Translations under genes and position numbers: made by a program
Shown: one piece after another, positions 1 through 52,261 of the stretch
Layout of the letters: the number at the start of each line of letters is the position of its first letter
Numbering within the stretch: position 1 is the stretch's first letter
Notes under the pieces: model-generated
The model's input: the letters and a program-made list of their open reading frames with translations, nothing else
Told to the model about the DNA's origin: nothing
Databases searched by the model: none
Assembly: GCA_016873795.1 (NCBI GenBank)
Contig: VGWA01000006.1
Coordinates: 1-52,261 of the forward strand
DNA from: Ignavibacteria bacterium
GTDB taxonomy: Bacteria; Bacteroidota; Ignavibacteria; Tepidaquicellales; Tepidaquicellaceae
Reading direction: 5' to 3'
Length of the DNA: 52,261 bases

Positions 1-147
1 TATAAGAATATTTTCGGAACACCTTTTACTGCAGTTAATTCTTTTCTTCCGGCGAAAAAAGACAGCAGAAACAAAACCGGGATACCGGCATACCTGTCTA
101 TTTTTCTGAAGATAGATTTCCGTGTTGTCAATTTGTTGAATAATTAA
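1..147 (+). CDS. C-terminal end of a probable outer-membrane protein (partial)
   Basis: Frame 1 is open from the window edge to a TAA at 145-147 and gives 48 residues. The tail reads IPAYLSIFLKIDFRVV followed by a short polar end. Alternating hydrophobic residues close to the C-terminus resemble the last strand of an outer-membrane beta-barrel, for example a TonB-dependent receptor, but this is inference from a short tail. It lies only 42 bases before cytidine deaminase on the same strand, so it may be the first part of the nucleoside-salvage cluster. If so, it could be the outer-membrane uptake component. Confidence 0.45.
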   Translation, partial: YKNIFGTPFTAVNSFLPAKKDSRNKTGIPAYLSIFLKIDFRVVNLLNN

Positions 148-189
148 ATATTTGAAAATATACATATAAATTTATATATTATCAATTAT

Positions 190-591
190 ATGATTTTGAC
201 CTTGAAGAATATAAAAAAACTTATTAAAGCATCCTTCGAGTCGCAGGAATATGCATATTCACCTTACTCCGGATTCAAAGTAGGCGCTGCCATACTGACA
301 AGAAGCGGAAAAATATTTAAGGGAGCGAACATTGAATGTGCTTCATTTTCACTTACGCTATGTGCCGAACGAACAGTCACGGGAAAAGCTGTATCCGAAG
401 GGTATAATGATATTGCTGCAATAGCAATTTCAACAAATAAAAACTATTATGCATTTCCATGCGGTGCCTGCAGGCAGTTTTTATCCGAATTCAATCCGGA
501 ACTGAAAATTATATTAGCAAAATCGCTTACGGACTATAAAATTTTTAATTTAAAAGAATTATTACCGAACAATTTTACATTAAAGCCATGA
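190..591 (+). CDS. cdd: cytidine deaminase
   Basis: This enzyme hydrolytically deaminates cytidine and deoxycytidine to uridine and deoxyuridine in pyrimidine salvage. The 133-residue length fits the short homotetrameric class. The zinc site is visible as CAE at residues 58-60 (Cys ligand and catalytic Glu60) and PCGACRQ with Cys91 and Cys94. The three-Cys arrangement is the tetrameric type rather than the His-containing dimeric E. coli type. The substrate-binding stretch around residues 24-34 ([11 protein letters not shown]) is intact. The ATG at 190 has no Shine-Dalgarno sequence, as is usual in this group. The stop overlaps the thymidine kinase start (ATGA), so the two are probably translationally coupled. 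Confidence 0.95.
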
Positions 592-1166
592 GCATGAACG
601 AAAGTTTGCAGATTAGAACATTCAAAAAAGTAGGGCACATAGAAGTAATTTGCGGAAGTATGTTTTCGGGAAAAACAGAAGAATTAATACGCAGAATCCG
701 CAGGGCAGAGATAGCAAAGCAGAGGGTAAAGGTATTCAAGCCTAAAATCGATAACCGTTACAGTGAATTTTCGATTGTATCGCACAATGAACAATCTTAC
801 CCTTCCGAAGTAGTAGAAAAAGCGGAAGACATTCTCGAAAAAAGTTTTGATGCCGAAGTAATCGGTATAGACGAGGCACAGTTTTTCGATAATGAACTTG
901 TGGAAGTATGTCAGACTTTAGCGGATACGGGTAAAAGGGTGATAGTTGCAGGTTTAGATCAGGATTACAAAGCCAAGCCGTTCGAGCCGATGCCGCAGCT
1001 GCTTGCAGTTGCGGAATACATAACAAAGACACTTGCCGTATGCGTAGTCTGCGGAGCACCTGCAAACCGTACACACAGAGTAACGGAAGACACTGACAGA
1101 GTAGTGGTCGGAGGAGAAAACATTTACGAAGCGAGATGCCGTCTTCATCACATCGTAAAAGAATAA
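588..1166 (+). CDS. tdk: thymidine kinase
   Basis: This enzyme phosphorylates thymidine to dTMP with ATP in the cytosol. At 192 residues it has the type II (cellular TK1-like) length. The P-loop GSMFSGKT is at residues 23-30 and the DEAQ box with catalytic Glu96 is at 95-98. A structural zinc site is formed by Cys152, Cys155, Cys184 and probably His187. The start overlaps the cdd stop by four bases; a second in-frame ATG two codons later is a possible alternative. With cdd upstream and a nucleoside-binding lipoprotein downstream, it belongs to a nucleoside salvage operon. Confidence 0.95.
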
Positions 1167-1177
1167 TTTTTAAAAAA

Positions 1178-1498
1178 ATGAAATATATTTCATTATTAAT
1201 ATTATTATTACTTCTATCATTCACATTGACTTCCTGTTGTAAATTCTCCAATTTCTTACCGAAAAAAACACCAGTTGAGAGCGATAAATCCGATTACATC
1301 GGAAAATGGAAGTCGGAAGACAACGATTACATCGTAATCCAGAAAGACGGGACGGGCGGATTCAAATCCGGGAATAAAGAAATTGACGGAGGGTCGGTAA
1401 AAATAACCGAGAAACATATTACGATTTCCCTATTCGGATTCGAAAAGAAATTCAAAATCACCAGTCCTCCCGAATTTAAAAACGGAAAATGGTTTTAG
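1178..1498 (+). CDS. small lipoprotein, probably frameshifted near its C-terminus
   Basis: The ATG at 1178 gives a typical lipoprotein signal: a Lys near the N-terminus, a Leu-rich core and the lipobox LTSC with Cys20. I chose it over the upstream in-frame ATG at 1136, which lies inside tdk. The mature part begins with a Thr/Lys/Asp-rich linker and then a small beta-rich domain starting YIGKWKSEDNDYIVIQ, like small lipocalin-type or DUF4488-like lipoproteins; I do not recognise the family. The frame ends at TAG 1496-1498 inside a T4 run. Shifting by -1 there continues the protein for 18 more codons (LDDTEFFKVPDSENGIEI) to a TAA at 1549-1551, which looks like the natural C-terminus. Confidence 0.75.
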   Translation: MKYISLLILLLLLSFTLTSCCKFSNFLPKKTPVESDKSDYIGKWKSEDNDYIVIQKDGTGGFKSGNKEIDGGSVKITEKHITISLFGFEKKFKITSPPEFKNGKWF

Positions 1499-1560
1499 AC
1501 GACACAGAGTTTTTCAAAGTACCGGACAGCGAAAACGGTATTGAAATTTAACAATTGATT

Positions 1561-2610
1561 ATGACCGGAAAAACAATTTTTATAAAGAGACTGTCAACAG
1601 CACTTAAATTATTATTAATACTGCAGGTATTTTTTTTACTTTCATGTAAAAAGGAAGCGGCAGACGAAACAGACACGGAAAAAGGCAAAATCAAAGTAGG
1701 TCTTGTTTTTGATGTAGGCGGACGCGGTGATAAATCGTTCAACGATGCGGCTTACAAGGGGCTCGAAAATGCAAAAAAGACGCTCGGCATCGATTTTGAA
1801 GTAATCGACCCGGGTGACGGTGCAGACAGAGAATCAGCATTAAGACTGCTTGCGAGTAAACCGGATATTAATTTAGTATTCGGAATCGGGTTTATTTTTT
1901 CCGAAGATATCACAAGGGTGGCAAAAGATTTTCCTCAGAAAAAATTTGCATGTGTAGATTACACTGTAACATCCCCTGAGAACATTCCCGCAAATTTAAC
2001 CGCACTTGTTTTTAAGGAAGAAGAAGGTTCATTTCTTGTCGGTTGCATAGCGGGACTTGTAACAAAGACAAACACCGTAGGATTCATCGGCGGAATGGAA
2101 TCCGCATTAATTAAAAAATTCGAAACAGGTTTTGAGAAGGGAGCAAAATACGTTAATCCCGCAATAACCGTTTTAAAAGGATATGTCGGCGTAACCGGCG
2201 ACGGATTTAAAAATCCGGGCAAAGCACAGGAAATCGCTTTAAGTCAGTATTCTATGAAAGCCGACATAATATATCATGCATCCGGGCTTTCCGGACTCGG
2301 ATTATTCGAAGCAGCAAGAGACAAAAAGAAACTCGCAATCGGAGTTGATTTAGACCAGTACTATGAAGCACCGGGATTTATCCTGACAAGTATGGTAAAG
2401 AAAGTAGATGAGGTAGTTCTTGAAACCATCAAGGATTTAGCAGAAAATCAATTTAAAGGCGGAGTGAAATCTTTGGGACTTAAAGACAACGGAGTGGATT
2501 ATGTATACGATGACAACAACAAAAATCTAATTGATTCCGGCATACACAGGAGAGTCGAAGAAATAAAGGGTAAAATTATCAGCGGAGAAATTGTAATAAG
2601 CAATTTGTGA
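1561..2610 (+). CDS. BMP family lipoprotein, nucleoside ABC-transporter substrate-binding type (PnrA/BmpA-like)
   Basis: This is predicted to bind nucleosides outside the inner membrane. The family includes Treponema PnrA (TmpC) and Borrelia BmpA. I start at ATG 1561 rather than the TTG two codons earlier. The signal peptide ends in FLLSC (lipidated Cys29). The mature protein opens with KVGLVFDVGGRGDKSFND, the hallmark BMP motif that shapes the ligand pocket, and FGIGFIFSED and FIGGMES are further family motifs. The length of 349 residues is normal. No permease or ATPase genes follow here, so the transporter partners are either elsewhere or replaced. The position right after cdd and tdk supports a nucleoside ligand. 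Confidence 0.9.
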   Translation: MTGKTIFIKRLSTALKLLLILQVFFLLSCKKEAADETDTEKGKIKVGLVFDVGGRGDKSFNDAAYKGLENAKKTLGIDFEVIDPGDGADRESALRLLASKPDINLVFGIGFIFSEDITRVAKDFPQKKFACVDYTVTSPENIPANLTALVFKEEEGSFLVGCIAGLVTKTNTVGFIGGMESALIKKFETGFEKGAKYVNPAITVLKGYVGVTGDGFKNPGKAQEIALSQYSMKADIIYHASGLSGLGLFEAARDKKKLAIGVDLDQYYEAPGFILTSMVKKVDEVVLETIKDLAENQFKGGVKSLGLKDNGVDYVYDDNNKNLIDSGIHRRVEEIKGKIISGEIVISNL

Positions 2611-2625
2611 AATTTCTCAGGAACT

Positions 2626-2964
2626 TTATCTTACAATAAAATAGATTATCAGCGCAAGAAAATATAAGGTGGAAATACTACTTACTCCGAGTAATATAAC
2701 AGATTTATTTCCTGCAGATTCCGATTTTCTTATTTTCACAAGCGAATAGAATAAGAGGACAATCATAATGATGTGATATACTACTATAATTATCATTACG
2801 ATAAGGATCATAAGATACTGAGCGCCGACGTACTGATTGACATTTTTATTTGCGAAATAGATAAAGTACGAAAGCAGAATCAGCAGTATTTCCAGCACGA
2901 TTCCTCCGAGAACCGAGAGAAGAAAAAATCCTTTTTTTGCTTTGACTGCTTGAAATATCTTCAT
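2626..2964 (-). CDS. small inner-membrane protein of unknown function, three predicted membrane segments
   Basis: This 112-residue protein has hydrophobic segments at about residues 13-37, 50-76 and 88-110. A Lys-rich N-terminus and a charged KIRKSESAGNKS loop lie between segments 2 and 3. I do not recognise a family. Its ATG overlaps the TGA stop of the upstream T9SS cargo gene (ATGA at 2961-2964), so the two are likely co-transcribed and translationally coupled. It converges with the BMP lipoprotein gene, leaving a 15-base gap with no obvious terminator. Confidence 0.75.
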   Translation of the reverse strand: MKIFQAVKAKKGFFLLSVLGGIVLEILLILLSYFIYFANKNVNQYVGAQYLMILIVMIIIVVYHIIMIVLLFYSLVKIRKSESAGNKSVILLGVSSISTLYFLALIIYFIVR

Positions 2965-4295
2965 TTAATTAATGCCATTTTACGTGTTTCGGAATGCACG
3001 ACAGTTGAAGAGTTCGGGTCAGTTACAATAAACCTGTAGAAATAGATTCCCGACGGAAAATTATTTCCGTTCCATTCGGCATAATAGACACCGGGTTGTA
3101 ACACTTCGTTTATCAGAGAGCCGACTTCCTGTCCCAAAGTATTATAAATTATGAGCCGAATAAATCCTCCTCTCAAATCGCTTTTTCCATATCCCGGTAA
3201 CGCAGGATTTTCGAATTTGAATTTTGTAGTGCTGTTAAAAGGATTAGGATAATTCTGATGAAAAACATATTTAGAAGGAATTTCATTCGAGATTTTTGTA
3301 ACGGCGTTTAAAATAAAAAACAACTGCGAAATTCCCCCGTTATCCCTTACTGCAAATGCAATGCACATATACGGATAAAAAATCCTGCCTTTTGCGATAT
3401 GAGTATAGTAACCCGAAGGCGCTGTATATTGAATCATCCAATTATTACCATCATACGAATAATAAATATTATTATCGTTAGACCTTATGCACCAGTATTG
3501 TTCGCCCAAAAATCCTAATCCTAAATAACCAGACATAAGTCCTGTTCCTGGCAAATTAACAAGACTCCAGTTTAAACCTCCGTTATAAGTCCGAAACAAA
3601 TTCACACCTCCCGAGTAACCGGTATTTGTTGAATCAGGTTTAAAATAAACGACGGAAGTAGATGGTGATGAGATAGTAATAGAGTCCCAGTTAATTCCCA
3701 AATTATTCGAATAATAAATCCTGTTATTATTCGTCCCGAACCAAATTTTATTTCCTGTTCCGTAAACGGAATTATTAAAACCGTATTCGTTTCCCGCCTG
3801 AAGAAGCAAGACACCCGAAGAATCCCAGTTTATTCCCCCGTTTGCAGTTCTCCACACAGACCATCTTCCGTCAACCGGATTTCCAATCATACAACCCTGC
3901 ATAGAGTCATTAATATAAATGCCGTTAATAAAACCGTTCGGTTGGCTGAAAACCGTAATCCAGTTCAGACCGCTGTTTGAAGTCCTGTACACATAAGCAA
4001 CGGAATCCAATACACCTGTAACAAGCACCTTATGAGTATCTATGGCGGCAATATGATTCAGCGGGATACTGTCCGGAACACCGTTACCGCCTGCAAGAAA
4101 CCATGAATAACCGAGTTCAGTACTTCTTAAAATTTTTCCGCTGTCACCGCAAATCCAGATATTCTGATGGTAGTAATAAGAAACCGAATTCAATCTTGCA
4201 TTAGTGAGGTTTTGCATTTGATCAATCCAAAAATATTGTGCATACAATGAATTTGCACAAAACAAGAAAACTAAAATTAAAATTTTGGTTTTCAT
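2961..4295 (-). CDS. T9SS-secreted protein with Asp-box/YCF48-like repeats and C-terminal sorting domain
   Basis: The signal peptide is residues 1-20 (ending SLYAQ). The body holds several short repeats of the form (R/Y)(S/T)xxxGxxW, for example TSNSGLNW, TANGGINW and TYNGGLNW, typical of Asp-box/YCF48-like beta-propellers. The last ~110 residues are a sorting domain starting HQNYPNPFNSTTKF and ending with TRKMALIK. Between FENP and the strand IRLIIYN it carries about ten extra residues (including GKSDLRGGF) that are absent from the other sorting domains here. They are encoded by a 49-base element with 7-base inverted ends at 3162-3210. Predicted to be exported and anchored or released at the cell surface; the ligand or substrate is unknown. 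Confidence 0.85.
   Translation of the reverse strand: MKTKILILVFLFCANSLYAQYFWIDQMQNLTNARLNSVSYYYHQNIWICGDSGKILRSTELGYSWFLAGGNGVPDSIPLNHIAAIDTHKVLVTGVLDSVAYVYRTSNSGLNWITVFSQPNGFINGIYINDSMQGCMIGNPVDGRWSVWRTANGGINWDSSGVLLLQAGNEYGFNNSVYGTGNKIWFGTNNNRIYYSNNLGINWDSITISSPSTSVVYFKPDSTNTGYSGGVNLFRTYNGGLNWSLVNLPGTGLMSGYLGLGFLGEQYWCIRSNDNNIYYSYDGNNWMIQYTAPSGYYTHIAKGRIFYPYMCIAFAVRDNGGISQLFFILNAVTKISNEIPSKYVFHQNYPNPFNSTTKFKFENPALPGYGKSDLRGGFIRLIIYNTLGQEVGSLINEVLQPGVYYAEWNGNNFPSGIYFYRFIVTDPNSSTVVHSETRKMALIK
3162..3210. repeat. 49-base element with inverted ends inside a sorting-domain coding region
   Basis: AAATCCT at 3162-3168 and AGGATTT at 3204-3210 are perfect 7-base inverted ends. The sequence between them is translated in frame within the T9SS sorting domain, adding residues including GKSDLRGGF at a loop position where related domains have only about four residues. 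It looks like an interspersed palindromic repeat that inserted without breaking the frame; whether other copies exist in the genome cannot be seen here. Confidence 0.45.
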
Positions 4296-4569
4296 TTTAT
4301 TTCTTAATTAAGATTGAAAAAATAATTACTTAATTAATCTTCGTCATACCGACACATACGCGACCTTATAAAAACATACAAATTCATATAACCACTCATA
4401 AAATATGATTTAATATAACTGTATTAATTTGAAAAATCAATTATTAACAGTTGATATTATTTTTTAGAGATTTTTTGAAAAAGGCAGGGGTGATTCAGAG
4501 TTTTTATAATCGATTTTGAATTATAATTTATTGTATTTTCAGTTGATTGATTTTATTTAATCTTTAAAA

Positions 4570-4788
4570 TTAATCATTTGAATATTCATTGATATTTTTT
4601 CCCTGTAAAGATAAATCACATTCACAACAAATATAATCGCCTATATAAAAAGGTTTTCCCATTGCTTTTCTTTCTTCTAAATCGTTAAAATCAACTATCC
4701 TGTTGACAAACAACCCGGAACCTAAAGCTACACTTTTCCCACACTCATTACATACTTCAATCATTGTTTCAGTATTTTCTTTATTCAT
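4570..4788 (-). CDS. small zinc-ribbon-like protein, unknown function
   Basis: This 72-residue protein starts at ATG 4788. Two Cys pairs, CNECGK near residues 13-18 and CCEC near residues 54-57, are spaced like a treble-clef or zinc-ribbon fold, similar in style to DksA/TraR-type or FmdB-type mini-proteins, though I cannot assign a family. The short acidic tail (NEYSND) is consistent with a soluble cytosolic protein. It stands alone, with about 275 non-coding bases on its 3' side and about 480 on its 5' side. The Cys spacing makes it more convincing than a random frame. Confidence 0.65.
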   Translation of the reverse strand: MNKENTETMIEVCNECGKSVALGSGLFVNRIVDFNDLEERKAMGKPFYIGDYICCECDLSLQGKNINEYSND

Positions 4789-4902
4789 TTGAGTTTTATT
4801 TATTTACTTTAAAAATATTAATTTTTTTTTAATAAAACACTTCATAATTCCTGTTACAATTATACGATGGTTAATATAGTATAGATAATAGAATCATACC
4901 TA

Positions 4903-4950
4903 TTAAATTAGGTATTTCAGCATTTTCAAATCATCCCCGTCCCGATGAAA
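4903..4950 (-). pseudogene. relic of a methyltransferase N-terminus (GDDLKML motif)
   Basis: Read on the minus strand this gives GDDLKMLKYLI then TAA. GDxLKMLxxIPD is the start motif of beta-class DNA methyltransferases. The bases coding for it match those of two other fragments in this island (6957-6987 and 10299-10318) at nearly every position over about 26 bases. It is short, so the call rests mostly on that shared DNA. Confidence 0.35.
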
Positions 4951-4973
4951 TAATAAGCACCTTAAAATAAAAT

Positions 4974-5072
4974 TTATTTTCTATATTGTTCTGCTTTTAG
5001 AAGTGAATCTACGGTAATAAGACTTATATCCAATTCTCCTGCTTTCCAGAGGCGTTTTACTTCTGTCTCACT
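4974..5072 (-). pseudogene. unidentified coding relic
   Basis: A minus-strand stretch of 32 codons lies between in-frame stops (TGA at 5073-5075, TAA at 4974-4976) with no start codon. It reads SETEVKRLWKAGELDISLIT, then VDSLLKAEQYRK. The mix of charged residues and the regular amphipathic pattern look like a real protein C-terminus rather than noise in AT-rich DNA. I cannot name the family. It fits the picture of decayed genes at the island border. Confidence 0.3.
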
Positions 5073-5265
5073 TCATTTAAGAAATTTAATAACAAAATAA
5101 TAAATCATTAAAAAATGATAGATCCCAAACGAAACTTATTAATAAAAAAATAATACCTGATACTTCTTATGAAATTCTCAAAAAGTACTTCAGGAAAGAG
5201 AATTATATTCATTTATATTATAATTCTAAATCATTAATTTTATTGCATTATCATATTATAATTTT

Positions 5266-5898
5266 ATGGAAAAATCATTAATTGAGTTATTTGAAAATGA
5301 AAAAATTGTAAACAAAATAAAAAAACGTTTACCTTATTTATTTCAAATTGCAGAATTAGAAAGTTCAAGAGATGGTAAAATCGGGATGGAGGTCGGTTCA
5401 TTAAGAGAGAAGGTAATTATTGCTTTATTGATTTATAAATTCGGTGAAAAAAATATCAGTACCAACATTCCAATTACAAAAGCAGAAATAGACGTCATTG
5501 TTTTTAACAATCCAATTTCTATTAAAACCATCACAGGAAAAAATCCGAGTGGAATTAAATTAATCTGGACAGTTGATGCAAATTCAGCAAGGGAATTTAT
5601 GAACAATTATATCCCGAGTTGCGATATGATATTAATTAATATTATCTGGAATGATAAGGGTTCGTTTTATTATATTCCATTAGAAGTGCAAAAGGAAATT
5701 TTCAAAAAATTAGGTAAAGAAAAATATATAAAACTACCTAAGCCCGGTACAAATCCGAGAGGTGTTGAGATGTCTAAAGATGCTATAATTGCATTAACAA
5801 ACCATAAATTAACTAAACGTATTCCAATCGATTGGGTAAAATCGGAAATAAAATATCACCCTTATGAAAGATGGGTAGATTTATGGAGTAAAGAATAA
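5266..5898 (+). CDS. type II restriction endonuclease, ThaI-like
   Basis: This 210-residue protein resembles the ThaI family (family specificity CG^CG). The recognition is from sequence memory, not a search. Visible features are the conserved block IGMEVGSLRE (residues 39-48) and a PD-(D/E)xK-like core: Glu74/Asp76 in KAEIDVIVF followed by SIK at 85-87 (Lys87). The core is thus D-X8-S-I-K, with Ser in place of the usual acidic residue, and Glu42 may supply another metal ligand. It shares one base with the start of the next gene (TAATG), so nuclease and methyltransferase form one operon with the nuclease first. It would cut unmodified incoming DNA. The exact site in this organism is not shown by the sequence. 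Confidence 0.75.
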   Translation: MEKSLIELFENEKIVNKIKKRLPYLFQIAELESSRDGKIGMEVGSLREKVIIALLIYKFGEKNISTNIPITKAEIDVIVFNNPISIKTITGKNPSGIKLIWTVDANSAREFMNNYIPSCDMILINIIWNDKGSFYYIPLEVQKEIFKKLGKEKYIKLPKPGTNPRGVEMSKDAIIALTNHKLTKRIPIDWVKSEIKYHPYERWVDLWSKE

Positions 5899-6896
5899 TG
5901 AGCTATAAAAGAAAAAGTGGAACTTCGACAAGTTCTTTTGGAACAAGCGGAAGAATAAATCATGATTCAACGAAATTTTATAATTCAAGATTATATTCAT
6001 CAGTAAATCTTAAATTATTAGAAGATACAAAGGAAAATGAGTTCCCCAAAAAATATGAAAATAAGATTATTTGCAGTTCATCTGAAAACATGAAAGAGAT
6101 TCCTGACAAATCTGTTCATTTGATGATAACATCACCTCCTTATAATGTTACAAAAGAATATGACCAAGATTTAACTTTGGAAGAATATTTAGTACTGTTG
6201 AAAAATGTATTTACGGAAACATACAGAGTACTAGTTAATGGCGGTCGTGCTTGTATTAATTTAGCAAATTTAGGAAGAAAACCGTACATTCCGTTATCCG
6301 ATTACATTTCTCTATTAATGATTGATATTGGATTTAATATGAGAGGTGAAATATTATGGAACAAAGCAGCAAGTGCAAGTCCATCGACTGCCTGGGGAAG
6401 CTGGTTATCTGCTGCTAATCCTATTTTAAGAGATATTCATGAATACATATTAATATTTTCAAAAGGAGAAATGAACAGAAACGCTAAGGGAAAAGAAAAT
6501 ACTATTACAAAAGAACAATTTATGTTATGGACAAAGTCAGTCTGGACAATGAATGCAGAATCAGCACGAAAAATCGGACATCCGGCACCATTTCCGGAAG
6601 AATTACCTTTGAGATTAATACATTTATATTCTTTCAAAAACGATATTATACTTGACCCATTCATAGGCAGCGGAACAACGGCAGTTGCAGCCATCAAAGC
6701 AAATAGAAAATTTATCGGATATGATATTAGTAAAGAATACGTAATGCTTGCAAATAAAAGGTTAAGTAAATATCTTGAACAATATAAAATTTCTTTTGAA
6801 AATGTAAATAAAGAAAATACTATTTATACAAAACCGGCAAAAGAAAAATTTAAAGTTGCAGACAAAAAGAAAAAGAAAAAGAAAACAAAAAAATAA
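5898..6896 (+). CDS. site-specific DNA methyltransferase (beta class), partner of the ThaI-like nuclease
   Basis: This enzyme would protect host DNA from the adjacent nuclease. Motif IV TSPPY is at residues 78-82 and the AdoMet motif DPFIGSGTT follows at 253-261. That order (IV before I) defines the beta class. TSPPY is the variant usual in N4-cytosine methyltransferases, so m4C is more likely than m6A. The intervening region (about 140-230) with WGSWLSAANP is the likely target recognition domain. A 60-residue N-terminal extension rich in Ser/Thr precedes the catalytic part, and the protein ends in a run of about ten lysines, possibly a non-specific DNA-binding tail. The ATG overlaps the nuclease stop by one base. 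Confidence 0.88.
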   Translation: MSYKRKSGTSTSSFGTSGRINHDSTKFYNSRLYSSVNLKLLEDTKENEFPKKYENKIICSSSENMKEIPDKSVHLMITSPPYNVTKEYDQDLTLEEYLVLLKNVFTETYRVLVNGGRACINLANLGRKPYIPLSDYISLLMIDIGFNMRGEILWNKAASASPSTAWGSWLSAANPILRDIHEYILIFSKGEMNRNAKGKENTITKEQFMLWTKSVWTMNAESARKIGHPAPFPEELPLRLIHLYSFKNDIILDPFIGSGTTAVAAIKANRKFIGYDISKEYVMLANKRLSKYLEQYKISFENVNKENTIYTKPAKEKFKVADKKKKKKKTKK

Positions 6897-7207
6897 TATA
6901 TTTACATTTTCGAACTGGGATTAAGGAATGAGAGGTAAAATCGGGGACATCCTTGAGCATTTTCAAATTATCCCTGTCATGATTAAATTATTGGAAATTT
7001 CAATTATCGTTTATTTATCGTATTATTTTGCATTATGGAGGGAATCTTTCCTCTGTCATTTCTACTTATGTTTCATTCCCGACCCGACGCCGAGTACTCG
7101 AGGGGGTAAGCTCCAGCGTTAATTTTTCCTCTGTAATTCTAGCGAAGATTGTAAATAATAAATTAGGAAGTAATTAATAAGCAGTACATAAATCGAAAAG
7201 ATTAAAA
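6897..7207. other. 311-base gap between convergent restriction systems
   Basis: No intact gene is visible. A minus-strand relic with a methyltransferase start motif lies at about 6935-6990. A GC-richer stretch at 7075-7125 contains CCCGACCCGACGCCGAG and does not resemble its surroundings. No clear terminator hairpin was found for either of the two convergent operons. Confidence 0.55.
6935..6990 (-). pseudogene. relic of a methyltransferase N-terminus (DNLKMLKDVPD motif)
   Basis: The minus strand reads RDNLKMLKDVPD and then loses similarity. This matches the start motif of beta-class DNA methyltransferases; the two live genes nearby begin ENMKEIPDKSVHL and SRKMRIIPDESVHL. The underlying DNA is almost identical to the fragment at 4920-4950 over 26 bases. 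There is no start codon and no continuing frame. Confidence 0.35.
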
Positions 7208-7849
7208 TTATTCTTTCTTTAATCGTTCAATTTCATTTTTAATGTCTTCTATAACATCTTTATTATATATTTCCTTCTTATCTTTATTTTTTACAGAGTA
7301 AATATAAAATACCTTTCCGCAAAATCCTTCCGAAAATTTTTTGTGAGTATCTTCCTGTATCATTTTCTCTTTAAATATTTCCGGCAGTTGGATTTCTCCT
7401 TTTGATGATATCGGTTTTATTTGCAAACCAATATATTTTTTATTTATTTCAATAAAAAAATCAACATTATATAATCTATCCCATTCATCAGGAGCAGGTT
7501 TAATTTCTTCGTTTAATTCTTTTTGTAATTGTCCATATATGGTTTGAATCTCCGTCATATAACCATCATAAGTTCTATCTATTACAAGATGAATCATCAT
7601 ATCGATACAATCTTGTTCTGTAATTTGTGCTACTTCTGCCTGAATTACTTCGGTTATTTTAATGTACAATTTTTTGCCAAGTGAAATAATATGTTCCTTT
7701 GACTTTACATTTTTAAAATAATATTCTCTCCATTCCTCTAAGGTTTTTGGTGCACATTTGCGAATAGATTCGGATGTCGGTCCAACATTCCTTTTAAAAT
7801 TCAATTGAAAACGATTTAAAGCACTATTTAATATCCATTCTTTAGCCAC
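7208..7849 (-). CDS. type II restriction endonuclease, MjaI-like
   Basis: This 213-residue protein starts at GTG 7849, which overlaps the end of the methyltransferase gene by eight bases. The N-terminus MAKEWILNSALNRFQLNFKR and the block VGPTSESIRKCAPKTLEEW resemble the MjaI family (family site CTAG); this is recognition by eye. A PD-(D/E)xK-like core is present: Asp130 in YNVDFFIE, a hairpin, then LQIK with Lys145 (Gln143 in the acidic position). The C-terminal ~50 residues are Lys/Glu-rich and helical. Its neighbour encodes the matching methyltransferase, giving a complete restriction-modification pair on the minus strand. Confidence 0.75.
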   Translation of the reverse strand: MAKEWILNSALNRFQLNFKRNVGPTSESIRKCAPKTLEEWREYYFKNVKSKEHIISLGKKLYIKITEVIQAEVAQITEQDCIDMMIHLVIDRTYDGYMTEIQTIYGQLQKELNEEIKPAPDEWDRLYNVDFFIEINKKYIGLQIKPISSKGEIQLPEIFKEKMIQEDTHKKFSEGFCGKVFYIYSVKNKDKKEIYNKDVIEDIKNEIERLKKE

Positions 7850-9134
7850 TACTTTTTATGTTAAAATTTAAAAATTTTTTTTTATACTTATAGTCAATAT
7901 CAATATCTACATTAACCAATCCACTTTTTATCAAATGAGCATTAATAAAAGTTTTATTATCGAGATAAAGATAACAGAGGAGATTATTATTAACGTCATA
8001 TTTTTGATTATCATATTTCACAAAAACTTTTTTACCCTTGAGTTTTGTTTGAAGGAATTTTACCGCATTATCTTTACTTTGTTCATTACTTTTTATACCT
8101 ATTAATCTTACGATAAGATTATTATCGAGTTTTAAAAGTTCAGGAGAGATTATTTCTTTTACTGTATAAAAATCTTCTCGTTTTTGGCTTCCGCTTTTAT
8201 CAATTGTAGAGCCAAATTGTAATTTTTTGGGGTCAACTTTTATATCGAGTTTATGGGGGTCTTTAAAAATATAAGGAAGTTTTTGAATCTCATCTTCAAA
8301 TTTCTTAAAAGTATTGTCCGAAATAAATTCATACTCTGTATTGTTAAAATCAACCTGATTAATATTTAATTTATTTTTAATAATGGGAATATATTCTTTA
8401 TTTATTTCAAAGCCAATGGAATTTCGATTTAGATTTTTTGCCGCAAGATTCGTAGTTCCGCTACCTGTAAATGGGTCAAGAATAGTATCGCCAATAAATG
8501 AAAACATTTTAATCAAACGTCCTGGTAATTCTTCCGGGAACATTGCGATATGATTATCCTGCTTTACTCCGTTTAAATACCAATGACCTACAAAAAAAGT
8601 ATTCCATTCTTCAGGTGATATTTTAGAAAGTTCTTTTTGCTCTTTAGTAGGTTTTGGTGCTTCACCAAGTTTTTTAAAAATTAAAATAAATTCATAATCG
8701 ATTTTCAGGATACCATTTCGGGGATAAGGATAAGAACCCATTTGAAGTCCACCACCGGTAGTATTAGATGTAGTAACTTTTTGCCAGATAATTGCCCCCA
8801 TATAATCGAATCCGATAATCTCACAAAATTTTATAATCTCTTCCCGAATTGGAATTACTTTATACCTTCCGTAATATACCGCTCTTGCAAACTGGTCACC
8901 AATATTTACACAAAGCCGGCATCCTTTATGTAATATACGATAACATTCTTTCCATACAAGATTTAAATTATTGATATAATTTTCATAACTATCATTAAAG
9001 CCGATTTGATTTTCTGAACCATAGTCTTTTAACTGCCAGTAAGGTGGGGATGTTATTATAAGATGTACAGATTCATCAGGGATTATCCTCATTTTTCTGC
9101 TATCACCGTTAATTATTTTATGTTTTGTATTCAA
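7842..9134 (-). CDS. DNA methyltransferase (beta class) with C-terminal SNase-like domain
   Basis: This is the protective enzyme for the MjaI-like nuclease. TSPPY is at residues 28-32 and DPFTGSGTT at 220-228, so it is beta class and probably m4C. The start is TTG 9134: the frame has no upstream ATG, and the next Met (residue 15) would cut off the GDSRKM start motif. After the catalytic part (to about 260) and a linker comes a domain at about 320-420 with the pattern of staphylococcal nuclease: TVK, VRLIGIKSNEQ, GKKVFVKYDNQKYD, YLYLDNKTFINAHLIKSGLVNV. Aligned to SNase, Arg35 and Glu43 are kept (Arg343, Glu351) but Asp21, Asp40 and Arg87 are replaced (Tyr323, Lys348, Asn384). The tail is therefore probably a binding module, not a nuclease. 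Confidence 0.85.
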   Translation of the reverse strand: MNTKHKIINGDSRKMRIIPDESVHLIITSPPYWQLKDYGSENQIGFNDSYENYINNLNLVWKECYRILHKGCRLCVNIGDQFARAVYYGRYKVIPIREEIIKFCEIIGFDYMGAIIWQKVTTSNTTGGGLQMGSYPYPRNGILKIDYEFILIFKKLGEAPKPTKEQKELSKISPEEWNTFFVGHWYLNGVKQDNHIAMFPEELPGRLIKMFSFIGDTILDPFTGSGTTNLAAKNLNRNSIGFEINKEYIPIIKNKLNINQVDFNNTEYEFISDNTFKKFEDEIQKLPYIFKDPHKLDIKVDPKKLQFGSTIDKSGSQKREDFYTVKEIISPELLKLDNNLIVRLIGIKSNEQSKDNAVKFLQTKLKGKKVFVKYDNQKYDVNNNLLCYLYLDNKTFINAHLIKSGLVNVDIDIDYKYKKKFLNFNIKSSG

Positions 9135-9298
9135 TTTTGAAAATATATAGTAAAGTTAGTTATTTTAAAAGAAATAATTAATTCAGTAATAGTTTCTCAA
9201 TTTTCAGATTTTTGGAAAATTTTTGAATGTAGCAAATGTTAATACTCTCATCGTCCCGATGAATCGGGAAATTTGTTTTTAATTGATAAGAGGTTATT

Positions 9299-10105
9299 TT
9301 AATCATAATTGTCGTTTAATAGGTCTTTATATTTTTCCTTACATTTATTAATAATATCATCAATCTTATCAAAATTTGCTCTTTCGTTTAGTTTAATTTG
9401 ATTTAATATTTCTTCTTTAATAATTTCATGACGTGCTTCTAATTCTTTTAACTTCAGTTCAAAATTTTCTTCTAAAGTATATATTTTAAAGTCTTCTTCA
9501 AGCTTTTTGTAAATTTTAAGTGATAAAATAATTATTTCATTAATAGTCAGTAAAACTTTCTTGATGTAATCATCATAATAACTATCAAAAATTAAAACTT
9601 TTACTTTATCATCTATAATAGTACTATTATACTGTGAAGAAAAAATATTTGGATGTGAATAATAATAATTTATCATATTTTTATATATTTCTAAATCACG
9701 AGAAAATATTGGATATTTAGTTTTGATAAAATCATAAGATTTTCGCAAAATTTTTATATCATAATCGATAATTTGTTCATTTTCCATAATAATATTATAA
9801 TCATTAATTTTTTGAAAACTCATTGAATAAACAAATAAGGAAATACTTTCAATTACTTGTCGTAAAGAAAAAAATGTATGATTTGTATGCCTTCTTATTG
9901 CACATAATACAGCTAAATAAAAATTTTTTAAAATCTGAGCACCAAAATAGCGAGATACTTCATTATCTCTAGAAATGCTTTTAATACATTGAATATGCAT
10001 TAATAAATCTTTACATAAAGCATAAACATTTCCAAAGTTTGAATCAGCTTTATCAGTTAAATTATTTTCACTTGAGATAATCCATTCTAAATCTATTTTT
10101 TCCAT
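9299..10105 (-). CDS. uncharacterised helical protein in the defence island
   Basis: I do not recognise this 268-residue protein. It is soluble (no signal peptide, no clear membrane segment) and looks almost entirely alpha-helical. There is a coiled-coil-like C-terminal stretch (about residues 195-265) rich in Glu, Lys and Ile. Near residues 88-96 it has AIRRHTNH, which contains an R-x4-H spacing like the HEPN RNase motif, followed by LRQVIESI, but the match is weak. It lies between a methyltransferase relic upstream and the MjaI-like pair downstream, on the same strand. A defence-related role is inferred from position only. Confidence 0.65.
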   Translation of the reverse strand: MEKIDLEWIISSENNLTDKADSNFGNVYALCKDLLMHIQCIKSISRDNEVSRYFGAQILKNFYLAVLCAIRRHTNHTFFSLRQVIESISLFVYSMSFQKINDYNIIMENEQIIDYDIKILRKSYDFIKTKYPIFSRDLEIYKNMINYYYSHPNIFSSQYNSTIIDDKVKVLIFDSYYDDYIKKVLLTINEIIILSLKIYKKLEEDFKIYTLEENFELKLKELEARHEIIKEEILNQIKLNERANFDKIDDIINKCKEKYKDLLNDNYD

Positions 10106-10117
10106 AATTTATTATAG

Positions 10118-10356
10118 TTATATTTTGTTCTTTTTATTAATTAATTTATTTAATGCTGATTTTGCTTCCGCATTTCCGAACCTGTCTTCGAATGCCCGCT
10201 TCTCAGCGACGTCTCCCCAGAAGACCTCATAATTCCGATTTGAATTAAACGGCGAGTCAATGTTGCACAAATCTTGCTCTTATCGGGAATATCATTCAGC
10301 ATTTTCATATTATCCCCGCAATAAATCGTCTTTGTTTTTAACTAATATGATGTCAT
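10118..10356 (-). pseudogene. decayed beta-class DNA methyltransferase
   Basis: From ATG 10354-10356 the minus strand reads MTSY, then TAG, then LKTKTIYCGDNMKMLNDIPDKS. After a one-base loss the next frame continues DLCNIDSPFNSNRNYEVFWGD and then EKRAFEDRFGNAEAK, ending at TAA 10118-10120. The order (GDN..ML..IPD.S.DL..ID.PFNS.R.YEVFWG...EKRAFEDR) is that of a well-known group of adenine/cytosine methyltransferases. Motif IV is changed from DPPF to DSPF and everything after it, including the AdoMet-binding motif, is gone. It has an early stop, a frameshift and a large deletion, so it is non-functional. Confidence 0.8.
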
Positions 10357-10377
10357 AATAATTTAATTATAAATATA

Positions 10378-11643
10378 TTATTTTAATAAGACTATATCAT
10401 ATCTGTTGTTTGGATACGGAAAATCTACCAAGCTCGGTTCAAAATAAAATATTATTAATTTCCTTAATAGATACATCATTTTATTATATTCATGTAATAA
10501 TATTTTAATATCATATTTCTCGAAATTAAAATGAGTAAGTTCATGTCTGTATTCTGTTATTAGCCATTCACATTTGCTATTATTCTTTTTCAGACGTTTA
10601 GGAGAAATTTCAAAATTAATTCTTTTAATATCAATATTAACTTTTTCAGAAGCAAGTTTTATGCACTCTTCATCTTTGGAATAATTTTTAGGTTGCATAA
10701 TAATTTTTGAAATAGCAGCTAGTAAAAAATATGTACTTGAAAATTTTGGTCCAAATATTTTCTGCTCTGATATAGAAATAAATGAATACAAAATCCTTTC
10801 TAATTTTTCAAGTTTTGAATTATCTAAATGCAAATATGAATTCAATAATTTTGAGATATTTTCACTTGTAAAATACTTTTCAAATTTATATCCAATATTT
10901 GAAGTATAATCTTCACTACTTTTCTGAGCTGCATTTCGATATTTTAATTGAGATATTAATTTATTTCTTCCAAATACTTTTACTTTATATCCAAATGTAT
11001 TAATCCTATTAAACAATAAAAATGAAATTATAAGCATAAGTTTTTGTATAAGAGCAAAATTATTATCTATTATTTTATTTATATCCTCGTCTTTATTAAT
11101 TTTTAACAACAATTTTGGATACATTAATCTATTAAAAATATAATCAGGTTCATCATATTTCACTAAATTCACTACTTCATTAAAAATAATCTCTTTGCAA
11201 TCTGTTACAATAGTAAATTCATCTTTTTTAAATGAAAACAAAACTTTCTTTGTATTATCTGTATTTCTGGATATTTCTCTACTTAATGGAGTAATATATG
11301 GGACATAATAAGATATTTCAATTTCATCAGGTTCTTCATTGCTATAAGAATAATACTCTTTTATAATTTCAATTTGAAACTTTATTTTCCCATGCCCAAG
11401 AGGTAATGAGAATATTGAGCCCTCGATATAAACTCCGTCATTACCTATAAATTTGCAAGGGTTAATATCTTTCATAAAATCATCATAGATATCTTTACTT
11501 AAACCATCAAATTCTATTATGCCGTTCATATTGTGATTAGAATATAAATCATATTCGTAATCACAGTATACATCATCCAATGTATATTTATCCCAAAATA
11601 TGAATTTTCCTTTTGTTCTTCTATTTATAATATGTTTTCGCAA
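10378..11643 (-). CDS. candidate HEPN-domain defence protein (ApeA-like architecture)
   Basis: This 421-residue protein has no clear close family. The N-terminal half (about 1-180) looks beta-rich, with many Tyr/Asp and short strands. The C-terminal half is helical. Near the end lies EYRHELTHFN, an R366-x4-H371 motif with a polar residue after the Arg, the catalytic signature of HEPN ribonucleases, followed by a long helix (LLHEYNKMMYLLRKLIIFYF). An N-terminal beta domain plus a C-terminal HEPN domain is the layout of ApeA-type anti-phage proteins. The start is TTG 11643; no ATG lies upstream in frame and the next Met is residue 39, so the start is uncertain. Its neighbours are an HNH protein and a methyltransferase relic. 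Confidence 0.6.
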   Translation of the reverse strand: MRKHIINRRTKGKFIFWDKYTLDDVYCDYEYDLYSNHNMNGIIEFDGLSKDIYDDFMKDINPCKFIGNDGVYIEGSIFSLPLGHGKIKFQIEIIKEYYSYSNEEPDEIEISYYVPYITPLSREISRNTDNTKKVLFSFKKDEFTIVTDCKEIIFNEVVNLVKYDEPDYIFNRLMYPKLLLKINKDEDINKIIDNNFALIQKLMLIISFLLFNRINTFGYKVKVFGRNKLISQLKYRNAAQKSSEDYTSNIGYKFEKYFTSENISKLLNSYLHLDNSKLEKLERILYSFISISEQKIFGPKFSSTYFLLAAISKIIMQPKNYSKDEECIKLASEKVNIDIKRINFEISPKRLKKNNSKCEWLITEYRHELTHFNFEKYDIKILLHEYNKMMYLLRKLIIFYFEPSLVDFPYPNNRYDIVLLK

Positions 11644-11694
11644 TTAAATCAAAATATCATCTTAATATTTAAAAATTTTTTTTCATTATAATAA

Positions 11695-12423
11695 TTATTT
11701 TAATACATTTCTAATTTCATCTATAATTTCATTCCTTATTTTATAAGTTATGCTAATTAGTTTTGAAGCATTATCACTTAATTCAACTGCTTTTGCCCAA
11801 TGTTTATAGTCATTATTTTTATCAAAACTTGAATAATGTATTTGCGAATAACTTGATTGTTTTATTGCTTCTTTTAAATTATTAAATAAAATTTTCATTT
11901 TATCATCTAATCTTAAATTAGAAAATATTCTATATTTTTCATATAAGGTTTCAAAATCATATAATATTTTATTACCTTCATTCCAGTATTTTTCTTTTTC
12001 TGTTTTATTACAATATGGAATAGCAGCTTCGATAAAATATTCTAATTTAGATATCATATCTTTTAATTCACAAGAAAATAAAATATAAAAATCTAATTTG
12101 TTGTTTATTTCCTTTTTCATACCCTTTTTTTTCTTTTTAAATATTATTGGGTTGTCCTTACAATATTTTTCCCAATCCTCTTTGTATTTCACAATTTCAT
12201 CTTTTTTGAAAATTTTTCCTAATCCACCACTTTTCATTACGCTACTATGACAATTAATGCATAATACCGCTAAATTAGAATAATCATTATTCGAAGGATC
12301 TTTGTCAATGTGATGTACCTGAGCATCATTCCTATTATTTCTACAAATACAACAGGTATGCCTGTTCTTGTATAATAATTCAGATTGGATTGTTTGTGGA
12401 ATTTGTATTCTTTTTTTTGTCAT
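11695..12423 (-). CDS. HNH endonuclease with C-terminal helical domain
   Basis: This 242-residue protein starts at ATG 12423. The N-terminal ~65 residues form a zinc-stabilised HNH fold: CCIC (Cys24, Cys27), VHHID (His37/His38, Asp40), Asn46 and Asn50, and CINCH (Cys55, Cys58, His59). A Lys-rich linker (KKKKKGMKKE) leads to a ~140-residue helical region with no motif I recognise, possibly an effector-regulating or partner-binding part. Single-protein HNH nucleases of this layout are common in defence islands. It is 51 bases upstream of the HEPN candidate on the same strand, so the two may form a unit. Confidence 0.75.
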   Translation of the reverse strand: MTKKRIQIPQTIQSELLYKNRHTCCICRNNRNDAQVHHIDKDPSNNDYSNLAVLCINCHSSVMKSGGLGKIFKKDEIVKYKEDWEKYCKDNPIIFKKKKKGMKKEINNKLDFYILFSCELKDMISKLEYFIEAAIPYCNKTEKEKYWNEGNKILYDFETLYEKYRIFSNLRLDDKMKILFNNLKEAIKQSSYSQIHYSSFDKNNDYKHWAKAVELSDNASKLISITYKIRNEIIDEIRNVLK

Positions 12424-12633
12424 TTATAATTTGAATATTATTTTTTAAAAATATTTTTTTAAATAAATACATATCTCAATATTATAATAACATAAAGTTA
12501 ACTTCTGGCATTATGTCTTATTCAATATCTATTTTTACTGACAAATACAAATTAATGATTTTAATTTTAATATTCAAACGTTTTTTAGAATTTTTCTGCT
12601 TGCATTTTTGAAAAGCGATGAATAAATATAAAT

Positions 12634-12662
12634 CACAAACGGGAGGAGGGCTCCCGTTTGTG
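12634..12662. terminator. strong hairpin, possible bidirectional terminator
   Basis: CACAAACGGGAG at 12634-12645 pairs perfectly with CTCCCGTTTGTG at 12651-12662 around a five-base loop. The minus-strand 3' side continues ATTTATATTT, a weak U-tract. It lies about 510 bases beyond the last gene of the sprA/cargo run and just upstream of the HNH gene. It could end read-through from that run or simply be part of the repeat cluster. Confidence 0.4.
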
Positions 12663-12688
12663 TGTGTTGATTGTGATGTGTGCAATAG

Positions 12689-12808
12689 CTCAGGGGACAC
12701 TTATGATTACGCTGATTATCTTGCACCTGGGAATAACCACTGGTGATAAACATTATCTGACAGTTCTCAGAGGACGCTGATAGTTACGCTGATTGTCTCG
12801 CTCCGGGG
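12689..12808. repeat. two 43-base imperfect direct repeats, 77-base period
   Basis: Copy 1 (12689-12731) and copy 2 (12766-12808) share CTCAG.GGAC, a TTACGCTGATT core and a C-rich end (CACCTGGG / CTCCGGGG). The core is like the ATTACGCTGATT-type dispersed repeats found in many unrelated bacterial genomes. No coding frame spans them convincingly. Confidence 0.6.
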
Positions 12809-13174
12809 TCCTGGTTCTCCGCGTGTGTTTACTTTGCGAAGCCAGCAGTGTGCGGTTTTTCCTGCGTCGCTTCCGCTGAATCACTCTACGTACGGCATCC
12901 TGGTATCGCTCCGTTCCTTTTACCGATTGTTTTATTTCGCTTTCAAAAAAATTTGTTCCGTTAACAAAATAAATTGTTCCGCTTCCATTAAAGTAATTTA
13001 TTCTTTTTACAGATTTCAGCTTTATACAATTATTTTTTTGTATGGGAAGATTCGACTGTTTTATTGCTTTTACTTGCGGGAATGACAGAACGGAATTGTT
13101 TATTAACTTTCTTTACAACACCGAATTAATTTGAAATTGCTATAACAATGTGCAGTTCCTAAATTAATTTTTAA

Positions 13175-14353
13175 TTAATTCAGAGCCCGGATTTTTCCTG
13201 CACGTTTGGGGGCAAAGAGAAATTTTCCCTGAGGAATAAGTACAGGCGGCGGCAACGTGCCCCACATATCCGCAGAATTATATTCCCACCTATTAATACC
13301 ATCAGCCGAAATCGAACCCGCACGAATGGGAAAACAATCACCTAAATAATATACATTATCGAAATCATCGAGCATAATTCCTTCAGCTGCATACGACGTA
13401 TTGAATGCTTGTGTTTTCCATAATTCTGTTCCGGCTGTATCGAATGCTGTAATATATTTACTTTGTGACAGCAAGATTTTATTATCGCTTGTTATTACCG
13501 GTGTGCTGAATCCATTCGCATTAGACTTTGTCCATTTCAGATTTCCATCGGAATTCAAACAAAACATTGTATTTTTATTCCAGCCGTTGAAATAAATATT
13601 TCCATAACCGTCTATTACAATTCCTGCCGACCTATCATTTATGTTATAGCTCCAGATTATTGTACCATATTTATCTAATTTCACGATATTATGGTAATAC
13701 GAAATAGTATAAATATTATCTTCTTTATCGAGAGCTAATGGGCTTACACCGTAGAGAATTAAAATCGAAGGATTTTGCCAGAGAATATTTCCATCCGGTG
13801 AAACAGCCGATAATATGGAGTTATGATATAAATATAAAGTACCGTTTTTACCAATCGCTGGTTTACACGGTGTACCATTTGGAAGCGACCAGATTTCATT
13901 GCCGGCTGAATCGATGCAATAAAGCTTATCTCCGGATTGTCCCTTAAACGCTACTACATATATCCTCGATTCATCAGAATTAAGACTTATTCCGCAATAG
14001 TTCCATTGAATTAAACTATCTTTTTTCCAGACGACCTCACCCTTCGCAGAAAATTTATATAATGCAGGAGAATCATAATCCTGATGTAAATAATAAATAA
14101 ATCCTCTGGAATCTACACAAAATTGACTTCCATCGCTGAAGTTTGTTCCCTGAAAAGTAAAAGTCCATTCTTCAACACCGTTAAGGACGGGATTCATTAT
14201 TGTTTTTGTTGCATACGGATTGGAAGTATTCCTTGCATTATATCCCGGCTGCGACCATATAGGCTGGTAAGTATAGACAGGTGCAACGGGATTATCACCT
14301 TTACATCCTGCAAGAAGCAGAATGAACAACAGAATATAAGATAACTTTTCCAA
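13175..14353 (-). CDS. lipoprotein with PQQ-type beta-propeller
   Basis: This 392-residue protein has a lipoprotein signal (FILLLAGC, Cys17), so it is membrane-anchored. The body is a run of about 40-residue propeller blades with the PQQ/pyrrolo-quinoline-like pattern: a small aliphatic strand, GxLYLYH, then LDKYGTIIWSYN, LNSDGNLKWTK, FDTAGTELWKT and ISADGINRWEY. It has no sorting domain, unlike the genes upstream. The start is TTG 14353, four bases after the stop of the preceding gene, so it is probably the last gene of that operon. A binding or scaffolding role at the envelope is plausible; catalysis is not indicated. Confidence 0.8.
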   Translation of the reverse strand: MEKLSYILLFILLLAGCKGDNPVAPVYTYQPIWSQPGYNARNTSNPYATKTIMNPVLNGVEEWTFTFQGTNFSDGSQFCVDSRGFIYYLHQDYDSPALYKFSAKGEVVWKKDSLIQWNYCGISLNSDESRIYVVAFKGQSGDKLYCIDSAGNEIWSLPNGTPCKPAIGKNGTLYLYHNSILSAVSPDGNILWQNPSILILYGVSPLALDKEDNIYTISYYHNIVKLDKYGTIIWSYNINDRSAGIVIDGYGNIYFNGWNKNTMFCLNSDGNLKWTKSNANGFSTPVITSDNKILLSQSKYITAFDTAGTELWKTQAFNTSYAAEGIMLDDFDNVYYLGDCFPIRAGSISADGINRWEYNSADMWGTLPPPVLIPQGKFLFAPKRAGKIRALN

Positions 14354-14357
14354 AATA

Positions 14358-15698
14358 TTATTTTAGGAGAATCATTTTTTTTGTCTCTATGAAATCAGCG
14401 GTTTTCAGACGGTAGAAATACATACCTGATGAAATTCGGCTTCCGTCGAATTTAACTTCATACATCCCGGGTGCAAGAGGCTCGTTCACAAGCACAGCAA
14501 TTTCTCTACCGAGAATGTCATAGACCTTCAACGATACTTCTTTGAATTCAGAACATTGAAATCCGATTGTTGTAAGCGGATTAAATGGATTAGGGTAGTT
14601 TTGAAATAATTTGTAATCATCGGGAATCTTTGCAGAAATCTTATTAACGGGAAGCACATAACTTCCCCAGACTTTATATATTGCTTCTTCGGTAACTACC
14701 CAAACAGTATCTCCCGAGTTTTTGTCTTTGCAAATATGTATTACTCTTCTGCTGGGTGAAAATGTATTGTTATATACGTTTATATTATAGCCTCCGTCAA
14801 TCGAACGATTCAATCCGTTAACACTTCCGATATAAACATCTAAATGGTTATCAGGATTAATTTCAAGAGAAGAAACACCAAAAAGACTATTTATAAATGT
14901 CCAATTCAAACCAAAGTTCGTTGATTTATAAATGTCGTAATTATTAAATGCCCATATAGAGCTATCCGTAGGCGAGAATGCTATATCACTTATATTGTTA
15001 AGATTTAAGTTAATAAAAGATGCACCATTATTTGTACTCATATATAAACTTGAACCAAAGATAAAAAATGAACCATCCCTATACTTATTATATTTAAGAC
15101 TTCCGTTCGATAATGAAGGAATTACATTAATCAAGTCCCAGTTAATTCCCCTATCGGTAGATTTATACAGGGTTTTATTTGCATCTACTGCAAAAAGAAC
15201 CGAATCCGAAAAATTACTTATCAAAAAACTTGTAATACTAATTCCGTTGGGAACAACAATCACCTGTACACTGGAATCACCACCGTTATAAGTAATTTTA
15301 GTAGTGTAAAATACTTGATAATTTGCAGCCTCATTTTTGCAACGTATAACAAAATTCGAATCAAAAGGTGAAATCTGATAAGCAGAAACATCCTTATAAG
15401 ATTGTCCCGAATTTCCTCCAACTACCCAATATACCCAATGTCCGTTAATAAAACTATTAAATGGAATAAAAACCGAAAGTGCATTTTTTTCCAAAGCATA
15501 ATAATTACTCCCAACCGAATTGTAGTAACCGGGATTTAACCTGAAAATTATTTTCTTATTGTTTACAAACTTATATTCAATACTTGATGCAGTTTCTATA
15601 CCGAACAACTGGTTTGAAAATATTCTATACCAATTAAATTGAGCAGCAGCGTTATTGAATAATAAAAACAGAAATATATATGATATAATAATTTTCAC
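14358..15698 (-). CDS. T9SS-secreted Asp-box repeat protein
   Basis: A signal peptide (to NNAAAQ) is followed by propeller-like repeats containing Asp-box motifs (STDRGINW, STNNGASF, STNFGLNW). The sorting domain begins FQNYPNPFNPLTT at about residue 365 and ends KKMILLK. The start is GTG 15698, overlapping the TGA of the upstream gene by four bases (GTGA). The DNA coding for its sorting domain (14406-14610) is almost identical to that of the gene at 18747, while the propeller parts differ. Function beyond surface display is unknown. Confidence 0.85.
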   Translation of the reverse strand: MKIIISYIFLFLLFNNAAAQFNWYRIFSNQLFGIETASSIEYKFVNNKKIIFRLNPGYYNSVGSNYYALEKNALSVFIPFNSFINGHWVYWVVGGNSGQSYKDVSAYQISPFDSNFVIRCKNEAANYQVFYTTKITYNGGDSSVQVIVVPNGISITSFLISNFSDSVLFAVDANKTLYKSTDRGINWDLINVIPSLSNGSLKYNKYRDGSFFIFGSSLYMSTNNGASFINLNLNNISDIAFSPTDSSIWAFNNYDIYKSTNFGLNWTFINSLFGVSSLEINPDNHLDVYIGSVNGLNRSIDGGYNINVYNNTFSPSRRVIHICKDKNSGDTVWVVTEEAIYKVWGSYVLPVNKISAKIPDDYKLFQNYPNPFNPLTTIGFQCSEFKEVSLKVYDILGREIAVLVNEPLAPGMYEVKFDGSRISSGMYFYRLKTADFIETKKMILLK

Positions 15699-18529
15699 TT
15701 AATATAAATTAAATGTTTAGAACAGCAGAAATCCGCCGCATTGATTTTATAAATATAGACACCGCTTGACAGATTCAAATCCGAAAATGAACATTGTAAA
15801 ATATAATTACCTTTGTTATAATACTGATTAGTAATCGTTTTAATCAATCTTCCAGTTATATCGAATAATTCTATTTTCACTGTTCCGGATTTTGAAATCG
15901 AAAACGGTATATTAGTTACCGGATTAAAAGGATTTGGATAATTCTGTCCAAGAAAATTCATATTAAAGGATGGATTTTCAGTTAACATACCGCCATAAGT
16001 ATCATACTTTAAAGTAATAATTTTATGAACTCCTTCACCGAGATAAGCATTTCCTGTAACATAAAGGTATCTGTCATTCTTAATAATTAAGTCATTAAAC
16101 CAATCATCACTTGCTTCCAAGAATGAAAATCTGTAATTCCATAATAAATTACCATCCGATGAATATTTCAAAATCAATGACTTTTTATAACCACCCGGAA
16201 CGGAAGAATATCCTGCGATGTAAATGTTATTAGTCGAATCAATGAATAATTTATTACCAGCATCGTTGTCATTACTGGAACCATTGTAAATTCTGTTAAA
16301 AATCAAATTTCCCGAAGGGTCATATTTTAATAAAACAACATCTTCTTTAGATGCTGATGAATTACTTCCCGTAACCAATACATTATGAAATTTATCTAAG
16401 ATAATATCACTCGGGTTACCGTTTGAATTACCGTAGCCTAAATAATTCCTTATCCATGATAAACATCCACCAACAATTTTTGCAATGTATATTTTTCCTC
16501 CGTAATTTGTAACATCATCAGAATATAACAAATATACATTAAAGCCTGTCGAATCCACAACAAATTTACTATAAACTGAATTTTTATCGGTTAAATCAAT
16601 TAAATCAGTGTACAAAGGATTCCGAAAATCGGTAGTAGTATCAAATGTCGCGACAGTAAATTTATGATAATCAAAATAAACTGAATAACCACCGTAATAT
16701 CTGTACTTAGCAACACAGTAAATAAATCCATTATTTGCCGCAATTACATCCAATGCAGAATATCTTAAATTATAATAAGAAGTTGAGTAACCATATAAAC
16801 ACTTAGTCCATAACGTATCATGATTAGGCGAGAACGAGTTAAATTTAGTCAAAACAAAATTATAAGATGATGTGAATACACCATATAAATGTCCCGCTTT
16901 ATCTATTGTAATCGAATAGGGAGATTGCGACCATATTACCTGCATATTTCCTGAAGTATCTATTCTTGTTATTCCGTTGTAGTCGCCTACATATATTTTC
17001 TTTGTAATTGAATTGTAAACAATCGATTTACGAAATCCTTGATTATCAGAACATATCATTTTTTCAAATATTTTTACTCCGTTTGGATTATATTTATAGA
17101 GATAAGTTCTGTTACTTGATAAAGAAGCATTGGCTAGAACATAAATATTATCATCTTCACCAGTGATAATAATTTTACCTTCTTCGATATATCCGGATTT
17201 TTCAGAATATGTATATTTGTTTACAACATTTCCATTCTCAATATTAAAAATCAAGATACTTGCATCGTATTTTGTTAGTAAATCATTTTTACTAACAATT
17301 AAAGATGCATTATTGTATTCATCTATAATTAGATTTCCGCATTTAACATTATTTGCTGAATATTCGTCATACCTTTTTTCCCAAAGAAAATCACCGGCTT
17401 GATTAAATTTAATTGTGACGGGAGTTTCTGTCCCTGAAATTTTAATTTTACTATAAATTAACAAATTCGATAGTGTGTCCAATGCAAAATCCGAAAAAAT
17501 AAGAATAGAATTCTGTTCGGAAGTGTAAATGATAGTATCCAACGCGTAACCTGCAGTATCATATTTATAAACATAATTACCTGTATTAGATGAATCTATT
17601 AGAGCATTCCCAGAAATAAGAATATTTCCGTTGTACACTAAAGATATTTTAGATGGGATTAGTTTTTTACCGTTTAAGAGATTAGCTGAATAATCCCATA
17701 GGAGGGTGCCATCCTGAGAATACTTGAGATTTGAAATAGAATATTGTGAATTTTCCAAATTGTATCCTGATACATAAATATTATTTGCTGAATCTGCTGT
17801 CAATACTGCAGGAGTACTAATTGCAGAAGCAGAAGCCTGATAAGTTTTAGTCCATAAATTATTTCCATATATGTCGTATTTATTAATGTTAAACATATTA
17901 TTTGCTGAAAAAAGAACATAAGTATTATTATTGTAGTCTTGATTAATCGATATAATAGTGGCCGAAGAAGCAATACCAACCACTTTTGAAAACGAGAGAC
18001 CAATTCCGTTTATAATTTTAAAAATTCTATGATTTTCTCCTTGTCGATAAACTCCTGACAAATTGCAATAATTGTCTACATAGTATTTCACTAAATAAGA
18101 AGTAGAATGAACATATTTAAATAACAATTCACCATAACAAGAAAATGTGGCAAAAAGAATACCAGAATAAGTACCTCCGTTATAACAATCTGCAACTACA
18201 ACAATGTTTCCGAGTTTATCAATTTTAATAAACTTTCCTTCAGTATTATTTGTAAAATTATATTTCTTCAACCATATTAATACACCTTTTTCGGAACATT
18301 TAGCTATGAATAAATTTCTCCTGCCATCAGCTGTAGTTGTATGTCCTGTGAAATAATAGTTCCCGTAATTATCATTACAAGAATGATTCGATATTTGGTC
18401 GCATTCCATACTGCTCGAATGACTTTCAGTTACAGTCCATACATTGTTAATCTGAGAAATGGAAAGTGAGGATATGAAAAATGTTAATACAAATGTATAA
18501 GATACAATATTAATAATAATTTTTTTCAC
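15695..18529 (-). CDS. large T9SS-secreted beta-propeller protein (SBBP-like repeats)
   Basis: This 944-residue protein starts at GTG 18529 with a signal peptide ending SSLSISQ. Most of it consists of ~50-residue repeats of the type (N/D)GNYYFTGHT...LFIAKCSEKGVLIWLKKYN, YVSGYNLENS...LKYSQDGTLLWDYS and IYIAGYSSVPG...LKYSSDGNLLWNYRF. This is the SBBP/delta-60-like propeller pattern, probably forming two or more propellers. The last ~80 residues are a sorting domain (GQNYPNPFNPVTNIPF, ending CCSKHLIYIK). A pair of Cys near the end, unusual in this domain, might form a disulfide. No enzymatic motif was found. Confidence 0.85.
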   Translation of the reverse strand: MKKIIINIVSYTFVLTFFISSLSISQINNVWTVTESHSSSMECDQISNHSCNDNYGNYYFTGHTTTADGRRNLFIAKCSEKGVLIWLKKYNFTNNTEGKFIKIDKLGNIVVVADCYNGGTYSGILFATFSCYGELLFKYVHSTSYLVKYYVDNYCNLSGVYRQGENHRIFKIINGIGLSFSKVVGIASSATIISINQDYNNNTYVLFSANNMFNINKYDIYGNNLWTKTYQASASAISTPAVLTADSANNIYVSGYNLENSQYSISNLKYSQDGTLLWDYSANLLNGKKLIPSKISLVYNGNILISGNALIDSSNTGNYVYKYDTAGYALDTIIYTSEQNSILIFSDFALDTLSNLLIYSKIKISGTETPVTIKFNQAGDFLWEKRYDEYSANNVKCGNLIIDEYNNASLIVSKNDLLTKYDASILIFNIENGNVVNKYTYSEKSGYIEEGKIIITGEDDNIYVLANASLSSNRTYLYKYNPNGVKIFEKMICSDNQGFRKSIVYNSITKKIYVGDYNGITRIDTSGNMQVIWSQSPYSITIDKAGHLYGVFTSSYNFVLTKFNSFSPNHDTLWTKCLYGYSTSYYNLRYSALDVIAANNGFIYCVAKYRYYGGYSVYFDYHKFTVATFDTTTDFRNPLYTDLIDLTDKNSVYSKFVVDSTGFNVYLLYSDDVTNYGGKIYIAKIVGGCLSWIRNYLGYGNSNGNPSDIILDKFHNVLVTGSNSSASKEDVVLLKYDPSGNLIFNRIYNGSSNDNDAGNKLFIDSTNNIYIAGYSSVPGGYKKSLILKYSSDGNLLWNYRFSFLEASDDWFNDLIIKNDRYLYVTGNAYLGEGVHKIITLKYDTYGGMLTENPSFNMNFLGQNYPNPFNPVTNIPFSISKSGTVKIELFDITGRLIKTITNQYYNKGNYILQCSFSDLNLSSGVYIYKINAADFCCSKHLIYIK

Positions 18530-18746
18530 AAAAAAAGTTAATATATATTAATTTAATAAAACAATGCATAAATTCAGTACCATTTATGTTTTTATAAAAT
18601 CATTTTTTTCATATTATTGAAAACAATTTTTTAAATAGTTTCACTTTATCAGAATTATTCTTTTTTGTCCCTATGAATTCCTACCGATGTATCGGGTTCA
18701 GGATAAGCAGGGATTTCCGCTTCACTGCAAACTAAAGTCATGTTTC

Positions 18747-19259
18747 TCATTTCAGTAATGACATTTTCTTAGTTTCAGTATAGTTATTTGTATGCAGACG
18801 GTAGAAATACATACCTGATGAAATTCGGCTTCCGTCGAATTTAACTTCATACGTCCCGGGTGCAAGCGGCTCGTTCACAAGCACAGCAATTTCTCTACCG
18901 AGAATGTCATAGACCTTCAACGATACTTCTTTGAATTCCGAACATTGAAATCCGATTGTTGTTAGCGGATTAAATGGATTAGGGTAGTTTTGGAATAATA
19001 AATATTTCTGAGGGATGGTTGTATTGACAATTGAAGGAATAAACGTCATTCCCCCGTTAGTTGTTTTGAAAATTGTTCCTGTACTTCCGCAAACCCAACC
19101 TGTTAAAGCATTGATAAAATAAAAAGCATTGTGGACTGTCGAATTTCCTGTTGATTGGTCAGTCCAATTTTCCCCTCCGTTCGTCGTGCAGACTATTTTA
19201 TTATTTCCTGTTGCCCAGCCTGTTTCCGCCGCAGGAAATGAAACATCCTGAAAATTCAT
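18747..19259 (-). CDS. C-terminal part of a split T9SS repeat protein
   Basis: This 170-residue frame starts at an internal ATG. It holds two more YCF48-like repeats (TTNGGENW, TTNGGMTF) and a full sorting domain (FQNYPNPFNPLTT, ending TKKMSLLK) but no signal peptide. It is in the same frame as the gene at 19422-20945. The 54 codons between are open and contain another repeat (VLKTTNGGANWINL), and only a TGA at 19422-19424 separates the two. It is therefore best read as the tail of one 731-codon gene and, without read-through, would not be exported. Confidence 0.7.
   Translation of the reverse strand: MNFQDVSFPAAETGWATGNNKIVCTTNGGENWTDQSTGNSTVHNAFYFINALTGWVCGSTGTIFKTTNGGMTFIPSIVNTTIPQKYLLFQNYPNPFNPLTTIGFQCSEFKEVSLKVYDILGREIAVLVNEPLAPGTYEVKFDGSRISSGMYFYRLHTNNYTETKKMSLLK
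18795..18999. repeat. 205-base near-identical copy of 14406-14610
   Basis: Aligned without gaps, this segment and 14406-14610 differ at five positions by my count. Both code for the core of a T9SS sorting domain. The similarity drops sharply on both sides, which points to recombination or gene conversion limited to this segment. Confidence 0.85.
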
Positions 19260-19421
19260 CGTTCCGAGATTAGGTATATTACCGGATAAGTTTATCCAGT
19301 TTGCTCCGCCGTTCGTTGTTTTTAAAACCGTTCTGTACCACCCGCCGATGTAACCCGTATACTGACTGCAAAATGAAAGCGACGTAAGATAAACATTATT
19401 AGTTACTTTTGTCTGAAGGAT

Positions 19422-20945
19422 TCAGTTCTGTCCGCCGTTTGTCGTTTTCAAAATTCTGTCCCACCATCCTACGCTCCAACCTGTTGTGTTCGAGACAAAA
19501 AAGATGTCTTCCAGCGAAGCAGTATCCGATATGACATTATACTGTATAACCCAGTTATTACCGCCGTTCGTTGTGTTTAAAATAATTCCGGTTCTCGGCG
19601 GTATGCTTTTGTATCCCGCTACCCAACCTGTGTCGTTCGATATAAAAAAAACCGATTTCAGATTGTAATTATAAATCCTGTATTTGCTTTCCCACAAATT
19701 TCCTCCATCGGTCGTTTTAATAATGTAACCCGTATCACCTGAAATTGTTTTACCCGTTACCCAGCCGGTATGCTGTGAAACAAAAAATACATTATCGAAA
19801 TTTGGATTGAAGGGAACCGGTTGCTGAAACCAGACATCCCCTCCGTTTGTAGTTTTCAAAACAGTCAAAACATTCCCTACTGCCCACCCGATATCGGGAG
19901 ATACAAATCCAATCGAGTACAAAGTATATGTCAATCCCGAAGATTGCTGAATGAAACTATTACCTCCGTCGGTTGTCTTAAAAATTTTTCCTTCGTATCC
20001 TGTAATCCAGCCGGTAAGTGAATTCACAAACGATATACTTCGGAGGTTTGTACAATAAGGAATATTCTGAGTAATATGAAACCAGTTATTTCCGCTGTTT
20101 GTAGTTTTTAAAACATTACATCCTTCGTTTCCGCCGCAGACATATCCGGTTTCGTTCGTCGGAAAATGGACTGAAATAAAATCTGCTATTGTCTGACTCG
20201 GCAAGTTAAACCAGTTAATTCCGCCGTTTGTAGTTTTTATTATATTTCCTCCGCCGCCGGCTGCCCATCCCGTATCGAAAGAAATAAAATAAATACAATT
20301 TAAAGGCATCGAAACACCGCAGGGATAAGGAATCCAGTTGTTACCGCCGTCAGTTGTTTTCAGAATATTTCCCGACAGCAGTGTCCCGCATATCCATCCG
20401 TTAATTGCATCCGTAAAATACAATGACAGAAGCGACGCTGTTCCTCCGCCGGTTTGAGTTATCCAGTTAATTCCGCCGTTGGTCGTTTTAATTATTATTC
20501 CGCTCATTCCCGAAGCATAGCCGGTAAATTGATTAACGAAAAAAACAGAATACAAATCCGTAGTCAATCCCGTTTCCAGCATAATCCAATTGTAACCCCC
20601 GTTTTCTGTTTTTAAGATTTTTCCTTTACTTCCGCAAACAAAACCGGTATCCGTATCTATAAAACTTAACGAATTTACATTGCTTGTTAAGGGATAATTC
20701 CAATCGGGAATAAACTGCGACAGTACAATCCAGTTGCTTCCGCTGTTAGTCGATTTTATCAGTGTCTTTCCTCCCCCGCACGCATATACAATTTCCTGAG
20801 TAACCGTCTGAACTTTCAGGAGCGGGTTTGGCTGAGGATAAGGATTCTGCAAAAACCACTGGCTGTAACAATTAAAAATTAAAAATGAACCTGAAGGCAA
20901 GAAATTAAAAATAAATACAAATGAGAAAAAGATTATCTTTCTCAT
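19422..20945 (-). CDS. T9SS-type YCF48/Asp-box repeat protein, N-terminal part, truncated by in-frame TGA
   Basis: A signal peptide (residues 1-29, ending NCYSQ) is followed by about ten repeats of roughly 45 residues with the core (K)TTNGGxNW plus F(V)xxxTGW. This is the YCF48-like seven-bladed propeller family, known from photosystem assembly but widespread in secreted bacterial proteins. The frame stops at TGA after NGGQN, exactly where each other repeat has the Trp of GGxNW. Changing TGA to TGG would join it to the downstream frame that carries the sorting domain. As it stands the product would lack its export signal for T9SS. Confidence 0.8.
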   Translation of the reverse strand: MRKIIFFSFVFIFNFLPSGSFLIFNCYSQWFLQNPYPQPNPLLKVQTVTQEIVYACGGGKTLIKSTNSGSNWIVLSQFIPDWNYPLTSNVNSLSFIDTDTGFVCGSKGKILKTENGGYNWIMLETGLTTDLYSVFFVNQFTGYASGMSGIIIKTTNGGINWITQTGGGTASLLSLYFTDAINGWICGTLLSGNILKTTDGGNNWIPYPCGVSMPLNCIYFISFDTGWAAGGGGNIIKTTNGGINWFNLPSQTIADFISVHFPTNETGYVCGGNEGCNVLKTTNSGNNWFHITQNIPYCTNLRSISFVNSLTGWITGYEGKIFKTTDGGNSFIQQSSGLTYTLYSIGFVSPDIGWAVGNVLTVLKTTNGGDVWFQQPVPFNPNFDNVFFVSQHTGWVTGKTISGDTGYIIKTTDGGNLWESKYRIYNYNLKSVFFISNDTGWVAGYKSIPPRTGIILNTTNGGNNWVIQYNVISDTASLEDIFFVSNTTGWSVGWWDRILKTTNGGQN

Positions 20946-20957
20946 AATATTTTTAAT

Positions 20958-22643
20958 TTATTTAATTAATAACATTGATTTTACATCTTTAAAATCTGAA
21001 GTATTCAACTGATAAAAATAAACACCGCTGGATAATCCGCTTCCGTCGAATTTAACTTCATATGTTCCGGGTGTAAGTGATTCGTTCACAAGTGTTGTTA
21101 CTTCTTTCCCGAGGATGTCATACACTTTTAATATGACATTATAATTCCCGAGAAAGCGGGAATCTATAGGAATGCTGAATCTGATATTTGTCGTTGGATT
21201 AAACGGATTCGGATAGTTTTGGAATAATTCAAATTTATAGGGAATCTCAGTATTAATTATATTAATACCGACTGTAAAAAAATCACTGATTCCAAATCCG
21301 CTGTGCCGGACACCTGCAATGTTTATAACCGAAGCAACGGTTGCCTTTACCACATTTGTCATAAACCGGATGTTCAGAGTTCCTACTGTATCACCAGGAG
21401 TATGATAATTATAATTTCTGTATTCTGCTCCGTCGGTAAGCATTAATGCTTTGTATCCGGCATCCCAGAACGGGGCATGATCGCTTCTTCTTAAAAACGG
21501 GGTTGTTTGTCCGTTACCCGGTGTTGAAAGCGACAGCACACGTAGTTGAGGTACATATAATCTGGCACAGCTGTCAAAATGATATCTTAAAGAATTGGAA
21601 TACACATTTGCGGTATTGAGTATGAAATTTCCTTTATTTTGCTGTGCATTGGCACTATCGCAAAGGTCAGGAAATAATGTACAGAATCCAGTCGGCATTG
21701 ACTGACAATTGGGAGTATCGCAATAATATCCTATCATTTCAAAATTATATACACCTGCAATTTTTTCGTAGAAAGGAATTCCTTCGGCAACATATTTTTG
21801 ACTGCCGACTAATCCCGATTCTTCAAGGTCAAATCCGATAAATTTAATTGTGTTTCTGAAATTGTAATTCGAAAGAATTCTTGCAATTTCAAGAAACGCC
21901 GCTACAGCAGTTCCGTTATCATCGGCACCGGGACTAATGCTTACTGTTTCAAAATGACCGTCAATAATATATGTTGTATCTTCATAAATTGTTCCGGGTA
22001 ATCTGCCGATAAAATTCTGTGCATTATAACCCGAGTAATTAAAATTCTGAATAGATGTTTGAAGGTTGTATCTTAAAAATCTTGCGTAAATAGAGTCTTT
22101 TACTCTCTGAAGCTGCTGCACTCCTGCAGTCCTGTGTCTGATTCCTTCTATAAACAGAAGATTTTCTTTTAGTTTATTACTGTCAATCTGATTCACAATA
22201 CCAGAAATATCCATCGGCTGCATATCGTCGGCAATTATTTTTGCCTTTAGCATCACAGGAGTAGTTGTAAAGTACCAGTAAATCTGTTTTTGATACCCCG
22301 AATAAACAGGATAACCGACATCACCCGTGACAGAATCGCAAAGATATAGAAAAGTCTTTCCGCTGTCATTAGAAATCCTCAACGTTACTCTCATCGGGTC
22401 TGAATCGGCATCGTATAAATCGTAGGTTATCTTTACGGCATTTATTAAAGGCATTAAGGTTGTTTGTATGTTGCTGACGACTGGTATCGAGTTTTGAAAA
22501 TTCTGTTCGTTTTCCTTACCTGATTCTTTTAGTATGTTAACATTAGGTAGTAAAGAACTTTGCCGTATTTCGAGTTGCATCGTAAAAAATAAAGAACACA
22601 AAATAAAAATCGGAATTGCGAACAATAAAATTTTCTTTTTCAT
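20958..22643 (-). CDS. T9SS-secreted M28-family zinc metallopeptidase
   Basis: This is a predicted aminopeptidase-like enzyme secreted to the surface. An N-terminal membrane-type signal (residues 4-22) and a ~100-residue Ig-like region precede the peptidase domain. Zinc-site residues by M28 pattern are His230 (GHFET), Asp241 (GADDNGTA), Glu275 with catalytic Glu274 (DLEESG), Glu302 (NFEMIG) and His389 (SDHAPFWDAG). The usual HxD is HxE here, a conservative change. The sorting domain follows (FQNYPNPFNPTTNIRF, ending VKSMLLIK). It carries six to seven extra residues (IDSRFLGNYN) in the loop before VILKVYD, encoded by a small palindrome at 21144-21163. It starts 12 bases before the next cargo gene in the run. 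Confidence 0.88.
   Translation of the reverse strand: MKKKILLFAIPIFILCSLFFTMQLEIRQSSLLPNVNILKESGKENEQNFQNSIPVVSNIQTTLMPLINAVKITYDLYDADSDPMRVTLRISNDSGKTFLYLCDSVTGDVGYPVYSGYQKQIYWYFTTTPVMLKAKIIADDMQPMDISGIVNQIDSNKLKENLLFIEGIRHRTAGVQQLQRVKDSIYARFLRYNLQTSIQNFNYSGYNAQNFIGRLPGTIYEDTTYIIDGHFETVSISPGADDNGTAVAAFLEIARILSNYNFRNTIKFIGFDLEESGLVGSQKYVAEGIPFYEKIAGVYNFEMIGYYCDTPNCQSMPTGFCTLFPDLCDSANAQQNKGNFILNTANVYSNSLRYHFDSCARLYVPQLRVLSLSTPGNGQTTPFLRRSDHAPFWDAGYKALMLTDGAEYRNYNYHTPGDTVGTLNIRFMTNVVKATVASVINIAGVRHSGFGISDFFTVGINIINTEIPYKFELFQNYPNPFNPTTNIRFSIPIDSRFLGNYNVILKVYDILGKEVTTLVNESLTPGTYEVKFDGSGLSSGVYFYQLNTSDFKDVKSMLLIK
21144..21163. repeat. REP-like palindrome inside a sorting-domain coding region
   Basis: ATTCCCG at 21144-21150 pairs with CGGGAAT at 21157-21163 around a six-base loop. 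It is of the CCCGCTTTCTCGGG type common as dispersed repeats in this group. It is translated in frame as part of the insertion DSRFLGNY, at the same loop that holds an insertion in the sorting domain of the gene at 2961-4295. Confidence 0.5.
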
Positions 22644-22698
22644 ATTTTTTTAATTTATTAATTTAGAATCGAAAGAATATTTTGCCAAAGGAATTACT

Positions 22699-23772
22699 TT
22701 ATTTGAGTAAAATCATACGCTTTGTTTCATTAAAGGTGCCGGCAACTAATTTATAGAAATACATTCCGCTGGATAATCCGCTTCCGTCGAATTTGACTTC
22801 ATATTTTCCGGGTGTAAGTGGTTCGTCCACAAGTATTGTTACTTCTTTCCCGAGAATGTCGAATATTTTTAAAGTTACGTATTCATTTTTTGGAATATCA
22901 AAGTTAATCCTTGTTACCGGATTAAAGGGATTAGGATAGTTTTGGTATAATTCAAAATGAGATACCTGACTGCCGACTTTTTTTATCCCGTAGATAAATT
23001 CATAAGCAATCGAAGCATTAAAAATCTCATTAACAAATTGCGGAGCCACAAGTTGTGTTGCGGCAGCATTGGGATGACTGTCATCCGAACTTGTTGCATA
23101 CATCAAGAGCAACATATAATCAGCACCAACGAGTTTATGGAAAAAGTCAAAGACATAAACGTTTGGTGGAAAAGGACCAAATACCGGGTCAAGTCCGTTA
23201 GCCAGAGTATCTTTCGCCCACTTACAGAAATAGTGAGAATACAAAGCTTCCTGCGTTGTTGTTTGATTCGGAACAAGAGGTGCATTCGTCCAGATTACAA
23301 AGAAATTTTGCGGATGAGTTTTCATTACGTTTATTATATGTCTCCAGTGCCATTTGTAGTTAAAGATAGTTTTGTAATCCGGATACAGAGTATCGGACGG
23401 TTCACCGATTGCTTCAATGTTGGAAGAAGGAAAGCAAGATTTTATGACCATGATTCTATTCCCTGCATAATAAGGTTGAATATTAGCTGCTGTATCCTGA
23501 TTTTCAAATATCCTGTGCCATCTGCACCATTCATTATCGTCTTCGGCGGGAAACCAAATTTCATTCATTGTAACTGCATTAGTCCCTGTATAACCATGAC
23601 TATTATTATAGATAGTCATTTGCTGAGGTACACTTGTGGTACTTCCGTTAGGTCCCCAGATACATAATCCCGTAGAATGATGAAAGAACATCCCGCTTCT
23701 GAATAAAAGCTGAGAATAAACATTTACGCTTATAATAAAGATAAAAAATAAAAGAATGTTTAGAGTTTTCAT
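22699..23772 (-). CDS. T9SS-secreted SGNH-hydrolase-like protein
   Basis: I start at ATG 23772 (MKTLNILLFF...VYSQ signal). The ATG five codons upstream would put GGAGG inside the gene; with the chosen start GGAGG sits about eight bases upstream as a possible, and here unusual, ribosome site. The body begins with FHHSTG (residues 30-35) and later has FFVIWTNAPL and DDSHPNAAA (about 230-238). These resemble the strand and the Asp-x-x-His catalytic block of SGNH/GDSL esterases, though I cannot place the nucleophilic Ser with confidence. The sorting domain starts YQNYPNPFNPVTRINF and ends TKRMILLK. The likely role is a surface esterase or carbohydrate deacetylase. Confidence 0.75.
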   Translation of the reverse strand: MKTLNILLFFIFIISVNVYSQLLFRSGMFFHHSTGLCIWGPNGSTTSVPQQMTIYNNSHGYTGTNAVTMNEIWFPAEDDNEWCRWHRIFENQDTAANIQPYYAGNRIMVIKSCFPSSNIEAIGEPSDTLYPDYKTIFNYKWHWRHIINVMKTHPQNFFVIWTNAPLVPNQTTTQEALYSHYFCKWAKDTLANGLDPVFGPFPPNVYVFDFFHKLVGADYMLLLMYATSSDDSHPNAAATQLVAPQFVNEIFNASIAYEFIYGIKKVGSQVSHFELYQNYPNPFNPVTRINFDIPKNEYVTLKIFDILGKEVTILVDEPLTPGKYEVKFDGSGLSSGMYFYKLVAGTFNETKRMILLK

Positions 23773-23876
23773 ATGAATACCTCCCATATTACTTAAAGAA
23801 ATAATTTAAAAATATTTTTTTAAATATTTAGATTATTTAACAAAATTATTAAATCTATTACTGTACTTCTAATAAT

Positions 23877-25334
23877 TTATTTTACCAATGTCATTCGCTT
23901 AGTCTCAATATAATCTTTTGTCTGCAGACGATAAAAATAAACGCCGCTTGTCAGGTTGCATCCGTCAAAATTAACTTCATAAGTGCCGGGCTGAAGACTT
24001 TCATTTACGAGAGTTGCAACTTCTTTTCCGAGAATGTCGAAAATTTTTAGTGAAACGTTACCTGATACAGGACACTGGAAACAGATAGTTGTAACCGGAT
24101 TAAACGGGTTGGGATAATTCTGGAAAAGTTGATATTTTACAGGCAGTTCCGATGATGTTTTATTTACAAACATGATATTACCTGTTGGATTATTTTTAAA
24201 ATATACTTCCCAGTTACCGTCACGATTATCAGTCCAGACAACATACAGTGCTGTCCCGAACAAAGCTATTGAAGAATACCAGGAATAACTTGAGTTATCT
24301 GTTAACCTTGTATCCGTATTCCAATTTACTCCTGCATTAGTAGAATTCTTATAATAAATTTCATAATTTCCATCACGACCGTCATACCACACAATATGTA
24401 TATTCGGTCCCGATTGAATAATTGAAGGCATATAAGATTCGGCACTATTAACAGTCAATCTTGTCTCAGTCCACCAGTTTATCCCGTCATTAGTCGAGCG
24501 AATAAAATAAATTTCTCTATTCCCGTCTCTGAAATCCTGCCATGTTATGCAGATATTTGCTCCAAGTGCAGATATACAGGGATACATAGAAAAAGATGAA
24601 TTATTTGTTAATCTTGTATCATTTCCCCAGCTTATTCCCCCATTTGTGGAGCGTTTATAATAGATTTCATCATTTCCGTCACGGTTATCGTACCATGTCA
24701 AGTGAATTGTCGAACCTGCTACTGATATTGATGGATTATAAGAAGATGCAGAATCATTAGTAAGACGTAACTCGGGATCCCAATTAAATCCTCCGTCTGT
24801 AGAGCGTTTGAAATAAATCTCCGGATTTCCATCACTAAAGTCATGCCATACAACGTAAATATTAGATTCAAATACCTCGACTGCAGCACTCGTTGAATGC
24901 AGCGGATTATTTGTTAATCTTGTTTCGGTAAACCAAGATAAACCAGCATCCGAAGAATGTATATAATATATTTCCCTGTATCCATGCCTGTCATCTTCCC
25001 ATACTATATGAACATTTGACCCGAAGGCTGCAATAGAAGGATACCAAGATACAGCCGGATTATTCGTTAAACGGGTATCTATTCCCCAAGTCAAACCTCC
25101 GTCAGACGAACGTTTATAGAAAATTTCATCATTGCCTTCTCTCTGGTCAAACCATACAATATGTACAATATCTACGACTGCAGCAACACAGAATTGATTA
25201 TTATAAAACGTAAAAGATTGTGCAGAATTATTAGTCAGGCGAACATCCGTTCCCCACTGGCTAAAACAATTCAGCACCAGAAATAAAAAATTAAGAATAA
25301 AAACAATTGCGAGATTTATAATTTTTGTTTTCAT
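23877..25334 (-). CDS. T9SS-secreted sialidase-like BNR repeat protein
   Basis: I start at ATG 25334 (MKTKIINLAIVFIL...CFSQ); an in-frame TTG eight codons earlier is less likely. About six regular ~58-residue repeats of the form DxRLTNN...VHIVWxDxRDGNxEIYYKRSTxGGxxW fill residues 30-380. Each carries an Asp-box (STDGGFNW, STNGGISW, STNAGVNW). This is the BNR/sialidase-type propeller, but the catalytic Arg triad and Tyr/Glu pair of true sialidases cannot be confirmed. The sorting domain is FQNYPNPFNPVTTICF, ending TKRMTLVK. The high regularity of the repeats suggests internal duplication. Confidence 0.87.
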   Translation of the reverse strand: MKTKIINLAIVFILNFLFLVLNCFSQWGTDVRLTNNSAQSFTFYNNQFCVAAVVDIVHIVWFDQREGNDEIFYKRSSDGGLTWGIDTRLTNNPAVSWYPSIAAFGSNVHIVWEDDRHGYREIYYIHSSDAGLSWFTETRLTNNPLHSTSAAVEVFESNIYVVWHDFSDGNPEIYFKRSTDGGFNWDPELRLTNDSASSYNPSISVAGSTIHLTWYDNRDGNDEIYYKRSTNGGISWGNDTRLTNNSSFSMYPCISALGANICITWQDFRDGNREIYFIRSTNDGINWWTETRLTVNSAESYMPSIIQSGPNIHIVWYDGRDGNYEIYYKNSTNAGVNWNTDTRLTDNSSYSWYSSIALFGTALYVVWTDNRDGNWEVYFKNNPTGNIMFVNKTSSELPVKYQLFQNYPNPFNPVTTICFQCPVSGNVSLKIFDILGKEVATLVNESLQPGTYEVNFDGCNLTSGVYFYRLQTKDYIETKRMTLVK

Positions 25335-25383
25335 ATATTTGAAATTGAATTTATTCAAAAAAATGATTTATCTTGCTGAATTC

Positions 25384-26709
25384 TTATTTGATTAAAATCA
25401 TTCTATTTGTTTCTTTATAACTGCCTGCTGCAAGTTGATATAAGTATACACCGCTTGTCAGGTCGCTTCCGTCGAAAGTTATTTCATAAGTACCGGAAGA
25501 CAGTTTTTCATTAAGCAAAACAGCAATTTCTTTACCGAGAAGGTCGAAAATCTTAAGTGTAACCAAGACGTTTTCCGGAATAGAAAATTTTATATTAGTA
25601 AAGGGATTAAACGGATTGGGGTAATTTTGCTCGAGTTTATATCCATCAGGCATTATCGATGAAACACTCTTAACAGCAACCGGTCCGCCTCCGTTTACCG
25701 TATGTAATACTCTTCCTGTTTCACTAACAGTCCATCCTGTATCAATTCCGAAAAAATGAACCGACCACAGTCCGCCATTTCCAAGATACGGATTTTGCTG
25801 AGCTCCCCAATTTTCACCTGCATTTGTTGTTTTTATAATAATTCCTGCATCACCGACCATCCGGCCCGTATTTTCATTTGCAAAATACATATTATACAGA
25901 ATTACAGTTGTCATAGAATGATTGTGGAATTGTTCGAACCATTCAAATCCGCCGTTAGTTGTTTTAAGTATTAAACTTCTCCAGGGATTATGATTATGTC
26001 CTGCAATCCAACCGGTATTAGAGTTGACAAAACAGATAGAAAAGAATTCCCCGTACTGAGTAAACGTATTATTGATATTCCAGTTTTCTCCACCGTCCGT
26101 AGTTTTTAAGACATACAGCATCGGAGGTGTCAATCCCCAACCTACAGCCCATCCGATATTTTCATCGACAAAACAAAAATTATCTATTCCGTAGATATTA
26201 TTTATTGTAACGGGAGTCCAATTTTCGCCTGCATTAGTAGTTTTATAAACAGGAACAGTATTGTTACTCCATCCGGCAGCAAATCCAGTATTCGGATTGA
26301 TAAAATGCAATCCCTGCCGAAAAGCAGTGCCATTTGCCGAATGTTTAGCAATCCAGTTCAGACCGCCGTTAGTTGTTTTTATTATAATTCCGGGGTATCC
26401 TGCTTGTTGAATATTCCCCCCGATTAAATAACCTGTATTAAGATTTATAAATCCGACACCCATCAGAGGCAATGATGTATTCGAAACCTGACTTTCCCAG
26501 TTTTCTCCCGCATTTGTCGATTTTAAAATTGTTCCGTTGCTTCCGGCTATGTAAGCAGTGCTGTGATTAACAAAATGTATGGTGTAAAGTTCTTCAGCAG
26601 TCGGATTTGACTGCTGAGACCACTGCGAATACACACAAGTGTTAATCACAAATGCAAGCATCAGAAAAAATATTTTTCTCAAATTTTTTGATTTTAGTTT
26701 ACTAAACAC
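25384..26709 (-). CDS. T9SS-secreted YCF48-like propeller protein
   Basis: This 441-residue protein has a signal peptide ending NTCVYSQ. About seven repeats of the TTN(A/G)GENW plus F(V/I)NxNTG(W/Y) type follow (residues 30-330), then a sorting domain (EQNYPNPFNPFTNIKF, ending TNRMILIK). The start is uncertain: the frame opens with GTG 26709, but a TTG nine codons later would give a more standard signal peptide (MRKIFFLMLAF). It is 25 bases upstream of the BNR gene and 26 bases downstream of another YCF48-like gene, so it is part of the same run. Confidence 0.85.
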   Translation of the reverse strand: MFSKLKSKNLRKIFFLMLAFVINTCVYSQWSQQSNPTAEELYTIHFVNHSTAYIAGSNGTILKSTNAGENWESQVSNTSLPLMGVGFINLNTGYLIGGNIQQAGYPGIIIKTTNGGLNWIAKHSANGTAFRQGLHFINPNTGFAAGWSNNTVPVYKTTNAGENWTPVTINNIYGIDNFCFVDENIGWAVGWGLTPPMLYVLKTTDGGENWNINNTFTQYGEFFSICFVNSNTGWIAGHNHNPWRSLILKTTNGGFEWFEQFHNHSMTTVILYNMYFANENTGRMVGDAGIIIKTTNAGENWGAQQNPYLGNGGLWSVHFFGIDTGWTVSETGRVLHTVNGGGPVAVKSVSSIMPDGYKLEQNYPNPFNPFTNIKFSIPENVLVTLKIFDLLGKEIAVLLNEKLSSGTYEITFDGSDLTSGVYLYQLAAGSYKETNRMILIK

Positions 26710-26735
26710 TGTATATTTTTATTTCTAAAAAATTC

Positions 26736-27965
26736 TTATTTAACCAACGTCATTCTTTTAGTCTCAATATAATTATCCGTTATTAATCTGTAATAATATA
26801 TTCCGCTTGAAAGATAATTTCCATTGAATGTCACTTCGTAGGTACCCGGTTGTAATGTCTGATTAATAATAGTTTCGACTTCCCGCCCGAGAATATCGAA
26901 AACCTTTAAAGTTATCAATTTTGTTTCTGGAACAGAAAATTTAATTATTGTTTCAGGATTAAACGGGTTGGGATAATTCTGCGAAAGACAATAATCATTA
27001 GGGATTCCTGAAGATATTTTATTGACACCGATTACATTTCCACCTCTTATGGCTTTAAGTATTTTCCCGTTATAACCGCAAATATACGCAGTATCAAAAT
27101 TTACTGGAAATACACTCTTCATAAGAAAAGACGGAGACTGATATGTTTGAGTAAACCAGTTATTACCTCCATTAGTTGTCTTATAAATATCCTGTCCAAC
27201 GCAATAACCGGTATTAGCATTAATAAATTTTATTGAATTTAATTGAGAAGTCACTGTTTGCTGTAAAGTCCAGTTGACACCGTAACTTGTTGTTTTCCAT
27301 ATCGCTTCTCCTGCAATATATCCGGTCGAGTCATTAACAAAACACACAGACATAAGCGGTCCTGTAGTAGTAATATAATTCTGGTTCCATGAGTTACCCC
27401 CATTTGTTGTTCGAAGCACTAAACCTCCGGTTCCAACGGCAAATCCTATGTTGCTATTCGAAAAACAGATTGAATACAAACATGCTGACCCTGTTATAGA
27501 AGGTGAAATGTCTGTCCAGTTATCGCCCCCATCACTTGTTTTAAAAATTTTCGCAGTTCCTGAAAAATCTCCAACTACATATCCAGTCGTATTATTTATA
27601 AAGTACTGTCCATAGAATGTTGCGATACCAACAAAGTTAATCATCCAGTTCATTCCTCCGTCTGTAGTTTTAATAACGTGCGAAACGAAGTCCGCCACAT
27701 AACCTGTCTGTGCACTCGTAAACTGAATGCTTTTTAAGCTACTTACAGAATAAGATTGTCTTAAATACCAGTTGACACCTCCGTTATAAGTCATTAAAAT
27801 TTTCCCGCTGTCACCCACAACAAATCCGGTCATCGAATTTAAAAAATAAACACTGTTAAGCGGCTGCGTGGTTCCCGAAGAGAGATGATACCATCCCGTT
27901 TGTGAATAAGAATGAAAAGAAAAAGTTACCACGATAATCAAAATCAGAAATATCTTTGTTTTCAT
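26736..27965 (-). CDS. T9SS-secreted YCF48-like propeller protein
   Basis: This 409-residue protein has a signal peptide of ~20 residues (ending FHSYSQ). Seven repeats with cores TYNGGVNW, TTDGGMNW, TSDGGDNW, TTNGGNSW, TTSYGVNW and TTNGGNNW are followed by a sorting domain (SQNYPNPFNPETIIKF, ending TKRMTLVK). It is the first cargo gene downstream of sprA, after a 343-base gap that may hold its own promoter. Function beyond surface display is not evident. Confidence 0.87.
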   Translation of the reverse strand: MKTKIFLILIIVVTFSFHSYSQTGWYHLSSGTTQPLNSVYFLNSMTGFVVGDSGKILMTYNGGVNWYLRQSYSVSSLKSIQFTSAQTGYVADFVSHVIKTTDGGMNWMINFVGIATFYGQYFINNTTGYVVGDFSGTAKIFKTSDGGDNWTDISPSITGSACLYSICFSNSNIGFAVGTGGLVLRTTNGGNSWNQNYITTTGPLMSVCFVNDSTGYIAGEAIWKTTSYGVNWTLQQTVTSQLNSIKFINANTGYCVGQDIYKTTNGGNNWFTQTYQSPSFLMKSVFPVNFDTAYICGYNGKILKAIRGGNVIGVNKISSGIPNDYCLSQNYPNPFNPETIIKFSVPETKLITLKVFDILGREVETIINQTLQPGTYEVTFNGNYLSSGIYYYRLITDNYIETKRMTLVK

Positions 27966-28308
27966 TTTCTTTTATTTAAAGTTTATAAAAAAAAGTTGTT
28001 TAAATTATAATTATTTAAAAAGGTTTTTAATATTAAATACCCAATATAAATTTTTAATCACTGGTTTTTTTATATAATATTCTAACGAATGGCCACCTTT
28101 GTCCAGAATAGTTTCGACCGATATAAGTAAGTGAATCATATTCACTATTTATTAAAAAGTAATGATAACGAATTTAAAAAACAATAGTATTTTTCAGTTT
28201 TTTACAAAAAAATATCTGATATAACTGAATTTAATAAGGTTTATTTTCGAAGGAATAAACTTATCGGGGATGTATTAAAACATTGAATAAAAAAGAAATG
28301 AAGTTATA
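27966..28308. other. 343-base gap between sprA and the cargo genes
   Basis: It is AT-rich with no open frame of note and no strong hairpin followed by a T-tract. It probably contains the promoter of the minus-strand cargo gene ending at 26736, but I see no clear consensus element. A slightly GC-richer patch lies at 28088-28125. Confidence 0.5.
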
Positions 28309-31300
28309 TTATTGAATCAAAATCCTGAAATTCAATCCACCTTCTTTTGAAGTTCGGGGAACTGTCGTGACGGTACCGAGTGTAGGTTCGGTTCTCATAT
28401 ATTTGTAAAAAATCTGCATTTGTACTCTTGAACTGATTGAATACTGTATGGAAGGATTAATGGTAAGGACCGATGAGCCGTTACCCGGAAGTTTTTCCGG
28501 CTGGGTGCTTCCCGCAATAAACCTGTAATCGACCGGATTTGTTACGTTTTTGGATATTGTAAACGTAAATGCTATATCATTTTTTAAGGATATTCCAAAA
28601 AACGGAACTTCGAAGCCGGCTTTAGCATAATTCAGATTTGCCGACCAGTCGTAAACATCCGATGTCTGAATCAAGTTACTTGTCGGTCTTAATTCGTTTG
28701 TTTTTGATTTATTATATCTGATAGACCCCGTCAGACTTCCTCCAAATAATTCTTTGAATGTGATATTAATTCCGATTAACGGATTAAACGATTGCGTCAT
28801 AGTTTGTCCGGAAGGAATTTCAATATTATTTGTCGAAAGCGAAAATGATTCTTTAAATTCCGAAGTAAAATTATTTTCGAGAGTTATTGATGTAGCAAAC
28901 TCTTCAAACAAGGGAAACCTTTCGAGTCCGGAGATTGTAATATTCCAGTTAGGGAACGGGATAGATACTATGCTTTTCTTAAATGCAGCCGAAATATTAT
29001 TAATATTTTCATTCGGGTCGGTTGAAGATTCATACCTGAATTTTTCAATATCACCCATAAGAAAAGTCGTATACCCTTTTGTTCGGTTGCTGGTTCTGTT
29101 TGTAGGGCTGCCAAGATCTCCGGCCGGAGAAGTGAGATAAGACGATGTATTATTCAATCCCCACAGTTCTTTGAAAGTAAGAGTTACCCTGATTGCAGAA
29201 GGAAGAATAGGATTAATACTTGCTGAAAGAGAAAGATTATTATTTTGATTGTTTATATCTGTAAGGACAAGGTTTGGAGCTCTTTTACCCGGATAATTAC
29301 TCAAGCCCATCTGATATAATCTTGATGGTCCGTATTTTTCCTGTGTTGACGGTAATATCCAGAAATTAACAAATCCCGGTTTGCCTTCCACACCCGGATT
29401 TCCGAGAGTATTTGATTGGGTAAAAGACAGATTAATATTATCGGGAATCAGCGTTCTGAATATTTTAAGTATATCCTGCAGGGAATTACCGTCATCAATT
29501 TCAGATTTCTGTTGTGCCTGAGAAAATCCCGTATTTTTTCTTTCGTAACCTCCACTGTATCTGTTTTGTGTGCTTTCAAACAAATTAAAAATTTCCTTGA
29601 TTTTAAAATTACCTCCTGCAGTAATCGAATTGGAATAACCAACGTTGTAACCTATATTTGCAGTAGTATTAGGATTCTGCCAGCCGTAAGTAACCGTATA
29701 ATTCAGATTAACATCAAAGAATTTATTTAACACAGGAAAATTAAATCTCGGGTTTATGGTGTTTGTCTGAACATAATCCAGGTCGTTACCGAAATTAATT
29801 ATCGCATTATTGAAAAATATCTGCTTTAACACTTCGCTTTCAGGCCTTTGTGTTCTCGATGAGTCGTTATAAGTCTCGAAAGGAGTCAAATCCGATGCAA
29901 TTCTCAAGTTATAGGAGCCGACAACATCAATAATCCAATTTTCTATAAATTTCCAATTAAAACTGAATCCCCTGTTAGCCCTGAATAATCTACCGGTCGG
30001 GTCACTAAAATTCAATAATCTCTGGGAAGATTCATTTCTTGTCCTGTTAAAATCTGCAGTAACATTGAAATTATCGGAAAATAGAGGCACGAGAGGTATT
30101 ACCGGCAGAAAAAGATAAATCTTCGCGTTATTATATTCATCGCCGAGATTGACAATTTTATTCAGTTCAAGATTAAATTTATCCATCAACTCGAAGTCCG
30201 TATCAAAATTAAATGAACCGGTATATGCCTGATCCTTTTTAGTTCTGTATGTAACATCCCTGAACTGGTCAATCGAAGCAGAAAACGAAACACTGAATCT
30301 GTTCAATATATTTTCGAAGACGTAATTTCTCCATGGAAACCTGAATGATAGACCCGAAAGCGAAAATTCGTCTCTTACTCCAAGTGTCTGTGCATCGGCT
30401 TTAAAATCATTTGCTACTTTTCTTGCATATTCCTCGTCCCCGGTTTTTGCAAGGATCTGGCTGTATCTTTGTTCTGCTGCTTTATCCAGTTCGATATCTG
30501 TACCGGGATAATATTGAGGTTTTATCAGATTTTCGCTATGTCTATAGGAAACCGGCAAATTGATAAAATCTTTCCAGTCCTCATCGAATAATGACACAAG
30601 TGAATTATTTATAATTTTATGAATATTGAATGTGCCGCTGAGCTCCCAGTTTTGTCCCGTATTTCTGGTGCCCTGTCTTGTATCCACGCTGTGAAAATTT
30701 GGGTCAATTTTAGAGAAGTTTACATTTATATTTCCAAAATCCGCAATTCTCAAGCCTGCATTTACGTTAAATGCATAACCGTTGTTGTCATTTACTTTCA
30801 ACACTCTGATTTCGTTAAACCAGACACTTCCGGTAGCAGTAGGATTAACGGAGTTTTGATTTTTTTCAACGCCGAGATAAAACTGTCTTAAAGAACTTAA
30901 TGTAGGATTACCTTTTACCCTGTAATAAGAACCGGGCGGACCGTTTGGCACGGGAACATTAACAAACTGATTAACTGAATCTCTCGCAATTTTAATACTC
31001 GTCAAATCACCGAAATTAATAGTCACTTCATTAAGATTATTCCACGGCTGACCCGGTCTCACATCGGGGTGAACCGGTGCACGATATTCATAGTAATTGT
31101 TAGTGTCCGAACCGAAGCGGATAATCATAGTTACGTCATAAACGGATTCACTTGTATAGTTAAAAGAAGGATCTCCGTTCACAAACATTTTCATAGACTT
31201 ATAATTGAAGACATCGAGAGTCTGACTCAATAAATCTTTAACCGCAAACTTCATTTGCCCGCCCGACAAACTGTTGACTTCCAATGATAATGACTGCTCA

Positions 31301-34300
31301 TTTGATTTTGTATTAACACCGGTGATATTTCTTACCGTTTGTCTTAATATATCTCCGGGAACCGGACTTTCATATATTTGTGGATTTTCTTCGATACTTA
31401 CGGTTGTAATATTATATGTCGTATCCACTTTATCCGGCTTGAACCATTGATTACCGACAAGATTAAAATCTACCATTCCGAGTCTTACTGCTTGCGTAAC
31501 ACCTTTCAAATAAACTCTTATATACTGAATATTAGTCAGCGACGGATTATTAATAGTTCTTGTAAACTGAGACAAAGGAACAGCGTACTGATACCATCCC
31601 GAGCCGACCTCCCCGCGACCCGTTATATAGATATTATTAGTTGTATCAAGCTTAACTTCGTATTCGAAATATTCATTATAAGTTTCGAGAGCGTTATTCC
31701 TGTTCAAATCTTCCGTATCAGGCCTGTTGCCTCCCTCAAAGAATCTGTTTCCCTGAGTTCCGTTTATTAAATCATAGCTTATTACAGACGGATTCCGCCA
31801 ATTATTGTCATCTCCCGCCGGGTCTAATGGATTCGGAGGATCTGTTCCGTTGTTTAATGAACGATACAAATCAAGTTCCTGTTGATTTGTTAAAGTATCC
31901 AGACCCAAATCCTCAATCTCTTCGAGTATCCCGTTTCTGTTTTTATCTTCGGTATCCATAGTTCCGTTTGGAATAGCGTCTTCCGATATTGTGCCTAAAT
32001 CAATAATCATTTTTGCATTAGACAAATCTATACTATTCGGATTTTCTACTTTCATATTGAACATAATATAAGTAATATTTTCGTTAAGTAAGTCATTGGA
32101 AGTCGTATTCAGGTATTTCATAATTCCGTTCCAGTTTGTAGAAAGACCTGATTGAAGCGTATCGAATCTACCGTTATAGTTATACACACCTCTAACCGTC
32201 GGGTCAAAATACACATAAAACGGAGTCAGCCGGTCCTGACCGGGTTGAACATCCCGTAAAGGATAAACAGTTTTCACGGCTACGTCATTGAAAATATTAT
32301 ACCATTTCATCATTCCTCTTTTTGCCTGTTTCTGATTTCTGTCAATTCCAATAGTACTATCAACAGGATGTGAACTGATAGTCCAGCTGGCAAAATTTGT
32401 GCCCAAAGAAATTATCTTTTTTGCTCCCTCCATATCGTCAATGTAAGCTATTGCTTCGTTATTATCCTGCGGGATTCTGCTTTTTTTTGTATTCGGGTCA
32501 GGGACAATGTAAGCAAACTCAGTTTTGAAATTAAAAACAGATTCCTCTTTCGTATTATAACCCGGTAATTTATTCAGTAATTTAGTTAAAAAATTCGGTT
32601 TTGCTTCGGTAGTAAAATCCAGTCCGAATATGGAATTGTTAGTCGGCTCTTCGCCTATTCTGACTTTATCGTTTAAAGTTTCCTGTTTTAAATTGACAAA
32701 CGTAAATCCCAGATTGGATTTTTCACCTAATTTGTAGTCTGCTCTTGCACCTATATAAGTTTTTGAAGCAAGCTGGAACAAATCATTTGTTTCGTATGTA
32801 ATTTTCAAATCTTTTGACATTAACGCTGCCTGATTTCTTATGACTATAATACCCGTAGAGTAATCCACAGTATAATCTATATTATTTTCAAGCACCTGTC
32901 CGCCGTATCTTATTTGTACACTTCCCTGCACAACATTAAAACCTATATTAATCGTATTACTGATACCCGCTTCACCTCTTGCAGTTCCTTTTATAATATA
33001 TCTTGTAGCCAGAGTTGAATTCTGTGCATCAGCTTTTCTGTTCGTATATAATGTTTTGAATATAAGTGAAGTATCCGCACCGGCATCCTGAATGTTATCA
33101 TAAAAAGGTCTTAATGTCGGAAATATTATATCTCCTGTTTCCAGATTGATTGTAGCACCGGGAATGAAATCGAATATGCCGTCCGGAGGAGGTCTTTTTT
33201 CTTTTCCGGTATATTTATCCAATCCCAATACCTGAAGCAAGTTTTTATCTGTCCCTCCGGCAGGAATACTGGGACTGGGGATATTATCTTCTTTTATATA
33301 ATTTACGTCTATCTTAAATCCATCTTCAACAATTTTAGAAACAGGAAGCCGGTATATATTTTTCATTTTTAATTCCCATGCCAAAGGAGTCTCAGGACTT
33401 TGATTTTCACATTTAATCATTTTCAGAATCAGCGTATCGGTAAAATTCGCTTCGGAACTACTTATACCATACCTTGTAAGAGGTGCGCCTGGTGTAGGCT
33501 GAGTAGAATAAGTCACTCCTATTGTATAATTAGGCGATACATTTACTTTCAGACTTATAAAACCGGCATAGGGGTCAATAAAATAATCGGTCGGTTTTAA
33601 TTTTCTCATCGAACCGAAAAATCTGACTCCCGGAACAATATCTGTCTTCTTTAACGTATCAGGATATCCTCCAACAGGTTTTTCCCCAAGCTGAGTCCAG
33701 CATACGGCAGCCCTTTTATCTACGTCCGTATATTCTGCCTGAATCCAGACTTCGAATGTTGTATAATCGTCGGATAATACTCTGTTGGCATAAGTGGTCG
33801 GCGAATATTGATTCGAAGTGGAATTATATACATCCAAAAATGAGCTTTTATACATTGTATCCAAGAAATAATGATTCTCGGAATAATCGTATACGTTTAT
33901 TTGAAATGCCTGTTCGGAAGACCCACCCGTATATTCTTTTGTTTCCTGTTTACTTTTCTTTTGTGAAATTACCGTCGACAGATATAAAGGACCCAATTTG
34001 AATTCACCTTTTACTCCGAATAATGCCTGAGTTGATTGTATTAAACTTGACCTTGTATCAAGTGATACATTACCGGCTTCGATTTTTTGGATTACCTCGT
34101 CAGGATATCCGGTGTATTTTATTTTTAATTGATTTTCAAAATCGAAAGTCCTTTGTGTGTTCCAGTCAGCATCGATAGTTAGTTTATCCCCTACCGTTCC
34201 TTTTGCAGTAACCTGTACCTCCTGCTTGAAATTTATATTATTCTGGTCACTGGAAAAATATGAAACAGTTGACTGGTCGCTTTTTACGTTCTGATAAGAT

Positions 34301-34899
34301 GCGGTTATATCTATCGTACCATTTATTCTCAGATTAAATGTATTAGGACCGAATATTGTTTCACTGACAAACGGAAGAGGTATAGTTATGTCCGTAAATT
34401 TTTGAAATATTTTTGCCAAATCATCAACCTGTTCACCCTTGAATTTTTCAGATATTATACTCATTGTTAGATTTTTCTCACCTTTTTCCTGAAGATGTAT
34501 AAGATATTCATCAAGTGGAACAACAAGAGGAGTCTTGATATCTTCCTGCAAAAATTGCTTTCTTATAATTATATTATTCAGCGAATCGAATTTAAAAGAT
34601 GACTGAACAAGATTTGCATCCTCAAGTAAAAAAGGATGTTTTTTTTCATAGATTCTCATTCCGTAAGAAAATTCCGGTGAATAAACAAAATATTTGATAC
34701 GGGCAGTAGAATCCACCGGTTGCAGCAATGTAGTATCTCTTCCGGTTATTAATGTATCTGTTGTCTTAACACCTAATGTATCACGCTTATAAATTTGTGA
34801 TGTTTTATCGATGTCTCTTCTACCCTGAGATAAAGAAACATTATAAAACGTAAAGAGAATTGTGATTATTGCAAATATGAATATAAATCTAATTCTCAA
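28309..34899 (-). CDS. sprA: SprA, outer-membrane translocon of the type IX secretion system
   Basis: SprA forms the very large (36-strand in characterised homologues) outer-membrane barrel through which CTD-bearing proteins leave the cell. The 2196-residue length is close to the usual 2300-2500. A signal peptide (1-25) is followed by family-typical stretches: FNLRINGTIDITASYQN and GNVSLDTRSSLIQSTQALFGVKGEFKLG, then the strongly conserved EAIAYIDDMEGAKK block near the middle. Alternating strands and many Asn/Phe-rich turns continue to the C-terminus. Inner-membrane and periplasmic T9SS genes (gldKLMN, porV) are not in this window. The gene is divergent from the large protease-like gene at 35096, sharing a 196-base intergenic region, and lies at the head of the cargo cluster. 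Confidence 0.92.
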   Translation of the reverse strand: MRIRFIFIFAIITILFTFYNVSLSQGRRDIDKTSQIYKRDTLGVKTTDTLITGRDTTLLQPVDSTARIKYFVYSPEFSYGMRIYEKKHPFLLEDANLVQSSFKFDSLNNIIIRKQFLQEDIKTPLVVPLDEYLIHLQEKGEKNLTMSIISEKFKGEQVDDLAKIFQKFTDITIPLPFVSETIFGPNTFNLRINGTIDITASYQNVKSDQSTVSYFSSDQNNINFKQEVQVTAKGTVGDKLTIDADWNTQRTFDFENQLKIKYTGYPDEVIQKIEAGNVSLDTRSSLIQSTQALFGVKGEFKLGPLYLSTVISQKKSKQETKEYTGGSSEQAFQINVYDYSENHYFLDTMYKSSFLDVYNSTSNQYSPTTYANRVLSDDYTTFEVWIQAEYTDVDKRAAVCWTQLGEKPVGGYPDTLKKTDIVPGVRFFGSMRKLKPTDYFIDPYAGFISLKVNVSPNYTIGVTYSTQPTPGAPLTRYGISSSEANFTDTLILKMIKCENQSPETPLAWELKMKNIYRLPVSKIVEDGFKIDVNYIKEDNIPSPSIPAGGTDKNLLQVLGLDKYTGKEKRPPPDGIFDFIPGATINLETGDIIFPTLRPFYDNIQDAGADTSLIFKTLYTNRKADAQNSTLATRYIIKGTARGEAGISNTINIGFNVVQGSVQIRYGGQVLENNIDYTVDYSTGIIVIRNQAALMSKDLKITYETNDLFQLASKTYIGARADYKLGEKSNLGFTFVNLKQETLNDKVRIGEEPTNNSIFGLDFTTEAKPNFLTKLLNKLPGYNTKEESVFNFKTEFAYIVPDPNTKKSRIPQDNNEAIAYIDDMEGAKKIISLGTNFASWTISSHPVDSTIGIDRNQKQAKRGMMKWYNIFNDVAVKTVYPLRDVQPGQDRLTPFYVYFDPTVRGVYNYNGRFDTLQSGLSTNWNGIMKYLNTTSNDLLNENITYIMFNMKVENPNSIDLSNAKMIIDLGTISEDAIPNGTMDTEDKNRNGILEEIEDLGLDTLTNQQELDLYRSLNNGTDPPNPLDPAGDDNNWRNPSVISYDLINGTQGNRFFEGGNRPDTEDLNRNNALETYNEYFEYEVKLDTTNNIYITGRGEVGSGWYQYAVPLSQFTRTINNPSLTNIQYIRVYLKGVTQAVRLGMVDFNLVGNQWFKPDKVDTTYNITTVSIEENPQIYESPVPGDILRQTVRNITGVNTKSNEQSLSLEVNSLSGGQMKFAVKDLLSQTLDVFNYKSMKMFVNGDPSFNYTSESVYDVTMIIRFGSDTNNYYEYRAPVHPDVRPGQPWNNLNEVTINFGDLTSIKIARDSVNQFVNVPVPNGPPGSYYRVKGNPTLSSLRQFYLGVEKNQNSVNPTATGSVWFNEIRVLKVNDNNGYAFNVNAGLRIADFGNINVNFSKIDPNFHSVDTRQGTRNTGQNWELSGTFNIHKIINNSLVSLFDEDWKDFINLPVSYRHSENLIKPQYYPGTDIELDKAAEQRYSQILAKTGDEEYARKVANDFKADAQTLGVRDEFSLSGLSFRFPWRNYVFENILNRFSVSFSASIDQFRDVTYRTKKDQAYTGSFNFDTDFELMDKFNLELNKIVNLGDEYNNAKIYLFLPVIPLVPLFSDNFNVTADFNRTRNESSQRLLNFSDPTGRLFRANRGFSFNWKFIENWIIDVVGSYNLRIASDLTPFETYNDSSRTQRPESEVLKQIFFNNAIINFGNDLDYVQTNTINPRFNFPVLNKFFDVNLNYTVTYGWQNPNTTANIGYNVGYSNSITAGGNFKIKEIFNLFESTQNRYSGGYERKNTGFSQAQQKSEIDDGNSLQDILKIFRTLIPDNINLSFTQSNTLGNPGVEGKPGFVNFWILPSTQEKYGPSRLYQMGLSNYPGKRAPNLVLTDINNQNNNLSLSASINPILPSAIRVTLTFKELWGLNNTSSYLTSPAGDLGSPTNRTSNRTKGYTTFLMGDIEKFRYESSTDPNENINNISAAFKKSIVSIPFPNWNITISGLERFPLFEEFATSITLENNFTSEFKESFSLSTNNIEIPSGQTMTQSFNPLIGINITFKELFGGSLTGSIRYNKSKTNELRPTSNLIQTSDVYDWSANLNYAKAGFEVPFFGISLKNDIAFTFTISKNVTNPVDYRFIAGSTQPEKLPGNGSSVLTINPSIQYSISSRVQMQIFYKYMRTEPTLGTVTTVPRTSKEGGLNFRILIQ

Positions 34900-35095
34900 A
34901 ATATAATTCAGTCATTTTTTTTACAAATCGTATCTTTTTTTACCTATAATTTTAATTTTAATTTATAAAAATTGTAAGTTCTGAATTAATTATTTAAAAT
35001 TTTTGTTCAAAAACAATAAATTTATATGACAATTATAATTATTTACAAATTTATTTTCAATTTAATAAATCATATAAATTAATATAACACTTTAA

Positions 35096-38000
35096 ATGAC
35101 CGAAACAAAAAAACTGATAAAAACTCTCATTTTTTCGCTTATTTTATTATTTTCCTTCTCAACAACAGTTTTCTCACAGTTTGAATCTTATCCCGAGTTA
35201 GATTGGTTTACATTCGAAACAAAGCATTTTCACTTTGTTTACCACGAGAGTGCAAAAAGGACAGCCAACACCGTTGCAAAGATAGCAGAAGAAATTTATG
35301 CACCAATTACATCATTATATCAATATGAACCCGGTGATAAAGTTACATTTGTCATCAGCGATATTTCGGATATAGCAAACGGTGCAACCGATTATTTCGG
35401 AAACAGAATTGAAATTTTCGCTTCCGGAATGGACTTTGAATTGAGAGGAACACATAATTGGTTAAGAAATGTAGTTACGCATGAATTTACGCACATGATA
35501 CAACTTCAGGCAGCATTAAAATTCACGAAAAACATGCCGGCAATATATTTACAGTGGCTGAATTATGAAAAGGAAAGAAGACCTGACATTTTATACGGAT
35601 ATCCCAACGTAATAGTATCTCTTCCGATATCAGGAACCGGTGTACCTGCATGGTTCGCGGAGGGTACGGCACAATACCAGAGACAGGCACTCGGTTACGA
35701 TTACTGGGATGCACAGAGAGACATGATTTTAAGAATGTACGTTCTTGACGATAAAATGCTGACATGGGGAGAGATGGGACAGTTTTCTTCATACACGAGT
35801 TTAAAAGCAGAATCTATTTATAATTCGGGTTTTGCTTTGGTTCGCTACATTTCCGAAAAATACGGTGAAGATAAATTAAAAGACATTTCCTACAAGCTTG
35901 GAAATTTAACTAATTTCAGCATAGACCAGGCAATTTCGGATGTACTCAACATTGACGGAAAAACATTATACAGTAATTGGAAAGATTATTTAAAAAAAGA
36001 TTATAATGAACGTATTAAAGATGTAAGAAACAACAAAATTGAAGGGAATATAATAGAAAAAAAAGGATTTGCAAACTATTTTCCGAAATTTTCACCGGAC
36101 GGGAAAAGTATATCTTACCTCTCGAATCAGGAATATGATTATGGAAGGACATCGCTTTATATATATGACATAAAATCCAAAACCAAGAAATTCATTGCCG
36201 GTCCGGTTTCAACAAGTTACAGCTGGTCACCGGACAGCAAGAAAATAATTTATTCAAAAAGAAATTCACCTCCGACACTGGACGGTATTGTACTGTTCGA
36301 TATATACATATACGATACGGAGAGCAGCACCGAAACAAGGTTAACAAGAGATTTACGTGCATATTCTCCCGCATTTTCAAACGACGGGAAAAAGATTTGT
36401 TATTTAATAAACAGAGACGGGACTCTCAATCTTCACATAAAAGATATGAATACGGGTAATTTTTCCCCGCTTACCACATTCAAAAACGGAGAACAAATTT
36501 ATAATCCTTCGTTTTCACCAAACGACAGTATGATTATCGCAGAATTTTCTTATCACGATTCGAGGGAAATATTCTTAATAAATACACAAACCGGAGAGAT
36601 GGAATTTATTATAAATCAAAAAAACGTTGACAACCGTAACCCGCAATTTTCTAAAGACGGCAAAACCGTATATTATTCATCGAACAGAACTGGTATTTTC
36701 AATATCTATTCATACAATCTCGAGACCAAGCAAAGCAATCAGATTACGAATGTATTAGGAGGTGCTTTTATGCCATCAATTGATTCGAGCAATTTAGTTT
36801 ATTCGACTTATACTTCTGATGGATTCAAAATCGCACTTCTTGAAAACTTTACCGAAATTGGTCCTGATAATTTAATAAGCTATAAAAAACCGGATGTACT
36901 CGTAAAAAAATATGAAAATCCTTCGGACAGTAAACAATCCAAAGATAATTTCGATTGGCAAAGATTAAGAAATTTCGATGACTTTAACGTAAAAATCAAC
37001 GACTCAAAATCTTACAAATCTCTGTTCACACAACTTTCCATATTTCCGGTATTAAGGTTTGATAACTATACAAAAGACAATAATTTTTTAGATGCGATTA
37101 AACCGGGTATTTATTTTTATTCAGACGAAGTAATGACGAGGTTTTCAATCTTCGGCGGTGCATTTATTAACAGAAAAGGAGAAAGAGACCTGTTCCTTGA
37201 ATTCAATTATAATAACGGAGTTCCTTTTGCAAGCGAATTTTTTGCAAGGAAATTAGGTTTTAAGCCGGACTTTACTTTCAGCGGTATTAATGTAACAAGG
37301 AAAGCGGATGCTCAGTTAATAGCCGGTCTCGATACACTCACAGTCGGTGTGAATTACAATTTATTTTCATTCGATGCAATTATGGGATTCGGCATAATAA
37401 ACTTAAACCATAATATGAAAATCGGTTATACTCTTTCAAATTATAATTCGGCAATCGACGGTTTTGTTCTGCCTCAAAGCGGCATATTCATAAGAGGTTC
37501 CGAGGAATCATATTTCAAATCACACGATATATTCGCAGAATACAATTACGAATCTTATGAATTCAACAGAAATACCGATATAAATCCGACGGGAAGAAAG
37601 GTTAATATAAGATACGACTTTGAAATGAGCAAGATTGACCCGGAATATGTTTATGACCAGAATTCCGGTACTTATTTGACAGTTTATCAAAAAAACAATT
37701 TGCATAAATTAGACGTCAACTGGTTCGAAAGTTTCGGATTATTCAATAAAAAACACACTTTATCATTTAAGTTGAGAGCCGCGACAATTTTCGGTCCGCA
37801 GGTTGATAATTTCTATGATTTATATGCTTCGGGATTACCCGGAATGAAAGGTTATCCTTTTTATTCGATGGGCGGAAACAGAGTTGCTACAATTAATATG
37901 ACATACAGACTGCCCTTATTCACCAATATAGACACGAGAATACCTCCGTTTTATCTGGATAAGCTGTATTTTTCCGTTTACGGAGATTTCGGGAATGCCT

Positions 38001-38218
38001 GGTACGAAAAGAATACTAATCTCAAAGACTTCAAAAAAGATGTCGGGATAGAATTAAGGCTCCAGGCATTTAATTCATATACATTCCCGACGAGTGTTTT
38101 CATCAATGCATCATACGGTTTTGATAAATTTACAAAAAATTTCAGAGGACAAAACGTAACATACGGACAAGAACTGAGATTATATTTCGGTATATTATTT
38201 GGATTTGATTTATTCTGA
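35096..38218 (+). CDS. HEXXH metalloprotease-like protein with TolB-type propeller and C-terminal barrel
   Basis: This 1040-residue protein has a signal peptide (to TVFSQ, about 28). The N-terminal domain has HEFTH at 129-133 and a downstream Glu189 in AWFAEGTAQYQ, the gluzincin (peptidase MA-like) zinc pattern. Residues ~330-610 are WD40/TolB-like blades (FSPDGKSISYLSN, WSPDSKKIIYSK, FSNDGKKICYLI, FSKDGKTVYYSS). The last ~400 residues look like an outer-membrane barrel of the surface-antigen type, ending LRLYFGILFGFDLF with a terminal Phe. It lacks a T9SS sorting domain. A surface- or periplasm-facing protease held by its own barrel is likely; the substrate is unknown. It is followed six bases later by tag. 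Confidence 0.85.
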   Translation: MTETKKLIKTLIFSLILLFSFSTTVFSQFESYPELDWFTFETKHFHFVYHESAKRTANTVAKIAEEIYAPITSLYQYEPGDKVTFVISDISDIANGATDYFGNRIEIFASGMDFELRGTHNWLRNVVTHEFTHMIQLQAALKFTKNMPAIYLQWLNYEKERRPDILYGYPNVIVSLPISGTGVPAWFAEGTAQYQRQALGYDYWDAQRDMILRMYVLDDKMLTWGEMGQFSSYTSLKAESIYNSGFALVRYISEKYGEDKLKDISYKLGNLTNFSIDQAISDVLNIDGKTLYSNWKDYLKKDYNERIKDVRNNKIEGNIIEKKGFANYFPKFSPDGKSISYLSNQEYDYGRTSLYIYDIKSKTKKFIAGPVSTSYSWSPDSKKIIYSKRNSPPTLDGIVLFDIYIYDTESSTETRLTRDLRAYSPAFSNDGKKICYLINRDGTLNLHIKDMNTGNFSPLTTFKNGEQIYNPSFSPNDSMIIAEFSYHDSREIFLINTQTGEMEFIINQKNVDNRNPQFSKDGKTVYYSSNRTGIFNIYSYNLETKQSNQITNVLGGAFMPSIDSSNLVYSTYTSDGFKIALLENFTEIGPDNLISYKKPDVLVKKYENPSDSKQSKDNFDWQRLRNFDDFNVKINDSKSYKSLFTQLSIFPVLRFDNYTKDNNFLDAIKPGIYFYSDEVMTRFSIFGGAFINRKGERDLFLEFNYNNGVPFASEFFARKLGFKPDFTFSGINVTRKADAQLIAGLDTLTVGVNYNLFSFDAIMGFGIINLNHNMKIGYTLSNYNSAIDGFVLPQSGIFIRGSEESYFKSHDIFAEYNYESYEFNRNTDINPTGRKVNIRYDFEMSKIDPEYVYDQNSGTYLTVYQKNNLHKLDVNWFESFGLFNKKHTLSFKLRAATIFGPQVDNFYDLYASGLPGMKGYPFYSMGGNRVATINMTYRLPLFTNIDTRIPPFYLDKLYFSVYGDFGNAWYEKNTNLKDFKKDVGIELRLQAFNSYTFPTSVFINASYGFDKFTKNFRGQNVTYGQELRLYFGILFGFDLF

Positions 38219-38223
38219 AATAT

Positions 38224-38802
38224 ATGAAAAATAACAAAATACGCTGTTCCTGGTCCGTCAATGACAGACTAATGACAGAATACCACGATAAAGAATGGGG
38301 TGTACCGCTTCATGACGACCATAAACTTTTCGAATACATTATACTGGATGCTTTTCAAGCGGGTTTAAGCTGGAGAACCATACTTTACAAAAGAGATAAT
38401 TTCCGCAAGGCTTTCGACAATTTTCAGCCGGAAAAAATTGCCGTATATACGGAAAAAAAAACTGAAAGATTATTAAACAATGAAAAGATAATCAGGAACA
38501 GATTAAAAATCAAAGCTGCGATAACAAACGCTAAAGCATTTCTTAAAATTAAAGAAGAATTCGGCAGTTTTAACAAATATATATGGCAATTTACAGGATA
38601 TAAAACAATTCATAACAAATGGCATGAAATAAAGCAGCTTCCCTCAAAAAGCAATGAATCCGATTTAATGAGTATTGATTTAAAAAAGAGAGGATTCAAA
38701 TTTGCAGGTTCTACAATCTGTTATGCTTTTATGCAGGCTTCAGGAATGATTAATGACCACCTGATCAGTTGTTACAGATACAAAGAGATTAAGAAACTTT
38801 AA
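38224..38802 (+). CDS. tag: DNA-3-methyladenine glycosylase I
   Basis: This enzyme removes 3-methyladenine from alkylated DNA in base excision repair. The 192-residue protein has the Tag zinc-snap ligands Cys8, His21, His179 and Cys183, matching the family spacing. The conserved RCSW, EYHDKEWGVP and FQAGLSWRTIL blocks and the putative catalytic acidic residue Glu37 are present, as is GFKFxGSTICYAFMQA(S)G. It lies five bases after the protease-like gene, so it is probably co-transcribed with it. Its stop overlaps the stop of the convergent permease gene by three bases. Confidence 0.95.
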   Translation: MKNNKIRCSWSVNDRLMTEYHDKEWGVPLHDDHKLFEYIILDAFQAGLSWRTILYKRDNFRKAFDNFQPEKIAVYTEKKTERLLNNEKIIRNRLKIKAAITNAKAFLKIKEEFGSFNKYIWQFTGYKTIHNKWHEIKQLPSKSNESDLMSIDLKKRGFKFAGSTICYAFMQASGMINDHLISCYRYKEIKKL

Positions 38803-39917
38803 GTTTTTTTCCGATATCTTATCGTAGCTAGGAAGAGCATAACAATCGCATATAAGCCAATCAGCATCAAACTTTCGCCGATATCCCGTAATCCCGAGCC
38901 CTTCAGCATAATCATTCTTATCATTTTACTGAAATGAGCAATCGGATTGAATATATCTATAGTCTGAGCCCAGTCCGGCATATTTTCAACAGGAGTAAAG
39001 ATACCTCCAAGCAACAAGAATATTATCATAATGAACCATGCAATGAACATTGCCTGCTGTTGTGTCTCGGTAATTGTCGAAATAAATAATCCTATTCCTA
39101 AAATCAACAATAAGTATACTGAGGCTACAAGAAAAATTAATAACGGATTCCCTATTAACGGTACATTGAATATAATTATTCCAAGTATTATTCCGAAAGC
39201 AAGTTCAATCAGTGCAATTATCCAGAAAGGCAGCAGTTTACCGATAATAAACTGATATTTTTTGATTGGTGAAACATTAATCTGTTCTATTGTACCCGTT
39301 TCTTTTTCTTTCACAATATTCATACCGGATAAAAAAAGTCCGATAAGAGTTACAAGAGCAACGAGTATACCGGGTACCATATAGGTTTTATAATTTAACA
39401 GATTATTAAACCAGTTTGAATACGTTATATATATTCCTGATTGCAGATTCGAAGTGTTGTAATTTACTGTCTCAGTAATTATCTGTTTGTTAAATGCCTG
39501 AACGATACTCATCGAATAATTCATTATCAAACCGGCAGCGTTTGCATTCTCCGCATTTATCAGAAACTGGACTTTTGTATTTTTATTAAGCAGCAAATCT
39601 TTTTCGAAATCTTTGGGAATATGTATAATCAATCTTGATTTATTTGTTTTTAATTCTTCTTCCGCTTCCTTTACGGACGTATAATAACCGCTCAATAAAA
39701 AGTAATTAGTTGCATAAAATTTAGAAACAAATTCACGTGAATTATTACTATAGTCATAATCAACCACACAAAAACTGATATTTTTAATTTCATAAGTTGC
39801 CGCATTTGCAAGTATAAGCAACTGAAAAAGAGGCATTAAAAATATTATGGGAATCATTGCTTTACTTCTGAAAATCTGAAGAAACTCTTTTTGCAATATA
39901 TATTTTATTGTCATCAT
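38799..39917 (-). CDS. ABC-2 family transporter permease (YbhR-like)
   Basis: This 372-residue protein has an N-terminal membrane segment (about 20-40), a ~130-residue extracytoplasmic domain and five C-terminal membrane segments (about 175-370), the ABC2_membrane_3 layout. The motif EKETGTIEQINVSPIKKYQFIIGK just after the second segment is the coupling helix typical of the family. It is the last gene of the operon and overlaps the preceding permease by one base. It probably forms a heterodimer with that permease to extrude drugs or other toxic compounds through the two ATPases. Confidence 0.9.
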   Translation of the reverse strand: MMTIKYILQKEFLQIFRSKAMIPIIFLMPLFQLLILANAATYEIKNISFCVVDYDYSNNSREFVSKFYATNYFLLSGYYTSVKEAEEELKTNKSRLIIHIPKDFEKDLLLNKNTKVQFLINAENANAAGLIMNYSMSIVQAFNKQIITETVNYNTSNLQSGIYITYSNWFNNLLNYKTYMVPGILVALVTLIGLFLSGMNIVKEKETGTIEQINVSPIKKYQFIIGKLLPFWIIALIELAFGIILGIIIFNVPLIGNPLLIFLVASVYLLLILGIGLFISTITETQQQAMFIAWFIMIIFLLLGGIFTPVENMPDWAQTIDIFNPIAHFSKMIRMIMLKGSGLRDIGESLMLIGLYAIVMLFLATIRYRKKT

Positions 39918-41023
39918 TATTCCAGTCTTATTTTAAACCTCGCAATACTAATCACAAATAAAACAATATTTGTAATTACAAGTACAGCAGTTTCAAACCA
40001 GATATAAGAAAATCCAAGCCCTTTCAACATAATAGCTTTTACAATTATAACAAACCATTTTGCAGGAATCAGATTACTCAGCAATTGCAGTACATAGGGC
40101 ATATTTTCTATCGGGAAAATATATCCCGATAAAAGAATGGTCGGCAGCATTAATCCTCCCAATGCTGACATCATAGCAATTTGCTGGCTTGAACTTATTG
40201 TAGATATCAAAATTCCGAGTGTCAGAGCGGTTGTTATGAATAAAACGCTCTCCAGAATCAATAAAATAATACTCCCCTCAATCGGCATAGCAAAAACGTA
40301 TTTCGCCATAAATATTATAATAAGCGCATCTATAAATGCTATAAAAACATAAGGAATAACTTTTCCGGAAATAATTTGTAAAGGTTTTAAAGGTGACACC
40401 AAAAGAACCTCCATTGTTCCGAATTCCTTTTCTCTTGTTATAGATATCGAGGTCATCAGTGACGACACCAGCAGAAGAATAACAGCCATTAATCCGGGTA
40501 TAAACATATATACACTTTTAATTTCGGGATTGTAAATCATTTTCACTTCCGGGTTTATCAATATTTGTATATTATGTCCGGTGTGTAAAGTATTCAGATA
40601 ATCGTTGATTATAGATGAAGTATAATTTATCAACATATTAGCATAATTCGGGTCTGATGCATCTGCAATGATTTGAATGCCCGATTTACCTTCTCCGAAG
40701 AGATTTTTTGCAAAGTCTTCTTCGAAAACTATGACTTCCTTTACTATACCTTTCCGAAATTCGGATTCAATATAGTCTTCCGATTTCAGATTTTCATAGA
40801 GTAAAAAATAACCCGAAGACAGTAATTTATTCGTTATTTCTTCAGTAATATAATCTTTACTCCTGTCGAGTATTGCTATTTTCGAATCTTTAATTTCGTT
40901 TTTTATCGCAAATCCGAACAACAAGATTTGTACAACCGGCATTCCGAATAATATTAAAAGAGTACGGTAATCCCTGAGAATATGTTTAAATTCCTTCTTG
41001 ACAAATCCAATAAATCTTTTCAT
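39917..41023 (-). CDS. ABC-2 family transporter permease (YbhS-like)
   Basis: This 368-residue protein has the same architecture as the downstream permease: a membrane segment near 20-40, a large extracytoplasmic domain and five C-terminal segments. The coupling stretch REKEFGTMEVLLVSPLKPLQIISGK is well conserved. The N-terminus FVKKEFKHILRDYRTLLILFGMPV is typical of the YbhS/YhhJ group. It lies five bases after the second ATPase gene. Confidence 0.9.
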   Translation of the reverse strand: MKRFIGFVKKEFKHILRDYRTLLILFGMPVVQILLFGFAIKNEIKDSKIAILDRSKDYITEEITNKLLSSGYFLLYENLKSEDYIESEFRKGIVKEVIVFEEDFAKNLFGEGKSGIQIIADASDPNYANMLINYTSSIINDYLNTLHTGHNIQILINPEVKMIYNPEIKSVYMFIPGLMAVILLLVSSLMTSISITREKEFGTMEVLLVSPLKPLQIISGKVIPYVFIAFIDALIIIFMAKYVFAMPIEGSIILLILESVLFITTALTLGILISTISSSQQIAMMSALGGLMLPTILLSGYIFPIENMPYVLQLLSNLIPAKWFVIIVKAIMLKGLGFSYIWFETAVLVITNIVLFVISIARFKIRLE

Positions 41024-41028
41024 ACATT

Positions 41029-41772
41029 CTAATTTAATATAACTCTCTGGCTTGCAATTTTTATAAATACCTGCTGCATTGTATCCGCTTTAATTTTTTC
41101 TTTTAAATTCATAGGTGAATCAAGTGCTGCAATACGTCCGTCGACCATCATAGATATCCTGTTACAATATTCTGCTTCATCCATATAATGTGTAGTTACA
41201 AATAATGTAATACCGTTTTCCGATGCCGATTGAATCATTTTCCAGAACTGTCTTCTTGTTAAGGGATCAACACCACCCGTAGGTTCGTCAAGAAAAACAA
41301 TTTTCGGATTATGTATCGAAGCTATACTGAACGCAAGTTTTTGTTTCCATCCCAGCGGAAGTGATTTTATCAATCTGTTTCCCGCTTCAGTTATCCGCAA
41401 AGAATCCAATATAAATTCAGTTTTTTCTTTTATTACACCGGATTTAAGTCCATATATTCCCGCATAAAATTTAATATTTTCCCTTACGGTTAAATCTTCA
41501 TACAATGAAAATTTCTGGCTCATATATCCAATATTCTTCTTTATTTTTTCCGATTGTTTATAAACATCAAAACCGCTTACTACCGCATCACCCGAAGTCG
41601 GAATAAGTATCCCGCAAAGCATTTTGATTGCTGTTGTTTTTCCTGCTCCGTTAGCACCGATAAATCCGAATATTTCTCCCTTTTTCACCTTAAATGATAT
41701 GCTATCGACAGCAGTGAAGGCACCGAATTTTTTTGTCAGTTTATTTACATCTATTACAAATACATCTTCCAT
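41029..41772 (-). CDS. ABC transporter ATPase (YbhF C-terminal-half-like)
   Basis: This 247-residue nucleotide-binding protein has Walker A GANGAGKT (about 39-46), Walker B IVFLDEPTGGVDP and an H-loop in VTTHYMDEAEYC. The ABC signature is LPLGWKQK instead of LSGGxxQ, a form common in the C-terminal half of YbhF-type ATPases; it may make this half of the dimer asymmetric. In E. coli the two ATPase halves are one protein (YbhF); here they are two genes three bases apart. It would power the adjacent permease pair. Confidence 0.92.
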   Translation of the reverse strand: MEDVFVIDVNKLTKKFGAFTAVDSISFKVKKGEIFGFIGANGAGKTTAIKMLCGILIPTSGDAVVSGFDVYKQSEKIKKNIGYMSQKFSLYEDLTVRENIKFYAGIYGLKSGVIKEKTEFILDSLRITEAGNRLIKSLPLGWKQKLAFSIASIHNPKIVFLDEPTGGVDPLTRRQFWKMIQSASENGITLFVTTHYMDEAEYCNRISMMVDGRIAALDSPMNLKEKIKADTMQQVFIKIASQRVILN

Positions 41773-41775
41773 TTG

Positions 41776-42687
41776 TTATTTTTCCCTCATCAATGTTAAG
41801 AAACAATCTTCTACAGACGGTTCAATTTCTTTAATAGTGATATTTTTCAATTCATTGGTTCTTAAATATTGTGTCAGTATATCGACTTTTATTTCCTTCC
41901 TGATATCAATGTAATGAATTACATCTCCATAGAGAAAAACATTTTCCGTATATTTGTATTCATTAAGAAATTTCAATGTATCAGTCAGTGCATCCGTTCT
42001 GATGGAAAATATTTTTTTTCCGAATCCTTCGATAATTTCTGCAGGCGTTTGAACGGATAATATGCATCCGTTTTGCATTAAGGTTACCCTGTCACATAAT
42101 TTTGCTTCGTCCATATAAGGTGTTGAAACGATTACAGTCATACCTATAGATTTTAAATTTCTCAATATCTCCCAGAATTCATTCCTGGATACAGGGTCAA
42201 CGCCTGTAGTCGGTTCATCGAGAATTAAAAATTTCGGTTTATGCACGAGAGCACAGCATAAAGCGAGCTTCTGCTTCATTCCTCCCGATAATTTACCTGC
42301 TCTTCTTTTTTTAAAAGGTTCTAAATGTAAATATACGTCTTTGATAATATCGTAATTTTCCTTTACCGTAGTACCGAACACAGTGGCATAAAATTTCAAA
42401 TTCTCTTCAACGGTTAAATCCGGATACAACGAAAACCTGCCCGGCATATATCCGATTATTTCTCTTATTTTTTTGTAATCTTTAATATTATCCAGTCCGG
42501 ATAACTTTACTTTTCCGGTATCCTGAACAAGCAGTGTTGCTGCTATCCTGAATAAAGTCGTTTTACCCGACCCGTCCGGACCTATTACTCCGAATAGTTC
42601 GTTTTCTTCAACATCGAGATTTATATCTCTTAATGCATTTACATCGCCGAATTTTTTTGAAACATCTGATATTTTTAAGTCATACAT
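41776..42687 (-). CDS. ABC transporter ATPase (YbhF N-terminal-half-like)
   Basis: This 303-residue protein has Walker A GPDGSGKT, the canonical signature LSGGMKQK, Walker B FLILDEPTTGVDP and a switch region VSTPYMDEAKLC, where Pro replaces the usual His of the H-loop (T-P-Y rather than T-H-Y). The ~80 residues after the nucleotide-binding domain form a small extra domain. GPDGSGKT and the STPYMDEA variant are typical of the N-terminal half of YbhF. Together with the other ATPase it would give one canonical-signature and one degenerate site. Confidence 0.92.
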   Translation of the reverse strand: MYDLKISDVSKKFGDVNALRDINLDVEENELFGVIGPDGSGKTTLFRIAATLLVQDTGKVKLSGLDNIKDYKKIREIIGYMPGRFSLYPDLTVEENLKFYATVFGTTVKENYDIIKDVYLHLEPFKKRRAGKLSGGMKQKLALCCALVHKPKFLILDEPTTGVDPVSRNEFWEILRNLKSIGMTVIVSTPYMDEAKLCDRVTLMQNGCILSVQTPAEIIEGFGKKIFSIRTDALTDTLKFLNEYKYTENVFLYGDVIHYIDIRKEIKVDILTQYLRTNELKNITIKEIEPSVEDCFLTLMREK

Positions 42688-42689
42688 AT

Positions 42690-43571
42690 TTAAAATATAA
42701 TTTCACCGGGCATCCCGATTTTTAAGCTGCCGTCATTTTTAACCCTGACTTTGACAGCATACACCATATTCACCCGTTCATCTTTTGTTTGAATTATTTT
42801 CGGTGTGAATTCCGATTTTGAGGATATCCAGCTGATAGTACCTTCCAATGTTTTATTTTCAGTTTTAGTCGAATCTATTAATACCTTTACCGTTTGACCG
42901 ATTTTAATATTACCAAGCTGTTCCCCGCTAACATAAACTCTTAATGTCATTTCACTCAAGTCCGCAATTTTATAAAGCGGTCTGCCGTAATTTACAATTT
43001 CTTTCTCTTCAGCAAGTTTCAGAATTACAGTTCCCTTTACGGGGTTTTTAATTATACTTTTTTCTATCTGGTTGCGGATTTGCAATATCTGAACATCAAT
43101 CGATTCCGATTCTTTAAAGACTGTGCTGTTTTGTGTTATTACAGAGTTAATCTGTTTATCCAAGACATTAATATTCCCGTTTACATCATCGAGCTGTTTC
43201 TGTGTTGCAGCATTATCTTTTAACAAATTTTCAATTCTCTTTTTTTCAATTAAAGCCACTTCTTTCTGTTCTCTTAATACTTCCGCCTGCGAAAATATAT
43301 TTTTGTATTTTGTTCTAATCGTATTTCGCTGGGCTTCTAAATGCATTATTTTTAAATGCAACTGGATAGTATCTATACAACCTGTAATCTCATCCGCATT
43401 TATCGTCTTTCCTTCTTCGACATTAAATTCCGTAAGTTTTCCATTTGCTTCAGCAGATACGATTATTTCCGTAGCTTCAAAATTTCCATAGGCATCCGAT
43501 TTTTTGTCGTTATTCGAACAGGACACGGAAATAACCGATAATATTAAAAATAATAAATAGATATTTTTCAT
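42690..43571 (-). CDS. HlyD-type membrane fusion lipoprotein
   Basis: This is the periplasmic adaptor linking the ABC transporter to TolC. The 293-residue protein has a lipoprotein signal (VISVSC, Cys18). A first beta-barrel/lipoyl half (ATEIIVSAEANGKLTEFNVEEGKTINADE) is followed by a long alpha-helical hairpin (about 80-165, many Gln/Glu/Lys). The second lipoyl half (IIKNPVKGTVILKLAEEKEIVNYGRPLYKIADL) and a beta-barrel domain follow. This is the YbhG layout. Genes on both sides are one to two bases away. Confidence 0.9.
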   Translation of the reverse strand: MKNIYLLFLILSVISVSCSNNDKKSDAYGNFEATEIIVSAEANGKLTEFNVEEGKTINADEITGCIDTIQLHLKIMHLEAQRNTIRTKYKNIFSQAEVLREQKEVALIEKKRIENLLKDNAATQKQLDDVNGNINVLDKQINSVITQNSTVFKESESIDVQILQIRNQIEKSIIKNPVKGTVILKLAEEKEIVNYGRPLYKIADLSEMTLRVYVSGEQLGNIKIGQTVKVLIDSTKTENKTLEGTISWISSKSEFTPKIIQTKDERVNMVYAVKVRVKNDGSLKIGMPGEIIF

Positions 43572-43572
43572 T

Positions 43573-44829
43573 TTATTTAATCCCTTTTGCTGTTATATAA
43601 TTTATTTTTGCCTGATTTAATAATATTTGATGTGTATTTAACATTAATAATGAATTGTTATATGAATTCAATTCCGTAACATAATTTGTAGATGTAACCA
43701 CACCATTTTCAAGCTGTGAAGCAGTTATATCCACTACTTTCTTTCTTAGTTCCGTGATTTCTTTATCTTTTTGAATTAATTCTTCATATTTTGATATTTC
43801 CGATTTAAATTTTTCCAGTGTGATTTCAAGATTTTTTTCAAAAGTTTCTTTTTGCGTATCAATGATTTTCTGCGATAAAGTCAATATTTGAATCTCATAA
43901 TTATTAGAATTCCAGTTTACCGGATTCCAGATTAAATTAACTCCAAACAGATAAAACTCTTTGAATGAATTATCCAAAAAATTTAAACCGGGTTTACCTA
44001 CACCGAGCTGACCGAATAAATTTAACTTTGGTATACTGCGTGTGGGTACGACCTCTTTCAGTGCATTGACCCTGTTTTTTTCAAGTTCATAATATCTTAA
44101 TTCGGGACGATTTATCACTATATCCGTGAAATTAAGCATCGGTGTCTCCGGCATTATAAAATAAGCGGAAGAATCGATTTTCTGTTCTATCAACTTTCCA
44201 AGCATTTCGATTGCCGCCATTCTGTCGGATTCAACCGATTCGAGGTCAGATGCAACTTTTAAAAGCTCAGCTTCAAGAATATATTTATTACTGGGCAAAA
44301 CAACACCATTTATTATTTTTGATTCTATCTCCGATAATCTCGTTTCAATATCGTCATATAATATTTGTGTTACCTTCTTTTTTTCCTGCAATAACAGAAC
44401 GGAAAAATACAAATCATTGACTCTTTGTCTCAACTGATAAAGATCAACTTCGACTTTCTGCAGGTTAGCATATAATTCACTTTTTTCAGCATCTTTCATA
44501 GTCGATGTACTCCCGCCGTCAAATATATTTTGTTTTAACTCAAGATACAACTGATATCTGTCTTTATTCAATTTGGGAAATGAAAAAAATGGTGAAGTCG
44601 ATGTCATCTCAGGAACTGCCGATTGATAAGAAGCCTGCCCTATAATTGAAAACTGAGGCAAATAATTCACATTAAGATTTTTTATTCTCAAGTCCGATAT
44701 GTTACTGTAGTATGTTTTCTGATTTCTGTTCGGATAAGTTTCATAAGCATACTTGTAACAATCATCAATACTTATTGTGTCTGCCTTAGCTCCCGCAATT
44801 AAAAACATTAATATTATTATTACTTTCAT
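43573..44829 (-). CDS. TolC-like outer-membrane efflux protein
   Basis: This 418-residue protein has a signal peptide (to AGAKA). The OEP/TolC fold is indicated by two repeats rich in long helices (for example QLRQRVNDLYFSVLLLQEKKKVTQ and the region 330-410) with periodic Tyr/Asn. It forms the outer-membrane channel for the adjacent pump. It is one base from both neighbours (tetR upstream, hlyD downstream). The C-terminal half ends LNQAKINYITAKGIK, typical of the family. Confidence 0.9.
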   Translation of the reverse strand: MKVIIILMFLIAGAKADTISIDDCYKYAYETYPNRNQKTYYSNISDLRIKNLNVNYLPQFSIIGQASYQSAVPEMTSTSPFFSFPKLNKDRYQLYLELKQNIFDGGSTSTMKDAEKSELYANLQKVEVDLYQLRQRVNDLYFSVLLLQEKKKVTQILYDDIETRLSEIESKIINGVVLPSNKYILEAELLKVASDLESVESDRMAAIEMLGKLIEQKIDSSAYFIMPETPMLNFTDIVINRPELRYYELEKNRVNALKEVVPTRSIPKLNLFGQLGVGKPGLNFLDNSFKEFYLFGVNLIWNPVNWNSNNYEIQILTLSQKIIDTQKETFEKNLEITLEKFKSEISKYEELIQKDKEITELRKKVVDITASQLENGVVTSTNYVTELNSYNNSLLMLNTHQILLNQAKINYITAKGIK

Positions 44830-44830
44830 T

Positions 44831-45454
44831 TTAAGTCAATTTAATTGAGTTAATAATAAATTCCGGAATCGATTTTTTCCTGTTCTTTAAAAATTCAATA
44901 AATTTTTCATCGTCCATATTAAATAATTCTTTTACTATCGGTTTTGCTATTGCAGGAAATATACATAGTGATATTATATTAATTATAAAATCTCTGGGGT
45001 CAATGGGTTTTATTTTATTTTCTGATGTTTCTTTTAATATTTTTTTTATCAGTTGTACCGGTAAACTTTCCAACAAAGGTTTGAAAAACTCCGATAATTT
45101 TTCCGGATTTTGGTTTATTTCATTTAGAATAAAAGGAGGTAAATATATATTTTCAATCATTATATCAATATAATTCTCAACAAAATTTTTTATCGATTCA
45201 TCAATTGTTCCTTCAGATTCAAGAAATTTACTGACATTAATAAATATTTTCTCGACAGCATCACGGAATACGGCCTTGAACAGATTCTCTTTATTACGGA
45301 AATAATAATGAAGCATTGCCTTGTTAATTCCAGCTTCATCCGCTATCTCCTGCATTCTTGCTCCATACATACCTTTCCGGTGGAAAACGCTTTTTGCCGC
45401 CTTTAATATCCTTTCTTCGGTATTAATATCATATTTATCCATTTTTCTAACCAT
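44831..45454 (-). CDS. TetR-family transcriptional regulator of the efflux operon
   Basis: This 207-residue protein has an N-terminal helix-turn-helix at about 12-58 (RILKAAKSVFHRKGMYGARMQEIADEAGI, then NKAMLHYYFRNKENLF), the canonical TetR fold, and a helical ligand-binding C-terminal domain. It is the first gene of the seven-gene operon, so it probably represses its own transcription together with the pump until a substrate binds. ATG 45454 is the chosen start; a second in-frame ATG four codons later is also possible. A palindromic operator candidate lies 24 bases upstream. Confidence 0.93.
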   Translation of the reverse strand: MVRKMDKYDINTEERILKAAKSVFHRKGMYGARMQEIADEAGINKAMLHYYFRNKENLFKAVFRDAVEKIFINVSKFLESEGTIDESIKNFVENYIDIMIENIYLPPFILNEINQNPEKLSEFFKPLLESLPVQLIKKILKETSENKIKPIDPRDFIINIISLCIFPAIAKPIVKELFNMDDEKFIEFLKNRKKSIPEFIINSIKLT

Positions 45455-45477
45455 ATAATTAAACTATTTAGATTAAC

Positions 45478-45525
45478 TAACCATTTGGTTATTATAAAAA
45501 TAACTATTTTACAATATATTGTCAA
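45478..45525 (-). promoter_or_regulatory. candidate promoter and TetR operator of the efflux operon
   Basis: TAACCA-TT-TGGTTA (45478-45491) is a 14-base perfect palindrome just upstream of the regulator gene. On the minus strand a TTGACA box (45520-45525) lies 17 bases from TATTTT (45497-45502), so the palindrome would sit just past the -10 box, where a bound repressor blocks initiation. A second half-like CTAACCAT lies at the regulator's start codon. The site is a sequence-based inference; sigma-factor consensus in this group differs from E. coli. Confidence 0.5.
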
Positions 45526-45544
45526 GTTATTTTTCAAAATTTGA

Positions 45545-45580
45545 GATAAAAAAAGTTCGGTTTATATATCCGAACTTTAA
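45545..45580 (-). terminator. rho-independent terminator of the T9SS gene at 45610
   Basis: On the minus strand AAAGTTCGG (45570-45578) pairs with CCGAACTTT (45552-45560) around a nine-base AT loop, followed directly by a run of seven T. It sits about 30 bases past the stop of the minus-strand gene ending at 45610 and upstream of the efflux operon, insulating the two. Confidence 0.8.
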
Positions 45581-45609
45581 TACACTTTAAATAAAAATAT
45601 TCGTAATTC

Positions 45610-46812
45610 TTATTTAGCCAATATCATTCTCTTTACATCTGAAAAATTATTTGTAGTCATTTTGCAGAAATACGTACCGCTTACAAATCCCGATGCATCC
45701 CATTTTACATTGTAATAGCCGGCACTTAATTTTTCGTTTACAAGAATCTGCACTTCCCTGCCCAAAATGTCATAAATTTTTAAAGTCACAAATTCTTCTT
45801 TCGGAATATTAAAATTAATTGCAGTCACCGGATTAAACGGATTCGGATAATTCTGTTCGAGAGAATATTTTTCGGGTACAAGTTTACTTAAATTATTGAC
45901 AGATATTATATCAGACAATTCTCTTTTCCAAACAGTAGAAGCACCGGCAGAAGTATAACATCCTGCATAAATATATCCACCTGAAATAAACAGAGACCAG
46001 ACTCTAATGTTTAACAAATTTTCATTTCTTTGCATCCAGTTTTGTCCGGCATCATTTGATTTATAAACTCCATAAAAATCTGTTCCGGCAAAAACATTAT
46101 TACTGTCAACAGCTAATCCCAATACTACTTTATCATTAATAAACGGACCCATCCAGTTTGTACCGTTATCAGTAGACACATGTACTCCGAATCCTGACCC
46201 TGCATAAACATAATTCCCTCTTGCTGCTACCGTATTGATATAATTATAACTTAATGAAGTTTTTGTCCAAACATTGCCATTATTGGTTGATAAATAAACA
46301 CCATCGCCCCATATACCTGCATATATATTATTTCCACTTATTGCAATTGAAATTACATATTTATCATTTAAAGAAGTCTGTGTCCAGTTAGCTCCATTAT
46401 TTGTAGAAATAAATACTCCTATGAATCCGACTCCTGCATATATATTATTTGCGTCTGCAGCAAGAGCACTAACCGTTTGATTGTTAAGTGAAGTTTGCGT
46501 CCAGTTCATCCCGTAATTTGTCGAATAATATACACCTGTTGTATCGGTAGCGACAAAAACATAATTTCCTTTTGCGGCAATTGAGTATACGGTTTTATAA
46601 CTTATAAAAGTTTGTGTCCAGTTTGCACCGCCGTCCGAAGATACATAGATGCCATTACATTGTGTGCCTGCTAATAAATTACTCCCGCTTGATGCAAGTG
46701 TAAGCACAGTTGGATTTCCGGCAAATCCTATATTTTCCCATTGCGAAAATGTTTCACAAACAAAAGAAAATGAAATACAAACAAATAATGTTGTAATTAA
46801 AATTGTTTTCAT
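45610..46812 (-). CDS. T9SS-secreted Asp-box propeller protein
   Basis: This 400-residue protein has a signal peptide ending CETFSQ. Seven repeats of ~41 residues follow, each with GVY(V/I)STNNGxNWTQTSL plus NxIYAGxxxxGV (about residues 25-300). They are unusually uniform and fit an Asp-box propeller. The sorting domain is EQNYPNPFNPVTAINF, ending VKRMILAK; it has FVSGTYFCKM where the others have YFY, with a Cys in place of Tyr. It stands apart from the main cargo run, followed by its own terminator. Confidence 0.87.
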   Translation of the reverse strand: MKTILITTLFVCISFSFVCETFSQWENIGFAGNPTVLTLASSGSNLLAGTQCNGIYVSSDGGANWTQTFISYKTVYSIAAKGNYVFVATDTTGVYYSTNYGMNWTQTSLNNQTVSALAADANNIYAGVGFIGVFISTNNGANWTQTSLNDKYVISIAISGNNIYAGIWGDGVYLSTNNGNVWTKTSLSYNYINTVAARGNYVYAGSGFGVHVSTDNGTNWMGPFINDKVVLGLAVDSNNVFAGTDFYGVYKSNDAGQNWMQRNENLLNIRVWSLFISGGYIYAGCYTSAGASTVWKRELSDIISVNNLSKLVPEKYSLEQNYPNPFNPVTAINFNIPKEEFVTLKIYDILGREVQILVNEKLSAGYYNVKWDASGFVSGTYFCKMTTNNFSDVKRMILAK

Positions 46813-47042
46813 AATTTTACTTATTTATTTTGATAAAAAATAATTGAAATTTAAAAAAAGATTGATTTTCAGAGAAGTCTGATGTAATGTGTTTTTTTTC
46901 AATCTCGATATTTATGTGTGGAAAAATTAAATATCTCTTCGTTGAAAGTTAAGCTATATTTACAGCAATAAATTTTCTTTTTTTCAAATAAAAACTGTTT
47001 TTGTAATTCTGATTTTGTTTTAGCTGGAAATAAAAGACAAGG

Positions 47043-47091
47043 AATAAATAATTCAATTATTAATAAATAATTCAATTATTAATAAATAATT
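47043..47091. repeat. 19-base tandem repeat, about 2.6 copies
   Basis: The unit AATAAATAATTCAATTATT occurs at 47043-47061 and 47062-47080 without mismatch, and then partially to 47091. It ends three bases before the stop of the metallopeptidase gene at 47094. The unit contains the partial palindrome AATAATTcAATTATT. It may be a slippage product or influence mRNA 3' stability. Confidence 0.85.
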
Positions 47092-47093
47092 TA

Positions 47094-49121
47094 CTACCAA
47101 ATAACTGCTCTGTTTTCAGGGATAATAAACCTGTAACTTTCAGGTGATATCCGGAATGCCTGATAAAACTCAGGGACATTATAAACGATACCGTTAACCC
47201 TTGCTTCACCCGGAGAATGCACGTCTTCTTTTAATCTTCTCATTAATTCTTTTTCTCTGATATTCTGACGCCAGACTTGTGAATATGAAAGGAAAAATCT
47301 TTGAAGCGGTGTAAATCCGTCAATAAGTTCGGTATTAATCTTTTCTCCGAGTTGATTATTTAAAGCAGTAAGTGAAATCATTACTCCGCCTAAATCGGCA
47401 ATATTTTCACCTAAAGTTAGTTTTCCGTCAACATGTAATGTATCCAACATTTTGTAATTATTATACTGTTCAATGAGAACCGAAGTTTGTTTCTCGAACT
47501 TTTCTGCATCTTCTTGAGTCCACCAATCTATCATATTACCTTCTTTATCATATTTTCTTCCCTGGTCATCAAATCCGTGCGTCATTTCATGGCATATCAC
47601 TACTCCTATTCCTCCGTAATTTACTGCGTCATCACCATCTGCGAAGAAAAACGGAGGCTGCAGTATTCCTGCAGGAAAAACAATTTCATTTTGTGTAGGA
47701 CTGTAGTAAGCATTAACAGTCTGAGGCGACATCCCCCATTCCGTCCTGTCAACAGGTTTATATAATTTATTCAACGACCTTTTAAACCAGAAATTTGATG
47801 ACCTTTTGGCGTTTTCTATATAAGAATCTGACGATATTTCCAAAGTTGAAAAATCTTTCCATTTATCGGGATAACCGATTTTCACATCTATTTTTTTTAG
47901 TTTTTCCATGGCTTCTGCTTTTGTTTCCGGACTCATCCATGATAAATTTTCTATTCTCTGTTTGAATGCTTCCCTCATGTTCGAAACCATTTCGAGCATT
48001 CTTGTTTTTGCCTTTGCAGGAAAGTATTTTTCTACATACAGTTGTCCCAATGCTTCGCCCATATTTCCGTTAATAACATCGAGAACCCTTTTCCATCTCG
48101 GTTTCATTTCTTTGACACCCGACATAACACCGCTGTAAAAATTAAAATTTTCATTCTCAAAATCCGAGCTTAAATATCTTGCATAATTTCTCAATAACTG
48201 CCATTTTAAATAATATTTCAAATCTTCAACATCCGCACTATTCATTATTACATTTAAACCCTGAAAAAATTCCGGTTGTCTGATATTAATTTCTTTTAAT
48301 TCCTTAACGCCGATTTCATTAAAATACAGATCCCAATCAAAATCAGACGCCAAATTTTTAAGACCATTAATATCCATCTTGTTATAATTCTTTTCAGGAT
48401 TTCTCAATTCGAGTCTTGTTCTTGAATTCGAGGCAAGATTTTTTTCAATTTCATACACAGATTCGGACATTTTCCCGGCAGTTGTTTCATTCTCTCCTAT
48501 TAGAATAAACATTTTTTTCAGATGTTTTTTGTACTCTTCACGTATTAATTTTGAACGTTCATCTTCCTTGAAATAATAATCTCTATCAGTTAAACCTATG
48601 CCGCCCTGACTTAAGAGTAATATATTGAATTGACTGTTTTTCTGATCAGGTGCCACAAAAACATTAAAGAAAAGAAAGACACCTTTCGAATGATAAAAAG
48701 AAATTAATTTAATTAATCCGATTTTATCTTTTAAATTATCAATTTTTTCGAAATCTTCAAGAAGAGGTTTAATTCCTTCCTTTTCTATTTTTTCAGTATT
48801 CATACCACTGACATAGAAATCTCCTGCTTTTTGCTTATTATCTCCATGTTTTTTCCCAAAATCGGACGCAGCCGATTCGAGAATATCTTTCAACTGCACA
48901 TAATTTTCTTCAGCCAAAACATCAAAAGAGCCATATCTGCTTTTATCAGGCGGAACAGGATTATTTTTAATCCACGTACCGTTCGCATAAAGATAAAAAT
49001 TATCTCCCGGATTATAAGTTAAGTCAAAATTATCAGGATCTATCGGTTTAACCTGAGCATAAATGTTTACAATACAGATTAATAAAATAAGAAACGAAAT
49101 TGAAACAGTTTTTAATTTCAT
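47094..49121 (-). CDS. M13-family zinc metallopeptidase (neprilysin/PepO-like)
   Basis: This is an endopeptidase acting on short peptides outside the cytoplasm. The 675-residue protein has a signal peptide (to NIYAQ), the M13 N-terminal helical domain and the C-terminal catalytic domain. The zinc site is HEMTH at 511-515 and ENIAD with Glu572. The family motif NAYYSPTQNEIVFPAGILQ precedes it and the C-terminal block SPGEARVNGIVYNVPEF ends the protein (NRAVIW, where Trp is usual). It is 16 bases downstream of the OsmC gene on the same strand, so they may be co-transcribed. Confidence 0.95.
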   Translation of the reverse strand: MKLKTVSISFLILLICIVNIYAQVKPIDPDNFDLTYNPGDNFYLYANGTWIKNNPVPPDKSRYGSFDVLAEENYVQLKDILESAASDFGKKHGDNKQKAGDFYVSGMNTEKIEKEGIKPLLEDFEKIDNLKDKIGLIKLISFYHSKGVFLFFNVFVAPDQKNSQFNILLLSQGGIGLTDRDYYFKEDERSKLIREEYKKHLKKMFILIGENETTAGKMSESVYEIEKNLASNSRTRLELRNPEKNYNKMDINGLKNLASDFDWDLYFNEIGVKELKEINIRQPEFFQGLNVIMNSADVEDLKYYLKWQLLRNYARYLSSDFENENFNFYSGVMSGVKEMKPRWKRVLDVINGNMGEALGQLYVEKYFPAKAKTRMLEMVSNMREAFKQRIENLSWMSPETKAEAMEKLKKIDVKIGYPDKWKDFSTLEISSDSYIENAKRSSNFWFKRSLNKLYKPVDRTEWGMSPQTVNAYYSPTQNEIVFPAGILQPPFFFADGDDAVNYGGIGVVICHEMTHGFDDQGRKYDKEGNMIDWWTQEDAEKFEKQTSVLIEQYNNYKMLDTLHVDGKLTLGENIADLGGVMISLTALNNQLGEKINTELIDGFTPLQRFFLSYSQVWRQNIREKELMRRLKEDVHSPGEARVNGIVYNVPEFYQAFRISPESYRFIIPENRAVIW

Positions 49122-49137
49122 AGCAATATTAATTTAA

Positions 49138-49548
49138 TTATTTAAAATTTATAATTATTGTTTGTTTGAGGTCGGGATGCAAACTAAGTGCAACAGGACA
49201 ATTTTGTGTTATATGTTTGATAACTTTTTTTTGTTTATCCGAATAATTATTATCGGGAAAATTCAATTTAATTATTATTTCCGAAATCCTTCTCGGATTT
49301 TCAGACATTATTTTCGTTGTTTCCCATTCCAGTCCGTCAACAGAAAAGCCGTAAGTTTCCGAAGCAATACCCAATATCGTAACCATACAACTTCCCAAAG
49401 CGGCAGAAACCAAATCGGTCGGAGAAAACGATTCACCTTTCCCTTTATTGTCAACAGGAGCATCGGTAATTATTCTTACTCCGGACTTGCAATGAACTGC
49501 TTCTGTTCTTAAATTTCCTTTGTATTCGGATTTTATTGTTATTTGCAT
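49138..49548 (-). CDS. OsmC-family protein
   Basis: This 136-residue protein belongs to the OsmC/Ohr superfamily of thiol peroxidases; the YhfA-like branch has a less certain role. The two redox cysteines are present: Cys54 in AALGSCMVTIL and Cys117 in TQNCPVALSL. The FSPTDLVSAALG block is a hallmark. It would reduce organic or fatty-acid hydroperoxides in the cytosol. It is divergent from the histidine kinase gene across 160 bases. Confidence 0.93.
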   Translation of the reverse strand: MQITIKSEYKGNLRTEAVHCKSGVRIITDAPVDNKGKGESFSPTDLVSAALGSCMVTILGIASETYGFSVDGLEWETTKIMSENPRRISEIIIKLNFPDNNYSDKQKKVIKHITQNCPVALSLHPDLKQTIIINFK

Positions 49549-49708
49549 ATAATTTTTTTTTCTAAATTAAGAATATTACAAATAATATTTAATCCAAATC
49601 TACGTACTGTAAAATCTATTATATTATGAACTTTATTAGAAAATTTAAAATTTACATTATAATATTTCATTATAAACAACTATTTTTGCAATAAAATACG
49701 ATTAATTT

Positions 49709-51760
49709 ATGGATACTCTTCATATCATTATTTTTTTATTACTTGTAATCATTACTTTTCTGACTCTTTATTTTTTCTATCATTACAGAAAAATTATCAA
49801 TACTTTAAAAATAAAACTTATAAAAGTTGAAAAAGAATTAGGTTATTTTAAATATGCGCTCGATAACTCAACAATAGTCGGAATAACAGATAAAGAAGGA
49901 ACAATTATTTATGCAAATAAAAAATTCAGTGACATTTCCGGATACTCAATTGAAGAATTAATCGGAAAGAATCACAGAATTTTAAACTCGGGTTATCATT
50001 CCAAAGAATTCTTCAAAAATCTATGGGATACAATAAAGTCAGGAAATATATGGAATGGTGAGATAAGAAACAAAACAAAGTCAGGACAGTATTACTGGGT
50101 GGACGCAACAATAATTCCGCAACTCGACGAAAACAATAAACCATATCAATATATAGCAATCAGACACGACATTACAAAGAGAAAAGATAACGAACAAAAG
50201 GCATTAGAATACTCAAAAAATCTTGAAATAAAAAATAAAGAACTGATGATTGCGAAAGATATTTCTTTAAATTCTTTAAAACAAAAAGAAAATTTTCTGG
50301 CAAACATAAGCCACGAGATAAGAACCCCTGTTTACATTATCAATGAATTTTCCGGAATGCTTTCAGGTACAGATTTAACAGATGAACAAAAAGAATATTT
50401 AAAGGCAATTTCTCTGTCGACAGAAAACTTAAATGTTTTGATAAACGACATAATTGACATCACCAAACTCCGTTCGGGAAAATTCAATATACTTAACAAA
50501 GTCGTAAACATCCGTGAATTACTAAACAACGTCACGGAAACTCTTAAATTAAGAGCAAAAAACAAAAACCTGGAACTCAGTTTAATTTATGACGATAAAA
50601 TACCCGAATATATTATTTCAGACCCAATCCGTTTAAATCAGGTTTTCAACAACCTTTTGATTAACGCAATCAAATTCACTGACAAAGGATACATAACATT
50701 TACAACCAGATTAATCGGACAATCTGAAAAAAAAGTAATAATGGAGTTTTCGGTAGAAGATACAGGTATAGGAATTCCGGAAGATAAAATAGGCGGTATA
50801 TTTGATATGTTCGTTCAACTCTTCGACGATTACACACAATACAAAGGCGGAGCTGGTCTCGGATTACCCATAATAAAGAACATTATTTCCAAAATGAACG
50901 GTTCGATAGATGTTGAAAGTAAATTCGGAAAAGGAACTAAATTTACTATAATAATAGAATTCAAGATGCCGGAAAAAACACAGGAAAAACAACAACAAAA
51001 AGAAATTGACACAGGTCAACTGGTAAAAGAACTCGGGCAAATAAGAATATTAGCTGCAGAAGACAATGTTTTTATTCAAAAAATACTTGCAAATATCTTC
51101 AGAAAATATGACATAGAATATACTATAGTAAGCAACGGCAAGGAAGTAATCGATATTTTAGATAAAAAATCATTTGATTTAATAATAATGGATTTACAGA
51201 TGCCTGGTATTGACGGTTATAAAGCAACGGAATCAATAAGGAAACAGAAGGATAAACCCTATTCGGAAATTCCCATTATTGCCTCGACGGCAAGAGCATT
51301 GAAGAACGAAGTAGAAAAAGCATACAAAATCGGAATGGATGATTATATAATAAAACCTTTCAGGGCATCAGAACTAATTGAAAAAATTTACAACGTAAAG
51401 AAAGGGATAAAAGAAGCAGGTTATGATAAACAAATTGGAAAAAAGGAATTTATCAATCTGGACTATTTGAAAGAACTGACAATGGATGACGAAAATTTTT
51501 ACAATGAAATTATATCTGATTTTAAAATAACTGTTCCCAAGAGTTTAGAAGAATTAAAGAACCTCATATACACGGGCAAAATATCCGAGATAAAAAGTTT
51601 TGCACATAAATTAAAAAGTACTTTTTCAACGATAGAAATTGAAGATGCATCAAATATACTTGACAGGATGGAACTCGAAATAATTGACAAAGAAGATTTT
51701 ATCCGCAGTTTCGATGAACTTGAACAAATTATAAAGACGGCTTTAAAAGAATTAAAATAA
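49709..51760 (+). CDS. hybrid sensor histidine kinase (PAS-HisKA-HATPase-REC-Hpt)
   Basis: This 683-residue protein carries a whole phosphorelay in one chain. A single N-terminal membrane segment (5-24) is followed by a PAS domain (about 45-160) with a C-terminal PAC-like end (YIAIRHDITKRK). The HisKA domain has His202 in ISHEIRTP. The ATPase has N-box NLLINAIKF, G1 DTGIGIP (351-357) and G2 GGAGLGLPI. The receiver (about 446-560) has EDN at 451-453, Asp495 in MDLQMPG, Thr527 and Lys549. The Hpt domain has His633 in FAHKLKS. All key residues are present. The short N-terminal anchor suggests the PAS domain senses a cytosolic cue. Confidence 0.93.
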   Translation: MDTLHIIIFLLLVIITFLTLYFFYHYRKIINTLKIKLIKVEKELGYFKYALDNSTIVGITDKEGTIIYANKKFSDISGYSIEELIGKNHRILNSGYHSKEFFKNLWDTIKSGNIWNGEIRNKTKSGQYYWVDATIIPQLDENNKPYQYIAIRHDITKRKDNEQKALEYSKNLEIKNKELMIAKDISLNSLKQKENFLANISHEIRTPVYIINEFSGMLSGTDLTDEQKEYLKAISLSTENLNVLINDIIDITKLRSGKFNILNKVVNIRELLNNVTETLKLRAKNKNLELSLIYDDKIPEYIISDPIRLNQVFNNLLINAIKFTDKGYITFTTRLIGQSEKKVIMEFSVEDTGIGIPEDKIGGIFDMFVQLFDDYTQYKGGAGLGLPIIKNIISKMNGSIDVESKFGKGTKFTIIIEFKMPEKTQEKQQQKEIDTGQLVKELGQIRILAAEDNVFIQKILANIFRKYDIEYTIVSNGKEVIDILDKKSFDLIIMDLQMPGIDGYKATESIRKQKDKPYSEIPIIASTARALKNEVEKAYKIGMDDYIIKPFRASELIEKIYNVKKGIKEAGYDKQIGKKEFINLDYLKELTMDDENFYNEIISDFKITVPKSLEELKNLIYTGKISEIKSFAHKLKSTFSTIEIEDASNILDRMELEIIDKEDFIRSFDELEQIIKTALKELK

Positions 51761-51823
51761 AAGTAACTTTTATGTAATAATTATTGTTATAGATGAATTG
51801 TACTTAAGTAAATATATTAAAAT

Positions 51824-52189
51824 ATGAAAGTTATAATAATCGAAAAAGAAGAAAAAACAATAAATTTGATAAATAATCAACTAAAAAAGGACGGCTTTAC
51901 ATCTATTGTTCAGAATTATTCCGATATTAAACTGGAAGAAATAATTTCGGAAAAGCCGGATTTAATTATCGCAGGTTTAACGGATGAAGAATATAATATA
52001 ATAGAACTAATAAAAAAAATAAAACAATCTGAAGAGATAAAAGACGTTCCTTTGATTATTTTATCGCCTATTGAAAGGAAAGAAGAGATAATGGAAGCAC
52101 TCGATTACGGAGCAACTGATTTCATAAAAAAACCAATAAATGATTTTGATTTATCCATAAGAATAAAAAAATTTTTAAAAAACAATTAA
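51824..52189 (+). CDS. stand-alone receiver-like domain lacking the phospho-acceptor Asp
   Basis: This 121-residue protein has the receiver fold: strand MKVIIIEKEE, PDLIIAGL, PLIILS and ATDFIKKP (Lys present). The usual Asp after the third strand is Gly (IIAGL), and the acidic pair after the first strand is EKE rather than DD. It therefore cannot be phosphorylated in the normal way. It would act as a pseudo-receiver, binding a partner or responding to another signal. It follows the hybrid kinase by 63 bases and precedes another receiver gene by one base, so it may be part of the same pathway. Confidence 0.85.
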   Translation: MKVIIIEKEEKTINLINNQLKKDGFTSIVQNYSDIKLEEIISEKPDLIIAGLTDEEYNIIELIKKIKQSEEIKDVPLIILSPIERKEEIMEALDYGATDFIKKPINDFDLSIRIKKFLKNN

Positions 52190-52190
52190 A

Positions 52191-52261
52191 ATGAAAATCT
52201 TTATAGCAGAGGACGAAACTCTTGTTTTAAAGACAATTGAATTTCGCCTTAAAAAAGAAGG
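52191..52261 (+). CDS. response-regulator receiver protein (5' part only)
   Basis: ATG 52191 opens a frame MKIFIAEDETLVLKTIEFRL and runs off the window. IAEDE is the acidic pocket at the end of strand 1 of a receiver domain, and the following helix fits. It starts one base after the stop of the pseudo-receiver gene, so the two are likely co-translated. The output domain is outside the window. Confidence 0.8.
   Translation, partial: MKIFIAEDETLVLKTIEFRLKKE

Follow-up and report, generated by a model that had tools for sequence, protein, structure and literature searches.

Genes and features of the locus

The window, i.e. the whole 52,261-nt stretch analysed here (contig VGWA01000006.1), comes from a source genome of 2.70 Mb in 273 contigs. 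Two of its genes, P0001 and P0002, encode proteins with a T9SS C-terminal sorting domain (CTD) in which one loop is longer than usual (Table 1).

Table 1. Coordinates of the genes and sequence features discussed in the window
Feature	Position (nt)	Strand	Description	Remarks
P0001	2961–4295	-	444 aa; YCF48/BNR-like secreted protein with T9SS C-terminal sorting domain	PF14870
Beta2-beta3 loop of the P0001 CTD	3165–3206	-	residues 364–377, NPALPGYGKSDLRG; +10 residues	AlphaFold2 model; length kept in 7/7 relatives
49-base unit with AAATCCT/AGGATTT ends	3162–3210	.		not an element; ordinary coding DNA
P0002	20958–22643	-	561 aa; M28-family peptidase with T9SS sorting domain	PF04389 (105.9 bits) and PF18962 (37.3 bits), both over cut-off
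Palindrome ATTCCCG(6)CGGGAAT	21144–21163	.	in frame in the P0002 beta2-beta3 loop; reads IDSRFLGN, 6 extra residues	dispersed-repeat copy, absent from orthologues

P0001 matches PF14870 with 33.8 bits (cut-off 27), has no match to profile PF18962, and reaches only 20.0 bits against TIGR04183, under the cut-off of 23, because the long loop and a C-terminal extension lower the score. Counted from NYPNPFN to the C-terminus, its CTD has 97 aa, where 80 is usual. The span from NYPNPFN to LGQEV is 44 residues in P0001, 40 in P0002, and 34 in the seven other CTDs of the window that were caught by the motif search. The seven-stranded sandwich, the NYPNPFN start, the YNxLGQEV turn and the Lys end can all be recognised in sequence and model, and the strands flanking the loop match those of other CTDs, as an earlier note on this DNA had observed. 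Among 136 distinct CTDs parsed from the source genome, 126 have normal spacing, two have one additional residue and eight have at least four (L043–L062, which had been chosen for longer matches, were used in this census only).

An AlphaFold2 model of the P0001 CTD (120 residues, 46 sequences; mean pLDDT 90.1) has a strand at modelled residues 32–39, a loop at 40–53 and a further strand at 54–60. With the strands named in their order after a short first strand, the long loop is predicted to be L-beta2-beta3. A sequence search of solved structures with this domain gave no match at E values up to 1, and a Foldseek search of the PDB gave none at E up to 0.001, the weak matches including PorZ (E 0.015) and PorU (E 0.038) chains. 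According to passages of PMC11285876, L-beta3-beta4 and the C-terminus are the essential CTD motifs, and the mirolase CTD has an L-beta2-beta3 far exceeding those of PorU and PorZ in length. The two systems are alike in that L-beta2-beta3 is the length-variable loop, and differ in that the same passages describe no DNA repeat.

The 3162–3210 sequence

The earlier note had proposed that a 49-base unit with inverted ends was inserted here without breaking the frame. The 7-base ends (AAATCCT, nt 3162–3168; AGGATTT, nt 3204–3210; both within the P0001 gene), the longer loop and the open reading frame are indeed present, but the unit as an entity does not hold up. The length excess over normal CTDs is 30 bases (10 codons), not 49, and since 49 is not a multiple of three, an exact insertion of this size would shift the frame.

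A search for further copies, as suggested in the same note, recovered no second copy of the 49-mer in the 2.70 Mb source genome. A 67-base query over the region had one full match in that genome, namely itself, followed by pieces of 19 bases, and the next-best match to the 49-mer in 616 kb of source-genome stretches agreed at 30 of 49 positions. The pattern of ends is found at five places in the genome, compared with one for a reversed control; on inspection, the interiors of the five show no relation to each other. Inverted 7-base arms lying 20–50 bases apart number 313 in the window, relative to 267 ± 20 in 40 dinucleotide shuffles; inverted ends such as AAATCCT/AGGATTT are common by chance. 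The 49-mer folds like its own shuffles (z = -0.06) and forms no hairpin. Short inverted ends in coding DNA are weak proof of an element unless copies and empty sites accompany them.

A GGGGATTTAGGGGG repeat, with a GDLGGF-like reading, was considered as an origin of the 3162–3210 sequence. The GGGGATTTAGGGGG-type pattern occurs outright in two of the 44 genomes of the order; in the source genome it is matched at the 3162–3210 site only, with one mismatch, and GGGGATTTAGGGGG is absent from the 616 kb of source-genome stretches. The reading of 3162–3210 as a worn copy of this repeat was rejected for lack of support.

Conservation of the loop in P0001 relatives

In a protein search of 59 genomes, the seven best relatives of P0001 outside the source genome (L065–L071, from seven genomes and belonging to families f1 and f2) gave E values of 1e-105 to 1e-128 and 41–47% identity, at which strict orthology is likely. 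All seven have the 97-aa CTD and the 44-residue span. Their loops align with that of P0001 without gaps (KLSSSLGGEVRGGY, KLPNSLIGEVRGGN etc.), with R375 and G376 invariant, and their loop DNA is identical to that of the window at only 18–20 of 48 bases. No empty site was found among these relatives, where the earlier note had advised looking for one; the loop is filled in seven of seven, and it is of normal length in more distant relatives. Because the same length is kept in all seven over different DNA, the loop is old and has been preserved as protein while the DNA diverged.

These data show that no element was inserted recently at 3162–3210. The absence of copies, together with residues conserved over different DNA, is the very combination that the earlier note had named as contradicting its element. 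A recently inserted inverted-end element is extremely improbable: it could draw on extra length in the right loop, on the 7-base ends, and on the fact that genuine palindromes do occur in L-beta2-beta3 (see below), but it is opposed by the single copy, the chance level of the ends, the lack of a fold, a length not divisible by three and the sharing of the loop by all seven relatives. The sequence is, with high probability, ordinary coding DNA of an ancestral, length-conserved L-beta2-beta3 in a 97-residue CTD subtype, without recent insertion, in a type of loop that is permissive for in-frame palindromes.

A palindrome might nevertheless have entered the loop in an ancestor of the order, and later been eroded and retained, a reading that must be considered rather unlikely. 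It would account for the loop and the +10 size being shared with inserts of the CCCCTCTCGAGAGGGG type in paralogues L166 and L210, and for the GCGAAGTTCGC inverted repeat retained in relatives L066 and L068. However, the arms in P0001-type loops never exceed 5 bases, the loop matches none of the repeats found, and a CTD-free tree of the P0001 family resolves the relevant forks too weakly for the gain of the longer loop to be dated.

One other relative, L072, has a normal-loop CTD on a body that groups with those of the long-loop L065–L067 (100/98). This pattern suggests that whole sorting domains may be exchanged between proteins.

A dispersed palindrome in P0002

The palindrome at nt 21144–21163 is the sole match to ATTCCCG(6)CGGGAAT in the source genome, and the same pattern is present in 35 of the 44 genomes of the order with up to 113 copies each (reversed control, 0). 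Five full-length orthologues of P0002 (63–74% identical) all lack the insert, three having normal spacing and two having three other extra residues. The sequence at 21144–21163 is an in-frame copy of a dispersed palindrome that is absent from the orthologues.

Most copies lie elsewhere. A set of loci retrieved by palindrome search (L097–L140) contains 51 ATTCCCG palindrome places, some counted twice as the loci overlap, and nearly all are outside long genes; L116 is the single one within the beta2-beta3 loop of a sorting domain. A search of 391 genomes of the class for the palindrome followed by a [YF][DN]xxG turn produced 25 matching rows, spread over 18 genomes. Nine of these rows represent eight in-frame sites in the loop (G000, G004, G027 and G031), and the remaining 16 fall outside sorting domains. 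Only four of the genomes searched gave an in-loop copy in this way, each of them a member of the order (L116 not counted). The reading DSRxxGN[DY] is common to the nine in-frame, in-loop sites, including 21144–21163 and L116.

Stem and loop measure 7 and 6 in the window copy, and 8 and 4 in the sister copies L152 and L156. The base triplet after the stem is TAT in the window copy where sister copies have GAC, the triplet of seven of the eight other in-loop sites read there.

Hairpins in the loop across Ignavibacteria

The loop was surveyed in 177 CTDs from loci L065–L093 and L166–L245, which had been fetched by protein likeness and not by their loop. A loop was counted as long if it had three or more extra residues ahead of the YD turn, and a hairpin had to be perfect, with an arm of at least 7 and a gap of at most 6. 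Perfect hairpins were found in 23 of 42 long loops (the remaining 19 having none) compared with 2 of 135 other loops (Fisher p 2e-15); these counts include near-copies and are not independent events (three at L178; two each at L174, L202 and L210). The motif extraction misses atypical CTDs (e.g. L065, L070) and mis-measures L066, L067 and L185, and such rows were either hand-read or left as counted.

Hairpins with an arm of 8 or more have a density of 2.79 per kb in the loop (20 in 7.2 kb), compared with 0.14 in the rest of the CTD, 0.19 in other coding DNA and 1.58 in noncoding DNA, the loop value being about 15 times that of other coding DNA. Long inserts at other positions of the CTD carry hairpins in 0 of 9 and 2 of 22 cases. 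The palindrome-search loci (L141–L165 and L097–L140) were excluded from the density, long-loop and other-insert counts.

Visual sorting of the hairpin cores of the loop gave about nine types: ATTCCCG(6)CGGGAAT, GAGACGACCCG..GGGTCGTCTC, CCCCTCTCGAGAGGGG, ATTCCGGC..GCCGGAAT, CCCCTCCTTGGAGGGG, GTAGGTCGACGAGGCTCGTCGACCTAC, CCCTCTCCTT..AAGGAGAGGG, CCCCCCTTCGAAGGGGGG and, in the source genome, AAAGTCAGG..CCTGACTTT. Copies outside CTDs were found for four of these (ATTCCCG, ATTCCGGC, CCCCTCTCGAGAGGGG and GAGACGACCCG). The other five had no copy outside CTDs within the loci examined, and are known as hairpins, not as dispersed repeats. The survey shows that in Ignavibacteria small palindromes of several unrelated types lie in frame at L-beta2-beta3. 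The idea put forward in the earlier note, that palindromic repeats can land in this loop and be tolerated there, is upheld by the P0002 palindrome, missing from all five orthologues, and by the in-frame hairpins of other loci, but not by 3162–3210; it is right for those loci, and the unit singled out in the note is no genuine element.

Genomes rich in REPs do not all show palindromes in their CTD loops. Genome G014 has 113 ATTCCCG palindromes, and none of the 50 listed lies in a listed CTD. In 400 kb of G032, hairpins were found in none of 25 CTD loops, 130 of 229 hairpins were noncoding, as were all seven ATTCCCG palindromes; G032 does have a loop hairpin at L067.

Origin and spread of the loop palindromes

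Palindromes would land at random in the genome, and insertions elsewhere in genes would be purged. L-beta2-beta3 probably points out of the beta-sandwich and lies outside the export signal, and in-frame inserts would survive there because the loop is likely to be free of export function. A copy that keeps the frame and contains no stop could then persist as a hydrophilic loop. From the intact reading frames, we infer that secretion tolerates such inserts. With many sorting domains per genome, exchange between genes might subsequently spread some of the copies.

The part played by exchange could be larger, with one or a few insertions followed by spread through duplication and exchange of whole sorting domains. 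This reading is less likely than not. Position and reading frame are common to all nine ATTCCCG copies, near-identical inserts occur in neighbouring genes (L178, L210, G031:C160), and the combination of a normal CTD with the body type of L065–L067 in L072 would indicate a swap of CTDs. A single insertion, however, cannot explain why about nine palindrome types, unrelated to each other, share this loop.

Formation in place by inverted duplication (template switching), with no insertion of a dispersed repeat, appears improbable as the source of the loop hairpins. It would suit the 19-base perfect arms of L045, which extend into the conserved KFKLKSG codons. Against it, copies outside CTDs are seen for the ATTCCCG, ATTCCGGC, CCCCTCTCGAGAGGGG and GAGACGACCCG types, and the AACTAAAGTCA half of L045 is itself a dispersed sequence of the source genome.

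Recurrent landing and the history of the P0001 loop can be joined in a broader reading, in which L-beta2-beta3 is a recurrent docking loop for many unrelated dispersed palindromes and the RGG loop at 3162–3210 is an ancient, eroded and conserved product of one of them. This combination is doubtful; if true, it would mean that a conserved stretch of protein has come from mobile DNA.

Comparison with known repeats

In-frame palindromes within genes occur in Rickettsia and other REP-rich bacteria; here a single loop of one domain brings together several palindrome types that are unrelated. Rickettsia palindromic elements (Ogata, Claverie) are reportedly in-frame inserts in unrelated protein genes, tolerated as surface segments. 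The palindrome at 21144–21163 resembles them in being in frame and absent from five of five orthologues (one of them 74% identical); the difference is that here the unrelated types share a single domain family. With over a hundred CTDs per genome, numerous filled and empty sites can be compared within one genome, so that it becomes testable which part of the secretion signal is unconstrained and by what route repeats turn into protein. Among open PMC articles, no literature was found on palindromes in T9SS sorting domains or on a loop common to unrelated palindromes.

The CGTC-1 REPs described by Di Nocera et al. 2013 (PMC3733652) include Neisseria dRS3 and Rickettsia RPE-6, and passages of that paper also report REPs within ORFs. 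As far as these passages go, the ATTCCCG repeat is similar in its short stem with AT at the first two positions, in its many genomic copies mostly outside genes, and in the GAC that follows the stem at the in-loop sister sites, which is the TGTC/CGTC tag on the other strand. Where CGTC-1 REPs have a stem of 8 and a loop of 4, the window copy is worn (stem 7, loop 6), and it has lost the tag (TAT for GAC), and the passages name no T9SS sorting domain. The 3162–3210 sequence does not belong to this group. The MITEs of Porphyromonas gingivalis are likewise small repeats that accompany genes with T9SS sorting domains; in the passages of PMC4596501 concerned, they adjoin the genes, whereas the palindromes described here are in frame inside the domain.

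Other repeats of the loop

A AACTAAAGTCA(GG) sequence is dispersed in the source genome (L013, L015, L026, L042, L045, L052 and noncoding places) in 24 distinct contexts, mostly outside long genes and several in the CTD loop. AACTAAAGTCA was counted seven times in 430 kb, compared with 0–2 times in ten shuffles. In the CTD loop of L045 (G000:C140) the left of the two 19-base arms is itself the conserved KFKLKSG coding sequence, so that the arms look as if an inverted duplication in place might have produced them. Shorter forms of this hairpin seem to be present in L013, L015 and L042.

Of the four CTDs at locus L178, three carry the CCCCTCCTTGGAGGGG insert; the insert of the fourth is longer and of another sequence, but ends in the same tail. 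The long loops of L204, L213 and L092 carry AT-rich, non-palindromic repeats resembling ENGKWKSENG, which are perhaps another type of repeat of the same loop.

Follow-up and report, generated by a model that had tools for sequence, protein, structure and literature searches.

A candidate diverged HEPN ribonuclease effector beside two restriction-modification pairs in an Ignavibacteria bacterium

Gene content of the locus

The window, i.e. the whole 52,261-nucleotide stretch of Ignavibacteria bacterium DNA analysed here (contig VGWA01000006.1), contains an AT-rich island in which a candidate HEPN effector gene lies among restriction-modification (R-M) genes. The features considered are listed below.

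5266..6896, + strand: ThaI-type R-M pair, restriction endonuclease at 5266-5898 and DNA methylase at 5898-6896 (PF15514, E 7e-93; PF01555, E 9e-47)
7208..9134, - strand: MjaI-type R-M pair, restriction endonuclease at 7208-7849 and DNA methylase at 7842-9134
9299..10105, - strand: 268-aa ORF of no matched family, 21% GC, lying between the MjaI-type pair and the candidate
10118..10316, - strand: remnant of a methyltransferase gene's 5' end, decayed, next to the candidate on its downstream side
10378..11643, - strand: candidate HEPN effector ORF, 421 aa, TTG start, open frame
10381..10860, - strand: putative HEPN helical domain, residues 262-421 of the candidate (AF2 fragment, HHalign, Cas13a_SPE match)
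10531..10548, - strand: putative HEPN catalytic R-x4-H, R366-H367-E368-L369-T370-H371, with a polar residue after R
10999..11643, - strand: N-terminal half of the candidate (residues 1-215), a putative sensor and orphan domain, modelled as beta-rich only at low confidence
11695..12423, - strand: HNH-domain ORF, 242 aa (HNH_3, E 6e-5, just under the Pfam cut-off; many PHROG HNH matches)

At exactly the coordinates of the first-pass annotation, 10378-11643, the - strand holds an uninterrupted 421-aa ORF. Its G+C content is 23%, compared with 33% for the window and 26.5% for the AT-rich island, and its GC by codon position is strongly biased (31/23/17%). When its own DNA was shuffled, the longest stop-free run averaged 50 codons and never exceeded 134. 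The ORF is therefore coding, or was very recently a gene, beyond reasonable doubt. Its exact N-terminus is uncertain because the TTG directly follows a stop codon and the first ATG after it encodes M39.

The location given by the first-pass annotation also holds, with the HNH ORF on one side of the candidate and the MjaI-type and ThaI-type R-M pairs on the other. The HNH ORF lies 51 bp upstream of the candidate on the same strand. Both genes have low GC (23%) and alike codon-position GC, and the HNH ORF is a possible operon partner. The MjaI-type pair matches PF09568 (E 1e-47), PF01555 (E 9e-45) and PADLOC MTase_II (E 1e-170). Its methylase (7842-9134, - strand) has a C-terminal staphylococcal-nuclease-like match (SNase, PF00565) at residues 343-422; this methylase-SNase fusion is not unique, since one PADLOC methyltransferase model spans nearly its whole length. 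ThaI and MjaI types, both named for archaeal enzymes, adjoin here in a bacterial island.

The 268-aa ORF at 9299-10105 matched no Pfam, PADLOC or NCBIfam model. It is weakly related to a hypothetical protein from a plasmid of Caulobacter henricii (E 0.007), and its residues 59-90 give a weak HHalign match (P 0.0056) to an N-terminal stretch of the ApeA HEPN profile described below. Three decayed apparent DNA methyltransferase 5' ends (GDNxKMLNDIPD...DSPFNSNRNYEVFWGD) were found at 4916-5010, 6940-7047 and 10118-10316, all on the - strand and between defence modules. In the genome as a whole, the remnant core GGGGATAATNTGAAAATGCT (at most 2 mismatches allowed) is confined to these three positions. 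The remnants may be traces of repeated insertion, or of recombination, where a methyltransferase gene once stood. Immediately beyond the HNH gene, the intergenic stretch 12640-12940 is more GC-rich and carries an imperfect 43-nt direct repeat (12689, 12766); it is possibly the island border. Genes nearby encode C-terminal domains of the type IX secretion kind, a sign of the Bacteroidota line.

Motif and profile evidence for a HEPN domain

The R366-x4-H371 motif reported by the first-pass annotation is present, and RHELTH (366-371) is the only R-x4-H within the candidate protein. Taken alone, it is poor evidence for HEPN, because 22% of shuffles of the candidate protein hold R-x4-H somewhere. 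The share is 7% for R[NHDKQ]xxxH and 1.2% for R[NHD]xxxH inside the last 120 residues. Of the 25 ORFs in the window that reach 250 aa from stop to stop, 5 have an R-x4-H. The motif has the R-x4-6-H form of HEPN proteins, and H367 provides the polar residue that the HEPN definition includes directly after the Arg (PMC3710099).

Thirteen ApeA-type proteins with PF18739 domains were gathered, and a profile was made from their HEPN part. In HHalign, residues 262-421 of the candidate matched this profile with a score of 22.1 (P 0.0063), and residues 362-401 fell on the ApeA RNYxxH helix-loop-helix, RHELTH matching RNYxxH. This score was equalled by none of 150 plain shuffles and by 2 of 150 motif-anchored shuffles, in which RHELTH was kept in place, and was exceeded by 2 of 148 fragments from other real proteins. 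The first of these two is L019, which itself seems to possess a Csx1-like HEPN domain, its C-terminus (STRNDIAH) resembling a Csx1-type HEPN by eye. The second is part of the 268-aa neighbour, aligned elsewhere on the profile. True ApeA members scored 42-214 in a leave-one-out version of the same comparison, against 22 for the candidate. With HMMER, the ApeA HEPN profile gave the candidate 9.2 bits, a score that plain shuffles attained in 1.1% of cases and motif-anchored shuffles in 6.8%.

The PADLOC model Cas13a_SPE (PDLC01467) matches fragment 290-421 over residues 314-390 (E 0.0023). None of 9 shuffles of the C-terminal fragment gave any match at E<=1, and the Cas13a_SPE match is absent when the full-length candidate is the query. 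A further match, to phrog_22262 (no known function), covers residues 318-373 (E 0.014). The full-length candidate matched no Pfam, NCBIfam or PADLOC model (ApeA models included) and no PDB chain; PF18739 HEPN_Apea and the ApeA NTD Pfam models are among those without a match.

The N-terminal half gave nothing at E<=10 against Pfam and PADLOC. When the N-terminal part was aligned to the ApeA NTD profile by HHalign, 63 of 150 shuffles scored equally high. A whole-length profile of the 13 ApeA sequences, run on the whole candidate with HMMER, returned nothing above shuffles. The three segments of the candidate (N-terminal, middle, C-terminal) at first seemed to match ApeA collinearly, but this was rejected, the best match of the middle segment being off the diagonal and the N-terminal one equal to shuffles. 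The profile search of the two halves, proposed as a check in the first-pass annotation, returned weak HEPN and Cas13a matches for the C-terminal half but none for the N-terminal half (Pfam and PADLOC, E<=10).

Structure models

The AF2 model of the whole protein, built from the single sequence, has a pLDDT of 31. Residues 262-421 modelled separately are all-helical, with pLDDT 48.8 and pTM 0.35. The modelled helices (pLDDT about 49) span 275-297, 303-315, 357-371 and 379-401, with shorter ones between. In this low-confidence model, R366 and H371 lie at the end of helix 357-371, and helix 379-401 comes next. One feature of HEPN membership is that the motif closes helix 3 of a four-helix bundle. 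Many HEPN active sites also include an acidic residue in helix 2, often as E-x3-[KR] when present. Modelled helix 2 (303-315; low-confidence borders) is without an acidic residue; E279xxxR283 lies in modelled helix 1 and E325xxxK329 in the helix after 303-315, again with low-confidence borders. The described HEPN layout places R-x4-H where the model has R366/H371, at the end of a helix (PMC3710099).

A Foldseek search with the C-terminal model returned noise only and no HEPN fold, a blank that is expected because the model is of low confidence. Structure prediction, also among the checks suggested earlier, gives at low confidence a layout consistent with HEPN, an all-helical C-terminus with the motif at a helix end. 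The beta-rich N-terminus and C-terminal helical domain of the first-pass annotation were not substantiated, both having only low-confidence models behind them (pLDDT 31 and 49).

Because of the HHalign register, the Cas13a-model match and the helix layout of the low-confidence model, a HEPN domain is weakly favoured as the best-supported reading of the candidate's C-terminal 160 residues. The earlier HEPN claim is retained in this weakened form, the three lines of evidence favouring it but no full-length library match accompanying them.

Search for relatives

A search was performed for relatives of the candidate. In its own genome none was found beyond the candidate itself. Scans of about 1,300 whole genomes (own family, order, class and phylum, plus two further classes; certain genomes counted more than once) found no relative. 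Genome contigs, queried once with the protein and once with a loosened R[HN]-motif pattern, likewise gave none, nor did viral contigs scanned with the candidate or tblastn against plasmids and phages at E values as high as 10. For the loosened-pattern scans of viral and genome contigs, short invented variant fragments were added to the alignment, for the pattern only. Matches at E ~0.007 in L002-L004 were rejected as noise, being short, containing internal stops, or lying inside much longer ORFs. Since pattern-based scans detect close relatives only, these results indicate that the candidate is rare or very diverged, not that relatives are absent. The ApeA HEPN domain was present in 9 of 198 sampled genomes of the phylum, which suggests that the candidate's family is much rarer or beyond detection.

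In another genome of the class, L020:489-1655 (+ strand) encodes a 389-aa protein with a sub-threshold PF18739 match (E 1.5e-4) and the motif YRNSIVH. Its N-terminal part looks beta-rich by eye, and it is a possible further HEPN effector of an unmatched family.

Interpretation and alternative readings

We consider it fairly probable that the candidate is a HEPN ribonuclease, highly diverged, that works as a single-gene effector of the abortive-infection type, and on balance the evidence tips towards the HEPN assignment itself. An unlikely reading is that the candidate is an orphan protein of the island whose C-terminus is helical and whose RHELTH is coincidental, perhaps one that binds DNA, has an accessory role or serves in defence with a different fold. 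Such a protein would fit the lack of any family match over the whole length, the lack of a Foldseek fold match, the frequency of R-x4-H in shuffles, and the lack of an acidic residue to correspond to the helix-2 Glu of ApeA (by eye, the Ser of AAISK aligns there). It accommodates less well the in-register HHalign alignment, which no plain shuffle and just 2 of 150 anchored shuffles equal, the independent Cas13a-model match across the same residues, and the motif at the end of a predicted helix. That the ORF is a decaying or truncated gene amid island gene debris is very improbable: a methyltransferase remnant does lie directly downstream, with two more copies in the island, and the TTG start directly follows a stop, but 421 unbroken codons at 23% GC (shuffle mean 50) and coding-type codon-position GC argue against it.

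The candidate could be an extremely diverged true ApeA (ApeA-NTD1 plus HEPN), including activation by deoxydinucleotides, a special case that we regard as conceivable but doubtful. The size class, domain order and R-M context are shared, and the top HEPN match is ApeA, in register and at the correct place in the full profile. PF18739 and the ApeA NTD model are unmatched, however, the leave-one-out members score at least 42, and the N-terminal and middle segments stay at shuffle level against the ApeA profile. We think it rather unlikely that the HNH ORF and the 421-aa ORF form a co-transcribed two-gene unit, acting for example as DNase and RNase effectors or as a toxin-regulator pair; the shared strand, short gap and similar base composition would suit such a unit, but no relatives of either gene were found in which the pair is conserved. 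A new HEPN family with an unrelated sensor, present in one searched genome and possibly working with the HNH protein as a two-nuclease (RNA and DNA) abortive module, is likewise improbable in our estimate. These likelihoods overlap, as the ApeA and two-gene readings either fall within that of the single-gene HEPN effector or can hold alongside it.

By analogy with other HEPN proteins, the single-gene effector would sense infection, dimerise, cleave RNA and act by abortive infection. The N-terminal ~215 to 260 residues would serve as the sensor of an infection cue (protein or nucleotide), keeping the enzyme inactive until infection sets it free. The C-terminal HEPN domains of two subunits would next come together, joining R366 and H371 from each. 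The paired domains would cut RNA without metal, so that translation stops and the cell is killed or arrested before phage release. The candidate could in this way form a second layer behind the ThaI-type and MjaI-type restriction systems. HEPN genes, ApeA included, have been described in R-M operons (PMC3710099).

HEPN effectors diverge fast and can be missed by library-based defence finders, as the whole candidate was by Pfam, NCBIfam and PADLOC. If the HEPN reading falls, the case shows that R-x4-H without relatives says little.

Comparison with known systems

The Abi-type HEPN families (AbiF, AbiJ, AbiU2 etc.) are likewise HEPN effectors with varied N-terminal domains, several of them near R-M genes (PMC3710099), whereas the candidate has no Pfam match to any of them. 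Cas13a HEPN (PDLC01467) resembles the candidate in the weak match of the C-terminal fragment spanning R-x4-H. The candidate differs in being a 421-aa protein with one possible HEPN domain instead of two and with no CRISPR context seen nearby.

Tha, a HEPN defence protein of a Staphylococcus prophage, is an RNase activated by a phage cue; metal-free RNA cutting that halts the infected cell is shown for it, and the His of its R-x4-H is needed for protection (PMC11087260). Compared by description only, Tha and the candidate are both single proteins with an unassigned N-terminus and a C-terminal HEPN R-x4-H (R265NSIMH270 in Tha; PMC11087260). Tha has 301 aa and is prophage-borne, while the candidate has 421 aa.

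ApeA proteins combine a mostly-beta N-terminal domain of ~300 aa with a C-terminal HEPN domain, and some members occur in R-M operons (PMC3710099). Deoxydinucleotides are reported to activate ApeA, according to a preprint title in the references of PMC13405049. The candidate resembles ApeA (PF18739 + ApeA-NTD1) in being a single gene with a putative beta-rich N-terminus and a putative C-terminal HEPN (with R[ND]xxxH in ApeA) at an R-M locus, and in size (421 aa, compared with 409-496 for ApeA members, stop to stop). Occurrence with R-M genes, a trait of some ApeA members that does not define the family, is found for the candidate as well. It differs in that the Arg is followed by His (H367), a position taken by N or D in most ApeA members, and in having, in an alignment by eye, the Ser of AAISK at the position of the ApeA helix-2 Glu. 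Judged by sequence, the candidate is not an ApeA member, and its resemblance lies in architecture and context. The ApeA-like defence proposed by the first-pass annotation survives as a possibly shared plan and R-M context, but not in the Pfam models, the profile scores or the N-terminal comparison. The N-terminal domain, called novel there, is novel in being without detectable relative or library match, but a beta N-terminus with a C-terminal HEPN is a plan already known from ApeA. We therefore regard the candidate as a variant on the ApeA plan and not as a new class. If the HEPN reading is true, it would add a candidate sensor domain to the ApeA/Tha-like single-gene RNA-cutting defences.
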